Assembly (NCBI RefSeq): GCF_001940165.2
Contig: NZ_CP135162.1
Location: 3,058,001 to 3,122,000, forward strand
DNA length: 64,000 bases
Origin: Roseburia sp. 831b
Lineage (GTDB): Bacteria; Bacillota; Clostridia; Lachnospirales; Lachnospiraceae
Direction of reading: 5' to 3'
Below, piece after piece: positions 1 through 64,000 of this stretch. The notes under the pieces were generated by a model, which did not search any database, was not told the origin of the DNA, and saw only the letters and a list, made by a program, of their open reading frames with translations. Each line of letters starts with the position of its first letter. The first letter of the stretch is position 1. The position numbers and the translations under genes are program-made.

Positions 1-9
1 GTTGAATAA
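1..9 (+). CDS. tuf: Inferred last codons of tuf (EF-Tu), rest outside window
   Basis: The first nine bases read GTT GAA TAA, that is V-E-stop, the usual end of EF-Tu, and are followed by a strong intrinsic terminator. This fits an intact tuf copy lying upstream of the window, because a duplicated EF-Tu tail sits at the other end of the mobile element (8472-8525). Three codons alone prove nothing; the call rests on that symmetry. Confidence 0.4.
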   Translation, partial: VE

Positions 10-45
10 TTTCAATTGATAGTGTCTACAATACAGTAAAATCAA

Positions 46-76
46 GGCTCTCGAGGTTTTCCTCGGGAGCCTTTTT
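46..76 (+). terminator. Intrinsic terminator after the inferred tuf end
   Basis: An 11-bp arm (46-56) pairs with 61-71 around a TTTT loop with one mismatch, and is followed by five T residues. It would end tuf transcription. It could also slow leftward transcripts from the xre gene at 132-599. Confidence 0.85.
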
Positions 77-131
77 ACATGCTTTTATGTAGTTAAGTAA
101 AATCGAAAAGTTCTAAAAAAGTTCTATTTTT

Positions 132-599
132 CTATTTTTTTATGCTTTTCAGAGCTTTTTTACGTTCTGAATCCGTATAGGTATTCTTTAACATATCCAT
201 CATAGTAAACATTTGCTTACGTCCCTCATCATTGAGAACGTAGTAATCAGACATAAGTTCATGCAGCTTCGTCAATTCATCTCTGCCACAAAGAGAGAGT
301 AATGGGAGCATCATGTTATTTGCGTAGCGTTTAATTTGGCTAGCATCCAAGAGTCCGTTCAAGTTGTCCGGAAACGCAGGGAGTTCCTCGCCTTGCTCAA
401 AAGGGTTATCCTTGCAAATCAGTTTAATATCAATATCTAATACATTGGCGATTCTCAATGCGAAATCGTATCGTACAGAAGAATCTCGCTGAATAATTGA
501 ATAAATCGTAGTTGGACTAATATCCGTTTGGCGACATAAATCACGTACGGTCATTCCTTTATCATCAAGTGCTTGTTTTAAATTTTTTCCATATCCCAT
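132..599 (-). CDS. XRE-family HTH regulator, probable element repressor
   Basis: A 155-residue protein with an N-terminal Cro/C1-type helix-turn-helix (about residues 3-60: a K-x-L-K-x-A-L-x-D-K-G-M start, then T-V-R-D-L and S-P-T-T-I-Y recognition helices). The C-terminal part is helical and I do not recognise it. ATG at 599 was chosen because AGGAGG lies 7 nt upstream; the earlier GTG at 608 overlaps that site. It is divergent from the excisionase and integrase genes across a short region with repeated GTACG/CGTAC sequences, which suggests it represses both directions, as in other integrative elements. The repressor role is inferred from position. Confidence 0.75.
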   Translation of the reverse strand: MGYGKNLKQALDDKGMTVRDLCRQTDISPTTIYSIIQRDSSVRYDFALRIANVLDIDIKLICKDNPFEQGEELPAFPDNLNGLLDASQIKRYANNMMLPLLSLCGRDELTKLHELMSDYYVLNDEGRKQMFTMMDMLKNTYTDSERKKALKSIKK

Positions 600-611
600 A
601 ATGAGCACCTC

Positions 612-720
612 CTATACGCAGTATTATACAACAAAAAGTTTTTGTACGCAATTAGTAATTTAATTGTTGACAAATTACGCAAATGGGATTAATATAAATA
701 AAAAAGTACGAAATGCGTAC
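612..720. promoter_or_regulatory. Divergent promoters and operator-like repeats, xre versus xis-int
   Basis: Plus strand: TTGACA (667-672), 17-nt spacer, TAATAT (690-695). Minus strand: TTGCGT (complement of 646-651), 17-nt spacer, TATAAT (complement of 623-628). The sequence TGCGTAC or its complement occurs at both promoters, including a GTACG-N5-CGTAC palindrome at 703-717. These are plausible binding sites for the XRE protein, which would make this a small genetic switch. Confidence 0.6.
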
Positions 721-741
721 AGAAAGAAAGGAGGAGTATCT

Positions 742-936
742 ATGTTGAGTACAAACTATTTAATGACTGCAGAAGAAGTAGCAGAAAAATTGGATTGTTC
801 CACAGGTCATGCGTATAAGTTAATTCGTTCCATGAATCAGGAATTGAAGAAGCAGGGTTTTTACGTAATCGCTGGGAAAATTCCAAGAGCGTTTGTGGAA
901 CAGAAATTCTTTGGAATGACATTGCAAGCACAGTAG
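742..936 (+). CDS. Excisionase-like small HTH protein
   Basis: A 64-residue protein with a winged-helix type segment (L-M-T-A-E-E-V-A-E-K-L then G-H-A-Y-K-L-I-R) and a C-terminal G-K-I-P-R-A-F-V-E-Q-K-F-F strand/helix, the pattern of Xis/HTH_17 proteins found beside integrases of Firmicutes elements. The ATG at 742 follows an AAAGGAGG site; in-frame codons upstream back to 664 lack such support. It lies 17 nt upstream of the integrase gene in the same operon. The role in directing excision is inferred from family and position. Confidence 0.75.
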   Translation: MLSTNYLMTAEEVAEKLDCSTGHAYKLIRSMNQELKKQGFYVIAGKIPRAFVEQKFFGMTLQAQ

Positions 937-953
937 AAAGAGAGGTGAGGTAA

Positions 954-2021
954 ATGCCTGCATACAAAGATAACGTACACAATACATGGTATTGTATGTT
1001 TTACTTCGAGGACTGGACTGGTCAGAAGAAGAAAAAGAAAAAATGTGGATTTAAGACCAAGAAAGAAGCGTTGGAGTGGGAAAGTGAATTTAAGCTTACT
1101 GCAAATGCAAATATGGATATGAAAATGGTTGATTTCATAGAGATTTATTTCAGAGATAAGAACGGAGAATTAAAAGACCGTACAAAGAAGAATAAACGAT
1201 ATATGATTGAAAATCGTATTGTACCATATTTTGGAGATTGCAAGATGAACGAGATTACTGCATCGGATATTATTCAATGGCAGAATGAAATGTTGCAGAT
1301 GAATTTCTCCGATTCCTATTTACGTATGCTTCAAAATCAAATGACAGCTTTGTTTACACATGCATCAAAGATTTACAACTTAAAGAATAACCCATGTAAA
1401 AAGGTTAAAAAGATGGGGCGTTCCGATAGTAGGAGCTTAACGTTTTGGACATTGGAAGAGTACGAGAAGTTCCTTGCTTCGATTGATAAGGACTCAAGAT
1501 ATTACGTACTATTTGAAACACTGTTTTGGACTGGTATGCGTATAGGGGAACTGTTGGCACTTACCAAAGAAGATGTTGATTTGAAAAACAATCAAATCAA
1601 TATTAACAAGACGTTTTATCGTACTGGTGGAAAAGATATTATCACATCGCCAAAAACAGAGCAGTCCATTCGTGTTGTAGAAATACCACAGTTTTTAGCA
1701 GATGAATTGAGAGAGTATTTGGAGCATGTATATGAATTACCAGATACAGAACGTATCTTTCCGGTTGGACAAGAAGCGGTTCAGCACAAGTTAAAATATC
1801 ACGTAGAACAATCTGGTGTTGAGAGGATTAGAGTACATGACCTTAGACATTCTCATGCATCCTATCTTATCAATCAAGGTGTAGAGCCACTTTTGATTAA
1901 GGATAGACTTGGACACAAGGATATCAAAATCACATTGAATACCTACGGACATTTATATCCAAATCAGCAGAAAAAGGTGGCGAATTTATTAGATGCAAAC
2001 AGAACAAAAAAAGAGTCTTAA
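954..2021 (+). CDS. int: Tyrosine recombinase / integrase
   Basis: A 355-residue phage-type integrase. An N-terminal arm-binding domain (about 1-50, basic KKKKKK run at 25-30) is followed by a SAM-like core-binding domain (about 55-150) and the catalytic domain. Visible active-site residues are R196 (G-M-R-I-G-E-L), K234, H295-x-x-R298 (V-H-D-L-R-H), H321 (L-G-H-K-D) and nucleophile Y331 (L-N-T-Y-G-H). It is Tn916/ICE-like, not an IntI: I see no sign of the extra IntI domain. It probably catalyses integration at the 3' end of tuf. The start at 954 follows GAGGTGAGG. Confidence 0.93.
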   Translation: MPAYKDNVHNTWYCMFYFEDWTGQKKKKKKCGFKTKKEALEWESEFKLTANANMDMKMVDFIEIYFRDKNGELKDRTKKNKRYMIENRIVPYFGDCKMNEITASDIIQWQNEMLQMNFSDSYLRMLQNQMTALFTHASKIYNLKNNPCKKVKKMGRSDSRSLTFWTLEEYEKFLASIDKDSRYYVLFETLFWTGMRIGELLALTKEDVDLKNNQININKTFYRTGGKDIITSPKTEQSIRVVEIPQFLADELREYLEHVYELPDTERIFPVGQEAVQHKLKYHVEQSGVERIRVHDLRHSHASYLINQGVEPLLIKDRLGHKDIKITLNTYGHLYPNQQKKVANLLDANRTKKES

Positions 2022-2051
2022 TGGCGGCAACCATAAAGACTCATTGATAAC

Positions 2052-2103
2052 GGAATAACTTCTGTCATCTTCTAACTAAAGATATTATAGCAGAGGTTAT
2101 TCC
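2052..2103. repeat. Inverted repeat between integrase and ATPase genes
   Basis: GGAATAAC (2052-2059) pairs with GTTATTCC (2096-2103), and the pairing continues inward through TTCTG/CAGAG. The long loop contains TATTATAG. No T tract follows, so it is not a simple terminator. It may be an operator or an attenuator for the downstream ATPase gene. Confidence 0.55.
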
Positions 2104-2143
2104 ATCTATCAATCATTAAATAAAGATTTATGGAAGGAGTAAC

Positions 2144-3091
2144 ATGGAAAACTTAAAAATTATCAATATGGCAGATGTGGAAACCAAGAAAGTAGAGTTT
2201 CTTTGGTATCCATATATTCCTTACGGGAAGCTAACGATTATACAAGGCGACCCGGGGGAAGGTAAAACAACAGCGGTATTGCAGATAGCAGCACTTTTGA
2301 CTAAAGGTGAGAAACTTCCGGAGGATGATCAGGAACGTGAACCTGTGAACGTTATCTATCAGACTGCGGAAGATGGATTGGCAGACACAGTAAAACCGAG
2401 ACTAGAAGCTGCAGGGGCAGATTGTTCGAGGGTGCTTGTCATTGATGAATCAGAGCAAGGACTTAGCATGTCAGATTTACGCATCGAAGAGGCGATAAAG
2501 CAGACTGGAGCGAAGCTTGTGATACTTGACCCTATCCAAGCATATCTTGGCTCTGGAGTGGATATGCACCGTGCAAATGAGATACGTCCAGTAATGAAAC
2601 ACTTAGGTGATTTAGCTGAGAAATACAACTGTGCAATCATCCTTATCGGGCATATGAACAAAGCAAGTGGTAGTAAATCTACGTACAGAGGACTTGGCTC
2701 TATCGACTTTCAAGCAACTGCAAGAAGTGTGTTGATTGTCGGTAGAGTAAAGGATGACCCTACTTGCAGAGTGATTGCACACGATAAAAGCAGTCTTGCA
2801 CCGGAAGGACAGTCGATTGCCTTTCGATTAGACAAAGACAATGGGTTTATGTGGGAAGGGCCTATCGAACTGACCGTAGAGGAATTGCTTAGTGGAGAAC
2901 CAAAGGTTACAAAACTGAAAGCAGCCAAGGATTTTCTAACAGAGTTTCTGTCGGATGGACCAAAGCCTAGTACAGAAATCTTTGAAGCTGCAGAAGTGGA
3001 TGGTATCAAAAGACGTACGCTATTTACCGCCAAAGAAGAGTTGGAAATAACAGCTACCAAAGTTGGCGACAAATGGCATTGGGGTTTTTGA
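2144..3091 (+). CDS. RepA-like AAA ATPase (RecA-fold, AAA_25 type)
   Basis: A 315-residue protein with Walker A G-D-P-G-E-G-K-T-T (about residues 36-44) and a Walker B-like L-V-I-L-D-P segment near 125-135, followed by an I-G-H-M-N-K sensor-type motif and S-T-Y-R-G-L-G-S. This is the hexameric helicase-like fold of plasmid RepA and element-borne DNA-processing ATPases. The C-terminal about 65 residues resemble a winged helix (R-R-T-L-F-T-A-K-E-E-L). It probably helps replication or maintenance of the excised element. An iteron-like repeat cluster starts 13 nt after its stop codon. Confidence 0.85.
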   Translation: MENLKIINMADVETKKVEFLWYPYIPYGKLTIIQGDPGEGKTTAVLQIAALLTKGEKLPEDDQEREPVNVIYQTAEDGLADTVKPRLEAAGADCSRVLVIDESEQGLSMSDLRIEEAIKQTGAKLVILDPIQAYLGSGVDMHRANEIRPVMKHLGDLAEKYNCAIILIGHMNKASGSKSTYRGLGSIDFQATARSVLIVGRVKDDPTCRVIAHDKSSLAPEGQSIAFRLDKDNGFMWEGPIELTVEELLSGEPKVTKLKAAKDFLTEFLSDGPKPSTEIFEAAEVDGIKRRTLFTAKEELEITATKVGDKWHWGF

Positions 3092-3104
3092 TATGAGTAG
3101 GGAA

Positions 3105-3168
3105 GATTGCAAGAGTGCAAGAATGCAAAGTATATATAACATTGCAATCTTGCAACCTTGCATTCTTG
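3105..3168. repeat. Iteron-like TTGCAAG cluster
   Basis: About six copies of TTGCA(A/T) or TGCAAG lie in 64 bases, arranged as two opposed groups around an AT-rich centre (GTATATATAAC). The outer arms include a perfect 11-bp inverted repeat, CAAGAATGCAA versus TTGCATTCTTG. Placement directly after the RepA-like gene suggests an origin or autoregulatory site. This is inference. Confidence 0.55.
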
Positions 3169-3184
3169 ATTTTGGGAGGAACGT

Positions 3185-3424
3185 ATGAAAGAGAAACAAA
3201 TTCAGATATCACAGAGGCTTTTTATTACGCTCGTAAAATGTTTTGTACTTGATATGGAAGTGGATTGTGAAGAGATAAAGAAAGAACTAAATAGGAAGTT
3301 GGATGCTGTGGCATTGCGACAATTATACAGTACATATAAAACAGCTCCAACGGATGCGGAGAAAGAGGAAGCACGCCAAAAATATCTCGATGCAAAAGGA
3401 GTACCTACGAGCTTTCGATGGTAG
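3185..3424 (+). CDS. Conserved small accessory protein of MobV elements
   Basis: A 79-residue, charged, mostly helical protein ending F-R-W, with an internal Y-K-T-A-P-T-D-A-E-K-E-E-A-R segment. I recall similar short proteins (sometimes labelled complexin-2-like in automatic annotation) next to relaxase genes in Firmicutes elements; function unknown. It has a good GGGAGG site before the ATG. It sits between the ATPase and the relaxase. Confidence 0.65.
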   Translation: MKEKQIQISQRLFITLVKCFVLDMEVDCEEIKKELNRKLDAVALRQLYSTYKTAPTDAEKEEARQKYLDAKGVPTSFRW

Positions 3425-3787
3425 AGAGATTTTCACTTTAGCGATATATAACAAGTACGTGTCACGTACTTGTAAGTATAGTCAAGGAAGAAAGCGGATG
3501 GTGTGCGACGACAAAATCATTGGCTTCGGGTATCAGCTTACTGATAGTCGATAGGCAATGATTGCACAAGGGAAGGCTTCGCCTGGGAGTGTAACTCCCA
3601 TTGAGAATGGGTAAGGCATCGCCAGGGCAACGCCCTATGAGATGCAGTCAAGGCGGCAGCTTTGTGCACTCCGCATAGGAGCGAAATACGACTTGATGTC
3701 CGCAGGATGTCAAGTCTGGTATTGAGCCATAACTGTCAGAGCCAGTTATGGACTCACCAAAATTACAGAACAGAGAGGAGGAATTAG
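3425..3787. other. Gene-free hairpin field upstream of mobV, candidate oriT
   Basis: A 363-base gap with a chain of inverted repeats: ACAAGTACGT/ACGTACTTGT (3451-3473), AGGC/GCCT (3574-3584), GGGAGT/ACTCCC (3585-3599), AGGGC/GCCCT (3624-3636), GACTTGA/TCAAGTC with inner TCC/GGA (3690-3716), and CATAACTG/CAGTTATG (3728-3750). MobV relaxases usually nick an oriT just upstream of their own gene, so this region is the likely transfer origin. The exact nick site is not recognisable to me. Confidence 0.5.
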
Positions 3788-5371
3788 ATGCCAGCAAGTG
3801 CACAAACAGTATCTGTAAGCAGAGGAAAAACTGCAATAGAACATGACCTAAGAGAATATACGCCGAACAATGTTGACCCATCTATGTCGGTATACAACGC
3901 AGTTTTGATAAATGAACTCGGTGGGAAATCTCTTGCGGAATATACAAACGAATATATGAAACCGTATATTGAAGAATACAATGCTAAGCAACGTAGAAGT
4001 GATAGAATGAAGTCTTATGATTATGCAGCGGACTACATTGAAGAGCAAAATAATATGCAGAAATCGAGACAGAATTACACAGCCGGTCAGCTTGCGTATG
4101 AGTATGTAATACAGTTTGGTGACCACCAAACTATGGATGTTAACGAAGTGGTAAAGAAGCCTAAACTTCGTAAGGAAGTGCATGCGATGTTTGAGGAGTT
4201 CATTCAATCTTATCAATCATCCTATCCTCATATGAGGATTATTCTTGCTACGGTGCATATGGATGAACCCAAGGGAACACCACATATGCATATCCTAGTT
4301 CAGCCGATTGGAGAGGGCTATAAGCAGGGATTATCGCATCAGGTATCACTTACAAAGGCATTAGCTTGTGATGGTTTTGAACGTTCAGAGAAAAAGGGAG
4401 ACCGCCTATCTATGACAAGATGGCAAGATGATATTAAGGATAATATTATGGAACCGATTCTGGTACGTCATAAATATGCAAGAGCCTATAAGGATGGAGA
4501 AAAACAGCATATGCCGGTAGCGATGTATAAAAGAGCAATGGCAGAAAAGGATGCGATTGTAGAAGATGCTAAGGTAGAAGCGGAACAAATCGTAGAGAAA
4601 GCTCGTGAAGAGGTCGAAGAATTGGAAGAGGAGAAGGATTATCTAATCAATGGTAATGGAAAAGACTCTGCGTATGATATGCCTTTTGAAGATTGGTCGA
4701 TTGCAGATTTGAAGTGTGAAAAAGAATTCCTAATAAACGGAGACCCAGACTTTTCGGGAGATATATTCAGGGGTGTTTCAGAATTGGAAGAAAAGCACTC
4801 GGAATTAAGAGCTGATATAAAAGACTTGGAGCAAGCAAAGGAAGAAAAGACTGCAGAGGTAGCAAGTGTCGAAGATAGGTATTCAAAGATGTGGGATGAG
4901 TATGAGGCGTTAAGAGATGGGTACAAAGATAAGGATGGAAAACATATCTTGGGATATAATGAGCTGGTGCAGCGACATAAGGAGCTACTTCAAGATCCTG
5001 CAAGATTATTAGAGACAGAGGAAGGTCAGCAGGTTCTTGAAGAAGCGAAAGAGGAGATTGTAGAGACAGTGCAAAAGAACCTCGTATCCAATATGCTTGG
5101 ATTTATCAAAAGAGAGATTTTTGACACATTGAAAGAATGGCTTGTAGAACCAATTTACAAAGCTATCAATGAAATGATGCGTGGACATTGGTTTCAGTTA
5201 AATGACAATGATAAGAAAATCTTAACCGGAGCAATAGACAGAACAGTTGACCGATTAGTTGATAAGTTGGACATTGGCTCTAAGATAGAGGAGAATGTTT
5301 GCGAGAATATGCCAAGTGAAAATCAGATAGAGCAAGAAGTACAAAGAATATACAGAGGGCGAGGAAGATAG
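3788..5371 (+). CDS. mobV: MobV-family relaxase (Pre/Mob)
   Basis: A 527-residue mobilization protein. The conserved histidine motif is visible as V-H-M-D-E-P-K-G-T-P-H-M-H with H157, D159, E160, H166 and H168, the HxDE...PHxH signature of Pre/Mob relaxases. The N-terminal third is the relaxase domain. From about residue 255 on, long acidic and basic heptad-like stretches predict coiled coils. It would nick oriT and lead the strand into a recipient through a conjugation machine supplied by another element; no type IV secretion genes are present here. A terminator follows at once. Confidence 0.92.
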   Translation: MPASAQTVSVSRGKTAIEHDLREYTPNNVDPSMSVYNAVLINELGGKSLAEYTNEYMKPYIEEYNAKQRRSDRMKSYDYAADYIEEQNNMQKSRQNYTAGQLAYEYVIQFGDHQTMDVNEVVKKPKLRKEVHAMFEEFIQSYQSSYPHMRIILATVHMDEPKGTPHMHILVQPIGEGYKQGLSHQVSLTKALACDGFERSEKKGDRLSMTRWQDDIKDNIMEPILVRHKYARAYKDGEKQHMPVAMYKRAMAEKDAIVEDAKVEAEQIVEKAREEVEELEEEKDYLINGNGKDSAYDMPFEDWSIADLKCEKEFLINGDPDFSGDIFRGVSELEEKHSELRADIKDLEQAKEEKTAEVASVEDRYSKMWDEYEALRDGYKDKDGKHILGYNELVQRHKELLQDPARLLETEEGQQVLEEAKEEIVETVQKNLVSNMLGFIKREIFDTLKEWLVEPIYKAINEMMRGHWFQLNDNDKKILTGAIDRTVDRLVDKLDIGSKIEENVCENMPSENQIEQEVQRIYRGRGR

Positions 5372-5396
5372 AAATCCGAAAGGGTTTCTATTTTTT
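5368..5396 (+). terminator. Terminator after mobV
   Basis: ATAGAAATCC (5368-5377) pairs with GGGTTTCTAT (5382-5391) over a GAAA loop and runs into six T residues. The stem begins inside the mobV stop codon. Confidence 0.85.
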
Positions 5397-5440
5397 ATGG
5401 TATCGTGTATAATAGGGGTGTAAAAAGAACTGTTAAACAG

Positions 5441-5517
5441 TTCGACAAATTTGAATTTTTCTGTGAGCCACTGCTCGTAAATTCGCATAAGTACTGGATG
5501 TTACGGAGCGTAACATC
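5441..5517. repeat. First cassette-boundary sequence (hairpin-less form) plus GATGTTACG hairpin
   Basis: TTCGACAAATTTGAATTTTT at 5441-5460 joins the left motif (CGACAA) and the right motif (ATTTGAATTT) of the boundary repeats found at 6221, 6888 and 7461, but without the central CTTTCAG hairpin. A perfect 9-bp hairpin GATGTTACG/CGTAACATC follows at 5497-5517. The rest of 5461-5618 has no gene. Confidence 0.5.
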
Positions 5518-5618
5518 GTTGTCACAGTTCGTATCTTGAGTGTTCCGATATAAGTGTTATACGATGACCTCGCAAACAAAAACAACCACAAAAACAAGAA
5601 ATTTAGGAGGTCGTTATT

Positions 5619-6191
5619 ATGACATTTGGAGAAAAATTAAGGGAAGCAAGAAAAGAAGTATGTTTATCGCAGGAGCAGTTGGCCGAAAAAATGTGTGTTT
5701 CAAGATCGGCAATCGCAAAATGGGAGACAGATAAGGGTATGCCTGATATAAATAATCTTAAGGTTATGTCAAAATTACTTAATGTAAGTGTTGATTATCT
5801 TTTAGATAATGAAGAAAAGATTAGCTTTAATGAAATAAAGGAAGCTATTAACATTAATGATTATGAAAAGAATGGCAAATGCAGAGACAAAAAAGACGCG
5901 GCTTGCTATGAAAATAATAAAGATGCTAATGCAATATATGCCCTTGTTAGAAATAAGAAGATGACTAAGACTGAGTGGATTATTGATTTTATTATTCAGC
6001 CCGGTGTTGTTGATTTACTAGATCAAACTAAAGAGTTTGCAGGATTCTATTTAGTAGAAAAGGGAACAAAGCAGTATCTAGTGAAAGTAACAAATGAATT
6101 TATCGTGACAAATGAACTTGCCGAAAAGGTGGAGCCCAAAAAGTTTGTTGTAGGAAATCATCAGTACAAAAAGTTATATCAGATTGTTTAG
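5619..6191 (+). CDS. XRE-family regulator, cassette gene 1
   Basis: A 190-residue protein. Residues 1-65 form a Cro/C1-type HTH (G-E-K-L-R-E-A-R, L-S-Q-E-Q-L-A-E-K, S-R-S-A-I-A-K-W-E-T, then P-D-I-N-N-L). The C-terminal about 120 residues have no domain I recognise. The ATG follows TTAGGAGG. It is the first of four unrelated genes, each followed by a similar hairpin repeat, and is AT-rich compared with the integrase module. Confidence 0.8.
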   Translation: MTFGEKLREARKEVCLSQEQLAEKMCVSRSAIAKWETDKGMPDINNLKVMSKLLNVSVDYLLDNEEKISFNEIKEAININDYEKNGKCRDKKDAACYENNKDANAIYALVRNKKMTKTEWIIDFIIQPGVVDLLDQTKEFAGFYLVEKGTKQYLVKVTNEFIVTNELAEKVEPKKFVVGNHQYKKLYQIV

Positions 6192-6220
6192 AAATTGAAG
6201 TTTTATCTATGTAAAGGGCC

Positions 6221-6259
6221 CGATAACTTTCAGTAATACTGAGAGATGAATTTGAATTT
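6221..6259. repeat. Cassette-boundary repeat B
   Basis: CTTTCAGT (6227-6234) pairs with ACTGAGAG (6238-6245) over an AAT loop, and GAATTTGAATTT follows at 6248-6259. The left edge CGATAA matches CGACAA of repeat D. It lies 29 nt after the stop of cassette gene 1 and just upstream of the ribosome site of gene 2. Confidence 0.65.
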
Positions 6260-6276
6260 ATTGAGGAGATATAGAA

Positions 6277-6873
6277 ATGAAGAATCTAACAAAAAAATAT
6301 CCAGTTGTTACTACACTAATACTAATTTGTTTAGTATTTGCTATTGTTTCTTCCTTTTATGGAAAAATGTATGATTTATTTGCATTTCACTCTAAACCTA
6401 TTTATATTTGGCAATATATAAGTGGTACTTTTATGCATGGTAGTAAAGAAGCACCGATTTGGTTTTTATGGGTTCACTTAATTTTAAATTGTCTTATGAT
6501 AATTCCTTTTGGCAGTATATTAGAAAATAAACTAGGTTCAAAAAATACATTTATTGCATTTATTGTCGCTATGATAATATCCTCACTTCTTTTTCAAGTA
6601 ATAACATTGCCTTATAGTGAAGATATAGTAGCTAGTGGTATATCAGCAATAGGATATGCATTTGTTACTGGTGGAATTATGAATATGAAAGATTTATGGA
6701 AAAAATATTCTATTAAAACAAAAGGGTTATATATAATTTTGATTAGTCTATCACTAATAATGCTTTTGCCAATTATTACTGGCTGGATGTCAACTCTTAT
6801 GCATCTATCAGGTATTATCAGTTATTTTATAGTTTATTTTACAATAAGACATTTTAAAATAACAGAGAGGTAA
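6277..6873 (+). CDS. Rhomboid-like intramembrane protein, cassette gene 2
   Basis: A 198-residue, very AT-rich, polytopic membrane protein with about six hydrophobic segments. Rhomboid landmarks are visible: G-T-F-M-H-G near 50-55, H67-x-x-x-N71 in H-L-I-L-N, a G-I-S-A motif with S123 in place of the usual G-x-S-G, and H176 in M-H-L-S-G. Ser123/His176 would be the catalytic dyad of a rhomboid serine protease. The altered GISA motif leaves activity uncertain. Substrate unknown. The start ATG follows TTGAGGAG. Confidence 0.75.
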   Translation: MKNLTKKYPVVTTLILICLVFAIVSSFYGKMYDLFAFHSKPIYIWQYISGTFMHGSKEAPIWFLWVHLILNCLMIIPFGSILENKLGSKNTFIAFIVAMIISSLLFQVITLPYSEDIVASGISAIGYAFVTGGIMNMKDLWKKYSIKTKGLYIILISLSLIMLLPIITGWMSTLMHLSGIISYFIVYFTIRHFKITER

Positions 6874-6887
6874 TTACAAATTTCAAT

Positions 6888-6952
6888 TTGTCGAACACTT
6901 GAAAATTTCAGTCTTCCGGTGAGATTGAAAGCGCTCATGAATTTGAATTTTC
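6888..6952. repeat. Cassette-boundary repeat C
   Basis: TTTCAGTCT (6906-6914) pairs with AGATTGAAA (6922-6930) with one G-T pair, loop TCCGGTG. GAATTTGAATTT at 6939-6950 is identical to the 12-mer of repeat B. TCGAAC on the left side matches the CGACAA position of the other copies. Confidence 0.7.
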
Positions 6953-6974
6953 TTTACTTAGGAGGTGTTTGTAT

Positions 6975-7448
6975 ATGGCTGATATTGAATTTATTAGATG
7001 CTCTGGGACAAATGAAGACTTTATCGAAAACTGTCAATTATTAGATATAGATTTAGATAGGCGAGTAGGAAGAGTTATTAAGAGAGATAAATATAAACAG
7101 TATAATCAACTTGATGAGATAAAGGAGGTTGTAGTTGTGTATGTTGATGGAAAAGCCGCTGGTGCTGGAGCGATTAGAGAATATCAGTACGGTGATATCG
7201 ACAATGCAACCGAGTTGAAAAGAGTATTTGTCAGAGAAGAATTCCAAGGAAAAGGAATAGGAACCAAACTGGTTCTTGAATTAATCGAGTGGGCGAAAGA
7301 ACTAGGATATAGGAAATTGATTCTTGAAACTGGAGAATTGTTACAAGAATCGTGTCATGTATATCGAAAAGTGGGATTTAATAAAATGGATAATTATGGT
7401 CCTTATGTTTCAATGCCAGAATCATTGTGCATGATGAAAGAATTGTAA
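6975..7448 (+). CDS. GNAT N-acetyltransferase, cassette gene 3
   Basis: A 157-residue GCN5-related acetyltransferase. The acetyl-CoA loop is visible as [13 protein letters not shown] (Q/R-x-x-G-x-G/A), preceded by the E-L-K-R-V-F-V strand and followed by C-H-V-Y-R-K-V-G-F near the C-terminus. The ATG at 6975 was chosen over an upstream TTG because a GGAGG site lies 9 nt away. Substrate unknown; such genes in mobile elements sometimes acetylate drugs or toxins, but nothing here shows it. Confidence 0.85.
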
Positions 7449-7460
7449 CGGAAAAGAACT

Positions 7461-7512
7461 CGACAACTTTCAGTCTTGCGGAGAGATTGAAAGCAACAGA
7501 AGATTTGAAGTT
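7461..7512. repeat. Cassette-boundary repeat D
   Basis: The best-formed copy: CGACAA at 7461, then CTTTCAGTCT (7467-7476) pairing with AGATTGAAAG (7484-7493) over TGCGGAG with one G-T pair. GATTTGAAGTT at 7502-7512 matches GAATTTGAATTT of copies B and C with few changes. It starts 12 nt after the stop of gene 3. Confidence 0.7.
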
Positions 7513-7524
7513 GATGGAGATATT

Positions 7525-8256
7525 ATGAAAAACATTAAGGTAAAAAAGACAGTATATATTGTACTCGTTATATTAGGTTTGTTCATTGCTCAAACTTTTG
7601 CAAGCAAGTTAGGTGGTTTCATTGCTGATTTAATTCAATATGCAGTGATTGATAAAGATGGTACATTTATGAGTATTTCTGTGCATCACATTATTCAGAT
7701 GATAGTGGCTTTAGTGCTTATTTTTGTTATTAGTAAGAAAAGTGATTTAGAATTTTGGTTAAAGCCGAGGTTAAATAAGAGCGGTATACTATATACGACG
7801 ATTTTTGATATTGTCATTTTAATGTATGTTCTTATTAGTTATATCGTTGGATATTCACTTAATACAATTGTGCCATACGCATATGAGCTAAATATATCAA
7901 ATGTTTTAGGAACCTTAGGGTTTCAACTGTTTTTATCAGGAACATCAGAAGAAATTTTGTTTAGAGCACTTCCGATTACTGTTCTTGGTGGAGTGATAGG
8001 CAAAGATAAAAAAGGTTATGCATTTATTATTGTAATAGCCTCGGTACTATTTTCTGCTGCACATATCCAATGGACATTGTTTCCTGTTTCATTAACTTTT
8101 TCATGGTTTCAGTTGATTTATGCATTTATATTAGGTATAGCGTATGGACTTACATATGTGAAATCAGAAAGTATTATTTACCCCATGATTATGCACGGAT
8201 TGAGCAATTTCTTTATGGTTGGAATGGGGTATATATTTATGACTGTGATGGACTAA
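7525..8256 (+). CDS. CPBP-family intramembrane glutamic protease, cassette gene 4
   Basis: A 243-residue membrane protein with about seven or eight hydrophobic segments. The Abi/CPBP (Rce1-like) motifs are present: E142-E143-x-x-x-R147 in S-G-T-S-E-E-I-L-F-R, H180 in S-A-A-H-I, and H224 in M-I-M-H-G-L-S-N. In Gram-positive bacteria members act in bacteriocin maturation or immunity; that role here is only a possibility. The gene is AT-rich and the last in the cassette series. Confidence 0.85.
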   Translation: MKNIKVKKTVYIVLVILGLFIAQTFASKLGGFIADLIQYAVIDKDGTFMSISVHHIIQMIVALVLIFVISKKSDLEFWLKPRLNKSGILYTTIFDIVILMYVLISYIVGYSLNTIVPYAYELNISNVLGTLGFQLFLSGTSEEILFRALPITVLGGVIGKDKKGYAFIIVIASVLFSAAHIQWTLFPVSLTFSWFQLIYAFILGIAYGLTYVKSESIIYPMIMHGLSNFFMVGMGYIFMTVMD

Positions 8257-8274
8257 TACATAGTTAAGAGCACG

Positions 8275-8310
8275 CCCAACTTTCAGTTTTCATAAGAATT
8301 GTTGCAATAA
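8275..8310. repeat. Degenerate cassette-boundary repeat E
   Basis: GCCCAACTTTCAGTTTT keeps the left arm CTTTCAGT (8280-8287) of the boundary repeat, but the right arm is decayed (AAGAATTGTTGCAA). It lies 18 nt after the stop of gene 4, the spacing expected for a cassette end. Confidence 0.5.
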
Positions 8311-8348
8311 AAAGATAGACAAATAGAGGTTGATGTGCTAGAGTTTAG

Positions 8349-8369
8349 ATGGCTCCAAAATGGCTCCAA
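8349..8369. repeat. Tandem ATGGCTCCAA repeats near the element end
   Basis: Two copies of ATGGCTCCAA, 11 bp apart (8349-8358 and 8360-8369), lie about 100 bp inside the right element boundary. Their position fits arm-type integrase-binding sites. No copy was found at the left end. The surrounding 8311-8471 has no gene. Confidence 0.4.
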
Positions 8370-8471
8370 TAATTTTGGGAAATAAAAATACATAATGTAT
8401 GTAGTGCCTAAAAATAGCATAAAATCAACAAAAAGCATGGTAGAAGATAGCGACAAATCCAAAACCGGGAG

Positions 8472-8525
8472 CGTGAAGGTGGACGTACTGTAGGATCAGG
8501 ACGTGTTGCTACAGTTATCGAATAA
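8472..8525 (+). pseudogene. tuf: Duplicated 3' tail of tuf at the right element junction
   Basis: The reading frame gives R-E-G-G-R-T-V-G-S-G-R-V-A-T-V-I-E-stop, the C-terminus of EF-Tu. The codons directly upstream (N-R-E) do not continue EF-Tu, so homology starts sharply at about 8472. This is the displaced original 3' end of tuf left when the element integrated and supplied a replacement tail. The junction marks attR. The original tuf terminator follows at 8561. Confidence 0.85.
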
Positions 8526-8560
8526 TCAATTATTGATAATTCAATAAATTAGCATTTATA

Positions 8561-8592
8561 CAGGGGAAGTGATTTTCACTTCCCCTGTTTTT
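8561..8592 (+). terminator. Original tuf terminator
   Basis: A perfect 11-bp stem, CAGGGGAAGTG (8561-8571) with CACTTCCCCTG (8577-8587), loop ATTTT, then five T residues. It lies 35 nt after the displaced tuf stop codon. Confidence 0.92.
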
Positions 8593-8693
8593 CTATAAAA
8601 TTCTATTCAAGTCAATTCAATAACAGAATCATTGTAAACGCACCATAGTCGGTACTAATACTTGATTAGCCGCTCCAAAGAGCGGCGTTGGTT

Positions 8694-10295
8694 TTAAAGT
8701 TGCTTTCTGCATTCCTTTGGTAGCTTGTCTGACCAAGGAAGCAGATCTTCACAAAAACTTGCATCATGGTCATCCATGTGCTTTGGAATCTCTGTCAGAA
8801 GATATTCAAAGTAATTATAAGGTTTTAGATCGTTAGCCTTTGCAGTTTCTGCAATGCTGTAAATGATTGCACTTGCTTCTGCCCCTGCGATGGTATCAAT
8901 CATAACCCAGTTTTTCTTGCCTACACAGAATGGCCGAATTGCCTGTTCTGCCGAATTGTTATCGATTGGCACTTCTCCATCTTCAAGGAATGTTCTCAAA
9001 TACTTTTCCTGATTCAAGGAGTAAGTAAATCCATTTGCTGTCTTACTCTTCGGCGGAACAGACATGAGATTCTGTTTTGCCCATGCAAAATAAGCATCCA
9101 CCAGTGGCTTTACAGTCAACTGACGATGTTTCAGGCGTTCATCCGGATTCATGTCCCCAAGCTTGTTCTCCTCGCGATAGATTGCTTGGATTTGCTTCAA
9201 TGCCAGATATGCAAGAGACATTTTCTGGTTTGCCTTTGGTAGAGCCTTAACAGCCTCATCGAAGCGACGTCTTGCATGTGCCCAGCACCCAGCGATTTTC
9301 AGGTCTTCGCGTTCTTTTTCAATCGTATGGTAGACCTGATAGCCATCCGTCAGACAAATTCCTTGAAAATCTTTAAGAAAAGCTCGTGGATGACTGGCAT
9401 TACGAGATGGTTGGTACTCGTACAAGATGATCTGCTTATTCAGATACATCTTTCCTGTACGGTATACCCACATGTAATGCTTATTTCCGGTAGTTCTGTT
9501 TTCTTTTGAAACAAGAACCGGAGTCTCATCTGCTTGTAAGACATGATAGTCATACATTTTCTCGTGCAGATAATCATAAAAGATTGAGAGATATCTCTCT
9601 GCACATAGAATGGTCCAATGAGCCATATCCGCGCGATCGATGTTAAGACCCATTCTTTGGAATTCCTGTTCCTGACGATAAAGAGGTGCTGCATTAACAT
9701 ATTTGGCATTCCAAATGCCTGCTAGCAAAGATGGTGAAACAAGACTGTTTCTTAGTAAATAAGCAGGATGATCTGCCTTTTTGAAATGATTGTCCTTTTT
9801 AGATTTATACACGCCAACGTGATGTTCTTCGATTTCAATCTTCATTGGGGTAAAACGATAGCGATGGTATACTTCATCTTCAAGCTGATACCAGCCATCT
9901 TCTCCGAATTCGTCGATTAACTCGTCTTCCGTCATCTTGTGTTCAACCGGAACGATTGGAAGACCTTTGATGTCAGCAGCGCGTTTCCCCTTTTTCTTTT
10001 TACTATGAGGTTTCGATGTTTCTTCTTCCTCTGAGCATTCAAGGGCTGCAACAGCTTCTGCTTCATTAAAATAAACGATATTGCCATCAACCTCTAAGAA
10101 GCTGATCTGGTTATCTACATCAAGTTTCTCAGATGACTTCCCAAAACGGTTATTGTTCAATACAGCGACCTGTTCCAACAACAGTTGCAGTTTCCGATCA
10201 ATATCTTTGAGTTGTGATTGTTGTGCCAAAAACAGTTGAATAAGGGTAGCCTTGTCAAAATTATTCAATTGTTCTTCTGTATATTCCATCGCCAT
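8694..10295 (-). CDS. tnpC: IS66 transposase TnpC
   Basis: A 533-residue DDE transposase. The N-terminal about 50 residues form a leucine-rich helix (L-Q-L-L-L-E-Q-V-A-V-L-N-N-N-R-F-G). The usual Cys-x-x-Cys zinc-finger region lacks cysteines here (E-H-K-M-T-E-D-E-L). The catalytic core shows the DDE signature residues in Q-A-D-E-T-P-V, L-T-D-G-Y-Q-V-Y and D-N-N-S-A-E-Q-A-I-R-P, and the C-terminal IS66 tail (Y-N-Y-F-E-Y-L-L-T) is present. It catalyses transposition together with TnpA and TnpB. Confidence 0.95.
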   Translation of the reverse strand: MAMEYTEEQLNNFDKATLIQLFLAQQSQLKDIDRKLQLLLEQVAVLNNNRFGKSSEKLDVDNQISFLEVDGNIVYFNEAEAVAALECSEEEETSKPHSKKKKGKRAADIKGLPIVPVEHKMTEDELIDEFGEDGWYQLEDEVYHRYRFTPMKIEIEEHHVGVYKSKKDNHFKKADHPAYLLRNSLVSPSLLAGIWNAKYVNAAPLYRQEQEFQRMGLNIDRADMAHWTILCAERYLSIFYDYLHEKMYDYHVLQADETPVLVSKENRTTGNKHYMWVYRTGKMYLNKQIILYEYQPSRNASHPRAFLKDFQGICLTDGYQVYHTIEKEREDLKIAGCWAHARRRFDEAVKALPKANQKMSLAYLALKQIQAIYREENKLGDMNPDERLKHRQLTVKPLVDAYFAWAKQNLMSVPPKSKTANGFTYSLNQEKYLRTFLEDGEVPIDNNSAEQAIRPFCVGKKNWVMIDTIAGAEASAIIYSIAETAKANDLKPYNYFEYLLTEIPKHMDDHDASFCEDLLPWSDKLPKECRKQL

Positions 10296-10574
10296 AATGT
10301 ACCTCTTTTCTAAGGTCTATTATAGCGGATATGGACTTAAATTGCGAATGTTGTTCGTTTCAAAATTCGGCAAATTGCCTATGCCTGTAAGCTCCCACAA
10401 GGGATTTGTAGACCTTGTAAATGCAGAGTTTTCAAAACAATGGATATAAATTACAATTACCTAAAAGCGCAATAACACGCTAATAATGCAGAATACTGGA
10501 CTTACAGATGATTGTAATTACCATATTAGAACCCAGGAATGATGCCCCTGAAATTTCTACCTTTTGCACAATCA

Positions 10575-10937
10575 TTATGCCATATGTTCTGGCGGTCGGA
10601 TCTCTTGAACCGTTTTCTTTGGAAAAATTGTTAGACCTTCCATGAGCCAACGAAATTGCTGACTGGTAAGTGCTCGTACTTCGGATTCATTTCTTGGCCA
10701 CACGAAGTTCCCTTTCTCTAGGCGCTTATACAAGAGCAAGAATCCGTCCTTTTCCCACACCAATCCTTTGATTCTGTCAGTCTTGCGACCACAGAAAAGG
10801 TAAAGCGTATCAGGAACGTACGGGCTACTTCCTGTTTTGGATTCGATGATAGAAGCTAATGAATCCAAGCCAAAACGGAGATCCGTGTAGCCGCAAACGA
10901 TATAAATCTGTTTAAAACAAGTGGCATCATTCAACAT
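10575..10937 (-). CDS. tnpB: IS66 accessory protein TnpB (Orf2)
   Basis: A 120-residue IS66 Orf2-like protein with the family core I-V-C-G-Y-T-D-L-R-F-G-L-D-S-L-A, then L-Y-L-F-C-G-R-K-T-D-R-I-K and F-R-W-L-M-E-G-L near the end. The ATG at 10937 overlaps the end of tnpA by 11 nt, the usual coupled layout. Upstream codons to 10994 are only the out-of-frame end of tnpA. Required for transposition in related elements; mechanism unclear. Confidence 0.93.
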   Translation of the reverse strand: MLNDATCFKQIYIVCGYTDLRFGLDSLASIIESKTGSSPYVPDTLYLFCGRKTDRIKGLVWEKDGFLLLYKRLEKGNFVWPRNESEVRALTSQQFRWLMEGLTIFPKKTVQEIRPPEHMA

Positions 10938-11316
10938 GGGCAAGCACCCCAAGAACTTTTGATAAAAGTGAAGATGATGTGTTTTCTGTAACACGAAGAG
11001 TCACACCATGCGCTGAAAGTTCAATAAATGATTCATCGCACTCTTGATTTGTTTCTGCAAAAGAATAATTACCATTTGTCATTAGATTGGTAGGAACAGG
11101 AACAATCGCTTGTTCAACAACCTCGCTTGGAAGCGAATCCAAACAGGCTTTGCGAACCTGAGTCATTCGGTAATAATAGTTTGCGGTGGTAATAGAATGT
11201 TCCTGACACCATTCGCTGACAGACATTCCAACAGGCCGATTGTTACAATCTTGAATCATTTGAGCCCATTCTTGTATACGACAATTGCGTGATGCTATAG
11301 ATGTTTGAGATTTCAT
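10927..11316 (-). CDS. tnpA: IS66 accessory protein TnpA (Orf1)
   Basis: A 129-residue protein with an HTH-like N-terminus (W-A-Q-M-I-Q-D-C-N-N-R-P-V-G-M-S-V-S-E-W-C-Q-E-H, then T-T-A-N-Y-Y-Y-R), the OrfA pattern of the IS66 family. It probably binds the element ends. The promoter side (11341-11376) holds two tandem copies of a GTTTAGTCTAAA-type palindrome that could be its operator. Confidence 0.85.
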   Translation of the reverse strand: MKSQTSIASRNCRIQEWAQMIQDCNNRPVGMSVSEWCQEHSITTANYYYRMTQVRKACLDSLPSEVVEQAIVPVPTNLMTNGNYSFAETNQECDESFIELSAHGVTLRVTENTSSSLLSKVLGVLAHVE

Positions 11317-11340
11317 AATAGAAGCCCTCCTTGTGTCAAA

Positions 11341-11376
11341 AAAGTTTAGACTAAACTTTTTAGACTAAACTTTTTT
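11341..11376. repeat. Tandem TTTAGTCTAAA palindromes in the IS66 leader
   Basis: AAGTTTAGACTAAACTTTTT is followed directly by AGACTAAACTTTTTT, so the AGACTAAACTTTTT block occurs twice. Each unit is self-complementary. It lies inside the IS66 end, upstream of tnpA, and may bind a regulator of transposition. Confidence 0.5.
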
Positions 11377-11605
11377 GATGAATATTAATTGTTGGGTCTA
11401 TTTTCTCAAATTTTCATAGCACAATCTATATACGCACTATGGTGCGTTTACGAATCATTATACAAAACATTTCCCAAAAACATTATTCAATAACAGAATC
11501 ATTTGATAAATCATTTCTAAAGATATGGTTCATACATAGAGCATAGGAACAAATCCGGGTCAGATTCATTGTCCAAAATTACTCACATCACATACAAATG
11601 AACAA

Positions 11606-11838
11606 TTACTGTTTAAAAAGAAAAAAGTATTGTTAAAAAAGTAAAATAAATAGATGAGAGGAGGTTGATAAAATCATTTACTGTTTCATACGATAATTAG
11701 AAATTTTAGACAGTAAAATGAAAGAAAACCAATACACGAACTCAAATAATTACTGTTTAAAAGTGGAAGAGGAGAATTTAAACAGTAAAGAAGCGAGATG
11801 AGCACAATAAATACTGTTTATAAAGAGAAAAACAAAAT
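11606..11838. repeat. Four-unit inverted-repeat array (TTACTGTTTAAA...)
   Basis: Four units start at 11606, 11677, 11750 and 11812. Unit 3 is perfect over 12 bp: TTACTGTTTAAA (11750-11761) with TTTAAACAGTAA (11777-11788). Unit 2 has TTTACTGT/ACAGTAAA (11677-11684, 11710-11717). Unit 4 has TACTGTTT/AAACAGTA (11812-11819, 11831-11838). Unit 1 keeps only a good left arm. Loops differ in sequence. The stretch 11460-11919 contains no gene; the array ends about 80 nt before the nuclease-like pseudogene. Confidence 0.7.
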
Positions 11839-11919
11839 TCAAACAGTAAAGATGGCAAGGAAACAGTGTAAAGAAAGATTGCAGTCAGATTTCCATGGAG
11901 AAAAAATAAAGGGGGAGGC

Positions 11920-12696
11920 ATTATAGAAGCAATTAGAAAAGAAAGAGAATTATTAGAGAAGACATTACAAAAGGTAAAGAAAGAAGTAGAAATGTTGCCC
12001 AAGGGACATTTACAATGCTCTAAAAGTAATGGTATGGAACAATACCTGATAGATGGAAAATATGTAAGTAAAAAGAAAATAGATTGGATAAGAGGAGTTG
12101 CTCAAAGAGAGTATTATGAGGATATAATACCGATAATGGAAAATATATTGAAAAGTCTATACTCTGCTGATAAAATTTATAAAAATCAGGCCTTAAATAA
12201 TAGCTATCAGTCGTTATGCAATGCGTGAAAAAAATTAATTACGCCGTTATTTTTCCCGATTGAGGAGAAGATTGGATCATTTATGACGGAACAATATCCT
12301 CCGGGAGAATTCGAGAAAGAGAATCATTCCGAATTTTTTACAGCAAAAGGGGAGAGGGTGCGTTCCAAATCAGAGCTTCTTATTTCAGAGCAATTATGTA
12401 AACATGGAATACCATATCGATACGAGAAAACGATAGAGTTGTTAGAATGGAACAGAGTAATCGTATGCAGGCCGGATTTCACAGTGATGAATAGAAGAAC
12501 TGGGAAAATATATTTGTATGAACATTTTGGAAGGATGGATGATTTCATGTATGTAGAAAATAGTATGAGAAAACTTGACTTATATGAGAAAAATGGATAT
12601 CTGCTTGGAAAGAATTTAATCATAACCCGTGAAACAATCGCTTCACCACTCAATATTCAAAAAGTGGATTCCTATATAAAAGAGTTTTTACTATAA
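11920..12696 (+). pseudogene. Broken gene for an endonuclease-fold-like protein
   Basis: One reading frame is coding-like from about 11920 to 12696 but is cut by a single TGA at 12226-12228. Its first half (I-E-A-I-R-K-E-R-E-L-L to S-L-C-N-A) has no ATG at its start: after GGGGGAGG come ATT and ATA, and the first ATG is 11992. The second half (after K-K-L-I-T-P and P-P-G-E-F) has G-E-R-V-R-S-K-S-E-L, G-I-P-Y-R-Y-E-K and C-R-P-D-F-T-V, then L-Y-E-H-F-G-R-M-D. This pattern of E, D and K residues resembles PD-(D/E)XK nuclease folds, and I recall similar intact proteins of Lachnospiraceae. Probably decayed by one nonsense and one start-codon mutation. Confidence 0.65.
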
Positions 12697-12828
12697 GATT
12701 GTAGGATGACAATATTTTAATTTGTAGGAAATTTTTCAAATCGTAGGAAATAGAACATAGTTATGATGTTGTTCATGAAGTTTTTTGTAATGGAATTGGT
12801 AAAATTAGGATGAGCCAGCAAAATATCA

Positions 12829-12917
12829 GTACTTGAGAAACTCAAGTACGAATTGATATACATTTTATCAATATAGAGTATAAGGAAGGGTTCAGAGCAT
12901 TTGCTTGGAACCTTTTT
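12829..12917. terminator. Palindrome and terminator-like hairpin in a 324-base gap
   Basis: GTACTTGAG (12829-12837) pairs with CTCAAGTAC (12841-12849) over AAA. Further on, AAGGGTTC (12886-12893) pairs with GAACCTT (12908-12914) before a run of T. No gene is visible between 12697 and 13020. Three TTGTAGGA or TCGTAGGA words occur at 12700-12750. Confidence 0.5.
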
Positions 12918-13020
12918 GAATATAGGGTACAATGGAAATGATTGAAAAATAGCCGTGAAACTGTTATCGTTAAACTATCAGAAGACAAGCCAGTTATAAT
13001 TAAAAAAAGAAGGAACAACG

Positions 13021-13881
13021 ATGAAGAAAACAAATGTAAAAGACAATGGATTTGAAGGTATACTTTTTCTGGGAAATGGGACAAAAGATAAAGTTGTAAT
13101 TGTTATGTCAGGCTCCAATGGAGGAATGAAGCTTACAAAACAGGCGGCAGAATTTTACCATAAAAATGGTGTTCCTGCGTTGGCGCTGGCATTGTTTGCA
13201 ACAAAGGGAACACAGCCTTTTTTGGATAGAGTGCCGGTGGAATATGTAGAATATGCAATTCGTTGGCTTAAGGAGCAGGGATACAACCGAATCGGGATTG
13301 ATGGAATGTCAAAAGGAAGTGAAATAGCACTCGTTGCGGCATCCATGTTTTCGGACATATCCTGCGTCATAGTCAGGGTGCCATCCTATTTTGTGAGTGA
13401 GGGGCTTGCTGGAAAAGGGAAGAACAAAGCGCCGTCCGGTACCTCCTGTTGGAGTTATCATGGAAAGGAACTTGCCTATGCGCCATACAAGATGAGAAAA
13501 TTTAATATCCTAAAAATGCTGATAAAAGAAAAGGAATTGCATATCATCATGTTTAACAAAGATAAAGACATTATCCCGGAGAGCATCATTGCGATTGATA
13601 AGATAAAAGCGCCAATACTAATTTTATCGTCCAAACAGGATTCAGTATGGCCATCCTATGAAAGCGGTATTTATATAGAAAAGAAACTTGAGGAAACAAG
13701 TTTCCCATATGAACATAAGCATGTTGCATATGAACATATGAGTCACGCGTTGGTAACCAAACTGCCAATCCTATATAAGTTAGGTTTTAGGTCAGAAAGG
13801 GAAAATGCAAAAGCGTGTGCCATTGACAGAGATAGCATGAAGAAAGAATTGTTGGACTGGATAAATCGGGTGTGGAAATAG
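13021..13881 (+). CDS. Acyl-CoA thioester hydrolase / BAAT-C-type alpha/beta hydrolase
   Basis: A 286-residue alpha/beta hydrolase resembling the C-terminal domain of bile-acid-CoA:amino-acid N-acyltransferase and acyl-CoA thioesterases. The nucleophile elbow is G-M-S97-K-G-S. The likely acid is D207 in S-S-K-Q-D-S-V-W, and the likely base H242 in H-M-S-H-A-L. The N-terminal beta-sandwich found in the animal enzymes is missing, as is usual for bacterial short forms. The substrate (acyl-CoA, or another thioester or ester) cannot be read from sequence. It is monocistronic. Confidence 0.8.
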   Translation: MKKTNVKDNGFEGILFLGNGTKDKVVIVMSGSNGGMKLTKQAAEFYHKNGVPALALALFATKGTQPFLDRVPVEYVEYAIRWLKEQGYNRIGIDGMSKGSEIALVAASMFSDISCVIVRVPSYFVSEGLAGKGKNKAPSGTSCWSYHGKELAYAPYKMRKFNILKMLIKEKELHIIMFNKDKDIIPESIIAIDKIKAPILILSSKQDSVWPSYESGIYIEKKLEETSFPYEHKHVAYEHMSHALVTKLPILYKLGFRSERENAKACAIDRDSMKKELLDWINRVWK

Positions 13882-13910
13882 TTCCAAATCAACATTTATG
13901 AAAAAAACAC

Positions 13911-13941
13911 TTGACCTTCCACCTTGTGGAACCTGTATAAA
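13911..13941 (+). promoter_or_regulatory. MerR-type promoter with long spacer
   Basis: TTGACC (13911-13916) and TATAAA (13936-13941) are 19 nt apart, too far for normal RNA polymerase contact, and the spacer is filled by the dyad TTCCAC-CTT-GTGGAA (13917-13931). This is the hallmark of promoters activated by MerR-family regulators. It drives the yhfC-like and phosphoesterase genes. No MerR gene is in the window. Confidence 0.75.
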
Positions 13942-13985
13942 GGTTATGTCAGACAACATATTTGAAAATTAAAGGAGGAGAAATG

Positions 13986-14759
13986 ATGGGAGTACAGACA
14001 ATATCAAATACCGCAATTTGCGGCGTTGTAATTTCTATTATTTTATCAATGACAGTACCAGTTGCATTCATTATTTTTGCAAAAAAGAAGTATCAGGCGA
14101 AGATTTCAACATTTTTTATTGGAGCAGGAACCTTCTTATTGTTCGCGATGGTTCTAGAACAAATCATGCATTTGCTGGTCATTAAGGTTGGTGGATTAAG
14201 TGCGGAGAACAACCGCTGGCTGTATTATATTTATGCAGCAATGGCGGCAGCAGTTTTTGAGGAAACAGGAAGAATTGTGGCAATGAAGTTCTGGATGAAG
14301 AAACGATTGGATTTCCCAAATGCGCTTATGTATGGTATTGGACACGGCGGAATTGAGGCAATTTTGATTGGTGGACTGACCAACATTAGCAATCTGATTT
14401 CAATGCTCATGATTAATAGTGGTGCAATGGAGCAGTCGTTGGCGATTTTGCCAGAAGAAACAAGAAACCAGACGATGCAGCAGTTATCTGCGTTGTGGAC
14501 AACGCCAGCCTCACATTTCATGGCAGGTGGATTTGAGAGGGTAAGTGCGATTATTTTGCAGATTGGGTTATCGTTGCTTATTTATCACGCATTGAAGTCG
14601 AAGAAACGTGGTGCTGCAATTCTTGCGTATGCGCTTCACTTTATGGTGGACTTTGTTGCAGTATCCTGTGCGGCATATGTTTCGGTATGGATATTAGAGG
14701 TGTTTATTTTTGTAATGGCGGTAGGAACCTTACTGTTTGCATGGAGAAAGAGTAAATGA
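13986..14759 (+). CDS. YhfC-family intramembrane glutamic protease
   Basis: A 257-residue polytopic membrane protein (about seven hydrophobic segments). The motif F-E-E-T-G-R in one helix and Y-G-I-G-H-G-G-I-E-A in the next match the YhfC family (DUF2324), distant relatives of CPBP proteases with Glu and His as likely active-site residues. ATG 13986 gives a 7-nt space to GGAGG; 13983 is also possible. Its last 4 bases overlap the next gene (ATGA), so the two are translated together. Substrate unknown. Confidence 0.8.
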   Translation: MGVQTISNTAICGVVISIILSMTVPVAFIIFAKKKYQAKISTFFIGAGTFLLFAMVLEQIMHLLVIKVGGLSAENNRWLYYIYAAMAAAVFEETGRIVAMKFWMKKRLDFPNALMYGIGHGGIEAILIGGLTNISNLISMLMINSGAMEQSLAILPEETRNQTMQQLSALWTTPASHFMAGGFERVSAIILQIGLSLLIYHALKSKKRGAAILAYALHFMVDFVAVSCAAYVSVWILEVFIFVMAVGTLLFAWRKSK

Positions 14760-15616
14760 AAATTGCAATATTTGCAGATATTCACAGCAACGTAGAGGCA
14801 TTGAAAGCTTGCTATGAACAAGCAAAAAGACGTTCTGTGACAGAGTTTATTTTCCTTGGGGATTACCTGGGTGACATGGCAAACCCCAGGGATACCCTAA
14901 AGTTACTTCATGAAATCGAGAAGACGTATCTGTGTACCTTTATTCGTGGAAATAAGGAAAATTACTGGATTCATCATCGGAAAAATTCAGAGGAAGAGTG
15001 GAAAACGGGGACGACAACAACGGGAATGTTAGCATATAATTTTTCACAGTTGTCCGATGAAGATATCGATTTTTTTGAGGCAATGCCAATTTCAAAAGAA
15101 ATGAGATATGGGAATTTACCGGTTTTTACAATATGTCATGGTTCGCCGTTGGTTGTGAATCAGAGTTTGCGACCAGATTATGAATACATAGATGATGTGG
15201 TAGAAAAATTCACGACACAAATGGTAATCTGTGGACATTTTCATATTCAGACATCGTATGAAAGAAAAGGAAAACTGGTAATCAACCCAGGCGCAATCGG
15301 CGTTCCGCTTCATAGTGCTGGAAAAGCGCAGTTTCTGATATTATCCGATGAAAATATGCAATGGAAGACGGAGTTTGTGACAGTTCCCTATGACGTAGAC
15401 AAGACGCTAGAGGATATGGATAAAGAGGAGCTTTTTCAAAAAGCGCCAGGCTGGTATGAGATTACAAAGCATCTGTTGCTTACGGGAGAAACGTCCCACG
15501 CTGTGGTTGTGAGACGGGTTATGAAACAATATCAGGAGAAAACAGGGAAAAAAGGGTTACATGAGATTCCGGAAACATTCTGGCAGGAAGAGACAAAAAA
15601 ACTTTGGTTTACATAA
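14756..15616 (+). CDS. Calcineurin-like metallophosphoesterase
   Basis: A 286-residue protein with the metal-binding series of the MPP superfamily: D-I-H (residues 8-10), G-D-Y-L-G-D near 37, G-N-K-E near 71, C-H-G-S-P, and G-H-F-H-I-Q, followed by N-P-G-A-I-G. These residues bind two metal ions. The YfcE-like architecture suggests a cytosolic phosphodiesterase or protein phosphatase; substrate unknown. It overlaps the yhfC-like gene by 4 bp and shares its MerR-type promoter. Confidence 0.88.
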   Translation: MKIAIFADIHSNVEALKACYEQAKRRSVTEFIFLGDYLGDMANPRDTLKLLHEIEKTYLCTFIRGNKENYWIHHRKNSEEEWKTGTTTTGMLAYNFSQLSDEDIDFFEAMPISKEMRYGNLPVFTICHGSPLVVNQSLRPDYEYIDDVVEKFTTQMVICGHFHIQTSYERKGKLVINPGAIGVPLHSAGKAQFLILSDENMQWKTEFVTVPYDVDKTLEDMDKEELFQKAPGWYEITKHLLLTGETSHAVVVRRVMKQYQEKTGKKGLHEIPETFWQEETKKLWFT

Positions 15617-15716
15617 TGAGAAATGAAGCTGGCAGAATTCCTGGATATAGTAGGAAAAGAATAGAAATATAACTAATTGTTATGGCAAAAATGAAAAAAC
15701 ACTATACACAGGAATA

Positions 15717-15745
15717 TTGACAGAAAGACCTTCGAGTGATATTGT
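15717..15745 (+). promoter_or_regulatory. Promoter of the T-box leader
   Basis: TTGACA (15717-15722), 17-nt spacer, TATTGT (15740-15745). Transcription would start near 15752, just before the conserved T-box 5' segment. Confidence 0.7.
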
Positions 15746-15751
15746 ATCTTT

Positions 15752-16041
15752 TAACAAAGAGTAAATGCATGGAACAGAATAAGGTCATCAAAAAGGGTGT
15801 GACTTCAGAGAGTCGTCGGTTGGTGTGAGACGATGGGCAGTTTTGGTGATTATCCTCTGCGAGCAGTGTACTGAATTCCCGGATGGGATAGTAGGTGGCA
15901 CCGGTTTTCTACCGTTAATAAGAGCCTTATTTCTACGGAGTGGTCCGTAGTGATGAGAGTGAGAGGTCGTTTGAAACGGCAAGTAAAGTGGTAACGCGGA
16001 AGTTTAAGCCTTCGTCTTTAGAATAAGACGAAGGCTTTTTG
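15752..16041 (+). ncRNA. T-box riboswitch upstream of cstA
   Basis: A T-box leader of about 290 nt. Seen directly: AGAGTAAATG near the 5' end, AGAGAG and GGTTGGTGTGAG (15808-15829, the AG-bulge and distal-loop region of stem I), the T-box core AAAGTGGTAACGCGGA (15985-16000) that pairs with the tRNA acceptor end, and a terminator GCCTTCGTCTT/AAGACGAAGGC (16008-16035) with five T residues. Uncharged tRNA would let transcription reach cstA. The specifier is probably in GGTGATTATCC (15844-15854). UAU (Tyr) is my weak first choice, with GAU or AUU as alternatives. Confidence 0.9.
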
Positions 16042-16123
16042 TTTTTCTGACAAAAGCGTTCCGTAAGCATGTGTAATTCTTTGCGAATTTAAAGAAGGGA
16101 GCCGCCAATGGGCGGAGAGCAAC

Positions 16124-17806
16124 ATGAATGGTTTAGTTATTGTGTTAATTGGTATTTTAGCATTGGGAGCCGGTTATCTGTTATATGGTCGCTGGCTTGC
16201 AAAGAAATGGGGAATCGATGAAAAGGCAAAGACGCCTGCATTCACCCATGAAGATGGAGAAGATTTTGTTCCATCCTCAAAGTTTACAGTATTTTCACAT
16301 CAGTTTTCTTCTATCGCAGGTGCTGGCCCTGTCACAGGACCAATCCTTGCATCCGTATTCGGATGGGTTCCGGTATTCCTGTGGTTGATTATCGGAGGTT
16401 TGTTCTTCGGAGCAGTACAGGACTTCGGTGCTTTGTATGCATCTGTTAAGAATGAAGGAAAATCAATGGGTATGATTATTGAAAAGTATATCGGTAAGAC
16501 CGGTAGAAAACTTTTCATGTTATTCTGCTGGTTATTCACACTTCTTGTTATTGCAGCATTTACCGATATGGTTGCAGGAACTTTTGTTGGAAAAGGTGTA
16601 GCAGACATGGCAGCGGAAACCAGCTATGCAAACTCTGCAGCAGCATCCATTTCCATGCTTTTCATCGTTGTAGCAGTTATCTTCGGTGTGATTCAGAAAC
16701 ATGTTGGAAAAATGAACGAAGTCGTTCGTGCCGTAATTGCAATTGCACTTTTGGTTGTAATGTTTGCCGTTGGTATGAAACTTCCAATCTATGCAACAAA
16801 ATCAGCTTGGATTTACATCATTATGGCATACTTATTCCTTGCATCGGTTATGCCAATGTGGCTTTTGATGCAGCCTAGAGATTACATGACAACATTCATG
16901 CTTCTTGGTATGATTATCGGAGCTGTTGTCGGTGTTCTCGTTGCACATCCAACTATGCAGTTAAATGCATTCAACGGATTCAACGTAAATGGTAGTTACA
17001 TGTTCCCAACTTTATTTGTTACAATCGCATGTGGTGCGGTATCCGGTTTCCACAGCCTTGTTTCTTCTGGAACATCTTCTAAGACCATCAGCAATGAAAA
17101 AGATATGCCAATGGTTGGTTACGGCGCAATGGTTGTTGAAACATTACTTGGTATTGTTTCCTTAGTAGTTGTTGGTGCTGTTGCTGTAAACGGAACAAAA
17201 CCAGACGGAACACCATTTGCAATTTTCTCAAGCGGTGTTGCAGGATTCTTAGAGAAACTTGGACTTCCAGTACAGTTAGCAACTGTATTTATGACAATGT
17301 GTGTATCTGCATTAGCATTGACATCTCTTGACTCTGTAGCAAGAATCGGACGTATGTCCTTCCAGGAACTGTTCTATGGTGATACTACAGATCCTGAAAA
17401 AATGCCAGGATGGCAGAGAGTTTTGACAAACAAATACTTCGCAACTGTTATCACATTGTTCTTCGGTTATCTGTTAACACTTGGCGGATACAACAATGTA
17501 TGGCCACTGTTTGGTTCTGCAAACCAGTTACTTGCAGCTTTGGTACTGATTGCACTTGCTGTATTCTTAAAGACAACCGGAAGAACCGGATGGACGTTAT
17601 ACATCCCAATGTTTGTTATGTTAGCCGTTACTTTTACCGCATTGGTACAAAAGACAATCGCACTTGTTACCAACATGGTAAGCGGTCAGGCTACATTCTT
17701 GGTAGACGGTTTACAGTTTATCGTAGCAATCCTTCTGATGGTACTTGGTGTCATGGTTGCATTTAGCTGTTTAAAGAAACTATTTGGAAAAAAAGCAGAA
17801 GCTTAA
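16124..17806 (+). CDS. cstA: CstA-family carbon starvation / peptide or pyruvate transporter
   Basis: A 560-residue membrane protein with about 14-16 hydrophobic segments. CstA features are visible: G-Y-L-L-Y-G-R-W-L-A-K at the start, the S-I-A-G-A-G-P-V-T-G-P segment near residues 62-72, a G-A-V-Q-D-F-G block near 96-102, and F-H-S-L-V-S-S-G-T-S-S-K in the middle. E. coli relatives import pyruvate or peptides. Control by a T-box suggests that in this organism the protein imports an amino acid or peptides during shortage of one amino acid. A strong terminator follows. Confidence 0.9.
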   Translation: MNGLVIVLIGILALGAGYLLYGRWLAKKWGIDEKAKTPAFTHEDGEDFVPSSKFTVFSHQFSSIAGAGPVTGPILASVFGWVPVFLWLIIGGLFFGAVQDFGALYASVKNEGKSMGMIIEKYIGKTGRKLFMLFCWLFTLLVIAAFTDMVAGTFVGKGVADMAAETSYANSAAASISMLFIVVAVIFGVIQKHVGKMNEVVRAVIAIALLVVMFAVGMKLPIYATKSAWIYIIMAYLFLASVMPMWLLMQPRDYMTTFMLLGMIIGAVVGVLVAHPTMQLNAFNGFNVNGSYMFPTLFVTIACGAVSGFHSLVSSGTSSKTISNEKDMPMVGYGAMVVETLLGIVSLVVVGAVAVNGTKPDGTPFAIFSSGVAGFLEKLGLPVQLATVFMTMCVSALALTSLDSVARIGRMSFQELFYGDTTDPEKMPGWQRVLTNKYFATVITLFFGYLLTLGGYNNVWPLFGSANQLLAALVLIALAVFLKTTGRTGWTLYIPMFVMLAVTFTALVQKTIALVTNMVSGQATFLVDGLQFIVAILLMVLGVMVAFSCLKKLFGKKAEA

Positions 17807-17819
17807 ATTGAAAAATGGA

Positions 17820-17852
17820 AACGCCTGGCGCATTCGTGTGCCAGGCGTTTTT
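17820..17852 (+). terminator. Terminator after cstA
   Basis: AACGCCTGGC (17820-17829) pairs perfectly with GCCAGGCGTT (17840-17849), followed by T residues. Nothing gene-like was found from here to 18181 apart from a promoter. Confidence 0.92.
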
Positions 17853-18051
17853 GCTTTTTAAGAGGCATACTAAGATTTTCTAATGTTTTACCACAGTCAT
17901 CATCCAGACCTGTCACAATCTCATTTTTCAGCCACTAATTCGCAGACTCTCTTTTTCCACTTACATCGTATAAAGAATAGATTGAGTTTCCTATGTAAAA
18001 AGTCCCAAGAGGACAATGCATATATAACTTGTAGTTGGATGAAAACGGGTA

Positions 18052-18080
18052 CTGACAGGGAAAACGAAAAGGTATAAAAT
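18052..18080 (+). promoter_or_regulatory. Probable promoter of the hybrid kinase gene
   Basis: CTGACA (18052-18057), 17-nt spacer, TAAAAT (18075-18080), about 100 nt before the start codon. The match is moderate. Confidence 0.45.
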
Positions 18081-18181
18081 AGAGGTAGAACGTATGATAG
18101 AGAAGTTATAGCCAGAATACAGGATTTGTGCCAGACACAGGTCAAAAATGCGCAAATAGTTGCGCAGGAATGGAGAAAGAT

Positions 18182-21100
18182 ATGAGGAGAAAAAGTGGGT
18201 TTTTCAAAGGGAATAAGTGTTTCAGACATGTAATCTGTATCGTGCTTACCTGCATTTTGTTTGGAGGATTTTTAACACCGCTTGCGGTATTCGCAGATAC
18301 GACGCAGGAGACAAGGACGGTTCGGATTGGCTACATTGATTATGAGGGATTCATCAGCCAGGACGAGGACGGAGAATATCAGGGATATGCAGTGGAGTAT
18401 CTGAATAAGATTGCAGAATATACAGGGTGGAAATTCGAGTATGTATATGATACATGGGGAAATTGTTTAAAAGGATTAGAGGATGGAGACATTGATTTTA
18501 TCTGCCATGCGCAAAAGACACCGGACCGGGAAGAAAACTATCTTTTTTCAAAATATTCTGATGGCTCAGAGTCCTGTGTTCTTTATGTAAGAAAAGATGA
18601 TGACCGTTATTATTACAACGATTATGCGAATTTCAATGGAATGAAAATTGCACTTTTAAAGGATAGTTTTCAGAATCAGGAAGTTACGGAGTACGCTGCC
18701 AAAAAAGGATTTTCTTATCAGGCAACAGAGTATGATACACCGCAGGCGTGTTTTGATGCCTTGGAAAGTGGTGAGGTGGATGGCGTTGCAATGGGGTCAC
18801 TTGCACTAAAGACGCAGTATAAGATCGTATGTAAATTTGGTTCAGATCCATTCTATTTTATTACGGGAAAACAGAATCAGGAACTGATGGACGAACTGGA
18901 TGATGCACTAGGAGAGATCGCGGCAACAGATGCTTCCTTTGGCACAAATCTTTTTGATAAATATTATGGAACACAAAACGATGCAGTGAATCTTGTTTTT
19001 ACCAGGGAGGAGATGGAGTTTATTCAGGCTGCGGGCACGATAAAGATTGGATTGATTCCAAATCGTACACCGTTTTCTAATATTGGAAAAGACGGGGAGC
19101 CGAAAGGAATCGTTGTGGATCTTATGAAGCTGATTGAAGAGCGCAGCGGATTAAAGTTTGATTACGAGGTCATGCAGGCGGGGCAGCGTGCGACCGATTA
19201 TTTAAAAGAGAATCCAGATGCCTTTGTTGCGGGAATAATGCGTGAAAATCCGCAGTTTCATACGGGAGATTATGTAGTTTCGGATGTGATGTATTCCGAT
19301 GATGTATCGTTAGTGTGCCGGAAAGGTTTTTCCTATAACCTGGATGCGCCGGATGAGACTTATAAATTAGTTATTCCAGCCAGTTATGTAGCATTGGAAG
19401 AATATATTGTGGATAATTATCCGCAGTTTGAGATTGTGCGTGGAAAAACAAGCGCAGACTGCATGGAGATGGTGTTAGATGGAAAAGCTGATTTTATGGC
19501 ACAGAATGTCAATGTTATCACACCGCTGATGCAGAATCCACACTATGAGGGACTGACGCTGTTGCCTACTTTTTTCATGGATGAGGACATGGGAATTGTC
19601 GGAAATAATACCGAACAGAACAAGACGATAATCAACATCATGAACAAATGTATTGCAAGTATCAGTGCCAAGGAAAAGTCCCAGATTACGATTAATCATA
19701 CAATCACAAATGGATACAAACCATCCGCATCGGATCTTTTGTACAAGTTCCGTTATCCGGTTTCGGTGATTGTCGTTTTGATGATTGCGCTCGTTGCATT
19801 GATGTTAATCTGGCAGCAGTCGAAACGAAAGAGTTATGTAATCCTGGAAAAGAAGAATGAACAGCTTCGGGATGCTGTGGTTCAGGCAGATCACGCAAAC
19901 CAGGCAAAAAGCCAGTTCCTTGCACGGATGAGCCATGAAATCCGTACCCCGATGAATGCAATCGTAGGACTGACTGAAATTGCAAAACACCATGATAAGG
20001 AACCAGAAAAGATTGACGAATATTTAACAAAGATAGAGGCTTCTTCGCAGGTGCTTTTAAATATCATCAATGATGTATTGGATATGTCTGCGATTGAGAG
20101 TGATAAGATTCAGATTGCCCAAAATCCGTTTAATATCCGGGAGATTTTAACTTCCATCTCGACGATTTATTATACGCAGTGCAGACAAAAGGGAATCCAT
20201 TTTGAGATGGATACGGCAGATATTTCAGATGAACAGCTTTTAGGGGATGGACTCAGGCTAAACCAGATTTTTTTAAACCTTGTCTCGAATGCTTATAAGT
20301 TTACACCGCCGGGAGGAGAAATCCGCATTGTGGCAAAAGAAGTGTCCGTACAGGGGGAAACCGCATATTTTAACTTTAGTGTAGCGGACACCGGAGAGGG
20401 CATGACGGAGGAGATGCAGCAGAGAATCTTTAAGCCGTTTGAGCAGGAAAGCGCCAGCACCGCGCAAAAGCACGGCGGAAGTGGTCTTGGACTTTCGATA
20501 GCAAAGAATCTGGTTGAGATGATGGAAGGTTCCATTTCCTTTGTATCTAAAAAAGATGTTGGAACCACGTTTAAGGTGTCGATACCATTCCAGATTGATA
20601 CGAAGGCAGCAAAGAAGGAAACGGACACCTGCAAGACAATTCGGGCTTTGATTGTAGACAACGATACGGAGACGGGAGAATACACTGCATTGGTATTAAG
20701 CCGCATCGGGGTAGATTACGAGGTGGCAAAGGATGCCAATGAGGCACGTAAGAAGCTGAATAAAGCCAAGGGCGAGGAAAAGGCACTCCAGATTTGTTTT
20801 GTGGATTGGAAGATGCAGGAGCAGACCGGAAGTGAAGTGATTCGCCAGATTCGTGAAACTTTTCAAAAGGATATGCTCATTATTATCGTATCCGCATACG
20901 ATACTTCTGAGATTAAAGATGAAGCGCTTGCAGCAGGTGCGGACATGTTCTTAACCAAGCCAATTTTCCAGTCTACGGTATTTAATCTTTTGATGAAACT
21001 TTTTGATGGAAAATGCGTAAAACGCACCGCCCAGAAGGATTCGTATGATTTTGAAGGAAAAAAGGTGCTGCTCGCAGAAGATACCGATTTCAATGCAGAA

Positions 21101-21436
21101 ATTGCAATGGAGCTATTGGATATGGTAAATATGAAAGTAGATCATGCAGAAAATGGCGAGAAGGCGGTGGAAATGTTTGAACGTGCAAAAGAAGGCACCT
21201 ACGCCGCAATCCTCATGGATGTGCAGATGCCGGTTATGGATGGTTATGAGGCGACAAGAAAAATTCGTGCGTCAAGCCACCCGCAGGCGAAGTCAATCCC
21301 GATTTTTGCAATGACCGCAAATGCATTTACGGAGGATGTAAGTGCAGCCTTAAATGCCGGAATGAATGGGCATATTGCAAAACCGATTGATACCAGAATT
21401 TTATATTCCTCGTTAGAGGAAGCAATCAATAAATGA
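18182..21436 (+). CDS. Hybrid sensor histidine kinase with two solute-binding domains and two receivers
   Basis: A 1084-residue membrane kinase. Order: signal peptide (to about 38, A-V-F-A), SBP_bac_3-like domain 1 (about 48-275), SBP_bac_3-like domain 2 (about 285-525), one transmembrane helix (about 535-555), coiled linker, HisKA with H585 (M-S-H-E-I-R-T-P-M-N), HATPase (N-A-Y-K-F, D-T-G-E-G-M, G-S-G-L-G-L-S), receiver 1 with D875 (F-V-D-W-K-M), receiver 2 with D1013 (L-M-D-V-Q-M-P). It would sense an extracellular small molecule such as an amino acid and start an EvgS-like phosphorelay. No HPt domain is seen. ATG 18182 has GGAG 6 nt upstream; earlier ATGs are poorer. Confidence 0.93.
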   Translation: MRRKSGFFKGNKCFRHVICIVLTCILFGGFLTPLAVFADTTQETRTVRIGYIDYEGFISQDEDGEYQGYAVEYLNKIAEYTGWKFEYVYDTWGNCLKGLEDGDIDFICHAQKTPDREENYLFSKYSDGSESCVLYVRKDDDRYYYNDYANFNGMKIALLKDSFQNQEVTEYAAKKGFSYQATEYDTPQACFDALESGEVDGVAMGSLALKTQYKIVCKFGSDPFYFITGKQNQELMDELDDALGEIAATDASFGTNLFDKYYGTQNDAVNLVFTREEMEFIQAAGTIKIGLIPNRTPFSNIGKDGEPKGIVVDLMKLIEERSGLKFDYEVMQAGQRATDYLKENPDAFVAGIMRENPQFHTGDYVVSDVMYSDDVSLVCRKGFSYNLDAPDETYKLVIPASYVALEEYIVDNYPQFEIVRGKTSADCMEMVLDGKADFMAQNVNVITPLMQNPHYEGLTLLPTFFMDEDMGIVGNNTEQNKTIINIMNKCIASISAKEKSQITINHTITNGYKPSASDLLYKFRYPVSVIVVLMIALVALMLIWQQSKRKSYVILEKKNEQLRDAVVQADHANQAKSQFLARMSHEIRTPMNAIVGLTEIAKHHDKEPEKIDEYLTKIEASSQVLLNIINDVLDMSAIESDKIQIAQNPFNIREILTSISTIYYTQCRQKGIHFEMDTADISDEQLLGDGLRLNQIFLNLVSNAYKFTPPGGEIRIVAKEVSVQGETAYFNFSVADTGEGMTEEMQQRIFKPFEQESASTAQKHGGSGLGLSIAKNLVEMMEGSISFVSKKDVGTTFKVSIPFQIDTKAAKKETDTCKTIRALIVDNDTETGEYTALVLSRIGVDYEVAKDANEARKKLNKAKGEEKALQICFVDWKMQEQTGSEVIRQIRETFQKDMLIIIVSAYDTSEIKDEALAAGADMFLTKPIFQSTVFNLLMKLFDGKCVKRTAQKDSYDFEGKKVLLAEDTDFNAEIAMELLDMVNMKVDHAENGEKAVEMFERAKEGTYAAILMDVQMPVMDGYEATRKIRASSHPQAKSIPIFAMTANAFTEDVSAALNAGMNGHIAKPIDTRILYSSLEEAINK

Positions 21437-21479
21437 TTGAGAAAAAGTAAGAGTAGTAAGGAAGCGTAAAGTAAGAAGT

Positions 21480-22268
21480 ATGAAACAGAGTAAGACATTA
21501 GATATGACACAATTTCAGAACAAGAAGGCGAATTTCCATACGCATACCACGCGTTGCAAGCATGCGTATGGGGAGGACAGAGCGTATGTGGAAAAGGCAA
21601 TCGAAGCAGGATTTGAAGTGCTTGGATTTTCCGACCATGTGCCGTGGCCGTTTGAAGGCTATGTCTCTCCGATTCGGATGCAGATGAAGGATGTGGAGGG
21701 TTATGTGGATTCCGTTCTTGCACTGAAAGAAGAGTATAAAAGCGATATAGATATCTATTTGGGATTTGAGTCCGAATATTTTGCAGAAATGTTTTCGGAA
21801 TTGATGGAACAATTACAACAATATCCGATTGACTATATGATTTTGGGGCAGCACTACCTGGATAATGAAGTTTACCGCAGATATGCAGGAAGAGATGCGG
21901 ATGAAGCCACACTGATTAGTTATGTGAAACAGGTAATAGAGGGGATTCGCACCGGATATTTTTCCTATGTGGCACACCCGGATCTGGTTTCTTATCAAGG
22001 TTATCCGGCAGTCTATTTACAATATATGAAACAGTTATGTCTGGAAGCAAAAAAACTTGAAATTCCACTTGAAATAAATGTGAATGGATACCGGGAGAAG
22101 ATACAATACCCGAATGAGACTTTTATCCAGCTTGCAGCAGAGACGGGCAATACATTTATCATAGGGGTAGATGCACATGATCCGTCACAGCTGCTTGATA
22201 AAAAGAATTATGAGGAATGTGTATCCTTAGGAAAAAGATACACAGACCGCTTGATTTGCTATCGATGA
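21480..22268 (+). CDS. PHP-domain histidinol-phosphatase-like protein
   Basis: A 262-residue PHP phosphoesterase with the metal motifs N-F-H-T-H-T near the start, G-F-S-D-H-V-P-W, Y-V-A-H-P-D-L and G-V-D-A-H-D-P near the end. This is the HisJ/HisK type that makes histidinol from histidinol phosphate. No other his gene lies nearby, so a different sugar or nucleotide phosphate substrate is also possible. The ribosome site is weak; an in-frame ATG at 21504 is an alternative start. It is 43 nt after the hybrid kinase. Confidence 0.85.
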   Translation: MKQSKTLDMTQFQNKKANFHTHTTRCKHAYGEDRAYVEKAIEAGFEVLGFSDHVPWPFEGYVSPIRMQMKDVEGYVDSVLALKEEYKSDIDIYLGFESEYFAEMFSELMEQLQQYPIDYMILGQHYLDNEVYRRYAGRDADEATLISYVKQVIEGIRTGYFSYVAHPDLVSYQGYPAVYLQYMKQLCLEAKKLEIPLEINVNGYREKIQYPNETFIQLAAETGNTFIIGVDAHDPSQLLDKKNYEECVSLGKRYTDRLICYR

Positions 22269-22271
22269 CTC

Positions 22272-22424
22272 CTAGAGAAGAATCTTAGATTTGCTTTTGA
22301 GTAAACGTGCTCCGTTGATAATTAAAAGAATACCGGAAACGATACCGGTAACGAGAACACAGATACCAAGTGCGAGATTAGCAGCTCCAGTAGAGCCGAT
22401 TGTCTTATATACTTTTTCATCCAT
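22272..22424 (-). CDS. Small membrane protein, 50 residues
   Basis: A 50-residue protein: short acidic start (M-D-E-K-V-Y-K), one long hydrophobic stretch (about residues 15-38, A-A-N-L-A-L-G-I to L-L-I-I-N), and a basic tail (K-S-K-S-K). A perfect AAAGGAGG lies upstream of the ATG at 22424. This supports a real gene rather than the longer frame to 22517. I do not know its function. It is convergent with the PHP gene, 3 nt apart, and divergent from the debranching enzyme. Confidence 0.75.
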   Translation of the reverse strand: MDEKVYKTIGSTGAANLALGICVLVTGIVSGILLIINGARLLKSKSKILL

Positions 22425-22565
22425 ATAAAAAACCTCCTTTGCTGACGGTCCGATATACGTGTATTGTATCATTTTTCGAAAAGCCGTGCAACAACAGAGC
22501 AGTCGGAAACGCAACATTTTGACGTGGATGGGAAAAGAAAAATTGTGTTGCAGGAGGAAAAAATC

Positions 22566-24698
22566 ATGCAGAAATTTTTAAATCAAAGACCAGAAAGAGG
22601 GAGCAGGCTAGAACCGCTCGATCATGTAGATGGATTTGACATCCGCCCGGGTTTTTACCGGATGGACGGTGCGATGCAGACGAAAGACGGAGTCAGCTTC
22701 ACCATACATTCTTATGGCGCAACAAGCTGTACGTTGTTACTTTTTCATCCGAAGGAGGCGGAGCCTTATGCAAAAATCCGCTTTCCGGAGGCGTACCATA
22801 TCGGAAATACCTATTCCATGCTGGTATTCGGTTTGAAAATAGAAGAATTTGAGTATGCGTACCAGTTGGATGGACCGTATGATGAACAGAAGGGACTTCT
22901 TTTTAATAAGGATCATATTTTACTTGACCCTTATGCAAGGGCAGTTACCGGCCAGCGTCACTGGGGAGAAAAACCGGAAGGTGGAAAAGATTTTGTATAC
23001 AAGGCACGTGTTGTAGAAAATAATTTTGACTGGGGAAACACGAAGCAGTTAGAGCTTCCGTTTGAAGATCTGGTTATCTATGAAATGCATGTGCGTGGTT
23101 TTACAAAGGCAGAGAATTCTGGTGTTTCTGCGAAAGGAACCTTCGAGGGAATCCGCGAAAAGATTCCATATTTAAAAGATCTTGGAATTAATGCTGTGGA
23201 GCTGATGCCAATTTTTGAATTCGATGAGATGGAAGGAAACCGTGAATATGAAGGCGAAAAACTCTATAATTACTGGGGTTACAACACGGTAGGATTCTTT
23301 GCGCCAAATACAAGTTATACCTCTGTCGAGGAACATAACCATGAAGGGGATGAACTAAAACGCCTCATTTATGAGTTGAAAGAGAATGGCATCGAGGTAA
23401 TTTTGGATGTTGTATTTAATCATACGGCAGAAGGAAACGAATTAGGACCTTGTTTTTCTTTTAAAGGAATTGATAATAATATCTACTATATGCTGACGCC
23501 AGATGGAAAATATTACAATTTTAGTGGTTGTGGAAATGTTATGAACTGTAATCATCCGGCGGTGCATAAATTTATTGTGGAATGTCTTAGAAGCTGGGTC
23601 ATTGATTACCGTGTGGATGGCTTCCGTTTTGACCTTGCTTCTATCTTAACAAGAGATCAGAATGGTGCACCGATGGAGCATCCACCGATTTTGGAAAGTC
23701 TTGCCTGTGATGCCATTCTTGGAAAAGTAAAATTGATTGCCGAGGCGTGGGATGCAGGCGGCCTTTATCAGGTTGGAACCTTCCCGGCGTGGAGCCGTTG
23801 GGCAGAATGGAACGGCAGGTATCGTGATGACATGAGACGCTTTTTAAAAGGGGACGGTGGATTAGCGCAGGCTGCGATTAACCGAATTACCGGTTCTACC
23901 GATTTGTATGACCCGAAACACCGCGGAGACAGTGCATCTATTAACTTTTTGACCTGCCATGATGGATTTACGTTGTATGACCTTTATTCCTACAATACAA
24001 AGCACAATGAAAAAAATGGCTGGAACAACACCGATGGGGATAACAATGGAAACAGCTGGAACTGTGGTGTAGAAGGTGAAACTACAGATGTAAATGTAAA
24101 CAATCTAAGAAAACGACTGGTGAAAAATGCATTTGCAACGTTAATGTGCAGCAGAGGACCGGCGATGTTTTTTGCCGGAGACGAATTCTGTAATACGCAG
24201 TATGGAAATAACAATGCATATTGTCAGGACAACATGATTTCCTGGCTGGATTGGGAGCGTCTGAACGAGTACCAGGAGATTCATGATTTCTTCCGTTATA
24301 TGATTGCATTTCGAAAGGCGCATCCGATTATCCGAAGAAGAACAAACGGTGCCGCCTGTGGATTCCCAGGAATCAGTATTCACAACGGTTATCCGTGGAA
24401 TGCTGGCAGTGACAACAATACCCGGATGATTGGAGTCATGTATGCAGGAAGAAATGAGACAGATACGGATGATGACATCGTATTTTTGGCAATCAATGCC
24501 TATTGGCAGCCACTTACACAGCAGCTCCCAGACCTGCCGGAAGGCAAGTACTGGAAGGTCTGTGCAAATACCAATCTTCCATACAAGGATGGAGAAGAGA
24601 TTCAAAGCATGACGACTTTCTTAGGAGATCATACGATTCAGGTTCCAGACCGGACAGTGATTGTACTGACGGCAGAAAACCGCTCCGAAGTCTGTTAA
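22566..24698 (+). CDS. glgX: Glycogen debranching enzyme (GlgX/isoamylase type)
   Basis: A 710-residue GH13 enzyme that cleaves alpha-1,6 branches of glycogen or limit dextrins. An N-terminal CBM48-like domain (about 15-110) precedes the TIM barrel. Catalytic residues: nucleophile D356 (G-F-R-F-D-L-A), acid/base E393 (I-A-E-A-W-D) and D466 (C-H-D-G-F-T). The motif D-V-V-F-N-H-T is also visible. The ATG at 22566 follows AGGAGG; the frame is open upstream to 22464 but without a ribosome site. Family distinction between GlgX and isoamylase/pullulanase is not certain. No other glg gene is adjacent. Confidence 0.88.
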   Translation: MQKFLNQRPERGSRLEPLDHVDGFDIRPGFYRMDGAMQTKDGVSFTIHSYGATSCTLLLFHPKEAEPYAKIRFPEAYHIGNTYSMLVFGLKIEEFEYAYQLDGPYDEQKGLLFNKDHILLDPYARAVTGQRHWGEKPEGGKDFVYKARVVENNFDWGNTKQLELPFEDLVIYEMHVRGFTKAENSGVSAKGTFEGIREKIPYLKDLGINAVELMPIFEFDEMEGNREYEGEKLYNYWGYNTVGFFAPNTSYTSVEEHNHEGDELKRLIYELKENGIEVILDVVFNHTAEGNELGPCFSFKGIDNNIYYMLTPDGKYYNFSGCGNVMNCNHPAVHKFIVECLRSWVIDYRVDGFRFDLASILTRDQNGAPMEHPPILESLACDAILGKVKLIAEAWDAGGLYQVGTFPAWSRWAEWNGRYRDDMRRFLKGDGGLAQAAINRITGSTDLYDPKHRGDSASINFLTCHDGFTLYDLYSYNTKHNEKNGWNNTDGDNNGNSWNCGVEGETTDVNVNNLRKRLVKNAFATLMCSRGPAMFFAGDEFCNTQYGNNNAYCQDNMISWLDWERLNEYQEIHDFFRYMIAFRKAHPIIRRRTNGAACGFPGISIHNGYPWNAGSDNNTRMIGVMYAGRNETDTDDDIVFLAINAYWQPLTQQLPDLPEGKYWKVCANTNLPYKDGEEIQSMTTFLGDHTIQVPDRTVIVLTAENRSEVC

Positions 24699-24736
24699 AT
24701 CCAGCCACTATATAGTGTGGGGTTAAATCCAGCCAC
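24694..24736. repeat. 15-bp direct repeat joining two gene ends
   Basis: GTTAAATCCAGCCAC occurs at 24694-24708 and again at 24722-24736. The first copy contains the glgX stop codon; the second encodes the last residues (G-W-I-stop) of the SDR on the other strand. A CCAC/GTGG hairpin lies between. Confidence 0.7.
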
Positions 24737-25454
24737 CATCTAAGGTTATAATCTGACCGGTCAGATAATGATTGCCGGTGACGATCTGGAGAGCAAGGGC
24801 ACCGACTTCCTCCGGTTTTCCGAAACGTCCGGCAGGGATTTCCTCCTCAAGTTCGAAACGTTCTTCATCGGAAAAGCATGCGTTCATCTGTGTGTCGATA
24901 CAGCCACATGCAATCGCATTGACCTGAATGTTGCTTGGTGCCAGTTCTTTTGCTAAAGCTTTGGTAAAAGAATTGACACCGCCCTTGCAGGCAGAGTAGG
25001 CAACTTCGCAGGAAGCGCCAACATTTCCCCAGACAGAAGAAATATTAAGAATCTTTCCTGATTTCTTGGAAACCATACCCGGAATGGCAAGTTTGCTTGT
25101 GGCAAAAACGGAGGTAAGGTTTGTGGCTACAATGTGGTTCCAATCCTCGATTGTCATGTCACTCAGCAATCCAATGTGAGAAATGCCGGCATTGTTGATT
25201 AACACATCAACTGTGCCAAAGCGTTCCGCAATTGATTGAAACAGCTGTTCTAAGTAATGATAGTCACTCACATCCCCCACACTTGTCAGGACATCGACGT
25301 GGTAGTTTTTTTCTAACACATAAGCCAGGTCCAAAAGAGCGGTTTCAGTTTTCGAACAGGTGATGACAAGATTATAACCAGCCTGCCCGAAAGACATCGC
25401 AATCGCACGGCCGATGCCGCGGGAAGCGCCGGTAATTAAAGCAGTTTTTTTCAT
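24723..25454 (-). CDS. SDR oxidoreductase, YmfI-like (possible EF-P 5-aminopentanone reductase)
   Basis: A 243-residue short-chain dehydrogenase. NAD(P)-binding T-G-A-S-R-G-I-G at residues 8-15, N-N-A-G near 88, catalytic S (I-S-S-V-W-G), Y and K (A-Y-S-A-C-K). The stretch G-C-I-D-T-Q-M-N followed by E-E-E-I-P-A-G-R-F-G resembles B. subtilis YmfI, which reduces 5-aminopentanone on elongation factor P. FabG-like 3-oxoacyl reductase is the main alternative. No fatty-acid genes and no efp are adjacent. Confidence 0.8.
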   Translation of the reverse strand: MKKTALITGASRGIGRAIAMSFGQAGYNLVITCSKTETALLDLAYVLEKNYHVDVLTSVGDVSDYHYLEQLFQSIAERFGTVDVLINNAGISHIGLLSDMTIEDWNHIVATNLTSVFATSKLAIPGMVSKKSGKILNISSVWGNVGASCEVAYSACKGGVNSFTKALAKELAPSNIQVNAIACGCIDTQMNACFSDEERFELEEEIPAGRFGKPEEVGALALQIVTGNHYLTGQIITLDGGWI

Positions 25455-25575
25455 AAAAGTTCCTTCCTTTCATTGAGTTGCAAATGCAAATTTCAACGTA
25501 AAATATATTAGTAATTTTACCACAAAGCCACGGTCAGGTCGACCAAGAAAAAAAGGAAAAAGAGAAACCACTTAC

Positions 25576-25604
25576 TAGACAATAAAAAGAAAATATGCTA
25601 TAAT
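25576..25604 (+). promoter_or_regulatory. tRNA promoter
   Basis: TAGACA (25576-25581), 17-nt spacer, TATAAT (25599-25604), 19 nt before the tRNA 5' end. Confidence 0.75.
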
Positions 25605-25623
25605 AATTTGGTACGATTCATTT

Positions 25624-25697
25624 CGGCGCGTGGCTCAGTTTGGTAGAGCGCGGCGTTCGGGACGCCGAGGTCGCAGGTTCGAATCCTGTCGCGCCGA
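25624..25697 (+). tRNA. tRNA-Pro (anticodon CGG)
   Basis: A full cloverleaf: acceptor CGGCGCG/CGCGCCG, D arm with GGTAG, anticodon stem CGGCG/CGCCG around loop TT-CGG-GA, T arm GCAGG-TTCGAAT-CCTGT, discriminator A. CCA is not encoded. It reads CCG codons. Confidence 0.97.
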
Positions 25698-25705
25698 TTC
25701 CTTGA

Positions 25706-25745
25706 AACCCTTGAAAGAGAGAAATCTTTCAAGGGTTTTTGTTTT
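25706..25745 (+). terminator. Terminator after tRNA-Pro
   Basis: AAACCCTTGAAAGA pairs with TCTTTCAAGGGTTT over GAGAAA and runs into T residues, starting 8 nt after the tRNA. Confidence 0.92.
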
Positions 25746-25795
25746 TGGGGCATGTCCGTTCGCTAGAACAACATCCACGACACAAACCGAATAAC

Positions 25796-25824
25796 TTGAC
25801 AGATGTCACATTTAGTGATAACAT
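25796..25824 (+). promoter_or_regulatory. pyrF promoter overlapping a TGACA-N2-TGTCA palindrome
   Basis: TTGACA (25796-25801), 17-nt spacer, TAACAT (25819-25824). The palindrome TGACAGATGTCA (25797-25808) starts in the -35 box. The same palindrome with the same 3' flank (CACATTT) occurs at the Crp-family gene promoter (28650). Confidence 0.65.
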
Positions 25825-25872
25825 ATCGAAGATTTAGCCTGATGGTAAAACAAAAAAGATTGGAGATTCACG

Positions 25873-26577
25873 ATGGGAAGAGACGTTATTGTTGCATGTG
25901 ATTTTAACAGCAAAGAAGAAGTGGTAAAGTTTTTAAGCAAGTTCGAACACGAAAATGAAAAGCCATTCGTTAAGATTGGAATGGAATTGTTCTATGCAGA
26001 AGGACCAGAAATTGTCCGTACCATTAAAGGAATGGGACATAAGATTTTCTTGGATTTAAAACTGCATGACATTCCAAACACCGTAAAGAAAGCAATGGCT
26101 GTTTTGTCAAACCTTGATGTTGATATGTGTAACGTGCATGCAGCAGGCACAAAGCCAATGATGGAAGCTGCTATCGAAGGACTTACAAGAGCAGACGGAA
26201 CAAGACCAATACTGATTGCAGTAACACAGCTTACTTCAACAGCAGAAGAGACCATGCATGAAGATTTACTGATTCCAAATTCCATGGAAGAGACCGTTAT
26301 GCATTATGCAAAAAATGCAAAAGATGCCGGATTAGACGGTGTCGTATGCTCCCCACTTGAAGCTGGTGCCGTACATGCAAAATGCGGAGCTTCCTTCTTA
26401 ACCATAACACCAGGTGTCCGTTTTGCAGATGGCGAAGTTGGAGACCAGAAACGTGTCATGACTCCGGCACAGGCAAAAGAGATCGGCTCCGATTATATCG
26501 TTGTCGGCAGACCAATCACACAGGCAGCAGACCCGGTTGCTGCATACCGCAGATGTGTGGAAGAATTTGTTGGTTAG
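25873..26577 (+). CDS. pyrF: Orotidine 5'-phosphate decarboxylase
   Basis: A 234-residue type-1 OMP decarboxylase that makes UMP, the last step of de novo pyrimidine synthesis. The signature [11 protein letters not shown] (about residues 56-66) holds the catalytic Lys-Asp pair; D10 (A-C-D-F) and G-R-P-I at the phosphate-binding end are also visible. It stands alone here, away from other pyr genes, behind its own promoter. Confidence 0.95.
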
Positions 26578-26599
26578 TTTGATATAACGAAAAATTTCG

Positions 26600-26706
26600 A
26601 AGGCAGCTAATTTGCAGGCTGCCTTTGAAGCTATAAAAAGCTGGCTTTTCGTTCTATTTTGGAATGTAATATCCGAAAGAGAACGAAGAACCAGCTTTTT
26701 TTAAAA
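26600..26706. terminator. Two terminator hairpins between convergent pyrF and traX-like genes
   Basis: AAGGCAGC/GCTGCCTT (26600-26625) and a longer stem AAAAGCTGG (26636-26644) with CCAGCTTTTT (26691-26700), with inner pairing CGTTCT/AGAACG. T runs lie on both sides, so the second works in both directions. Confidence 0.8.
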
Positions 26707-26710
26707 TCAT

Positions 26711-27499
26711 CTAGAGTGTGACGCCTCCTAGCCCAATCGCACAGGCAAGCAGATATAACAGCAACAGATGCACCGGATAAAACAGGTAGAAAAAGTATTT
26801 GATGTTCCAGCCTCTTTTCCCATTGTAAAGTGCAATCGGAAGAAAAGCTGCCGGTGCAGGAATCTCCCATGCAAAGGAAATCGCACCAACTAAAATTTGC
26901 CATGGTTTTGAGGTGCGCGCAAAATAAAGCATCATGATACAAAATACACCGCGGTACGAATAGTCCGTGTGAAGAAGTTCTGCAACTCCCATCCCAACGG
27001 CAAGAGCAAGCACATAAAGGAGTCCACGAAAAAGAGGTGCCATTGCAACATGCTTTTCAATTTCACGGCAGACCATCATGGTCAAAAGCCCGATTAATAA
27101 GGTGAAAAACACATTCTGGGAGTGAAATTCCAGGAACGTATTCTGAAACGCCAGGTCAAATGGAATTTCGGATATCGCGCAAAATGCCAATAAGCGGAGT
27201 GCGTATTTTTTGACATCATGTGTATGTAAAAATCCCTCAATCAATAGAAAACAAAAAATTGGAAAGGCGATACGTCCGATATCGCGCATCACCTGGTAAA
27301 CCACATATAAGTCACAATTCAGATAGATGGAACGGCAAAGCGGTGAGAGTGAAAAGACACCGTTTCGGTTAGCTGCAACTAAGATACGGGCAACAACCGC
27401 TGCTCCAAGATGGTCGATAAACATCGAGATAATCGCAATCAGTTTTAAGGTGCTTCCGCTAATTCCAAATTTTCTGGAAGCAGGCATGGTTTCGTTCAT
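26711..27499 (-). CDS. TraX-family membrane protein
   Basis: A 262-residue polytopic protein with about eight hydrophobic segments, starting after a short hydrophilic leader with L-K-L-I-A-I-I-S-M-F-I-D-H-L-G. That M-x-I-D-H signature and the later R-I-A-F-P-I-F-C-F-L-L-I-E-G block are typical of the TraX family, which includes the F-plasmid pilin acetyltransferase. Chromosomal Firmicutes members have no pilin; they are probably membrane acyltransferases with unknown substrate. Confidence 0.85.
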   Translation of the reverse strand: MNETMPASRKFGISGSTLKLIAIISMFIDHLGAAVVARILVAANRNGVFSLSPLCRSIYLNCDLYVVYQVMRDIGRIAFPIFCFLLIEGFLHTHDVKKYALRLLAFCAISEIPFDLAFQNTFLEFHSQNVFFTLLIGLLTMMVCREIEKHVAMAPLFRGLLYVLALAVGMGVAELLHTDYSYRGVFCIMMLYFARTSKPWQILVGAISFAWEIPAPAAFLPIALYNGKRGWNIKYFFYLFYPVHLLLLYLLACAIGLGGVTL

Positions 27500-27598
27500 G
27501 GTAATTTCAGACCTTTCCGTAAGTGTAGTGTGTATTCAGGCACAAATGGATGCAATCGGAAATACTGTAAAATTATGCAACGACAAATGTAACTGAAT

Positions 27599-28513
27599 TT
27601 AATTTGCTGTCTCTACTTTATCACACTTTGAAACATCCGAAAAGCCATAAAAACGACGGTCCAGCCAAAGATTAAAGCAAAGACCAAGTGTTGTCAGAAT
27701 ACTGCCGATGATGTACGTGGTGGAGAAACCATCCCCGGTGAGTGCATCGATTAGAATGCCGGTAAAAAGCTGTCCTACAAACATGATGAGTGTCAGGATA
27801 AAAGCAGACATTTTTTTGGTGACGAGATTCAGTAAGGAAACACTAACGACGCCGATAAGTCCGCCGGTGTAAACCCACCATGGTGCTGAAAATGTAATGG
27901 AAAAAGTAGATTTTCCGGTAAAGACAGCTCCAATCCAAAGAATGCTGCAGGTAATAAGACCAACCACATAGTTATACCAGGTGCTCACCAAAACAGAAGA
28001 CTTTTCCGCTAATTCTGCGTTGACAGAGCGGGAGCACACGATGGTGATACCGGTCAGCAGGGAAAAAATAACAGGAAGCAGCACAAAGGAAGAACCATGG
28101 AACAGACAGGCAATTCCCAAAAGCGTAAACACGAAGCCGACCAGTTTGCCAGGATTGAACTTGCGCACCGGCATGTGGAAAAGACCAAAGTGGTCAATCA
28201 CGAGCGAGGTGACGGCCTGCGAGAAAAGTCCTAAGGCAAGGATAGCAGACAGGCTGATGTGTCCATAGGCGGCGTTGTTAAAGATGGTAGTTCCAACTCC
28301 GATGGCACCTCCCAGATAAAGAGCCGGCCGGATACGTTCCTTAAGAAAAAGTTTTTCTTTTCGAACGAGGGCAAGGATGGTGATGCCAATAAGTCCGCTC
28401 ACGTGAATGAGGACGGTCGAGGCAAAGGCATCACAGGAGAGGGAGAGCTGTCCGTTGATGGCAGACATCCCGGAAATCGTGGCTGCGCATAATAAAGCAA
28501 GTAAATAGTACAT
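27599..28513 (-). CDS. DMT-superfamily transporter, YdcZ type
   Basis: A 304-residue protein with ten hydrophobic helices in two repeated halves, as in the YdcZ (DUF606) branch of drug/metabolite transporters. Both halves carry the S-G-L-I-G or G-L-I-G-V block. The start at 28513 (M-Y-Y-L-L) is supported by GGAGGA; the frame extends upstream without support. It is divergent from a Crp/Fnr-family regulator, a pairing common in Firmicutes, so the regulator may control it. Substrate unknown. Confidence 0.85.
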   Translation of the reverse strand: MYYLLALLCAATISGMSAINGQLSLSCDAFASTVLIHVSGLIGITILALVRKEKLFLKERIRPALYLGGAIGVGTTIFNNAAYGHISLSAILALGLFSQAVTSLVIDHFGLFHMPVRKFNPGKLVGFVFTLLGIACLFHGSSFVLLPVIFSLLTGITIVCSRSVNAELAEKSSVLVSTWYNYVVGLITCSILWIGAVFTGKSTFSITFSAPWWVYTGGLIGVVSVSLLNLVTKKMSAFILTLIMFVGQLFTGILIDALTGDGFSTTYIIGSILTTLGLCFNLWLDRRFYGFSDVSKCDKVETAN

Positions 28514-28539
28514 GTTAGTTCCTCCATAAACATACAGTT

Positions 28540-28575
28540 CCGGTTTTCGAATTACCAATTATGTCAGAAAACCGG
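28540..28575. promoter_or_regulatory. Inverted repeat in the ydcZ-like leader
   Basis: CCGGTTTTC (28540-28548) pairs with GAAAACCGG (28567-28575). The word ACATACAGTT stands on both sides of it (28529-28538 and 28589-28598). It lies just upstream of the transporter ribosome site and may be an operator or mRNA hairpin. Confidence 0.5.
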
Positions 28576-28638
28576 GCATTTTGTTTTTTACATACAGTTG
28601 TTATGATTTTCTAGTGAGTGATTATAGAAGATTTGTGT

Positions 28639-28671
28639 TATAATGAATATGACATATGTCACATTTGATAA
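28639..28671 (+). promoter_or_regulatory. Crp-family gene promoter with candidate operator
   Basis: TATAAT (28639-28644) with a weak -35. The palindrome TGACATATGTCA (28650-28661) sits at the likely start of transcription and is followed by CATTTGATAA, as at the pyrF promoter. Binding there would block the promoter, which suggests autorepression. Confidence 0.6.
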
Positions 28672-28691
28672 TTTTTTAGGAAAGAACGTCA

Positions 28692-29378
28692 ATGGAACGC
28701 AAACAATATCAGGGACAGAACCAGGAAAAATTGAAACGGCTTGGTTTTCAAAATCCAGAAAAACTGAAAATGGAGCTTATTGAATATGAGGCAGGGGAAT
28801 TTCTCTGCCACCAGGGGCAGACATTGCAGCATCTGCTTATTGTGCTTTCCGGGGAGGCGAAAGTATTTTGCAATCTGGAAAATGGAAAAAGGCTGTTGGT
28901 CAGCTTTTATGAGCCGGGAGGTCTGATTGGGGATTTGGAGTTCTTTTTGAATACCACGGTGGCAGACAGCAGTGTGCAGGCGATGACGAAAGTCCTTGTG
29001 CTTGCAGTTCCATTTGCCGAAAATCGGGAGAAATTGCTGGATGACAAGAAATTTCTTTTTCAATTAGGTAATCATCTTGCGCACAAGATACAGCGCTCCA
29101 CGAAAAACAATGCCCACAATCTTTTGTATCCGTTGGAGACAAGACTCTGCTCGTATATTGACACTGCGTGCGAGCAGGATGTGTTCGATGAGAAGCTGAC
29201 CGAGGTTGCCGAGGCACTTGGGACAAGCTACCGTCACCTTTTGCGGGCACTCAATACGCTGATCGAGAAAAAAATATTGCGAAAAGAAAATCATAAATAT
29301 GTTATTATAGACAGGAAAAGCTTAAGAGAAGAAAGCAAGGATTTTTACAAACCGATTGAAGGATATCTGGAGAGATAG
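28692..29378 (+). CDS. Crp/Fnr-family regulator
   Basis: A 228-residue regulator. Residues about 25-110 form the cyclic-nucleotide-binding-like beta roll (E-Y-E-A-G-E-F-L-C-H-Q-G-Q, then E-P-G-G-L-I-G-D-L-E-F). A long dimer helix follows, and a C-terminal HTH (L-T-E-V-A-E-A-L-G-T-S-Y-R-H-L-L-R-A-L). The pattern resembles YeiL. No Fnr-type cysteine cluster is evident, so an Fe-S sensor role is unlikely; the ligand is unknown. thiE follows 19 nt after the stop. Confidence 0.9.
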   Translation: MERKQYQGQNQEKLKRLGFQNPEKLKMELIEYEAGEFLCHQGQTLQHLLIVLSGEAKVFCNLENGKRLLVSFYEPGGLIGDLEFFLNTTVADSSVQAMTKVLVLAVPFAENREKLLDDKKFLFQLGNHLAHKIQRSTKNNAHNLLYPLETRLCSYIDTACEQDVFDEKLTEVAEALGTSYRHLLRALNTLIEKKILRKENHKYVIIDRKSLREESKDFYKPIEGYLER

Positions 29379-29397
29379 AGGAAAGGCAGGAAACGTG

Positions 29398-30033
29398 ATG
29401 AAAAAAGAAGATTTATTATTATACGCGATAACAGACCGCAGCTGGTTAGGAGAGGAGACGCTGATTGCGCAGGTGGAAAAAGCATTAAAGGGCGGTATCA
29501 CCATGTTACAGATTCGCGAGAAAAACCTTCCGGAAGAAGAATTTTTAAAAGAAGCGTTAGAAATCCAAAAATTATGTAAACTATACAACGTGCCGCTTAT
29601 TATCAATGATAATGTGGAACTCGCCAAAAAAATCGATGCCGATGGTGTGCATGTCGGACAGAGCGACATGGAAGCCGGAAAAGTGCGTGCGCTGCTTGGC
29701 CCGGACAAAATCATTGGCGTGACGGCAAAGACGATAGAACAGGCAAAATATGCACAGGAAAACGGGGCAGATTATCTTGGGGTCGGTGCTGTTTTTTCCA
29801 CAGGAACCAAGAAGGATGCCCTTATGATTACACATGAAAAGTTACAAGAAATCTGTTCCGCTGTTGAGATTCCGGCGGTTGCCATCGGCGGAATTACAAG
29901 AGAAAATGTAGAACAGCTTGCCGGAAGAGGGATGGCAGGTGTCGCCGTGGTAAGCGCTATTTTTGCACAAAAAGAGATTGAGGATGCCACAAAAGAGTTA
30001 AAAGAAGTTGTAACCAAAATGATAAAAAAATAG
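29398..30033 (+). CDS. thiE: Thiamine-phosphate synthase
   Basis: A 211-residue TIM-barrel enzyme joining HMP-PP and the thiazole phosphate to give thiamine phosphate. Motifs: Y-A-I-T-D-R at the start, Q-I-R-E-K (pyrophosphate site), N-D-N-V-E-L, V-H-V-G-Q-S-D, V-G-A-V-F-S-T-G-T-K and A-I-G-G-I. The ATG at 29398 follows AGGAAA; the frame is open to 29356 inside the end of the regulator gene. No TPP riboswitch is seen. Other thi genes are absent from the window. Confidence 0.93.
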   Translation: MKKEDLLLYAITDRSWLGEETLIAQVEKALKGGITMLQIREKNLPEEEFLKEALEIQKLCKLYNVPLIINDNVELAKKIDADGVHVGQSDMEAGKVRALLGPDKIIGVTAKTIEQAKYAQENGADYLGVGAVFSTGTKKDALMITHEKLQEICSAVEIPAVAIGGITRENVEQLAGRGMAGVAVVSAIFAQKEIEDATKELKEVVTKMIKK

Positions 30034-30086
30034 GATTCCGAGGGTGGCAGAACCTAAGAAATTATGATAGAATATGCTAGGTGTGG

Positions 30087-30103
30087 GTCAGGGATAACCT
30101 GAC
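30087..30103. other. Short hairpin after thiE
   Basis: GTCAGG-GATAA-CCTGAC, without a T tract. It lies in a 190-base gap before the next gene. Function unknown. Confidence 0.4.
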
Positions 30104-30153
30104 GCAGATACCATGCAGACACGAGATAGAAAAAGAAAAGGAAAAATTTTTTT

Positions 30154-30201
30154 TGTAAAAGGGAATTTCCTTCCTATTACATAAGAAATGCTCCGCTAGG
30201 A
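30154..30201. repeat. REP-like palindrome, copy 1
   Basis: TGTAAAAGGGAA (30154-30165) pairs imperfectly with TTCCTATTACA (30171-30181), followed by TAAGAAATGCTCCGCTAGGAT. Both the palindrome and the GCTCC-C-AGGAT tail match copy 3 at 52269. Confidence 0.6.
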
Positions 30202-30223
30202 TATAGGATAAGGAAAGACAGAA

Positions 30224-30724
30224 ATGATTCGTAAGGCGACAGAACAGGATATTTACGAAATGATGGACATCTATAATGATGCCATTTTACATACAACTGC
30301 AACATTTGATACAGAGATGAAAGATTACGAGAACCGAAAGCAATGGTTTGCGGCGCATACCGGTGCCTATGTCATTTATGTCTATGAAACAGACGGACAC
30401 ATTGCCGGTTATGCTTCCTTATCGCAGTATCGTGACCGAAAAGCATTTGATACCGTTGTGGAGATTTCAATATACATACATCCCGACTATCGAGGGAAAC
30501 ATATTGGTAGTGAATTAATGGAAGAGATATTGAAATTTGCCCAGAAGGAACAGAACATAGATACCGTAGTTTCCTTGATTACAAGCGAGAATGAGACCAG
30601 TATTCATTTGCATGAGAAGTATGGCTTTACCTATTGCGGACAGATTCGCAATGCCGGCATAAAATTCGGAAAAAGATTGCACCTCAATGCCTATGAAATC
30701 TGCTATGAACGTAATCTGGAATAA
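30224..30724 (+). CDS. GNAT acetyltransferase, Pat/YwnH type
   Basis: A 166-residue acetyltransferase similar to phosphinothricin/methionine-sulfoximine N-acetyltransferases: I-R-K-A-T-E-Q-D at the start, Y-N-D-A-I-L-H-T-T-A-T-F-D-T, the acetyl-CoA loop H-P-D-Y-R-G-K-H-I-G, and L-H-E-K-Y-G-F-T-Y-C-G. The natural substrate in gut bacteria is unknown; amino-acid-like amines are likely. It stands alone with a GATAAGGAAAG ribosome site. Confidence 0.85.
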   Translation: MIRKATEQDIYEMMDIYNDAILHTTATFDTEMKDYENRKQWFAAHTGAYVIYVYETDGHIAGYASLSQYRDRKAFDTVVEISIYIHPDYRGKHIGSELMEEILKFAQKEQNIDTVVSLITSENETSIHLHEKYGFTYCGQIRNAGIKFGKRLHLNAYEICYERNLE

Positions 30725-30780
30725 GGTTTACATAATATAGACAACCCGGGCAGCACAAAAAGAGAAAGCAGGGTAAGAAC

Positions 30781-31722
30781 ATGGTAAAATACTATAGAAC
30801 AGACGATCAGGTGATTCATGAACAGGAAAAAGTAGACGATGGCGTATGGGTGCAGATGATTCAGCCAACTCTGGCGGAAAGCCAGGAAGTAGCAGACATG
30901 CTTAATGTCGACATTGAGGATATCCAGGCAGCTCTCGATGAAGAGGAAAGTTCCCGTATTGAGCTGCAGGACGGATACACGTTGATTCTGGTCGATATTC
31001 CAACCACAGAGATTCGTCATGAAAAGCAATCCTATACGACCATTCCGCTTGGTATCATTTTGACAAAAGATGTCATTGTGACGATTTGTACCGAGGATAC
31101 ACCGGTTTTACAGAACTTTACCAGAGGAAGAGTCAAAGAATTCAGCACCAAGAAAAAACTTCGTTTTGTCTATCAGATTCTATATCGGACGGCTTCTATG
31201 TATCAGTCCAATCTTCGAACGATTGACAAGAAGCGAACTGAGATTGAGGAACGTGTTGGAAAGAATACCGAGGATGTCGATTTGATTGACTTGCACGAAT
31301 TAGAATCCACACTGGTCTACTTTGCAACTTCCCTTCGAGCAAACGGCGTCGTGCTTGACCGACTGACCCGATATAAGAGACTCGAACAGTACCCGGAAGA
31401 TAAAGAATTACTAGGCGATGTCATTGTCGAGAACCGGCAGGCGATTGAGATGACATCCATTTATCGAGATATTATCAACGGAACAAGAGAACTGTTGTCC
31501 TCTGTTATTGACAACCGTTTGAACAACGTTATGAAATACCTGACATCCATCACGATTGTCATGGCGATTCCGACTGTCATTTCCGGAATCTACGGAATGA
31601 ATGTCAATGAAAAATGGATGCCGTTTGCCAATGTGCCACATGGATTTTTAATTATCTGTGTGCTCACATTCCTGATTTGTTTAATTACATTATGGATTTT
31701 AAAACGAAAAAAAATGCTGTAA
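30781..31722 (+). CDS. corA: CorA-family divalent cation transporter
   Basis: A 313-residue magnesium/cobalt channel. A large cytosolic alpha/beta and coiled N-terminal funnel (to about 250) is followed by two transmembrane helices with the Y-G-M-N signature between them (I-S-G-I-Y-G-M-N-V-N). The C-terminus is the usual basic K-R-K-K. It probably imports Mg2+ down the membrane potential. A bidirectional terminator follows. Confidence 0.92.
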   Translation: MVKYYRTDDQVIHEQEKVDDGVWVQMIQPTLAESQEVADMLNVDIEDIQAALDEEESSRIELQDGYTLILVDIPTTEIRHEKQSYTTIPLGIILTKDVIVTICTEDTPVLQNFTRGRVKEFSTKKKLRFVYQILYRTASMYQSNLRTIDKKRTEIEERVGKNTEDVDLIDLHELESTLVYFATSLRANGVVLDRLTRYKRLEQYPEDKELLGDVIVENRQAIEMTSIYRDIINGTRELLSSVIDNRLNNVMKYLTSITIVMAIPTVISGIYGMNVNEKWMPFANVPHGFLIICVLTFLICLITLWILKRKKML

Positions 31723-31738
31723 TCACAGCATTTTTTTT
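31711..31738. terminator. Bidirectional terminator, corA and methyltransferase
   Basis: AAAATGCTGT (31711-31720) pairs with ACAGCATTTT (31725-31734) over AATC, with T runs on the plus strand and A runs giving T on the minus strand. Confidence 0.88.
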
Positions 31739-31743
31739 TATGG

Positions 31744-32607
31744 TTATTTCTTCAATTCAAAACGTCCGCTTGCACCGCACGGCAACACCAGTCCGTTTGA
31801 GGAGACCGGAAGACCAATCTCATCGGCAGTGATGTGACCGTGGAATTTTTTTAAAGCGGTACTCATCATATAGGTTAAGACTGCTGGCTGAAGACCTGTT
31901 GTGTAGGAATTGATTAAGAAGAAAAGAGGTTCATCCGTCAAAAGCTGCGCACACAGCTTGATTAATGGATAAATCGCTTCCTCAATCTTCCAGATTTCGC
32001 CCTTTGGTCCACGACCGTAAGATGGCGGGTCCATGATAATTGCATCATAGTGGTTGCCACGACGGATTTCGCGTTCTACGAATTTGACGCAGTCATCTAC
32101 AATCCAACGGATTGGGCGGTCGATAAGACCGGAGGAGGCTGCATTCTCTTTTGCCCAGGTAACCATTCCCTTAGAGGCATCGACGTGTGTTACACTTGCA
32201 CCGGCAGCAGCAGCGGCTAACGTTGCACCACCCGTATAAGCGAAAAGGTTCAAAACTTTAACAGGTCTGCCGGCGTGCTTGATTTTCTCACTGCACCAGT
32301 CCCAGTTGACAGCCTGTTCCGGGAACAAACCGGTATGTTTAAAACTAAATGGTTTTAAGTTAAAGGTAAGGGAATTATAATGGATGGTCCACTGCTCCGG
32401 TAAATCAAAGAATTCCCATTCACCGCCGCCTTTTGCACTTCTATGATAATGGCCGTTCATTTTGCGCCATCCCTTTTCCTGTTTTGGGGTATCCCAGATA
32501 ACCTGTGGGTCCGGGCGAACGAGTAAATAATTTCCCCATCGTTCTAGTTTCTCGCCGGAGGAACAATCGATAACCTGATAGTCCTTCCAATTATTTGCAA
32601 TCCACAT
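31744..32607 (-). CDS. Class I SAM-dependent methyltransferase, RlmI/YccW-like
   Basis: A 287-residue methyltransferase. The SAM motif is V-L-N-L-F-A-Y-T-G-G-A-T with the acidic V-D-A-S-K-G loop; the catalytic D-P-P-S-Y-G (M-D-P-P-S-Y-G-R-G-P-K-G) resembles RlmI/YccW and related rRNA methyltransferases. The PUA domain of RlmI is not seen, so the target (rRNA or another RNA) is open. It is convergent with corA. Confidence 0.82.
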   Translation of the reverse strand: MWIANNWKDYQVIDCSSGEKLERWGNYLLVRPDPQVIWDTPKQEKGWRKMNGHYHRSAKGGGEWEFFDLPEQWTIHYNSLTFNLKPFSFKHTGLFPEQAVNWDWCSEKIKHAGRPVKVLNLFAYTGGATLAAAAAGASVTHVDASKGMVTWAKENAASSGLIDRPIRWIVDDCVKFVEREIRRGNHYDAIIMDPPSYGRGPKGEIWKIEEAIYPLIKLCAQLLTDEPLFFLINSYTTGLQPAVLTYMMSTALKKFHGHITADEIGLPVSSNGLVLPCGASGRFELKK

Positions 32608-32875
32608 AAGCGTATCCTTTCTTAATTACAATCTGTTGTTAAAATATAGAATCTGTCGCAATTGACAGCTAAATAAGTTTTGGAAAAAACGAGTTTCTTC
32701 TATATTAATAGTGTGAAATATTAGGTCAGATTTTTTTGCTCCTGTTCATTCTACGGGAAAATAGCTAAAAATGCAATCCTATCTGTGCAGTTTCGTGCAA
32801 AAAAGAAAGAAAAAAAGAGGTTTACTGGTAAAAATCACATTTTTTCAAAAGTTCGAAAAAAACATAAAAAAAGTA

Positions 32876-32904
32876 TTGCCAAACCGCGAAAACTCCTGTA
32901 TAAT
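32876..32904 (+). promoter_or_regulatory. S10 operon promoter
   Basis: TTGCCA (32876-32881), exactly 17 nt, TATAAT (32899-32904). A strong consensus promoter, 284 nt before rpsJ. Confidence 0.88.
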
Positions 32905-32909
32905 AGCTA

Positions 32910-33178
32910 CTGTTGTGACATTGATAGCGTAGAAGCGTGAGGTTGCTACTGAGAAATCGGTAGGTTTTCCGTGGAGCGAATGTCAAGTTATAAAACTGGC
33001 GACAAGTCACTGTATCACGAATATGTCTACAGAAGGTAGAAACAACGTGTGAAAAGATGAATAGAGTTCGGGATTGAGGGATGACGTTCCTTTTTCGTGA
33101 ATGAAAGTTCATGATACACACGGGAGAGTGTACAGTCACCGCTTGTCGTACTGAAGTATAAAGTGCGAAAAGGAGGCG
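32910..33178 (+). ncRNA. Long structured leader of the S10 operon
   Basis: About 270 nt of untranslated leader. Domain 1 is closed by GACATT (32917-32922) with AATGTC (32979-32984). Domain 2 is closed by a long-range stem, CGACAAG (33000-33006) with CTTGTCG (33142-33148), extended by ACTGTA/TACAGT. Inside lie smaller hairpins such as TGAA-TGAAAG-TTCA. No open frame with a ribosome site is present. The layout suggests an autoregulatory ribosomal-protein leader. No T-rich terminator was seen. The stretch 32608-32875 shows no gene. Confidence 0.6.
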
Positions 33179-33187
33179 ACTTTTTTT

Positions 33188-33505
33188 ATGGCAAGTCAGG
33201 TAATGAGAATCACATTAAAGGCTTATGACCACGAGTTAGTTGATGCATCTGCTAAGAAGATCATCGAAACTGTAAAGAAAAACGGATCACAGGTGAGCGG
33301 ACCAGTGCCACTTCCAACTAAGAGGGAAGTTGTTACAATCTTAAGAGCTACTCACAAGTACAAAGATTCCAGAGAACAGTTCGAGCAGAGAACTCACAAG
33401 AGACTCATTGATATCATGACACCAACACAGAAAACTGTTGATGCATTATCTCGTTTAGAGATGCCAGCTGGTGTATTCATCGATATCAAAATGAAAAACA
33501 AATAA
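33188..33505 (+). CDS. rpsJ: Ribosomal protein uS10
   Basis: A 105-residue small-subunit protein, full length: [10 protein letters not shown] start, S-G-P-V-P-L-P-T-K loop and R-T-H-K-R-L-I-D-I near the end. It sits in the 30S head and, as NusE, in antitermination complexes. First gene of the S10 operon. The AGGAGG site is 11 nt upstream, unusually far. Confidence 0.97.
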
Positions 33506-33721
33506 GTTTTTCACAATCAAGTAAGATAATATCCTGAAGGGTTTGATATAGAAGTAAAGAATGTTTGGCAGAAGCCTTCGTTCTTGGGAGAGCGCAAGCG
33601 TTCTTCTTATGCGATTCGATTCGCGTCCACTTATATTGACTGTTCTAGGATGAACGGTTCCGCTACCCCATCAAGATGGGCATGAAGCGTTCCACTGTAG
33701 AGAAAACAGGAGGTAATAAGA
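33506..33721 (+). other. 216-nt structured gap between rpsJ and rplC
   Basis: A gap unusually long for this operon pair. It contains a hairpin CCCATC-AA-GATGGG (33665-33678) flanked by GGTTCCGCT and AAGCGTTCC, and GAGCGC-AA-GCGTTC near 33593. No gene. Possible regulatory or processing RNA. Confidence 0.45.
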
Positions 33722-34405
33722 ATGAAGAAAGCGATTTTAGCAACAAAAGTCGGAATGACTCAGATCTTCAATGCAGATGGTGTTTTAGTACCAGTTACTG
33801 TATTGGAAGCTGGTCCATGTGTCGTTACTCAGGTTAAAACTGTAGAAAACGACGGATACAGCGCAGTTCAGGTTGGATTTGTTGACAAGAAAGAAAAAGT
33901 TGTAAACAAAGATGCCAACGGTAAAAAAGAAATCAGAAACAGACATGGTGTAAACAAAGCTCAGATGGGACACTTTGCAAAAGCTGGTGTATCTGGTAAG
34001 AGATTTGTAAAAGAATTCAAATTCGATAACGCTGAAGAATACAACTTAGCTGATGTAATCAAAGCTGACATCTTTACTGAAGGCGATAAAATTGATGTGT
34101 CTGCTATTTCTAAAGGAAAAGGATTCCAGGGTGCTATTAAGAGATTAGGTCAGCACAGAGGACCTATGGCTCACGGTTCTAAATTCCATCGTCATCAGGG
34201 TTCCAATGGTGCTTGTTCTTCACCAAGTAAAGTATTCAAAGGAAAAGGAATGCCTGGACATATGGGTAGCGTAAAAGTTACAACTCAGAACCTTGAAGTT
34301 GTAAGAGTAGACGCTGAGAACAACTTGCTTTTAGTTAAAGGTGCTGTTCCAGGAGCTAAAAAATGTTTAGTAACAGTTAAGGAAACAGTAAAAGCAGGTA
34401 AATAG
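33722..34405 (+). CDS. rplC: Ribosomal protein uL3
   Basis: A 227-residue large-subunit protein that starts 23S rRNA assembly near the peptidyl transferase centre. Signature G-M-T-Q-I-F near the start and the G-K-G-F-Q-G to G-S-x-G-A long loop are present. It is about 15-20 residues longer than the B. subtilis protein, mainly by a lysine-rich insertion near residues 58-82. Confidence 0.97.
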
Positions 34406-34434
34406 TGCTTGATTAGGAAAGGAGGAACTAAACG

Positions 34435-35055
34435 ATGGCTAACGTAGCTGTTTATAATATGGAAGGCAAAGAAGTCGGAACAATGGAACTTAATGACGCT
34501 ATCTTCGGAGTAGAAGTTAACGAACATTTAGTACACATGGCAGTACTTCAGCAGCTTGCAAATAATCGTCAGGGAACACAGAAAGCAAAAACTCGCTCAG
34601 AAGTTCGCGGCGGTGGTAGAAAACCATGGAGACAGAAAGGAACAGGTCATGCAAGACAGGGTTCAACAAGAGCTCCACAGTGGACAGGTGGTGGAATGGT
34701 ATTCGCTCCTACACCAAGAGATTATTCTTTCAAATTAAATAAGAAAGAAAAGAGAGCAGCTCTTAAATCTGCATTAACATCTAGAGTAGCTGACAACAAG
34801 TTCGTTGTTGTTGACGAATTAAAATTAGATGAAATCAAAACAAAGAAATTCGTTGAAGTTTTAAACAACTTAAAGGTTGAAAAAGCATTGGTTGTATTAA
34901 ACGAGATGGATACAAACGTAATCAAATCCGCACAGAACTTAGCAACAGTTAAGACAACTCAGATCAATGAGTTAAACGTATTTGATGTATTGAAATATGA
35001 CACAGTAGTAGTTTCTAAAGCTGCTGTTGCAACAATCGAGGAGGTGTATGCATAA
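34435..35055 (+). CDS. rplD: Ribosomal protein uL4
   Basis: A 206-residue protein with the extended loop ([17 protein letters not shown]) that lines the exit tunnel. In other bacteria uL4 represses its own operon through the S10 leader, so the leader at 32910 may be its target. Its stop overlaps the rplW start. Confidence 0.97.
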
Positions 35056-35354
35056 TGGCAAACGTACAGTATTATGATGTAATCCTCAAACCAGTAGTAA
35101 CTGAAAAATCTATGGCAGCTATGGCTGAGAGGAAATATACTTTCTTAGTTCATCCAGAAGCAAACAAGACCATGATTAAAGAGGCAGTTGAAAAAATGTT
35201 CGAAGGAACAAAAGTAGCAAAAGTCAACACAATGAACTCTGAAGGAAAGAGCAAAAGACGTGGAATGACAACAGGAAAAACTGCTAAGACAAAGAAAGCT
35301 ATCGTTCAGTTAACAGCTGACAGCAAAGATATCGAGATTTTTGCAGGACTCTAA
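35055..35354 (+). CDS. rplW: Ribosomal protein uL23
   Basis: A 99-residue protein at the tunnel exit, docking site for trigger factor and SRP. V-V-T-E-K-S near the start and the [13 protein letters not shown] loop are typical. One-base overlap with rplD (TAATG) implies coupled translation. Confidence 0.97.
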
Positions 35355-35417
35355 AAGATAGCGAATGAAACTAGGCACAGGAAAGTGCGATAATAAACAT
35401 TTGAAAGGAGAACGACA

Positions 35418-36260
35418 ATGGGAATTAAGACATATAACCCATATACACCTTCCAGAAGAAACATGACTGGTTCTGACTTCTCTGAAATCACAAAGAAGAC
35501 TCCAGAAAAATCTTTAACAGTTTCTTTAAAGAAGAACGCAGGTCGTAACAACCAGGGTAAAATCACTGTTAGACATCATGGTGGTGGAAACAGACAGAAA
35601 TACAGAATTATCGATTTTAAAAGAAGAAAAGATGGTATTCCAGCAACTGTAATTGGTATCGAATATGATCCAAACAGAACAGCTAACATCGCATTAATCT
35701 GCTACGCAGATGGTGAAAAAGCTTACATCTTAGCTCCTCAGGGATTAACAGACGGAATGACTGTTATGAACGGTGCAGAAGCAGAAGTAAGAGTTGGTAA
35801 CTGCTTACCACTTGAATTAATTCCAGTAGGTACTCAGGTACACAACATTGAGTTATATCCAGGTAAGGGTGGACAGTTAGTTCGTTCCGCTGGTATGAGC
35901 GCTCAGTTAATGGCAAAAGAAGGTAAATACGCTACATTAAGACTTCCTTCAGGAGAAATGCGTATGGTTCCATTAAATTGCCGTGCATCTATCGGTGTTG
36001 TCGGAAACGGTGACCACAACCTTGTTAATATCGGTAAAGCAGGACGTAAACGTCACATGGGTATCCGCCCAACAGTTCGTGGTTCTGTAATGAACCCTAA
36101 TGACCATCCACACGGTGGTGGTGAAGGAAAAGCTCCAGTTGGACGTTCCGGACCTTGCACACCTTGGGGTAAACCTGCTCTTGGTCTTAAGACAAGAAAG
36201 AAAAACAAACAGTCTAATAAGATGATTGTACGTCGTCGTGATGGTAAAGCCATCAAATAA
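35418..36260 (+). CDS. rplB: Ribosomal protein uL2
   Basis: A 280-residue protein near the peptidyl transferase centre, full length. The conserved [17 protein letters not shown] near residues 45-60 and H-P-H-G-G-G-E-G (conserved histidine) near 225 are visible. The stop codon lies in the loop of a GCCATCAAAT/ATTTGATGGC hairpin. Confidence 0.97.
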
Positions 36261-36392
36261 GATTTGATGGCTTGTAAGAATTCATAAATGAATTCTTACC
36301 GCAAAAGAAGAAACAAAAACGGTTTCTTCCCGCAAAAAACGACAGTACGAAAAATGAAAATAACTTGGAAGGGCCCGCGGGACATATGTCCC
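36249..36392 (+). repeat. Series of four perfect hairpins between rplB and rpsS
   Basis: GCCATCAAAT/ATTTGATGGC (36249-36271, containing the rplB stop), GTAAGAATTCAT/ATGAATTCTTAC (36274-36299), GAAGAAAC/GTTTCTTC (about 36307-36330), and GGGACATATGTCCC (36379-36392). None is followed by a T tract, so they are not simple terminators. Confidence 0.75.
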
Positions 36393-36424
36393 ACAACGGG
36401 AATCGATGAATATAGGAGGTAAAT

Positions 36425-36706
36425 ATGGCTCGTTCATTAAAAAAAGGACCATTCGCTGATGAAAGCTTACTTAAAAAAGTAGACGCTATGAATGCTGCTG
36501 GTGACAAAACTGTTATTAAGACATGGTCTCGTCGCTCAACAATCTTCCCTCAGTTCGTTGGTCATACAATCGCAGTTCATGACGGAAGAAAACATGTACC
36601 TGTATATGTTACAGAAGATATGGTTGGACACAAACTTGGTGAGTTCGTTGCAACCAGAACATACAGAGGACATGGAAAAGACGAAAAGAAATCAGGCGTT
36701 AGATAA
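36425..36706 (+). CDS. rpsS: Ribosomal protein uS19
   Basis: A 93-residue 30S head protein, full length: [10 protein letters not shown] start, [10 protein letters not shown] and G-H-K-L-G-E-F near the end. Contacts 50S protein bL5/uS13 region in the intersubunit bridge. AGGAGG lies 6 nt before the ATG. Confidence 0.97.
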
Positions 36707-36735
36707 GAAACAATTTTTGAAAGGAGGTTTCATCC

Positions 36736-37125
36736 ATGGCTAAAGGACATAGAAGTCAAATTAAAAGAGAAAGAAATGAAGTAAAAGATACCAGACCATC
36801 TGCTAAGTTATCTTATGCAAGAGTGTCTGTTCAGAAAGCTTGCTTCGTATTAGACGCTATCCGTGGAAAGGATGTTCAGACAGCTCTTGCTATCGTAACA
36901 TACAATCCAAGATACGCTTCTAGTTTAGTGAAGAAGTTATTAGAGTCAGCAATCGCAAATGCTGAAAACAACAATGGTATGAAAGCTGAAGACCTTTATG
37001 TTGCAGAGTGTTATGCAAACAAAGGACCTACAATGAAGAGAATCAGACCAAGAGCACAGGGTAGAGCTTACAGAATCGAAAAGAGAATGAGCCACATCAC
37101 AATCGTGCTTGATGAAAGAAAATAA
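36736..37125 (+). CDS. rplV: Ribosomal protein uL22
   Basis: A 129-residue protein with the tunnel-lining beta hairpin (K-R-I-R-P-R-A-Q-G-R-A-Y-R-I), a site of macrolide-resistance mutations in other species. A basic N-terminal extension of about 18 residues is present. Confidence 0.97.
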   Translation: MAKGHRSQIKRERNEVKDTRPSAKLSYARVSVQKACFVLDAIRGKDVQTALAIVTYNPRYASSLVKKLLESAIANAENNNGMKAEDLYVAECYANKGPTMKRIRPRAQGRAYRIEKRMSHITIVLDERK

Positions 37126-37216
37126 CAACTCGCAAAAGAGTAGCGAGCAATGCCTCATAAGAGGTGTTGAGTCATGGAAAAGGTAAACATTTTTCCACGC
37201 GAAGAAAGGAGCAAAT

Positions 37217-37873
37217 ATGGGACAGAAAGTAAATCCTCATGGCTTAAGAGTCGGTGTTATCAAAGACTGGGACTCTAAATGGTATGCGGAAGCTGATTTT
37301 GCAGACTGCTTAGTAGAAGACTACAATATCAGAACATATCTTAAAAAGAAATTATATGCAGCAGGTGTTTCTAAGATCGAAATCGAAAGAGCATCTGATC
37401 GTGTAAAAGTTATCATCTATACAGCAAAACCAGGTGTTGTAATCGGTAAAGGTGGAGCTGAAATCGAAAGAGTTAAAGGTGAACTTCAGAAATTCACAGA
37501 TAAGAAATTAGTTGTTGATATCAAAGAAGTAAAGAGACCAGACAAAGACGCTCAGTTAGTAGCTGAGAACATTGCATTACAGTTAGAGAACCGTGTTTCT
37601 TTCCGTAGAGCAATGAAATCTTGCATGGGACGTGCAATGAAAGCCGGATGCAAGGGTATCAAAACTTCTTGTTCAGGTCGTTTAGGTGGAGCTGATATGG
37701 CTCGTACAGAGTTCTACTCAGAAGGAACTATTCCACTTCAGACATTAAGAGCAGATATCGATTATGGATTCGCAGAAGCAGATACAACTTACGGTAAAGT
37801 CGGTGTTAAAGTTTGGATCTACAAAGGCGAAGTACTTCCTGCAAAGAAGAATAAGGAAGGAGGAGCTCAGTAA
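37217..37873 (+). CDS. rpsC: Ribosomal protein uS3
   Basis: A 218-residue 30S protein at the mRNA entry site. [11 protein letters not shown] start, KH motif V-I-G-K-G-G-A-E-I, and the C-terminal [22 protein letters not shown] block are complete. 91-nt gap upstream. Confidence 0.97.
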
Positions 37874-37875
37874 TT

Positions 37876-38313
37876 ATGTTAATGCCAAAGAGAGTAAAAC
37901 ATAGAAAACAGTTCCGTGGTTCCATGGCAGGTAAAGCTATGAGAGGCAATACTATTAGCCAGGGTGAATACGGTATCGTAGCATTAGAACCATGCTGGAT
38001 CAGATCTAACCAGATTGAAGCAGCCCGTATCGCTATGACACGTTACATCAAACGTGGTGGTAAAGTCTTCATCAAGATCTTCCCAGATAAACCAGTAACT
38101 GCTAAACCAGCTGAAACACGTATGGGTTCCGGAAAAGGATCCTTAGAATACTGGGTAGCTGTAGTTAAGCCAGGTCGCGTATTATTTGAAATCTCCGGAG
38201 TACCGGAAGACGTTGCTAGAGAAGCATTACGTCTTGCTACACACAAATTACCTTGCAGATGTAAAGTGGTTTCTCGTGCGGATTTAGAAGGCGGTGTATC
38301 GAATGAAAACTAG
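37876..38313 (+). CDS. rplP: Ribosomal protein uL16
   Basis: A 145-residue protein near the A-site tRNA elbow. The [11 protein letters not shown] start matches related Firmicutes proteins, which supports the first ATG over the second. R-M-G-S-G-K-G is visible. Its end overlaps rpmC by 11 nt. Confidence 0.96.
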
Positions 38314-38512
38314 TAAATATTTAGAAGAATTAAAAACACAGTCTGTTGCAGACTTAAATGCACAGTTAGTTGACGCTAAAAAAGAACTTTTCAATTTGAG
38401 ATTCCAGAACGCAACAAATCAGTTAGACAACACAAGCAGAATTAAAGAAGTTAGAAAGAATATCGCAAGAATTCAGACTATCATCACTGAGAAAGCAAAA
38501 GTTGCAGAATAG
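38303..38512 (+). CDS. rpmC: Ribosomal protein uL29
   Basis: A 69-residue two-helix protein at the tunnel exit ([13 protein letters not shown] signature). The ATG at 38303, M-K-T-S-K-Y, is chosen over a GTG at 38294 because it matches family length. It overlaps the end of rplP. Confidence 0.95.
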
Positions 38513-38535
38513 AACTCTAGAAAGGAGAACTTATC

Positions 38536-38793
38536 GTGGAAGAAAGAAATCTTAGAAAAACACGTGTGGGTATTGTTGTAAGTGATAAAATGGATAAGAC
38601 AATCACAGTTGCAATCCAGGATAACGTAAGACATCCACTTTACAATAAAATCGTGAAAAAGACATATAAATTAAAAGCTCATGACGAGAACAACGATTGC
38701 AAGGTCGGTGACAAAGTCAGAGTAATGGAAACAAGACCTTTATCTAAAGACAAGAGATGGAGACTTGTAGAAATCATGGAAAGAGCAAAATAA
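38536..38793 (+). CDS. rpsQ: Ribosomal protein uS17
   Basis: An 85-residue OB-fold protein: [12 protein letters not shown] and the [13 protein letters not shown] motif. It begins with GTG behind AAAGGAG. Confidence 0.96.
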
Positions 38794-38811
38794 TTAAAGG
38801 AGGCTACAAGC

Positions 38812-39180
38812 ATGGTACAACAGGAAAGTAGACTTAGAGTAGCCGATAACACAGGAGCAAAAGAATTACTTGTAATCCGTGTTATGGGTGGATCTACTAG
38901 AAGATATGCAAACATTGGTGACGTTATTGTTGCTACTGTCAAAGATGCAACACCAGGCGGTGTTGTAAAAAAAGGTGACGTCGTTAAAGCTGTAGTTGTT
39001 CGTTCAGTAAAAGGTGCACGTCGTAAAGACGGTTCTTATATTAAATTTGATGAGAACGCTGCTGTTATTATTAAAGATGACAAAACTCCAAAGGGAACAC
39101 GTATTTTTGGACCAGTAGCTAGAGAGCTTCGTGAGAAACAGTTTATGAAAATTGTTTCCTTAGCTCCAGAAGTATTGTAG
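38812..39180 (+). CDS. rplN: Ribosomal protein uL14
   Basis: A 122-residue protein of the intersubunit face and binding site of silencing factor RsfS. Full length; [17 protein letters not shown] start and [13 protein letters not shown] are typical. Confidence 0.97.
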
Positions 39181-39193
39181 GAGGAACGAAGAT

Positions 39194-39505
39194 ATGGCAA
39201 CTATGAAAATTAAAAAAGGCGATATGGTTAAAGTTATCGCTGGTAAAGACAAAGATAAAGAAGGCAAAGTTATTGCTGTAAATAAAAAAGATAACACTCT
39301 TCTTGTTGAAGGTATCAATATGGTAACAAAACATACAAAACCAAGTATGTCAAACCAGCAGGGCGGAATCATCCATCAGGAAGGCCCAATCGATATTTCT
39401 AACGTAATGTATCTTCACAAAGGTAAAGCTACAAGAGTTGGCTTTAAGCTTGACGGAGACAAGAAAGTACGTGTAGCAAAATCAACAGGCGAAGTAATCG
39501 ATTAA
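39194..39505 (+). CDS. rplX: Ribosomal protein uL24
   Basis: A 103-residue KOW-domain assembly initiator: [18 protein letters not shown] at the start, then the [11 protein letters not shown] loop. Spaced 13 nt after rplN. Confidence 0.97.
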
Positions 39506-39527
39506 TTAAGGAGAGGAGGTCAACAAG

Positions 39528-40067
39528 TTGAGTAGACTTAAAGAACAGTATCAGAATGAGATCGTTGATGCAATGATCAAAAAATTTGGATATAAAAACA
39601 TTATGGAAGTGCCAAAGCTTGACAAAATCGTTGTAAACATGGGCGTTGGCGAAGCCAAAGAAAATGCAAAATTATTAGAAGCTGCAATGAAAGATATGGA
39701 AGCTATCACAGGCCAGAAAGTTATTGCAACAAAAGCTAAGAATTCAGTAGCTAACTTCAAGATCAGAGAAGGTATGCCAATCGGATGTAAAACAACATTA
39801 CGTGGCGACAAGATGTATGAATTCCTTGATCGTTTAGTTAACTTAGCATTACCTCGTGTACGTGACTTCAGAGGAGTAAATCCTAACGCATTTGACGGAC
39901 GTGGTAACTACGCACTTGGTATCAAGGAACAGATCATTTTCCCTGAAATCGAGTACGATAAAGTAGACAAAGTTAGAGGTATGGACATTATTTTCGTAAC
40001 TACCGCTAAAACAGACGAAGAAGCACGTGAATTATTGACTCTGTTCAATATGCCATTCGCTAAATAA
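39528..40067 (+). CDS. rplE: Ribosomal protein uL5
   Basis: A 179-residue 5S-rRNA-binding protein. [15 protein letters not shown] and the C-terminal [14 protein letters not shown] are present. It starts with TTG, supported by GAGGAGG and by alignment to family N-termini. Confidence 0.96.
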
Positions 40068-40082
40068 TAGGAGGGAATTTTA

Positions 40083-40268
40083 ATGGCTAAGACAAGTATG
40101 AAAGTTAAACAGCAGCGTAAACCAAAATTCTCTACTAGAGAATATACACGTTGTAGAGTTTGTGGACGTCCACACTCAGTTTTAAGAAAATACGGAATCT
40201 GTAGAGTATGTTTCCGTGAATTAGCATACAAAGGTCAGATCCCAGGCGTTAAAAAAGCAAGCTGGTAG
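40083..40268 (+). CDS. rpsZ: Ribosomal protein uS14, zinc-binding short form
   Basis: A 61-residue type-Z uS14. Two C-x-x-C pairs (C-R-V-C-G near residue 23 and C-R-V-C-F near 40) bind zinc. The longer cysteine-free form is not in the window. Zinc-dependent uS14 is usual in Clostridia. Confidence 0.97.
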
Positions 40269-40305
40269 GCCCGAGGCAATTTAGAAAAAGGAGGAAATAT
40301 ACATC

Positions 40306-40707
40306 ATGGTTACAAGTGATCCAATCGCAGATATGCTTACAAGAATTCGTAATGCAAACACTGCAAAACATGATACAGTTGATATCCCAGCATCAAAGAT
40401 GAAAATTGCAATCGCAGGAATTCTTCTTGATGAAGGATATATTGCAAAATACGATATCATCGAAGATGGCAATTTTAAAACAATCCGTGTTACATTAAAA
40501 TACGGTGCAGATAAAAACGAAAAGATTATTACAGGAATTAAGAGAATTTCCAAACCAGGTCTTCGTGTATACGCTGGTAAAAACGAAATTCCTAGAGTAC
40601 TTGGTGGATTAGGAATCGCTATCCTTTCTACAAATCAGGGAATCATCACTGACAAAGAAGCTAGAAAGCTTCAGGTTGGTGGAGAAGTTTTAGCATTCGT
40701 ATGGTAG
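40306..40707 (+). CDS. rpsH: Ribosomal protein uS8
   Basis: A 133-residue 16S-binding protein, full length: [14 protein letters not shown] start and [14 protein letters not shown] near the end. In E. coli it represses the spc operon; whether the hairpins that follow serve that here is unknown. Confidence 0.97.
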
Positions 40708-40890
40708 GATAAATTCGAGTTGTGTCTTTGGTTTTTGCCTGCATTTATGTAGGTAAGACCAGACATCGGATTTATCATTCATGAAAATGAATACCTTGAA
40801 TGATAGATGTAACTTATAACTACGATTGTCATTGAAAGATGCAATCGCAACGGCTTAAAGGTGAAAACATTAAGCTGAAAAAAATTTAGG
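40708..40890 (+). other. Structured 193-nt gap between rpsH and rplF
   Basis: A large nested hairpin runs from GATAAAT (40708-40714) to ATTTATC (40770-40776), with inner TGTCT/AGACA, GGT/ACC and CCTGCAT/ATGTAGG stems. Two more hairpins follow: CGATTG/CAATCG (about 40823-40849) and GCTTAA/TTAAGC (about 40853-40877). No gene and no T-rich tail. Confidence 0.6.
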
Positions 40891-40900
40891 AGGTACGGGC

Positions 40901-41440
40901 ATGTCACGTATAGGAAGAATGCCAATCGCAGTTCCAGCTGGAGTTGAAGTTGTAATTGCAGAAAATAATCATGTGACTGTAAAAGGTCCAAAGGGAACTC
41001 TTGAGAGAACTCTTCCATCTGAGATGGACATCAAATTAGAAGGTTCTGAAGTAATCGTAACAAGACCTAACGATTTGAAAAAAATGAAATCCTTACACGG
41101 ATTAACAAGAACATTAATCAACAACATGGTAGTTGGTGTTACACAGGGATATGAGAAAGTTCTTGAAGTAAACGGTGTAGGTTACAGAGCATCCAAAGCT
41201 GGTAAAACACTTACATTAAACTTAGGATATTCTCATCCGGTAGAGATGATCGATCCAGAAGGATTAGAGTCTGTAGTTGACGGTAACAAAATTACTGTAA
41301 AAGGTATCGATAAAGAAAAAGTTGGCCAGTACGCAGCTGAAATCAGAGATAAGAGAAGACCTGAACCTTACAAAGGAAAAGGTATCAAATATGCTGATGA
41401 AGTTATTAGACGTAAAGTTGGTAAGACTGGTAAGAAATAA
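40901..41440 (+). CDS. rplF: Ribosomal protein uL6
   Basis: A 179-residue protein near the sarcin-ricin loop. M-S-R-I-G-R-M-P-I start and the [12 protein letters not shown]-terminal signature. TTAGGAGG ribosome site. Confidence 0.97.
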
Positions 41441-41458
41441 TTAAAGGAGTGACAAGAA

Positions 41459-41827
41459 ATGGTTAGTAAGAAATCAAGAACATTAGTTCGTGAAAATAAA
41501 CATAGAAGAATGCGTAATCATCTTGCAGGTACAGCCGAAAGACCACGTTTAGCTGTGTTTAGAAGCAATAATCATATGTACGCTCAAATTATTGACGATA
41601 CAGTTGGAAATACACTTGTTTCTGCTTCTACACTTGACAAAGATGTAAAAGCTGAAGTAGAAAAGACTAATAACGTAGATGCAGCAACCAAACTTGGTAC
41701 TGTAATTGCAAAAAAAGCTTTAGATAAGGGTATTACAACGGTTGTCTTTGATAGAGGCGGCTTCATATATGAAGGAAAAGTAAAAGCATTAGCTGAAGCA
41801 GCAAGAGAAGCTGGTTTAGAATTCTAG
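41459..41827 (+). CDS. rplR: Ribosomal protein uL18
   Basis: A 122-residue 5S-binding protein: R-R-x-[23 protein letters not shown] and the [11 protein letters not shown] end. Its stop codon runs straight into the first of two hairpins. Confidence 0.97.
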
Positions 41828-41869
41828 GAATCCATTTGGATTCCAGGCTTCTTGATTCTTTTCAAGAAG
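41827..41869 (+). repeat. Two hairpins between rplR and rpsE
   Basis: GGAATCC/GGATTCC (41827-41844) and CTTCTTG/CAAGAAG (41848-41869), both perfect, placed back to back directly after the rplR stop. Confidence 0.7.
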
Positions 41870-41897
41870 ATTCATTATTTTAGGAGGAATACATTAC

Positions 41898-42407
41898 ATG
41901 AAACGTGAACTTATTGATGCTAGTCAATTAGAATTAAACGAAAAAGTGGTATCAATTAAACGTGTAACAAAAGTTGTAAAAGGTGGACGTAACATGCGTT
42001 TTACAGCTTTAGTTGTTGTCGGTGACGGCAATGGCCATGTTGGTGCTGGTTTAGGAAAAGCAACTGAAATTCCTGAAGCAATCCGTAAAGGAAAAGAAGA
42101 TGCTATGAAAAAACTCATTACTGTTAAGTTAGATGAAGTTTCCAGTATCACACATGATGTTACAGGTAAATATACAGGTGCTTCTGTATTATTAAAGAAA
42201 TCTCCAGAAGGTACTGGTATTATCGCTGGTGGTCCTGCTCGTAACGTATGTGAGTTAGCAGGTATCAAAAACATCCGTACAAAATCTTTAGGATCTAACA
42301 ACAAGCAGAACGTTGTACTTGCTACAATCGACGCTTTAAGTCAGTTAAAATCCCCTGAAGAAGTAGCGAAACTTCGCGGTAAATCCGTAGAAGAAATCGT
42401 AGGTTAA
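41898..42407 (+). CDS. rpsE: Ribosomal protein uS5
   Basis: A 169-residue decoding-fidelity protein: double-stranded RNA-binding N-domain ([11 protein letters not shown]) and [12 protein letters not shown], complete. TTTTAGGAGG ribosome site. Confidence 0.97.
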
Positions 42408-42420
42408 GGAGGAGATTAAA

Positions 42421-42606
42421 ATGGCAGATAAGAAACTTAAAGTAACATTAATCAAATCTACAATCGGTGCTGTTCCAAAGAACAAAAAAACAATCGAAGC
42501 TCTTGGTTTAACAAAATTAAACAAGACGGTTGAATTACCAGACAACGCAGCAACAGCTGGCGCTCTTCGTAAAGTTGCACCATATGTTAAAGTAGAAGAA
42601 GCATAA
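42421..42606 (+). CDS. rpmD: Ribosomal protein uL30
   Basis: A 61-residue protein: [14 protein letters not shown] and [12 protein letters not shown]. Spaced 13 nt after rpsE. Confidence 0.96.
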
Positions 42607-42634
42607 AAAGAATAAGAGAGAAGGAGGTGCCGGT

Positions 42635-43075
42635 ATGGATTTATCAAATTTACATGCAGCAGAAGGATCCACACATAACGATAACTTCAGAAGAGGTCGT
42701 GGACATGGATCAGGAAACGGTAAGACTGCTGGTAAGGGACATAAAGGCCAGAAAGCTCGTTCAGGAGCACCTAGACCAGGTTTTGAAGGTGGTCAGATGC
42801 CATTATACAGAAGATTGCCAAAGAGAGGTTTCACATGCAGAAACTCTAAGACAATCGTAGGAATTAACATTTCAGCTTTAGAACGCTTTGAGAATGATTC
42901 AGTAGTATCTGTTGAAACATTAATCGAAGCTGGTATCGTAAAGAACCCAAGAGATGGTGTTAAGATTCTTGGAAATGGCGAACTTACTAAGAAGCTTACA
43001 GTTCAGGCAAATGCATTCAGCGCAAGCGCAAAAGAAAAGATTGAGGCTCTTGGTGGAAAAACAGAGGTGATCTAA
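42635..43075 (+). CDS. rplO: Ribosomal protein uL15
   Basis: A 146-residue late-assembly protein: [18 protein letters not shown] and [11 protein letters not shown]. Its stop overlaps the secY start by one base (TAATG). Confidence 0.97.
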
Positions 43076-44391
43076 TGCTAGAGACACTCCGTAATGCATT
43101 TAAAATTAAAGATATTCGAAATAGAATTATTTTTACTTTTTTCATGTTGATCGTCATCAGAATAGGAAGTCAGCTTCCTATTCCTGGTGTCGACAGCAGT
43201 GTATTTGCAAATTGGTTTGATAGTCAGACTGCGGATGGAATGGGATTTTTTGATGCAGTAACAGGTGGTTCATTTTATAATATGTCAATCTTTGCATTGA
43301 ATATTACACCTTACATTACGTCTTCCATTATTATGCAGCTTCTTACAATTGCTATACCAAAATTGGAAGAGATGCAGCGTGACGGAGAAGAGGGTCGTAA
43401 GAAGATTGTTGAGATCACCAGATATTTGACAATCGCATTAGCGTTGATTGAATCAGTTGCAATGGCAATCGGATTTGGCAGAGGCGGATATTTAACAGAA
43501 TTTAACGCACTGAATGTTATCATGGTAGTGACAACCTTAACAGCAGGTTCAGCAGTCTTAATGTGGATTGGTGAACGTATCACTGAAAAAGGTGTTGGAA
43601 ATGGTATTTCCATCGTACTTACTATTAACATCATTTCCCGTATGCCAGATGACATTGGTTCCTTATATGAACAGTTTATATCTGGAAAATCCGTTCCAAA
43701 GGGAGTGTTAGCAGCTGTAATTATTATTGCGATTATTGTGGCAATGGTAGTTTTCGTTGTATTCCTTCAGGGCGGCGAAAGAAGAATTCCAGTTCAGTAT
43801 TCCAAGAAAATTCAGGGTAGAAAACAGGTAGGCGGTCAGTCTACTCACATTCCTCTGAAGGTAAATACTGGTGGTGTTATCCCGGTTATCTTTGCACAGT
43901 CATTGTTGCAGACACCTGTTATCATTGCCAGTGTACTGAATAAGGGAAATGGTAATGGAATCGGAAGTAAGATTTTAAAAGGAATGTCCCAGTCTAACTG
44001 GTGTAATCCAAGCCAACCGATTTACAACATTGGTTTGGTAGTTTACATTGTACTTATTATTGCTTTTGCTTATTTCTATACATCCATTACATTCAATCCA
44101 TTAGAGATTGCAAACAATATGAAAAAAGCTGGTGGCTTTATTCCTGGTATCAGACCTGGAAAACCAACCAGTGATTATCTGAATAAGATATTAAATTACA
44201 TCGTCTTTATAGGTGCAGTCGGATTAGCAATCGTTGCATTTGTTCCAATTTTCTTTAACGGTGTATTTGGTGCTGATGTTTCCTTCGGTGGAACATCCAT
44301 TATTATCATCGTCGGAGTTGTAATTGAGACATTGAAACAGATTGAATCCCAGATGTTAGTACGTTATTATAAAGGATTCTTAAACGATTAA
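43075..44391 (+). CDS. secY: Protein translocase channel SecY
   Basis: A 438-residue ten-helix channel of the Sec pathway. Early [13 protein letters not shown], the helix-2 plug region, S-I-I-M-Q-L-L-T, and the cytoplasmic loop [11 protein letters not shown] are present. Translationally coupled to rplO, as in most bacteria. Confidence 0.97.
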
Positions 44392-44531
44392 GATTAGATG
44401 TAAGGTGTACTTTGGAGATACTGGTAGAGGCACATAGGGTGTTTTTTCTGTATCTCCAAAAGTGCATTATAAAGGGCGAAAGCGTAGTCTACAAAAAAGT
44501 GCAGTTTTACAAGAAAGGCATGGTTAAAACG

Positions 44532-45176
44532 ATGAAAATTATTATGTTAGGTGCACCAGGTGCTGGTAAAGGAACACAGGCAAAACAGATTGCAGATAAA
44601 TATAAGATTCCACATATCTCAACAGGAGATATTTTCCGTGCAAACATCAAAAACGGAACTGATTTAGGAAAGAAAGCAAAAGAATACATGGATCAGGGAC
44701 TTTTGGTTCCAGATGAATTAACATGTGACTTAGTAATGGATAGAATACAGCAGGATGACTGCAAAGATGGATTCATTTTAGATGGATTCCCAAGAACCAT
44801 TCCTCAGGCTGAGGCTCTTGATGCAGCACTTGATAAAATAAATGAAAAAATGGATTATGCAATTGACGTCGATGTTCCAGACGAAAATATCGTCAACAGA
44901 ATGAGCGGAAGACGTGCATGTTTAAATTGTGGAGCTACTTATCATATTGTAACAATTCCAACAAAAGTAGAAGGAATCTGTGACAGATGTGGCAGCCCGG
45001 TTGTATTACGTGAGGATGATAAGCCAGAAACAGTTCAGAAACGTTTAACAGTTTACCATAATCAGACACAGCCATTAATTGATTACTATAAGAAACAAAA
45101 CATTTTGAAATCTGTAGACGGTACACAGCCAATGGAAAAAGTATTTGCTGATATTACCGCAATTTTAGGAGAATAA
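44532..45176 (+). CDS. adk: Adenylate kinase, zinc-lid form
   Basis: A 214-residue enzyme interconverting ATP + AMP and 2 ADP. P-loop G-A-P-G-A-G-K-G-T at residues 7-15, D-G-F-P-R-T, and a lid with C-L-N-C and C-D-R-C, so it binds zinc. The ATG at 44532 (M-K-I-I-M-L-G) matches the family; 44520 is possible. The frame is open to 44412 without support. It lies 140 nt after secY. Confidence 0.96.
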
Positions 45177-45179
45177 AAG

Positions 45180-45965
45180 ATGCCTGTAACAATAAAGTCT
45201 TCCCGGGAGATCGAGTTGATGAGAGAAGCTGGCAAGATTCTTGCCAAAGTTCATGAGGACCTGGGAAAAGAATTGAAACCTGGGATGTCAACCTTAGATG
45301 TCGATAGACTTGGGGAAGATATGATTCGTAGCTTGGGTTGTATACCATCTTTTAAAAATTATTGCGGATATCCGGCATCTGTCTGTGTGTCTGTTAACGA
45401 AGAAGTTGTCCACGGAATTCCGGATTCTAAGAAAATTATCCACGAAGGAGATATCGTCAGCCTGGATATCGGGGTGATTCACAAAGGATATCATTCGGAT
45501 GCTGCAAGGACAATTGCAGTCGGAGAAATATCAGAGGAAGCAAAGCTACTGGTAGAGCGGACCAGACAAAGCTTTTTCGAGGGTATGAAATTTGCGACAG
45601 CAGGAAATCACCTTCATGATATTTCCAAGGCAATCGGCAATTATGCAGAAAGCTTCGGATATGGAGTGGTCCGGGATTTATGCGGTCATGGAATTGGCAC
45701 TCATCTTCATGAGGAGCCTGAGATTCCGAATTTCAAACAGTTTCGAAGAGGCATCAAGCTTCGTCCGGGAATGACACTTGCGGTTGAACCAATGGTGAAC
45801 CTTGGAACGAGAGAAGTTGTCTGGATGGATAATGAATGGACAGTCGTATCAGAGGATATGTCATTGTCAGCTCATTATGAGAACACGATTCTGATTACGG
45901 AAGGAAAACCGGAGATTTTAACATTGACGGAATCCGAACGTGCAGCCGGAATCGGTTTAGCATAA
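45180..45965 (+). CDS. map: Methionine aminopeptidase, type I
   Basis: A 261-residue enzyme removing N-terminal Met. Metal ligands appear in S-L-D-I-G-V, S-D-A-A-R-T, G-H-G-I-G-T-H-L-H-E-E-P, V-E-P-M and Y-E-N-T-I-L. A few bases after adk; start behind AGGAG. Confidence 0.96.
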   Translation: MPVTIKSSREIELMREAGKILAKVHEDLGKELKPGMSTLDVDRLGEDMIRSLGCIPSFKNYCGYPASVCVSVNEEVVHGIPDSKKIIHEGDIVSLDIGVIHKGYHSDAARTIAVGEISEEAKLLVERTRQSFFEGMKFATAGNHLHDISKAIGNYAESFGYGVVRDLCGHGIGTHLHEEPEIPNFKQFRRGIKLRPGMTLAVEPMVNLGTREVVWMDNEWTVVSEDMSLSAHYENTILITEGKPEILTLTESERAAGIGLA

Positions 45966-45983
45966 AGAAAAGGAAACGTTGTT

Positions 45984-46259
45984 ATGAATATAGAACTGGG
46001 GATGTCAAAGTCCGGTCATGATAAAAATCAGATTTATCTGGTTTTGAAAAAAGATGAAAAATTTGTTTATCTGGTCAATGGGACAACAAAGCCCCTGAGT
46101 CAGCCGAAGAAAAAGAACGTAAGACATGTTCAGCTTATCAAAAAGCTTCCGGGTGAAGTGACAGAGATTTTCGAAGGCGAAATGACCGATATCACAATAA
46201 AGAAAGCAATTCAAATTTATTCACGAATCAAAAAGCAGGAGGAAACAAAGAATGTCTAA
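45984..46259 (+). CDS. KOW-domain RNA-binding protein
   Basis: A 91-residue protein of the eL14-like KOW type found between map and infA in many Clostridia. S-K-S-G-H-D-K and L-V-N-G-T-T-K-P are family-like, and N-V-R-H-V-Q-L-I-K follows. Probably a ribosome-associated RNA binder; function unproven. Its end overlaps infA by 8 nt. Confidence 0.85.
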
Positions 46260-46470
46260 AGCAGATGTAATCGAAGTAGAAGGAGTCGTTGTTGAGAAAT
46301 TACCAAACGCATTTTTTAAGGTAGAGCTCGAAAACGGTCACCAGATTTTAGCAACTATCAGTGGAAAATTAAGAATGAACTTCATTCGTATTTTACCAGG
46401 TGATAAAGTAACCATCGAAATGTCCCCATATGATTTAACAAAAGGAAGAATCATCTGGAGAGATAAATAA
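46252..46470 (+). CDS. infA: Translation initiation factor IF-1
   Basis: A 72-residue OB-fold protein blocking the A site during initiation: [35 protein letters not shown]. Complete. Confidence 0.97.
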
Positions 46471-46486
46471 ATTAATAAAAAAATGA

Positions 46487-46515
46487 TTGACTTCCAAAGA
46501 AAGTTCGAATATAAT
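46487..46515 (+). promoter_or_regulatory. Internal promoter before rpmJ
   Basis: TTGACT (46487-46492), exactly 17 nt, TATAAT (46510-46515). It would restart transcription for the alpha part of the cluster. A stem-like leader (CTCTCGAAGTGCGC to GTGCTCGAG) follows to 46570. Confidence 0.85.
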
Positions 46516-46595
46516 ATTAGTCGGACACTTTTGGAAAGCTCTCGAAGTGCGCTTTTTTACGTGCTCGAGTGTTTCATGAGAAAGGAGGATTTGCT

Positions 46596-46709
46596 GTGAA
46601 GGTAAGATCATCAGTTAAACCTATTTGCGAAAAATGCAAAGTCATTAAAAGAAAAGGAAGCATCAGAATTATCTGTGAAAATCCTAAACACAAACAGAGA
46701 CAGGGCTAA
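46596..46709 (+). CDS. rpmJ: Ribosomal protein bL36
   Basis: A 37-residue zinc-ribbon protein: [15 protein letters not shown], then [11 protein letters not shown]. The three Cys and His ligands are intact (C+ form). GTG start behind AAAGGAGG. Confidence 0.95.
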
Positions 46710-47125
46710 TTTGTTCTTGTCTTATTGCTTTGCGTAGACAGTAGAGCCAAGGCTCTATTGCAAAACATGAATTATGTGCGGCTGCAGTGAGACACCTGGA
46801 TAGGTTGTATCACTGTTATCATAATAACAGCAGGAGACAGCTGCTTTCATGCATTAATACCGAGATGCATGGGGAAACGTCTAAATATGGAAGAAACAGG
46901 ACTGGCACACATTTCAGACCGGATGACAACGGGGCTGCCTTTATCTGTGATTCTACGAGCAAAGATAGTTGTATATACTGGATGCCTTAGTGTCAGATAT
47001 ACTGTGCATTGTTTACGTGCGCGGAAGAAGAGCTTTGCGAAAAGTCATGATGTCAAATGGCTTGGAAATGCAAACATAAAATAAGATGCCTTGCATCAGA
47101 TGAATTAATGGAGGTTAAAAAACAC
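46710..47125 (+). other. 416-nt structured leader between rpmJ and rpsM
   Basis: No convincing gene. Perfect hairpins TAGAGCC/GGCTCTA (46742-46757) and CTGTTAT/ATAACAG (46813-46830) are visible, with further G/C-rich imperfect stems to about 47050. Small frames here lack ribosome sites. In E. coli, uS4 represses the alpha operon from the mRNA region before rpsM, so an autoregulatory role is plausible. Confidence 0.5.
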
Positions 47126-47494
47126 ATGGCTCGTATTGCAGGTGTAGATTTACCAAGAGAAAAACGTGTTGAGATCGGTTTGACTTATATCTACGGTATC
47201 GGTAGAGTAAGTGCTACCCGTATCCTTGAAGCAGCAGGAGTTAATCCTGACATTCGTTGTAAAGACTTAACAGATGATGATGTTAAGAAAATCAGTGCAG
47301 TTATCGATGAAACTCAGACTGTAGAAGGTGATTTAAGAAGAGAAATCGCTCTTAATATTAAGAGACTTCAGGAGATTGGATGCTATCGTGGTATCCGTCA
47401 TAGAAAAGGTCTTCCAGTTCGTGGACAGAAGACAAAGACAAACGCTAGAACACGTAAGGGTCCAAAGCGTACAGTTGCTAATAAGAAGAAATAA
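47126..47494 (+). CDS. rpsM: Ribosomal protein uS13
   Basis: A 122-residue 30S head protein: [14 protein letters not shown] start, [20 protein letters not shown] end. ATG 47126 matches the family; the frame is open upstream in the leader. GGAGG is 11 nt upstream. Confidence 0.97.
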
Positions 47495-47570
47495 GTCTTC
47501 TTAACAGACAAATTCAATTTCATGTTGCAAATTAGAAAATTAATTTTAGAGAAAGTAGGTTAGTTTAGAT

Positions 47571-47963
47571 ATGGCTAAAGTTACAAAAAAAGTGACAAAA
47601 AAGCGTGTAAAGAAAAACGTTGAACGCGGACAGGCACACATTCAGTCATCTTTTAACAATACAATCGTAACAATTACAGATGCTGAAGGAAATGCTTTAT
47701 CATGGGCAAGTGCTGGTGGTCTTGGATTTAGAGGTTCAAGAAAATCTACTCCATATGCTGCTCAGATGGCAGCTGAAACTGCTACAAAAGCAGCTTTAAT
47801 TCACGGATTAAAAACAGTTGACGTTATGGTTAAAGGACCAGGATCAGGAAGAGAAGCAGCTATCCGTGCACTCTCCGCTTGTGGTCTTGAAGTTACAAGT
47901 ATCAAAGACGTAACTCCAGTACCTCACAATGGATGTCGTCCACCAAAACGTAGAAGAGTCTAA
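47571..47963 (+). CDS. rpsK: Ribosomal protein uS11
   Basis: A 130-residue platform protein: [15 protein letters not shown] and the C-terminal [13 protein letters not shown]. Complete. Confidence 0.97.
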
Positions 47964-47982
47964 TTAGGGAGGTAGAGTCAAG

Positions 47983-48576
47983 ATGGCAGTAAATAAAGTT
48001 CCTGTTCTTAAGAGATGTAGATCTCTTGGTTTAGAACCAAGTTACTTAGGATATGATAAAAAATCCAATAGAGAATTAAAAAGAGCAAATAAGAAAATGT
48101 CTGAATATGCTCTTCAGCTTAGAGAAAAACAGAAAGCAAAATTTATCTACGGTGTATTAGAAAAACCTTTCCATAACTACTATGAGAGAGCAGACCGTAT
48201 GAAGGGAATGACAGGTCAGAACTTAATGACTATGTTAGAGTCCAGATTAGATAACGTAGTATTCCGTATGGGATTCGCTAGAACAAGAAAAGAAGCTAGA
48301 CAGATCGTAGATCACAAGTTCTTCTTAGTAAATGGTAAACCAGTAAACGTACCATCTTACTTAGTAAAAGCTGGCGACGTTATCGAAGTTAGAGAGAAGA
48401 GCAAAGGCCTTCAGAGAATGAAAGACATCGTTGAAGTAGCTGGCGGAAGATTAGTTCCAGACTGGTTAGACGTAGATGTTGAAAAATTACAGGGTACTGT
48501 AAAAGAATTACCTTCCAGAGAGCAGATCGACGTTCCAGTTGATGAGATGCTTATCGTCGAGTTATATTCTAAATAA
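47983..48576 (+). CDS. rpsD: Ribosomal protein uS4
   Basis: A 197-residue 16S assembly initiator with an S4 RNA-binding domain ([20 protein letters not shown]). The zinc-cysteine motif of some uS4 forms is absent (only C12). It may autoregulate the alpha operon. Confidence 0.97.
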
Positions 48577-48602
48577 GTAGTCATAAAGAGCGTATGGATA
48601 AA

Positions 48603-48652
48603 GCAGCAAGAGTATTTTATGTATTTATACTTAAAATACTTTTGCTGTCTTT
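48603..48652 (+). other. Long hairpin between rpsD and rpoA
   Basis: GCAGCAAGAGTATTTT pairs with AAAATACTTTTGCTGT around a short AT loop. 15-16 pairs with one G-T, without a clear T tail; it could slow transcription or guide mRNA cleavage before rpoA. Confidence 0.6.
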
Positions 48653-48712
48653 GGAAATCGCCAAAAGCTATATATTGTTAAGCAATGAAACCCGAGAAGG
48701 AGGGACTTTGTA

Positions 48713-49672
48713 GTGTTCGATTTTGAAAAACCAAATATTACGATCGCTGAAATTTCAGAAGACAAAAAGTACGGTAAATTTGTTGTAGAACCATTGGAAA
48801 GAGGCTATGGTACAACTCTTGGTAACTCATTAAGAAGAATTATGCTTTCTTCTTTGCCAGGTGCTGCAGTAAGCCAGGTTAAAATCGATGGTGTGTTACA
48901 TGAGTTCAGCTCCATTCCTGGAGTAAAAGAAGATGTGACTGAGATTATCATGAACATCAAGAACCTTGCAATCAGAAATAATAGTACTACAAATGAACCA
49001 AAAGTTGCTTATATTGAATTCGAAGGTGAAGGCGTTGTTACGGCTGCAGATATCCAGGCTGATTCCGATATCCAGATTTTAAATCCGGATTTAGTTATCG
49101 CAAACTTAAATGGTGGTGCAGACAGTAAATTATACATGGAACTTACTATCACAAAAGGTAGAGGTTATGTAAGCGCTGACAAGAACAAATCAGAAGATGT
49201 ACCAATCGGTGTAATCGCTGTGGATTCTATCTACACACCAGTAGAGAGAGTAAACCTTTCTATTGAAAATACACGTGTTGGTCAGATTACAGACTTTGAT
49301 AAACTTACATTAGATGTTTACACAAATGGAACTTTAGAGCCAGACGAAGCTGTAAGCTTAGCTGCAAAAGTTTTAAGTGAACATTTAAATCTTTTCATCG
49401 ATTTATCCGAGACTGCACAGCAGGCTGACGTTATGATCGAGAAAGAAGATAATGCAAAAGAAAAAGTTCTTGAAATGAACATTGATGAACTTGAGTTATC
49501 TGTTCGTTCTTACAACTGCTTAAAGAGAGCAGGTATCAACACAGTAGAAGAGTTGACAAACAGAACACCAGAAGACATGATGAAAGTTCGTAACCTTGGA
49601 CGTAAGTCTTTAGAAGAAGTATTAGCAAAATTAAAAGAATTAGGATTAGAGCTCAACCAGGGTGAAGAATAA
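48713..49672 (+). CDS. rpoA: RNA polymerase alpha subunit
   Basis: A 319-residue subunit: N-terminal dimerization domain ([20 protein letters not shown]) and a C-terminal domain with [11 protein letters not shown] and [11 protein letters not shown]. It begins with GTG behind AAGGAGGG. Confidence 0.97.
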
Positions 49673-49675
49673 ATA

Positions 49676-49718
49676 GAACTTTGCAAGCAAAGTTCATTAG
49701 AAGTTTCTTCGAAACTTC
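49676..49718 (+). repeat. Two hairpins after rpoA
   Basis: GAACTTTGC/GCAAAGTTC (49676-49695) and GAAGTTTC/GAAACTTC (49700-49718), perfect, back to back, directly after the rpoA stop. Confidence 0.7.
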
Positions 49719-49786
49719 CCACAATTGAGAGAGGTTTCGAAAAAACATCTCACCTTAGATTGATTTCTATATATTGAGGCAGAAAC

Positions 49787-49868
49787 AGTAAGTCCGAATG
49801 GCATGAACTATGTCTCGCCACAAAAATTGCACTTGGCAAGTAAGTCCGAATGGCATAGCCTGGTGTAC
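49787..49868 (+). repeat. Twin RNA-like repeat upstream of rplQ
   Basis: The 18-mer AGTAAGTCCGAATGGCAT occurs exactly at 49787-49804 and 49839-49856. After each copy comes a short variable stretch ending in CCACAAA. GGC/GCC or TGG/CCA pairing can close a small hairpin in each. The second copy ends just before the rplQ ribosome site. Confidence 0.7.
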
Positions 49869-49888
49869 CACAAATGGAGGAAAATAAA

Positions 49889-50425
49889 ATGGCAAAGTAT
49901 CGTAAATTAAGCAGAACCTCTAGCCAGAGAAAGGCTTTATTAAGAGGTCAGGTAACAGCATTATTAAACAATGGTAAAATTGTTACAACAGAAGCAAAAG
50001 CAAAAGAAGTTCGTAAAATTGCAGAAGGCATTATCGCTTTAGCAATCAAAGAAAAAGATAACTTCGAAGAAGTAACTGTAAAAGCTAAAGTTGCTCGTAA
50101 AGATAAAGATGGTAAGAGAGTAAAAGAAGTTGTAGATGGTAAGAAAGTTACTGTTTATGATGAAGTTGAAAAAACGATCAAGAAAGATTTACCATCCCGT
50201 CTTCATGCTAGAAGACAGATGATGAAAGTTCTTTACTCTGTAACAGAAGTTCCAACAGCTGCAGCAGGAAAGAAGAGAAATACAAAAGAAGTTGATTTAT
50301 GTGCAAAATTATTTGACGAAATCGCTCCTAAGTATGAAGGACGTAACGGTGGTTACACAAGAATCGTAAAGATTGGTCAGCGTAAAGGTGACGGAGCTTT
50401 AGAAGTACTTCTTGAGTTAGTTTAA
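49889..50425 (+). CDS. rplQ: Ribosomal protein bL17 with a long insertion
   Basis: A 178-residue protein, against about 115-125 in most bacteria. The core is intact (Y-R-K-L-S-R-T-S-S-Q-R at the start, G-G-Y-T-R-I-V-K-I-G-Q-R near the end), but a lysine/glutamate-rich insertion of about 45 residues lies near 55-100. Start at the ATG after GGAGGAAAATAAA; an upstream ATG (49874) would add five residues. Last gene of the cluster. Confidence 0.95.
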   Translation: MAKYRKLSRTSSQRKALLRGQVTALLNNGKIVTTEAKAKEVRKIAEGIIALAIKEKDNFEEVTVKAKVARKDKDGKRVKEVVDGKKVTVYDEVEKTIKKDLPSRLHARRQMMKVLYSVTEVPTAAAGKKRNTKEVDLCAKLFDEIAPKYEGRNGGYTRIVKIGQRKGDGALEVLLELV

Positions 50426-50439
50426 TCCTACGATAACAT

Positions 50440-50483
50440 AAGACTCATTCCGTGATGAAAGTCATGTGGATGGGTCTTTTTTT
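50440..50483 (+). terminator. Terminator of the ribosomal cluster
   Basis: AGACTCAT with ATGGGTCT and inner CC/GG pairs, then seven T residues. Confidence 0.85.
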
Positions 50484-50521
50484 AATTTATAGGAAATTGC
50501 TGTGCAATATGCTTTTTCATA

Positions 50522-50545
50522 TAACAGGAAATATCGTTCCTGTTA
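50522..50545. repeat. REP-like palindrome, copy 2
   Basis: TAACAGGAA (50522-50530) pairs with TTCCTGTTA (50537-50545) over ATATCG; same centre and size as copy 3, with CAGGCGGAAAAAATCC after it. Confidence 0.55.
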
Positions 50546-50603
50546 CATAACAGGCGGAAAAAATCCAATTTCGACATAAAATCTCCCGATACTGCCCGAA
50601 TTA

Positions 50604-50632
50604 TTTACTGTTAAATTTTGGAAGAATATAAT
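50604..50632 (+). promoter_or_regulatory. Promoter of the surface-protein gene
   Basis: TTTACT (50604-50609), 17-nt spacer, TATAAT (50627-50632). Confidence 0.7.
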
Positions 50633-50670
50633 TGAGTGGTAACAAAAAATTTACACGGAGGTAGTAGTTT

Positions 50671-52143
50671 ATGAAGAAATTAACAAAACGCCTGAGTGCG
50701 CTTGTTTTTGCAATGGTATTGTTATTTACCAGTGCAGTTGGCGTACGGGCAGAAAACGTAACACCAGATGATGGTCGTTGGAAAACAATTGAGGGAGACG
50801 GCTATACAATTGGTGCTGCAACAAAGACAGATGCAGGATACTTAGCATGTGTCTGGATTTATGCAGAGAAGTCAAAGGATACTGCAACACTTACTGCAAC
50901 TGCAAAGACAGCAATGGCAGACCCACACGTTATTGATTATTCCATGTTACAGGCATTTTCAATGGGAGATGGTGTTGTTGCAAACACAGACTTATTGTCC
51001 GCATTAAAAGACAAGAAAATGAGTGCTACATTTGGTAGTGATAGTAAGGATGTATTCTGGACAATCAGCATGATTAATGATGCATCCAAGGATTTCAACC
51101 CAGATAATATTTCAAAAGATATCAGCAATGATGCTGTAAATGCAAAATTAGCATCTGTTGGTTTTGCTGGAGAGAAAACACAGTTTTCTGTCAATAGTAC
51201 ATTACCAGGTTCTGTTGACAATTTGGAAATTGGTAATATCGCAAATGGAACATTTTCACTTGATGCTTCAAAGAACAGTTATCAATATTTACATGGCTAT
51301 ACCTATTATTACAATGCATCCAGAGATTTGTTTGAATATGTAGGAACAGCATTCTATGGACAGTATGGTGATAGTTATAACTTCCTTTCTTTGGACAATG
51401 TAAACAAAAAAGGTACATACCTTGTAACAAGAGATTTATTACCAGATTCTATCACAACCGGTAAAACAGTTGTTGTAGATACTTTTGGTATTACAAAGAC
51501 AGCAGACTTAACCAAAGCAATCAAAGATACCATCGCTTCCACAGAGGCAGGTAACGTTGTAAAAGTAACGGTACCAAGGGGAACTGTTGTAACAACAGAT
51601 GTTATGCAGGCAGCAAAAGATAAGGGCGTAGCTCTTACTTTAGAGTCTTCTGCAGGAACTTATGTATCATGGGCATTTGGTGTTATCCAGAACGTAGTAG
51701 AATTTGACCCAACTGTAAATGTTGGTCAGTCTTCTGATGCGATGGATAAAAAGTTAGCTAGCGTTACCTTACCATCTACCTTAAAATACACACCAGTACA
51801 CTTTGCATTTGATGGAACACTTCCAGCACAGGCAGAGGTTACATTAGACCTTTCTACATTTACTGGCGCAGCAGATGGTTCTACCATTTACTTATATTAT
51901 TACAATCCAACTACAAACTTATTTGAGAAGATTGATTCTTCTGCATTTAAGGATGGATATGCAACCTTTACCATGACACACTGCTCTGACTACATCGTAA
52001 CAAACGAAGAGTTAACAGGAGCACTTGTAACAACACCAGCTCCAGATACAGGAGATCAGGCAAACCTTGTATTATACATCGTAGTAATGTTACTTGGTGT
52101 AGTAGCAATTGCAGCTGTAGTAGCTCGTAAAAAAAGAGCATAG
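50671..52143 (+). CDS. Secreted surface protein with sortase-type tail
   Basis: A 490-residue protein: signal peptide (residues 1-28, ending V-R-A), a long Ser/Thr/Asp-rich extracellular part with Y-Y-Y-N repeated before each of two similar modules (Y-Y-Y-N-A-S-R-D-L-F-E and Y-Y-Y-N-P-T-T-N-L-F-E), then P-D-T-G-D, a hydrophobic helix and R-K-K-R-A. The tail looks like a cell-wall sorting signal of the NPxTG/PxTG type rather than LPxTG. No sortase gene is in the window. Function unknown. GGAGG before the ATG. Confidence 0.8.
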   Translation: MKKLTKRLSALVFAMVLLFTSAVGVRAENVTPDDGRWKTIEGDGYTIGAATKTDAGYLACVWIYAEKSKDTATLTATAKTAMADPHVIDYSMLQAFSMGDGVVANTDLLSALKDKKMSATFGSDSKDVFWTISMINDASKDFNPDNISKDISNDAVNAKLASVGFAGEKTQFSVNSTLPGSVDNLEIGNIANGTFSLDASKNSYQYLHGYTYYYNASRDLFEYVGTAFYGQYGDSYNFLSLDNVNKKGTYLVTRDLLPDSITTGKTVVVDTFGITKTADLTKAIKDTIASTEAGNVVKVTVPRGTVVTTDVMQAAKDKGVALTLESSAGTYVSWAFGVIQNVVEFDPTVNVGQSSDAMDKKLASVTLPSTLKYTPVHFAFDGTLPAQAEVTLDLSTFTGAADGSTIYLYYYNPTTNLFEKIDSSAFKDGYATFTMTHCSDYIVTNEELTGALVTTPAPDTGDQANLVLYIVVMLLGVVAIAAVVARKKRA

Positions 52144-52226
52144 TAAAATTGCATGTAAGCTTGAATCTGTAAGGGATTGAGGACTCATGTTTTAAGATGT
52201 TCTAAACAAATAAAGAGTTGAAAAAA

Positions 52227-52268
52227 AGAAGGAGTTGGCTCATTTAGTGAGCCAGCTCCTTCTTTTTT
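52227..52268 (+). terminator. Terminator after the surface-protein gene
   Basis: AAGAAGGAGTTGGCTC pairs with GAGCCAGCTCCTTCTT over ATTTAGT and runs into seven T residues. Confidence 0.92.
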
Positions 52269-52392
52269 TATGTAATAGGAAATTTCGTTCCTATTACATA
52301 AAAAAGCTCCACAAGGATCGCACTGCGGCGGAGTTGAACAATGTCGCAAATGCGACCCGCCGCAGGCGGAGAATCCTGCAAGCAGGATTCTT
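52269..52392. repeat. REP-like palindrome copy 3 with compound hairpin
   Basis: TATGTAATAGGAA (52269-52281) pairs perfectly with TTCCTATTACATA (52288-52300). The tail AAAAAGCTCCACAAGGAT follows, then CTGCGGCGG/CCGCCGCAG (about 52324-52365) with an inner GTCGCA/TGCGAC hairpin, then AATCCTGC/GCAGGATT and six T residues. The whole block is gene-free. Confidence 0.7.
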
Positions 52393-52423
52393 TTTTACAG
52401 TCATGCATTAAAAAATCAGTTTG

Positions 52424-53836
52424 TTATTTCTTTGCAATTGGCAGCGTGAAAATAAATTCCGTTCCAACTCCTTCTGTACTGATGACATTAATGTTTTCGT
52501 CGTGTGCCTGTACAATTTCTTTTACAATGGCAAGGCCAAGGCCGGTTCCTTTTTTATCTTTTCCACGGGAAAGATCTGTCTTGTAAAAACGTTCCCAGAT
52601 TTTTTTGATACTGTCTTTTGGAATACCGATTCCGGTATCTTTGACGGAAATGAAGATTTTCTCATTCTTTTCGGTGGTCTCGATGGTAATGGCAGAATCG
52701 TTGTGGCTGAATTTGATGGCATTGTCAATCAGATTGTAGAGTACACGTTGAATCTTGTCATAATCGGCAGTGACAAACAATTCTTTTCCGGTAAGAATCA
52801 GGTTGAACGAGATTCGCTTCTCCTTGCATTTTCCCTCAAAAGTCTGCACTGTCATCTTAATCATATTGTTGATGTCAAAATCACTGATGTCCAGGATGAC
52901 GCCCTTTGTTCCAAATTTATTTAATTCCAGCAGGCTGTTGGTCAGCTTGTTTAGGCGCTCGGTCTCAAACAGGATGATGTTTAAGTATTTTTCCTGCATC
53001 TCCACTGGGATAGTTCCATCTAACATTGCCTCTATGTATCCTTTGATTGAAGTCAAAGGAGAACGGAAGTCGTGAGAGACATTGGAGACAAATTTGCGCT
53101 GGTCGTCCTCTAAGGTATTCAGCTCATTTGCCATATAGTTAAAGGATGCCGTCAGATAACCAATCTCATCGTTGGAGTGAACCGGAATCTGCTGTTCAAA
53201 CGAGCCGGCAGCGTATTCTTTTGCGGCCTTTGTGATACGGTGAATCGGGATATAAACTACAAATGTAAATGCAGCGAGTATCACGATTGTTCCAAGGAAA
53301 AGCAAAAGCTGTGTGACATAGGAAATGTTCATGAGCCCGTAAAGGTTTTTCGTGACAAGGCTCATTGGTTTATGGATAATCACATAGCCCCGTACCTTGT
53401 AATTTACAGTGATGGGAGCAAAAACGCTTAACTGCGTTTCCTCAAAGCTGTCATAAAAAGTGCCAATGCCGTAATATTGATTCCCAAAATCGCTGATATC
53501 GAAGGAATCAATTGAGCGTGTATCGTTGATGCTGGATTCATCGGAGGAATCCAAAAGGATGGTTCCGTTTTTGTCGACAATCCAGATGTCAGCGGATAAG
53601 TAAGTGTCTAGCGTGTTAAGCTGTGTCTCAAGTTCAGCTAATTCCATCGAGTGATTGTAATAATTTTTGGCATAATTATTTGCAATCAGATTCGCCTCAC
53701 GGTAGAGGTTTGAGGCCTCCTTTTTCTCTAAATATTGCGACGTGTAATGATTGGTGAAAGTCGCAATCAAAAGAAAACCCAAAATTCCATAGATGAGGAA
53801 GCCAATCAACATCTTTAAATAAAGCGTGCGTCTCAT
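52424..53836 (-). CDS. Sensor histidine kinase, PhoR/ResE-like
   Basis: A 470-residue kinase: TM1 (about 8-29), extracellular sensor (30-170), TM2 (about 172-195), HAMP (196-248), HisKA with H255 (V-S-H-D-F-R-S-P), HATPase (N-L-I-D-N-A-I-K-F-S, D-T-G-I-G-I-P, G-T-G-L-G-L-A). It overlaps the response regulator by 4 bp, so they are cotranscribed and form one system. Signal unknown; cell-envelope stress is a common role for this type. Confidence 0.93.
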   Translation of the reverse strand: MRRTLYLKMLIGFLIYGILGFLLIATFTNHYTSQYLEKKEASNLYREANLIANNYAKNYYNHSMELAELETQLNTLDTYLSADIWIVDKNGTILLDSSDESSINDTRSIDSFDISDFGNQYYGIGTFYDSFEETQLSVFAPITVNYKVRGYVIIHKPMSLVTKNLYGLMNISYVTQLLLFLGTIVILAAFTFVVYIPIHRITKAAKEYAAGSFEQQIPVHSNDEIGYLTASFNYMANELNTLEDDQRKFVSNVSHDFRSPLTSIKGYIEAMLDGTIPVEMQEKYLNIILFETERLNKLTNSLLELNKFGTKGVILDISDFDINNMIKMTVQTFEGKCKEKRISFNLILTGKELFVTADYDKIQRVLYNLIDNAIKFSHNDSAITIETTEKNEKIFISVKDTGIGIPKDSIKKIWERFYKTDLSRGKDKKGTGLGLAIVKEIVQAHDENINVISTEGVGTEFIFTLPIAKK

Positions 53837-54537
53837 GATTCTTTGACCTCAAATTTGTAACCGATGCCCCAGACGGTGGAAAGACTCCAGTTGGCATGGT
53901 CTTTGATTTTCTCGCGGAGACGTTTGACATGGACGTCGACGGTTCTGGTGTCTCCGATGTATTCATATCCCCAGATATGGTCAAGAAGCTGTTCTCGGGT
54001 GAATACCTGGTTTGGTGAGGATGCCAGGAAATAAAGAAGTTCTAATTCTTTTGGCGGCATATCAATCGGCTGTCCGTTGTATACAACAGAATAATTAGAC
54101 AAATTGACGACTAAATCGGGGTATTCCACGCATTTTAAGTCAGCTGCAGGTTCTTCCTGCTTGGCAGGCTGAAAACGTCTTAAAACAGCTTTTACACGAG
54201 CTACAAGCTCTTTTGCGTCAAACGGCTTCATCATGTAATCATCCGCACCAAGCTCTAAGCCTAAGACTTTGTCAAAAATTTCACCTTTTGCGGAGAGCAT
54301 GATAATCGGCACATTTGATTTGGTACGAATCTCGCGGCAGACCTGGTATCCGTCGATGCCCGGCAGCATGAGATCTAACAGAATCATATTGGGATGGTAC
54401 TGTTCGAAAGCAACGAGAGCCTCTTCCCCATCGTTTACAATTTTTGTATCATAACATTCTTTTGTTAAATAAAGAGAAATCAGTTCGGCGATATTGTTGT
54501 CATCGTCTACAATTAGTACTTTTTGTTTTGCAACCAT
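53833..54537 (-). CDS. OmpR-family response regulator
   Basis: A 234-residue regulator: receiver with D55 (I-L-L-D-L-M-L-P-G) and K near 105 (M-M-K-P-F-D), winged helix at the C-terminus (R-E-Q-L-L-D-H-I-W-G-Y, V-D-V-H-V-K-R-L-R-E-K-I). It pairs with the overlapping kinase. mutS2 lies 9 nt upstream, so all three may form one operon. Confidence 0.95.
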   Translation of the reverse strand: MVAKQKVLIVDDDNNIAELISLYLTKECYDTKIVNDGEEALVAFEQYHPNMILLDLMLPGIDGYQVCREIRTKSNVPIIMLSAKGEIFDKVLGLELGADDYMMKPFDAKELVARVKAVLRRFQPAKQEEPAADLKCVEYPDLVVNLSNYSVVYNGQPIDMPPKELELLYFLASSPNQVFTREQLLDHIWGYEYIGDTRTVDVHVKRLREKIKDHANWSLSTVWGIGYKFEVKES

Positions 54538-54546
54538 AATGACCTC

Positions 54547-56931
54547 CTAGGATTCAAATTCTGCAATGGTAACTCCGGCATCGCCCTCGCCAAATTCTCC
54601 GAGGTGATAGGATTTTACATATTTACAACGTTTCAAATGACTCTGCACGGCACTGCGTAACGCGCCGGTACCTTTTCCGTGGACAATGCGGACGGAAGGC
54701 AGATGGGCAAGGTAGGCGTCGTCTAAATATTTATCCAAAAGTGCAATCGCTTCATCGGTTGTCTTTCCAATGAGATTGATTTCGGTAGAAACGGAAGAAG
54801 ATTTTGATATCTTAATTTTTCCGGCACCGGATTTGTTGAATTTCTTGCTGGCAGGAGAAGTCTCTTCTTCCAGCAAAATTAAATCGTTCAGTTTTACCTG
54901 GGAACGAAGAATACCCATCTGAACGAACAGTTCGCCCTTGGCATTCGGCAGTGTGTGGACGGTTCCGTTTAAGTTCATGCTGATAACTTTTACTTTATCG
55001 CCAATACGAAGATTTTTCGGAACCTTGTGGTTGACATTCGCTGTCTTTTTGCTGCCTGCAAGTTTCTTTTCGGTTTCCGACATTTTATTACGGATTTTGG
55101 TACGCTCTTTTTCCATCTCACTCATTGGAGCCGTACCTTTTCCATATTTATTGAAGTTTCGGATAGTTTCGTCTGCCGCATCTTTGGCTTCTTTTAAGAT
55201 GTTCATTGCCTGCTCATTTGCTTCACGCAAAATCTTATCGCGGCTGTTGTCGAGACGTTCCTGCTTTTCTTCGAGTTTTTTCTTAAGTGTCTCAATTTCT
55301 GTCTTATAGGACTGGATTTCGGCACGTTCTTTTTCGATGGTGACACGGCTTGCCTCCAAATCGCTTAACAGGTCTTCAAAGTTCTCATCGGATTCGCTGA
55401 TACGCCCTTTGGCGTCCTCAATCAGGTCCTGGCTAAGTCCAAGCTTTTGTGAAATCGCGAACGCATTACTTTTTCCGGGAATACCGATAAGAAGGCGGTA
55501 AGTCGGGCTTAACGTCTCTACATTAAATTCACAGCAGGCGTTTTCAACACCCGGTGTGGAGAGCGCGTAGACCTTCAATTCACTGTAATGGGTGGTTGCC
55601 ATGACATGACTTCCGTACAAATGTAGTTTGGACAAAATGGAGATGGCAAGTGCAGCACCTTCGGTCGGATCGGTTCCGGCACACAACTCATCGAAAAGAA
55701 CCAGGGAGCGGTCATCGGCATGTTTTAAAATGCGGATGATGTTGGTCATGTGGGAGGAGAAGGTACTTAAACTTTGCTCGATACTCTGCTCGTCACCGAT
55801 ATCTGCAAACACTTCCTCGAAAATGGCAAGTTCGCTGCGCTCGGAAGCCGGAATATGAAGCCCTGCCTGACCCATTAAAGTCAACAGACCGACGGTCTTT
55901 AAGGAGACGGTTTTACCACCGGTATTCGGTCCGGTTACAATCAATAACTTGAAGTCCTCTCCGAGACGGACATCGATCGGAACCACCTTCTTTGGGTCAA
56001 GAAGCGGATGACGTCCTTTCATAATCTTGATACGTCCTTCCTCGTTAAAAGTTGGTGCAACGCCGTTGTAGGATTTTGCAAGGAATGCTTTTGCAAAAAT
56101 AAAATCGAGTTCTGCAAGAATCGCATAGTCAGAGGCAAGCTGTTCGGAAAAGTTTCCGACGAGGTTGCTTAAATTTGCAAGGATTACTTCGATTTCTTCC
56201 TGTTCTTTTAACATCAGTTCCTTTAACTCATTGTTGAGGTTCACAACCGCAAGCGGCTCAATGAAAAGAGTAGAACCGGTGGAAGACTGGTCGTGAATCA
56301 TACCGGACACCTGGGACTTAAATTCTGCCTTGACCGGGAGACAGAAACGTCCGTCGCGCATGGTGATGACGGTATCCTGCAAGTAGCCACGTGTGGTCGT
56401 GTTGTTTATCATGGAATTCATCTGGTTTCGAATCTTATCATTCATGCCACGCATGGATTTACGGATACCACGCAGTGTACTGCTTGCGTCATCCGCAATT
56501 TCGTCCTCCGATAAGATGCAGCGGCGAATCTCATCGTACAATGGCGTGAGCGGTTCAATATCGGAAAAGAAAGAGGTCAAAGAGTCATCCGGGATATCGG
56601 AACGCTCAGAGCGTGAAAACGTTTTCGCTCTTTTTGCAACCTCTAAAAGAGAGCAGATGCGCAGCAATTCACGTGTATTTAAAGATGCACCAATCTCAAG
56701 ACGTTTTAAGGAATCATGGATGTTATGTAAACCTGAAAAAGAGAGATTCCCGGATTTGAAAAGTCTTGTCAAAGCGTCTTTTACCTGAAGCTGCTGTTGT
56801 TCAATCAGAGCTTTATCTGTGATGGGACGAAGCTCCTGACAGCGTTTTTTTGCCTCTTCACAGCTTGCATATTCGACAAGCTGATCGATTATTTTGTTAT
56901 ATTCTAAAGTTTTTAATACTTTTTCATTCAT
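54547..56931 (-). CDS. mutS2: Endonuclease MutS2
   Basis: A 794-residue MutS paralogue. Clamp/lever region (about 1-300), ATPase with Walker A G-P-N-T-G-G-K-T and Walker B L-F-D-E-L-C-A-G-T-D, a coiled coil near 510-620, and a C-terminal Smr nuclease domain (V-H-G-K-G-T-G-A-L-R). MutS2 suppresses homologous recombination or rescues collided ribosomes in other species. No MutS-type mismatch-reading N-domain. Confidence 0.96.
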   Translation of the reverse strand: MNEKVLKTLEYNKIIDQLVEYASCEEAKKRCQELRPITDKALIEQQQLQVKDALTRLFKSGNLSFSGLHNIHDSLKRLEIGASLNTRELLRICSLLEVAKRAKTFSRSERSDIPDDSLTSFFSDIEPLTPLYDEIRRCILSEDEIADDASSTLRGIRKSMRGMNDKIRNQMNSMINNTTTRGYLQDTVITMRDGRFCLPVKAEFKSQVSGMIHDQSSTGSTLFIEPLAVVNLNNELKELMLKEQEEIEVILANLSNLVGNFSEQLASDYAILAELDFIFAKAFLAKSYNGVAPTFNEEGRIKIMKGRHPLLDPKKVVPIDVRLGEDFKLLIVTGPNTGGKTVSLKTVGLLTLMGQAGLHIPASERSELAIFEEVFADIGDEQSIEQSLSTFSSHMTNIIRILKHADDRSLVLFDELCAGTDPTEGAALAISILSKLHLYGSHVMATTHYSELKVYALSTPGVENACCEFNVETLSPTYRLLIGIPGKSNAFAISQKLGLSQDLIEDAKGRISESDENFEDLLSDLEASRVTIEKERAEIQSYKTEIETLKKKLEEKQERLDNSRDKILREANEQAMNILKEAKDAADETIRNFNKYGKGTAPMSEMEKERTKIRNKMSETEKKLAGSKKTANVNHKVPKNLRIGDKVKVISMNLNGTVHTLPNAKGELFVQMGILRSQVKLNDLILLEEETSPASKKFNKSGAGKIKISKSSSVSTEINLIGKTTDEAIALLDKYLDDAYLAHLPSVRIVHGKGTGALRSAVQSHLKRCKYVKSYHLGEFGEGDAGVTIAEFES

Positions 56932-57011
56932 AACTGGTCATACCTTTCTGTAAGTCAACAATTCTTTTCTTATTATAGCTTATTCGAACGGGATAGGAAA
57001 GCAGAAAATTG

Positions 57012-57040
57012 TTGCAACGGCAAGGCTTTCATTCTATAAT
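57012..57040 (+). promoter_or_regulatory. Promoter of the HtrA-like gene
   Basis: TTGCAA (57012-57017), 17-nt spacer, TATAAT (57035-57040). The region is divergent from mutS2. Confidence 0.7.
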
Positions 57041-57159
57041 AAACTGTGAGCGCACAAAAAGAGTTGGTGGCACAAAAGATTTTGTAGCCCGGTTATGCTA
57101 AGAAAGAAAAAGACACAGCAGGTTTTCTACTGTGTGGATGAGAAAGGCATGATTATTTT

Positions 57160-58455
57160 ATGCAGGAAAATGAAAAACAAGAGTATGCTTTTATTCGTGA
57201 AAAAATAAAGGACAAACCTTTTCAAAAAAGAAAACTGGCACTTCATGTTCTCTTTGCAATTGTGATTGCGGTCGTGTTTGGCGTGGTTGCATGTGCGACG
57301 TTCACTTTTTTACAGCCGAAGATGCAAAAATGGATGTATCCGGAGGAGGACCCGAAGATTACAATTCCAAGGGATGAAGAGGAGACGGAGACAGAAGAGA
57401 AGAAAGAAGAAGATACACAGGAAGAGGCGGGACAGGAAGGCGACACAGAGCAAACGGTTGCGCCGGAGACACCGCAGGAGCTGACGTTAGAGGACTATCA
57501 GAAGCTTCAGAACCAGATGTATGCGGTGGGACGTACCGCGAATAACTACATTGTGACGGTGACAGGTGTAAAAAGTGATACAGACTGGTTTAACAATTCC
57601 TATGAGAGCAAGGGACAAGGCTCTGGAATCATCATTGGAAATAATGGACGGGAGCTTTTGATTTTAACGGAAAAGAAAGTGATTTCAGACGCACAGGATA
57701 TATTTGTTACCTTTGTGAATGACGTTTCTGCCTCGGCGACCATTAAAAAATACGATGGAAATACGGGGATTACCGTTTTGAGTGTTTTGCTTAGTGATTT
57801 GGATGAGGAGACACTTGGGAAAATTTCAATTGCGACACTTGGTAATTCCAAGGTCATCAATCAGGGAACGCTTGTGATGGCGGTTGGAAGTCCGACCGGT
57901 GCCAATTATTCGATTCTGACCGGAACGGTAACATCGAATTCAAACACGATTACAACAATAGACAGTACCTATACCGTTTTTACCACAGACATTGTTGGAA
58001 GCAGTTCCGGAAGTGGAGCATTGATTAACCTCGACGGAGAAGTGATTGGCCTTGTAATGCAAGGATATAGCAGTTCGGAGGATGAGAATACCTTGACGGC
58101 GGTTTCTATTTCGGAACTTAAGTCAGTGATTGAGATGCTGTCCAATAATCAGGACATTCCATATTTGGGACTTCAGGTTACGACGGTAACACAGCTGATT
58201 CAGGACGAGTATGATATCCCGAAGGGAGTTTACATTAAGGACGTGATGATGGATTCTCCTGCAATGGCAGCAGGGTTACAAAGCGGGGATGTCATTGTCG
58301 AGGTGAATGGTGAGACGATTACATCCGCTAAGATGTATGAGAATACCATTTTATCGTTAACACCTGGAGATACTGTAAAAATGGTGATTAACCGTGAGGG
58401 CAATAACAAGTACCATGAAGTGACATGCAATGTGGAAGTAGGAGTTTTACAATAG
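57160..58455 (+). CDS. Membrane HtrA-like protein with degenerate protease site and PDZ domain
   Basis: A 431-residue protein: short cytosolic end, one TM helix (about 27-50), very acidic linker (72-98), trypsin-like domain (about 110-315) and PDZ domain (about 330-425, Y-L-G-L then G-V-Y-I-K-D, S-P-A-M-A-A-G-L). Aligned with HtrA, the catalytic His (T-N-N-H-V) falls on K173 (L-T-E-K-K-V), the Asp (T-D-x-A-V-L) on G203 (N-T-G-I-T-V-L), and the Ser (G-N-S-G-G) on G284 in S-S-S-G-S-G. It therefore looks catalytically dead, a possible scaffold or sensor. yhaM is 33 nt downstream. Confidence 0.85.
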   Translation: MQENEKQEYAFIREKIKDKPFQKRKLALHVLFAIVIAVVFGVVACATFTFLQPKMQKWMYPEEDPKITIPRDEEETETEEKKEEDTQEEAGQEGDTEQTVAPETPQELTLEDYQKLQNQMYAVGRTANNYIVTVTGVKSDTDWFNNSYESKGQGSGIIIGNNGRELLILTEKKVISDAQDIFVTFVNDVSASATIKKYDGNTGITVLSVLLSDLDEETLGKISIATLGNSKVINQGTLVMAVGSPTGANYSILTGTVTSNSNTITTIDSTYTVFTTDIVGSSSGSGALINLDGEVIGLVMQGYSSSEDENTLTAVSISELKSVIEMLSNNQDIPYLGLQVTTVTQLIQDEYDIPKGVYIKDVMMDSPAMAAGLQSGDVIVEVNGETITSAKMYENTILSLTPGDTVKMVINREGNNKYHEVTCNVEVGVLQ

Positions 58456-58488
58456 AACAGACACAAAAGAGAGCTAACTGGAGGAATT

Positions 58489-59436
58489 ATGAAATATATT
58501 GAGAGCCTAAGAGAAGGCGAAAGAATTAATGAAGTTTATTTATGTAAACAAAAACAGTCTGCGTTAACCAAGGCAGGAAAACCATATGATAACGTGATTT
58601 TACAGGACAAGACAGGAACCTTAGATGCAAAAATCTGGGAGCCGGGTTCGGTTGGAATTGATGAGTTCGATTCCTTAGATTATATTGCGGTCATGGGAGA
58701 TGTGACAAGCTTCCAGGGGGCATTGCAGTTGAATGTCAAACGTGTCCGTAAGGTTCAGGAAGGGGAGTACGATCCAAAGGATTACCTTCCGGTCAGCCAG
58801 TATGATGTGGAAGAAATGTACAAAGAACTGTTATCTTACATCAATTCCATGGAGAATCCATATCTGAAACAGCTTGCGGGCAGCTTCTTCGTGGAGGATG
58901 AAGATTTTGCAAAACGTTTTAAATTCCATTCCGCAGCGAAAACGGTTCATCACGGGTTTGTGGGAGGACTGTTGGATCATACCTTAGGGGTGACAAGACA
59001 CTGTAATTACTTTGCGTCCGCTTATCCAATGTTAAACCGTGATTTGCTGCTTGCAGCAGCGATGTTCCATGACATCGGAAAATTAGAAGAACTTTCTGTT
59101 TTCCCGGAAAACGATTACACAGACGAAGGACAGCTGCTTGGACATATTATGATTGGTGCAGAGATGGTCGGTGAGAGAATCCGTACCATTCCAGATTTTC
59201 CGGTTCGCCTTGGGAATGAGTTGAAACACTGTATATTGGCACATCACGGAGAGCTTGAGTATGGTTCCCCGAAGAAGCCGGCACTCGCAGAGGCAGTGGC
59301 ATTGAGTTTTGCAGATAATTTTGATGCAAAGATGGAGACCATCAAGGAGTTGTTTAACAGTGCTCCGGAGGGAAGTACCGAGTGGCTTGGATACAACCGT
59401 CTGTTAGAAAGCAATATTCGTAAATCAAGTAAATAA
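58489..59436 (+). CDS. yhaM: 3'-5' exoribonuclease YhaM family
   Basis: A 315-residue enzyme: N-terminal OB fold (about 10-95, I-L-Q-D-K-T-G-T-L-D-A-K-I-W) and an HD domain with H-H-G-F-V-G-G-L-L-D-H-T, M-F-H-D-I-G-K and H-C-I-L-A-H-H-G-E. It trims RNA and single-stranded DNA from the 3' end. It probably shares the promoter of the HtrA-like gene. Terminator after it. Confidence 0.92.
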   Translation: MKYIESLREGERINEVYLCKQKQSALTKAGKPYDNVILQDKTGTLDAKIWEPGSVGIDEFDSLDYIAVMGDVTSFQGALQLNVKRVRKVQEGEYDPKDYLPVSQYDVEEMYKELLSYINSMENPYLKQLAGSFFVEDEDFAKRFKFHSAAKTVHHGFVGGLLDHTLGVTRHCNYFASAYPMLNRDLLLAAAMFHDIGKLEELSVFPENDYTDEGQLLGHIMIGAEMVGERIRTIPDFPVRLGNELKHCILAHHGELEYGSPKKPALAEAVALSFADNFDAKMETIKELFNSAPEGSTEWLGYNRLLESNIRKSSK

Positions 59437-59451
59437 GTTTCATTACATAAC

Positions 59452-59481
59452 AATAGGCGCTTTTACAGCGCCTATTCGTTT
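59452..59481 (+). terminator. Terminator after yhaM
   Basis: AATAGGCGC (59452-59460) pairs with GCGCCTATT (59468-59476) over TTTTACA; the T tail is short. Confidence 0.7.
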
Positions 59482-59566
59482 CATGTCGTATGAAGGAAAG
59501 CGTTTTGTGGGGATACGAAGAAATAAGTGTTATCCCTTTGTGTTTCAAGAGAAAGGTATGGATAGG

Positions 59567-61048
59567 ATGCAGAAAAATGATTTGATTCAGTTGAAAATAG
59601 AGGATATGGGCGTCGGCGGGGAAGGAATCGGAAAATATGACGGTATGACTTTTTTTGTAAAAGATGCCATGATCGGGGATGAGATTGTGGCTCGAATCAC
59701 AAAACTTAAGAAAAATTATGGCTATGCAAGAGTTGAGGAGATTCAGGTTCCATCCGAATACCGCATAGAGCCGGAATGTCCGCTTCATAAACGCTGTGGT
59801 GGATGCCAGATTCAGGCGATGGATTACAAGGCGCAGCTTGCGTTTAAACAGGAAAAAGTGCGTGGAAATCTGATTCGTCTTGGCGGATTTCCCTCGGAAA
59901 AGGTAGATGCCGTGATGGAGCCGATTGTCGGAATGGAGGAGCCATACCGTTACCGGAACAAGGCACAGTTTCCAATTGGAACCGATAAAGAGGGCAATCT
60001 TGTGGCTGGTTTTTATGCGGCAAGAACGCACAGTATTATTCCGGTTGAGGACTGTCTGTTAGGGGTGAAGGAGAACCAGCAGATTTTAGACGGTGTGCTT
60101 TCCTACATGAAAGAGAATCACGTTACATCCTACAACGAGGAGACGGGAAAAGGTCTGGTGCGCCATGTACTGATTCGCTACGGGTTTACGACAAAAGAAA
60201 TCATGGTGTGTCTGATTGTCAACGGAAAAGAATTGCCGGCACAGGAAAAATTGATAGAAAAATTATGTAAACTAGATGGCATGACAAGTATTTCTATCAA
60301 CCTTAATATGAAAAATACCAATGTCATTTTAGGGGATGTCACGAAAACAATCTGGGGGCAGCCTTACATTACAGACTACATTCACCTGTGGGATTGTCAT
60401 TATGATGCATCAAAGCAGGTTGCCTTTGTGCCGACTAAGACCGCGGTTTCCTATCAGATTTCACCGCAGTCTTTCTACCAGGTAAATCCGGTACAGACAG
60501 AAAAACTTTACAGTCTGGCACTTGATTATGCAGGGCTGACAGGCAAGGAGACCGTGTGGGACCTGTATTGCGGAATCGGCACAATCTCTCTTTTCCTTGC
60601 AAGAAAGGCTGGAAAAGTATATGGTGTGGAAATTGTTCCACAGGCGATTGAGGATGCAAAAGATAATGCAAAACGAAACGGTTTTACGAATGCAGAATTT
60701 TTTGTTGGAAAAGCAGAGGAAGTGCTGCCAGAGTTCTACGAGAGAGAAAGCCAGAAAACAACTACAAATGTAGATAAAATAACGGGCGCAATGACAGCAG
60801 ATGCGGACATGCTTACACCGGACGTGATTGTCGTAGACCCGCCAAGAAAGGGCTGCGATAGTCTTTGCCTTGAAACCATGTTAAAAATGCAGCCAAAGAA
60901 AATCGTGTATGTCAGCTGCGATTCCGCAACGCTTGCAAGGGATCTAAAGGTGCTCTGTGAAGGCGGTTATGAATTAGAAAGAGTCAGGCCGGTGGACCAG
61001 TTTGGGCATACGATGCATGTGGAGACGGTGTGTCTTTTGATCCGATAA
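59567..61048 (+). CDS. rlmD: RNA m5U methyltransferase, RlmD/RlmCD/TrmA family
   Basis: A 493-residue enzyme: TRAM domain (1-60), Fe-S cluster site C-P-L-H-K-R-C-G-G-C-Q with the fourth Cys in E-D-C-L-L-G, SAM domain with D-L-Y-C-G-I-G-T-I-S-L and the C-x-x-T/R-type nucleophile in D-P-P-R-K-G-C-D, then Y-V-S-C-D-S. Methylates U in 23S rRNA (U1939, possibly also U747). The start at 59567 or at 59558 is supported only weakly; the frame opens at 59483. Confidence 0.93.
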   Translation: MQKNDLIQLKIEDMGVGGEGIGKYDGMTFFVKDAMIGDEIVARITKLKKNYGYARVEEIQVPSEYRIEPECPLHKRCGGCQIQAMDYKAQLAFKQEKVRGNLIRLGGFPSEKVDAVMEPIVGMEEPYRYRNKAQFPIGTDKEGNLVAGFYAARTHSIIPVEDCLLGVKENQQILDGVLSYMKENHVTSYNEETGKGLVRHVLIRYGFTTKEIMVCLIVNGKELPAQEKLIEKLCKLDGMTSISINLNMKNTNVILGDVTKTIWGQPYITDYIHLWDCHYDASKQVAFVPTKTAVSYQISPQSFYQVNPVQTEKLYSLALDYAGLTGKETVWDLYCGIGTISLFLARKAGKVYGVEIVPQAIEDAKDNAKRNGFTNAEFFVGKAEEVLPEFYERESQKTTTNVDKITGAMTADADMLTPDVIVVDPPRKGCDSLCLETMLKMQPKKIVYVSCDSATLARDLKVLCEGGYELERVRPVDQFGHTMHVETVCLLIR

Positions 61049-61131
61049 AAGATGGATGATTCTTTCGAACTAGAAATTGATGTAGATGCTGCCAGTGCGG
61101 AAAAAAAATTTTAACTTAGAGGACTTGATAA

Positions 61132-61929
61132 ATGATTAAGATAGAAAATGATATTACAGAACATTTAGGTTGGATTGATTCATTGTGCCTTGATCCATCT
61201 TTTTCCACACCTTTTTGTGATAAAGCAAGAGTCACAGCTGTTTCAAAGAAAGAAAACCATATATTGCTTTGTGCCTATGAGGGAAATCTGTTAACCGGAA
61301 TCTTCTGCCTTTTGGTCTTAGAGGAAGAAAAATATATGGAAACGGTTTTTCTTTATACGAGGGAAAAGAAAGCATATACTGAGTTGATGGATGATTTGTC
61401 AAAACGATATAAAGGGTATGAAATGTGGTTTGTTTATAATCCAAAGAATTATGTGCTGCAAAATTATTTGTCAGAGAAACAAGCATTTTTCTATACGGAA
61501 CAGAGGTATATGGAATATAAGGGCGTCGAGAAAGAGGATGTTAGTGAAGTAATACCATACTGCGATTCGTATAAAAATGACTACATAAGGATTCACAATA
61601 AAGAAGGCTATTGGGATGGAGAAAAAGTCCTCGAAAAGATAGATGACTTCTATGTTTATCTGTGCATCCGAAATCAACGCCTTGTTGGATACATTGATTT
61701 GAGTAAAGAAAATGATACCAATGAAATCATGGATTTGTGGATTCTTCCGGAGTATCGCAATCATGGAATCGGTGCATTACTCCTAAAGAAGGCAATATTT
61801 ACTAACGGTGATAAACGTCTGGTGCTCACGGTTGATATTGACAACGCTCCAGCAATTCATTTGTATGAAAAGATGGGATTTGAAGAAATACCAGCGAATA
61901 ACAATATTACTGCGAAACTGGTTTTGTAG
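61132..61929 (+). CDS. GNAT N-acetyltransferase with extra N-terminal half
   Basis: A 265-residue protein. The C-terminal half is a GNAT domain (D-L-W-I-L-P-E-Y-R-N-H-G-I-G-A-L-L, then A-I-H-L-Y-E-K-M-G-F). The N-terminal about 125 residues look like a second degenerate GNAT-like fold (C-A-Y-E-G-N-L-L-T-G-I-F). Substrate unknown. Confidence 0.8.
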   Translation: MIKIENDITEHLGWIDSLCLDPSFSTPFCDKARVTAVSKKENHILLCAYEGNLLTGIFCLLVLEEEKYMETVFLYTREKKAYTELMDDLSKRYKGYEMWFVYNPKNYVLQNYLSEKQAFFYTEQRYMEYKGVEKEDVSEVIPYCDSYKNDYIRIHNKEGYWDGEKVLEKIDDFYVYLCIRNQRLVGYIDLSKENDTNEIMDLWILPEYRNHGIGALLLKKAIFTNGDKRLVLTVDIDNAPAIHLYEKMGFEEIPANNNITAKLVL

Positions 61930-61951
61930 TAAAAAAAGCGATATGATTGGA

Positions 61952-61994
61952 AGCAAACCTCCAGGTCTATAAAAGATTTGGAGGTTTGCTTTTG
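61952..61994 (+). terminator. Terminator after the GNAT gene
   Basis: AGCAAACCTCC (61952-61962) pairs perfectly with GGAGGTTTGCT (61980-61990), then TTTG. The remaining bases to 62232 hold no gene. Confidence 0.85.
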
Positions 61995-62232
61995 CACATT
62001 TAAAAGGAAAAAATATCTTTATGATGTTATAAATATAAAAAAGAAACGAGTAACCTTTTCCAGTCATAAGACTTTACTCAGTAGAAAACTCATTTCCTAA
62101 TAAAATCATAGCAAGAATATTAGGATTTGTCAATGGATAAGGAACTTCTGATTTGCAATCTATTAACAAGTTAAGTATACTGGATAGCATTAAGTTGTAC
62201 CCAAATACAAAAATTACAAACGAGGAAAAAAC

Positions 62233-63297
62233 ATGAAGAATAATTTAATGCTGGTAAGACCATCAGAAGCATATATTTCAGAACTATTAGCTTACAGGAA
62301 AGATTTTCTTGAAAACGCGGATTCCATGGACGGCTGTGGACCACTCAAAAGATATGAAAACATGAAGGATTATCTTAAGATGGTGGAGCAGTATTTAAAT
62401 CCAGATACATTGCCCGACGGAATGGTGGTGGCATCACAATTTTTATGTGTAAGGAAAAGCGATCATCGGATTGTTGGCATGATACAGGTCAGACATTATT
62501 TTAATGAATATGTTGAAAAATATGCAGGGCATATTGGATACTCGGTAAGACCATCGGAGAGAAAAAAAGGGTATGCGACATGGATGCTCCACAATATTAT
62601 GCCATTTTGCAGAAGCATAGGACTTGAGAAAATTTTAGTATGCTGTCTGGATGATAATGAAGCAAGCAGAAGAACAATTCTAAAAAATGGTGGAGTTTAT
62701 GAGAAAACCGTTTTTTGTGAAGAAAGAAATGAAAAATTAGAGCGCTACTGGATTGATTTAAAGGAACAGGAGTCAATCGAAACGAATCACCTTCGGTTGA
62801 GAAAGGCTCGCCTGGAGGATATGGATGCTATTTGGAAAAATATATGGTCGGACGAAACGATTGCGAAAAATATGCTATGGCCACCGGTAAAATCAAGGGA
62901 AGAAGCGCAGGAAAGAATAGTAAGAACAATAGCTCATCAAAGAAAAATACCGGCTTACTTTGTTTGTCTGAAAGATACAAATGAGCCAATTGGATTTGCC
63001 GGATTTAAAGAAGAAAAGCCAAAAACATATGAAGAGTGCGGTATCTGCATTGCAGCGAACCACCAGAAGAAGGGATATGGAAAAGAAGTCGTGAATGCAC
63101 TTCTTTTTGCAGCATTTGATTTGTTGGGTGGCGAGAAATTCATATATGGTTGTTTTCAAGAAAATACTGCATCCAGAAGGCTTGCAGAAAGTCTCGGTTT
63201 TCATTATACACATAGCAAGCCGGAAGTCCGCGCATGGGATGGTTACCAATATGTAGCTGATTATTTCCTGTTAACATCAAATGAAATGAAAAAGTAA
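62233..63297 (+). CDS. Fusion of two GNAT acetyltransferase domains
   Basis: A 354-residue protein of two complete GNAT domains. Domain 1 (about 1-175): Y-S-V-R-P-S-E-R-K-K-G-Y-A-T and N-E-A-S-R-R-T-I-L-K-N-G-G. Domain 2 (about 185-350): L-R-L-R-K-A-R-L-E-D-M-D, I-A-A-N-H-Q-K-K-G-Y-G-K-E-V and S-R-R-L-A-E-S-L-G-F, the RimJ/RimL type. Similar single-domain proteins acetylate ribosomal or peptide N-termini or small amines. Substrate unknown. Confidence 0.85.
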   Translation: MKNNLMLVRPSEAYISELLAYRKDFLENADSMDGCGPLKRYENMKDYLKMVEQYLNPDTLPDGMVVASQFLCVRKSDHRIVGMIQVRHYFNEYVEKYAGHIGYSVRPSERKKGYATWMLHNIMPFCRSIGLEKILVCCLDDNEASRRTILKNGGVYEKTVFCEERNEKLERYWIDLKEQESIETNHLRLRKARLEDMDAIWKNIWSDETIAKNMLWPPVKSREEAQERIVRTIAHQRKIPAYFVCLKDTNEPIGFAGFKEEKPKTYEECGICIAANHQKKGYGKEVVNALLFAAFDLLGGEKFIYGCFQENTASRRLAESLGFHYTHSKPEVRAWDGYQYVADYFLLTSNEMKK

Positions 63298-63347
63298 TTT
63301 TATACAGTACACAAAAAATATCGCCCGACAGAAAAGAGGAAGTAATT

Positions 63348-63983
63348 ATGGCATCAAGTATGATACACCTTGCAATAACACAATGTTTAACAAAGAAGAT
63401 GAAGTTTAAGGATAGCGGCAGATTAAGTCTTGGTTCCATCCTTCCAGATGGAATCATAAGTGGAAACAGCCACCTGAAAAAAGAAATCTGCGATGGAACG
63501 AGAGTAACCTATGACTTGGAATTTTTTCGGGAAAAATTTCAAGAAGAGATGAAACAGGATGATTTGTATCTGGGCTATTATCTCCATCTGATTCAGGATA
63601 TTTTTTACCGGTATTTTATCTACTCCGAGCATGACTGGAATCCGACGATTCCAGGAAATATTGACCGTTTACATCGTGATTATGCAATCACGAACTGGCA
63701 TGTCGTAAATTGTTATAAACTTAACAAAGAAATGGTTCAGGCAGTTGAGATAGAAAAAGAACCAATTACAGAGCTTGCTGAATTTGATGTGCCGGGGATG
63801 GTTGAGGAAGTAAGAGGGCAGTTTGTGCCAATTGAGGAGGACGATAGTTTCTTTTTCACCAAGGAGATGGCAGATGAATTTATTGAGCGCGCGACGACAT
63901 TTTGCATGGAGGAAATGAAGCATCTTTCCGAAGGAAAAGAAGGGCTTGACAGCGTTACGTGGAGCTGGGAGAAACAGGTATAA
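63348..63983 (+). CDS. Zinc-dependent phospholipase C-like protein (hypothetical)
   Basis: A 211-residue protein: M-A-S-S-M-I-H-L-A-I-T at the start, L-G-S-I-L-P-D-G, D-L-E-F-F-R-E-K-F and L-G-Y-Y-L-H-L-I-Q-D-I-F-Y-R-Y-F. This His/Asp layout resembles the zinc-dependent phospholipase C/S1-P1 family, but without a signal peptide. The fold relation is my inference. GGAAG ribosome site; stands last in the window. Confidence 0.6.
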   Translation: MASSMIHLAITQCLTKKMKFKDSGRLSLGSILPDGIISGNSHLKKEICDGTRVTYDLEFFREKFQEEMKQDDLYLGYYLHLIQDIFYRYFIYSEHDWNPTIPGNIDRLHRDYAITNWHVVNCYKLNKEMVQAVEIEKEPITELAEFDVPGMVEEVRGQFVPIEEDDSFFFTKEMADEFIERATTFCMEEMKHLSEGKEGLDSVTWSWEKQV

Positions 63984-64000
63984 TAAAGAACTCATTCGAG

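Follow-up and report, generated by a model that had tools for sequence, protein, structure and literature searches.

Four unrelated genes stand one behind another in the genome of Roseburia sp. 831b, divided by a recurring hairpin. The arrangement resembles integron-style gene shuffling in bacteria where this is thought to be very rare, and one survey describes integrons as extremely rare in Firmicutes (PMC9024848). A fundamental question is how do such genes come together, and which enzyme would move them? The window analysed here is the whole 64,000-nucleotide stretch that holds the array, and a sequence-only reading of it had proposed gene cassettes or a modular cargo bay, possibly exchanged by way of the hairpins. 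The analysis supports this interpretation, with the hairpin itself as a putative recombinase substrate.

A cassette array with hairpin sites

The array lies on the forward strand and opens at 5440..5458 with a simple, attI-like junction, GTTCGACAAA|TTTGAATTT, which had been described at 5441 as the outer parts of the motif joined without the hairpin, as is indeed the case; an IS91-like element in another locus (L167) is bordered by half-sites of a similar kind. Cassette 1, an XRE-family regulator at 5619..6191 (HTH_3, 1e-16), is followed by a short hairpin variant at 6225..6259, AACTTTCAGT-AAT-ACTGAGAGATGAA|TTTGAATTT. Cassette 2, a rhomboid-family protein at 6277..6873 (PF01694), is followed at 6878..6896 by AAATTTCAATTTGTCGAAC, the left half of a hairpin-less (type B) junction similar to a motif that ends other cassettes, and then by a hairpin site at 6903..6950, AAA|TTTCAGTCTTCCGGTGAGATTGAAAGCGCTCATGAA|TTTGAATTT. 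Cassette 3, a GNAT acetyltransferase at 6969..7448 (PF00583), precedes a hairpin site at 7465..7512, AAC|TTTCAGTCTTGCGGAGAGATTGAAAGCAACAGAAGA|TTTGAAGTT, and cassette 4, a CPBP (Rce1-like) membrane protein at 7525..8256 assigned by Pfam, precedes a left half-site, AACTTTCAGTTTTC, at 8278..8291, where the right half is missing and the array ends. The stop codons of the XRE, rhomboid, GNAT and CPBP genes lie 36, 32, 19 and 24 nt before TTTCAG, respectively. Pfam concurs with the gene calls (HTH_3, Rhomboid, Acetyltransf_1, Rce1-like, Mob_Pre, Phage_integrase).

A covariance model was trained on 46 copies of the site, the two at 6903-6950 and 7465-7512 among them, and was applied to the window's genome and the named loci, while broader surveys relied on patterns. 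These two sites, previously called clear copies at 6888 and 7461, score 65.7 bits (E 2e-10) and 72.3 bits (E 6.1e-12). In the search of the 3.37-Mb genome, which scored 150 of the 3049 candidates from a first pass, the one further match at E up to 1 is 6225-6259 (23.3 bits, E 0.64). The copy reported as clear at 6221 is a shorter variant, weak when taken by itself, although the type it belongs to (AACTTTCAGTAA...ACTGAGAGAYGAATTTGAATTT) was found again, with small differences, in L067, L070, L071 and L098. The copy described as decayed at 8275 retains the left half alone (CCCAACTTTCAGTTTTC), and this half-site (8278-8291) is not among the model's matches at E up to 1. The motif itself is real, but its proposed consensus, CTTTCAGTCT/AGATTGAAAG, is exact solely at 7467.

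The core pattern TTTCAGTCTN{3,8}AGATTGAAAG has two matches in the genome, both in the array, and its reversed control has none. When 85 strict-pattern copies from the window and the named loci were folded, the mean z was -3.06 against dinucleotide shuffles and 91% fell below -2. A chance origin of the motif was dropped in view of the zero counts of the reversed-pattern controls and the covariance E-values, and the cassette-like array with its hairpin sites is confirmed.

The array sits in a mobilizable element

An integrative mobilizable element at about 10..8531 lies in the 3' end of tuf (EF-Tu), and the array, with its genes on the same strand, takes up its right end. The intact tuf extends to approximately position 9 (the ORF is L178 823-2010), and a copy of the tuf end at 8472-8531 is 80.6% identical to it over 62 aligned columns. 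On the forward strand the element encodes a phage-type tyrosine integrase at 954..2021 (PF14657, PF14659, PF00589), an AAA_25 ATPase at 2144..3091 (PF13481, 6.6e-29) and a Mob_Pre/MobV-like relaxase at 3788..5371, which scores 28.1 bits with PF01076 (cut-off 25.5) and 37.9 bits with the NCBIfam MobV model, below that model's cut-off of 100. The sole further copy of this backbone among 299 genomes (G139, locus L177) is 89% identical, likewise adjoins a tuf end, and stops at a contig end within the mob gene. The element's own integrase was rejected as the cassette enzyme on account of its arm-binding domain and of the element's attachment site in tuf; the related array in L179, which lies outside this element, also disfavours it.

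Cassettes are exchanged and reordered at the sites

Do the genes move as units? In a Roseburia MAG (L179) the order is CPBP-GNAT-GNAT2-rhomboid, compared with XRE-rhomboid-GNAT-CPBP in the window, and GNAT2 is an extra gene inserted between cassettes common to both. The rhomboid (6250-6912), GNAT (6903-7519) and CPBP (7465-8291) stretches are 99.7%, 99.35% and 98.5% identical to L179, respectively. The same cassettes at 98.5-99.7% identity, in a new order and with a new gene, show cassette exchange, as had been proposed. For 84 sites, pairs of sites are alike right up to the site on the upstream side only in 10 cases, on the downstream side only in 12 and on both in none; this count leaves out 6 upstream and 9 downstream pairs that were short or not abutting, and under other thresholds with a few extra loci one pair is alike on both flanks. 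Among the loci, 71 of 353 internal ends of DNA alignments fall within 25 nt of a site, where 8.0 are expected from site density.

The array is also polar. Across 85 sites the nearest upstream gene is on the same strand in 66, opposite in 3 and absent in 16, and the nearest downstream gene is on the same strand in 65, opposite in 6 and absent in 14. Polarity, one-flank likeness and the reordered array amount to the integron-type trait of co-oriented tandem cassettes that are exchanged singly.

Pattern searches located the motif in 9 of 299 genomes from the same family, with no match to the reversed pattern in that survey, and in 83 stretches of GTDB species genomes, 58 of which are titled Lachnospiraceae. 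A stricter pattern gave no match in viral contigs, and viral spread was set aside, the six viral-contig stretches that fit a loose pattern having no tail and being chance-like; phages gave no match and plasmids a tuf end only. Neither the same four genes in a fixed order nor a tie to one gene family was found: related loci vary in genes and order, ten chosen cassette proteins were varied in content, and the products include acetyltransferases, hydrolases, regulators and, in single arrays, relatives of aminoglycoside-modifying enzymes.

The hairpin interior is linked to neither neighbour

With which gene does the hairpin travel? Counted column by column, the upstream flank is linked up to -1 and the downstream flank from +46, and the interior from +10 to +34 is near background agreement in both upstream- and downstream-sharing families; from +28 to +34, six upstream-sharing families agree at 0.33-0.67 against a background of 0.37-0.55. 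At +42 the linkage is equivocal (0.67 with the upstream and 0.79 with the downstream flank, background 0.46), and +11 tends towards the downstream flank (0.79, background 0.47), so that the right-hand cut can be placed by linkage no more closely than somewhere from +35 to +45. An identical hairpin is shared by none of 7 upstream-sharing pairs and by 2 of 18 downstream-sharing pairs. The hairpin before the GNAT gene is identical in the window and L179, that before CPBP is the same but for 2 letters, and L049 and L069 also share the hairpin along with the downstream gene; the idea that the hairpin moves with the downstream gene was nevertheless rejected at 2 of 18 overall. A T/G choice at +42 going with the downstream gene was likewise dropped, the per-column count not upholding it.

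Base-pair covariation within the hairpin is slight. Hairpin-less junctions, of which seven were folded, have weak folds for the most part, with z of -3.3 once and -1.7 to 0.9 in six on the top strand, and -4.1 and -2.6 in two and -0.7 to 1.2 in five on the bottom strand. The exact positions of the cuts are inferred, and recombination may pass through a folded strand.

A candidate enzyme on IS91-like elements

An IS91-like element of ~2.53 kb has ends that are conserved in several copies. A cassette start directly adjoins 35 of 42 such ends, compared with 6 of 4151 GTTC control sites, and the junction specificity of these ends is thereby shown. Ends are joined to cassette starts without any hairpin in L065, L087 and L118, and in L040 the element is placed among co-oriented cassettes. 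A recombinase gene lies within 3.5 kb of 17 of 44 ends seen, pointing away from the junction every time, and an IS91 transposase stands beside 16 of these 17 genes; the transposase next to the candidate enzyme scores 432 bits with the family model NF033538 (cut-off 125). IS91 elements with a tyrosine recombinase gene are an existing type. No description of a cassette-junction role for such elements was found among the papers listed in literature searches.

Among solved structures, the best relative of the recombinase is 2a3v, an integron integrase from Vibrio (E 3.5e-29). The copy in L022 reaches 191 bits with NF040815 (XerA/integron integrase), 169 with TIGR02249, 162 with XerD and 158 with XerC, below every cut-off. 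In the alignment to 2a3v, residues 175-206 stand opposite chain residues 177-249, that is, ~32 residues opposite 73 between catalytic patches, for which reason the extra insert of integron integrases seems to be missing. Of 7999 candidates considered in a protein search with the recombinase, at least 4454 were relatives at E up to 1e-20, and the names among the matches listed are site-specific recombinase or integrase.

Across genomes, recombinase and motif are weakly associated. At E 1e-50 the recombinase was not found in the window's genome or in 20 further of the 26 motif genomes, many of them fragmentary MAGs; these 26 comprise 9 from the family sample and 17 chosen among those behind the 83 stretches. 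Presence in 5 of 26 compared with 14 of 290 (p 0.013) pools sets that were chosen differently, an even sample gives 1 of 9 compared with 14 of 290 (p 0.37), and in the 290 genomes at most 8 candidates were scored per genome. The hairpin model gave no match at E up to 0.1 in 20 element-end regions, which came from genomes lacking the exact motif pattern. The tyrosine recombinase of the 2.5-kb IS91-like elements is the best, though unproven, candidate for the cassette enzyme.

Discussion

Judging from sequence patterns, we consider it likely that these are mobile gene cassettes joined at A(A/C)|TT junctions, with a double-sided hairpin module and an enzyme supplied in trans, for which the IS91-borne tyrosine recombinase is the best candidate. 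The four genes would be mobile cassettes that have settled at one end of the mobilizable element. Each would be a short unit of ribosome-binding site, gene and short tail, beginning at TTTGAATTT or TTTCAG and ending in AA(A/C), and a recombinase would link cassette ends at junctions of the form A(A/C)|TT. As a recombination module, the 36-nt hairpin unit (TTTCAG...GAAGA) would have one exchange point at either side, and an excised gene could then carry the hairpin at its left end, at its right end or not at all; this would explain why the hairpin variant follows neither neighbouring gene. With no enzyme of its own alongside, the window's array would rely on one in trans. A broader claim, which we hold only tentatively, is that gut Lachnospiraceae possess a second cassette system separate from integrons, in which an insert-less tyrosine recombinase spread by IS91 cuts and joins A(A/C)|TT and the hairpin is a double-sided, independently exchanged module.

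How else could such arrays arise? The sites may be attC of ordinary integron cassettes with no integrase nearby (CALIN), served by a conventional integrase in trans. Such cassettes share with ours the tandem, co-oriented, single-gene arrangement, varied accessory functions, hairpin-forming divider sites, modular exchange, reordering and clusters without an integrase. Consistent with this, AAC precedes the hairpin in 46% and GTT follows it in 38% of 83 copies, these being the two triplets described as conserved in attC (PMC3607928); a Cass2-type protein, familiar from integrons, is among the cassette products, and one review places Firmicutes among the integron-bearing phyla (PMC8618304). However, the AAC and GTT show no clear covariation (C-G 17, A-T 27, C-T 19, A-G 15, with A 5). 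In agreement with the initial reading, which saw no IntI, none of the 26 motif genomes passes the NCBIfam integron-integrase cut-off (TIGR02249), the top scores being fragments, some with stops, in one motif-bearing Spirochaetia MAG, and these fragments count in favour of CALIN. The site consensus also differs, and hairpin and hairpin-less junctions alternate in these arrays. In integrons, the attC interior moves with the upstream gene, whereas the hairpin interior here was not kept with that gene in the six upstream-sharing families. One survey reports one complete integron and a few CALIN in Firmicutes (PMC9024848), and this explanation is judged improbable.

A similarly unlikely explanation is that the hairpins are dispersed REP/MITE-like repeats, kept for another reason, around which RecA or illegitimate recombination shuffles genes passively. 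Their core is nearly invariant among copies, partly owing to the pattern used for selection, hairpin units occur in tandem in L038 and L102, and a variant unlinked to both flanks is what an independently moving repeat would show. Against it, the repeat is short for RecA, and a crossover within the repeat would keep the two halves attached to their respective neighbours, whereas the interior shows linkage on neither side; the strong co-orientation of genes and the hairpin-less joins of element ends to cassette starts argue the same way. Could the IS91-family HUH transposase move the cassettes by rolling circle, with the junction as its target site? The position of element ends on the junction and the transposase beside most of the nearby recombinase genes would fit. 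However, in the loci read, the cassettes themselves did not end in terminal hairpins of the kind that the element has; one-ended transposition leaves one ragged end, whereas cassettes are precise at both, and order changes with single-gene exchange better suit site-specific recombination, making this quite unlikely. Least probable by far is a role of the hairpin as a regulatory leader or in translation coupling, unconnected with exchange, its recurrence upstream of accessory genes being fortuitous. The hairpin does lie just upstream of ribosome-binding sites and includes GGAGAG, but window positions 5000-9000 hold no match at the gathering score of any Rfam family, and the two matches there at E up to 1 miss the sites; exchange boundaries in the DNA fall on the site, and a purely regulatory role is disfavoured because the arrays are reordered. 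The idea of a mini-frame that starts in the hairpin and is coupled to the following gene was dropped, stops having no special position (17, 1 and 19 of 57 in three frames).

The preferred cassette-recombinase model would differ from known systems in its enzyme as well. The candidate lies next to an IS91 transposase, as in IS91-family elements, but the ends of its element lie on gene-cassette junctions amid co-oriented cassettes, and the recombinase is related to XerA, XerC, XerD and integron integrases but under the cut-off of each. Among the matches listed, titles and abstracts held no such cassette system in Firmicutes, Clostridia or Lachnospiraceae, in a search that covered journal articles, few of them from subscription journals. 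If the system works, exchangeable accessory genes would be circulating unnoticed among bacteria of the gut and rumen, carried in the window on a mobilizable element and probably missed by tools that rely on integron integrase and attC models, and would offer an independent case for studying recombination of hairpin DNA sites. Of the attC boxes RYYYAAC and GTTRRRY, cut at G|TT, the window's array holds GCCCAAC at 8274-8280.

Probable exchange of cassettes at a recurring junction

The XRE, rhomboid, GNAT and CPBP genes of the window, and the genes of like loci elsewhere, are very probably exchangeable cassettes. At L179 (the place of L060), in a Roseburia metagenome-assembled genome (MAG), the window CPBP cassette at 7465-8291 recurs with 98.5% identity, the GNAT cassette at 6903-7519 with 99.35% and the rhomboid cassette at 6250-6912 with 99.7%. 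The order there is CPBP, GNAT, new GNAT, rhomboid, as against XRE, rhomboid, GNAT, CPBP in the window, and comparison of L179 with window positions 1-12000 gave no match besides these three cassettes, apart from the sites. At L180, in another MAG, 154 nt that include the end of the CPBP gene (91.6%) lie upstream of a site, inside a different frame and with other genes downstream.

Pairwise comparison of 84 sites, which left out six upstream and nine downstream pairs that were short or not abutting, gave 10 pairs with only the upstream flank in common, right up to the site (44-400 nt; in one pair the common sequence is an IS91-like end, not a gene), 12 pairs with only the downstream flank in common (64-401 nt) and none sharing both. 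A count at different thresholds with some added loci gave 7, 18 and 0, respectively, and another count of this kind has one both-flank pair. The 224 DNA alignments between loci have 353 internal ends, of which 71 are no more than 25 nt from a site, where site density predicts 8.0. Genes at 85 sites share the polarity of the site in most cases, both upstream (66 same, 3 opposite, 16 without a gene) and downstream (65, 6 and 14), and 24 spacings between successive same-strand hairpins, with L060 and L179 both counted, range from 504 to 3884 nt. Separately, one leader (TTCTCACTTGAGGTATTTT...), which in L064 (2160) lies upstream of a small gene, follows the site in L064, L077, L081 and L102 behind four different upstream sequences. 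Among ten selected cassette proteins are hydrolases, acetyltransferases, an LD-carboxypeptidase, a dehydrogenase and a Cass2/GyrI-like regulator, as well as relatives of aminoglycoside-modifying enzymes in L024 and L167, the latter from an array without the hairpin.

A search of the 3.37-Mb genome with covariance model R1, built from 46 copies that include the two strong hairpin sites of the window (6903-6950 and 7465-7512), scored 150 of 3049 first-look candidates and gave these two sites as its only strong matches. A short variant at 6225-6259 (E 0.64) is of a type seen again in other loci. The junction at 5440-5458, GTTCGACAAA|TTTGAATTT, is hairpin-less, and 8278-8291 holds the left half of a site. 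From stop codon to the start of TTTCAG the distances are 36 (XRE), 32 (rhomboid), 19 (GNAT) and 24 nt (CPBP). The hairpin fold is significant (mean z -3.06 over 85 strict-pattern copies), and base-pair covariation is slight because the sequence is so conserved.

Proposed mode of exchange and candidate enzymes

How would cassettes be exchanged at such a site? Linkage was followed column by column for 83 sites, in six families with a common upstream flank and eight with a common downstream flank. Columns up to -1 track the upstream flank and columns from +46 the downstream flank, columns +42 and +45 are ambiguous, and the variable interior from +10 to +34 agrees at about background with either flank, column +11 leaning downstream (0.79 versus 0.47 background). 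Hairpins are identical in none of seven upstream-sharing pairs and in two of 18 downstream-sharing pairs, one of which is the window GNAT with L179. Since the interior tracks neither flank, exchange seems to occur on both sides of the hairpin. Gene-less tandem hairpin units (L038, L102) and hairpin-less junctions (L021, L108, L112) fit a hairpin module that is taken along or left behind; such a module would carry exchange points on both flanks and be optional for each transferred gene. Judged from these cases and the ends of IS91-like elements, the junction would be A(A/C)|TT. We consider it probable that a site-specific recombinase drives the exchange.

An IS91-like element of ~2.53 kb, encoding a tyrosine recombinase (about 283 aa) and an IS91 transposase (432 bits), repeatedly adjoins the sites. 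It starts A(A/C)|TTCTTTAGG, with variants TTGATTAG and TTGTTAAG, and terminates in a hairpin and GTTCA(A/C), an end pattern present in 26 of 299 family genomes. A cassette start comes next after 35 of 42 distinct ends (at least 14 nt of flank, two mismatches allowed), and the same holds for 6 of the 4151 remaining plus-strand GTTC sites in the analysed sequences; L120 and L130 are among the seven exceptions. Of 44 ends, 17 have the recombinase gene at a distance of up to 3.5 kb, always pointing away from the junction, and 16 of these 17 have an IS91 transposase match alongside; many remaining ends are truncated by contig ends, and some have at least 1500 nt upstream without a recombinase. The element stands within the array in L040, with cassettes on both sides, and in L022 and L118 follows co-oriented accessory genes and precedes a cassette start at which the contig ends. 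L055 shows the same upstream end as the L022 junction, followed by a hairpin where L022 has the element. In L040 (Roseburia porci) the IS91 transposase gene at 4183-5333 is broken into two reading frames and the adjoining recombinase frame is open. A solitary IS91-type end hairpin without a recombinase occurs in L174 (G225:C11) at CAAATTCCAATT, apparently, by eye, inside a response-regulator-like reading frame.

The array works in the manner of an integron array, and it is not classed as an integron because two defining integron features were absent when examined. No integron integrase scored above cut-off in the 26 motif genomes (nine from the 299-genome sample, 17 chosen among named ones), and a published survey reports, for Firmicutes, one complete integron and a few integrase-less clusters (PMC9024848). 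The enzyme may instead be the IS91-borne tyrosine recombinase, an assignment that we hold tentatively, at somewhat less than even odds. Its closest solved structure is the Vibrio integron integrase 2a3v (3.5e-29), although it seemingly lacks the integron-specific insert, and it scores under every NCBIfam cut-off listed. At E 1e-50 it was found in 5 of the 26 motif genomes and in 15 of the 299 genomes that make up the even sample, a single one of these 15 having the motif (pooled p 0.013; p 0.37 within the even sample); the window's own genome gave no match. In 20 element-end regions from genomes without the exact pattern the hairpin model had no matches; L167, L169, L173 and L175 hold cassette-like rows with hairpin-less junctions there, and L157, L170 and L174 hold none. 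A second, XerA-like tyrosine recombinase in L125 (6516-7487; 231 bits against the NF040815 cut-off of 220) is a possible alternative enzyme; it directly follows an IS91-like end and site start in the same array, with toxin-antitoxin-like genes adjoining.

Distribution of the motif

The pattern TTTCAGTCTN{3,8}AGATTGAAAG is present in 9 of 299 same-family genomes (reversed control, 0), and the strict pattern had no match in viral contigs. Among GTDB species genomes, TTTCAGTCTTNNNGAGAGRYTGAAAG matched 83 stretches titled as Lachnospiraceae (58, including the isolate Lachnospiraceae A2), other Clostridia or Bacillota (22, including the isolates Roseburia porci and Blautia caecimuris), Treponema, Spirochaetia and Bacteroidales (one each). 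The Bacteroidales title looks wrong, the stretch apparently belonging with G188 of the window's own family, and the spirochaete records may likewise suffer from misbinning. The Spirochaetia MAG locus L068 carries several motif-associated cassette-like genes, and its genome also holds integron-integrase fragments with stops; two cassette systems may meet here, or the record may reflect a binning error.

The mobile element carrying the array

The array is carried by an integrative mobilizable element (about 10-8531) inserted into the 3' end of tuf: intact tuf, encoding EF-Tu, stops at about 9, and a tuf-end copy, 80.6% identical, lies at 8472-8531. The element encodes a phage-type integrase (954-2021), an AAA_25 ATPase (2144-3091) and a Mob_Pre/MobV-like relaxase (3788-5371), and the four cassette genes, all on the plus strand, lie between the relaxase and the right end of the element. 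The element's backbone recurs beside a tuf end in the same-family genome G139, 89% identical over window 1224-4857, and G139 was the only other one of 299 genomes in which the relaxase was found at E 1e-60, with up to four candidates scored per genome. Just right of the tuf-end copy, at 8634-11451, an IS66-like element was seen by eye. It has three minus-strand ORFs and inverted ends, with a target duplication of 8 bp (GAATCATT). Farther right, 11606-11850 holds a sequence of about 40 nt repeated four times in direct orientation (TTACTGTTT...ACAGTAAA) at a spacing of 61-72 nt; these copies are possibly iteron or regulator sites.
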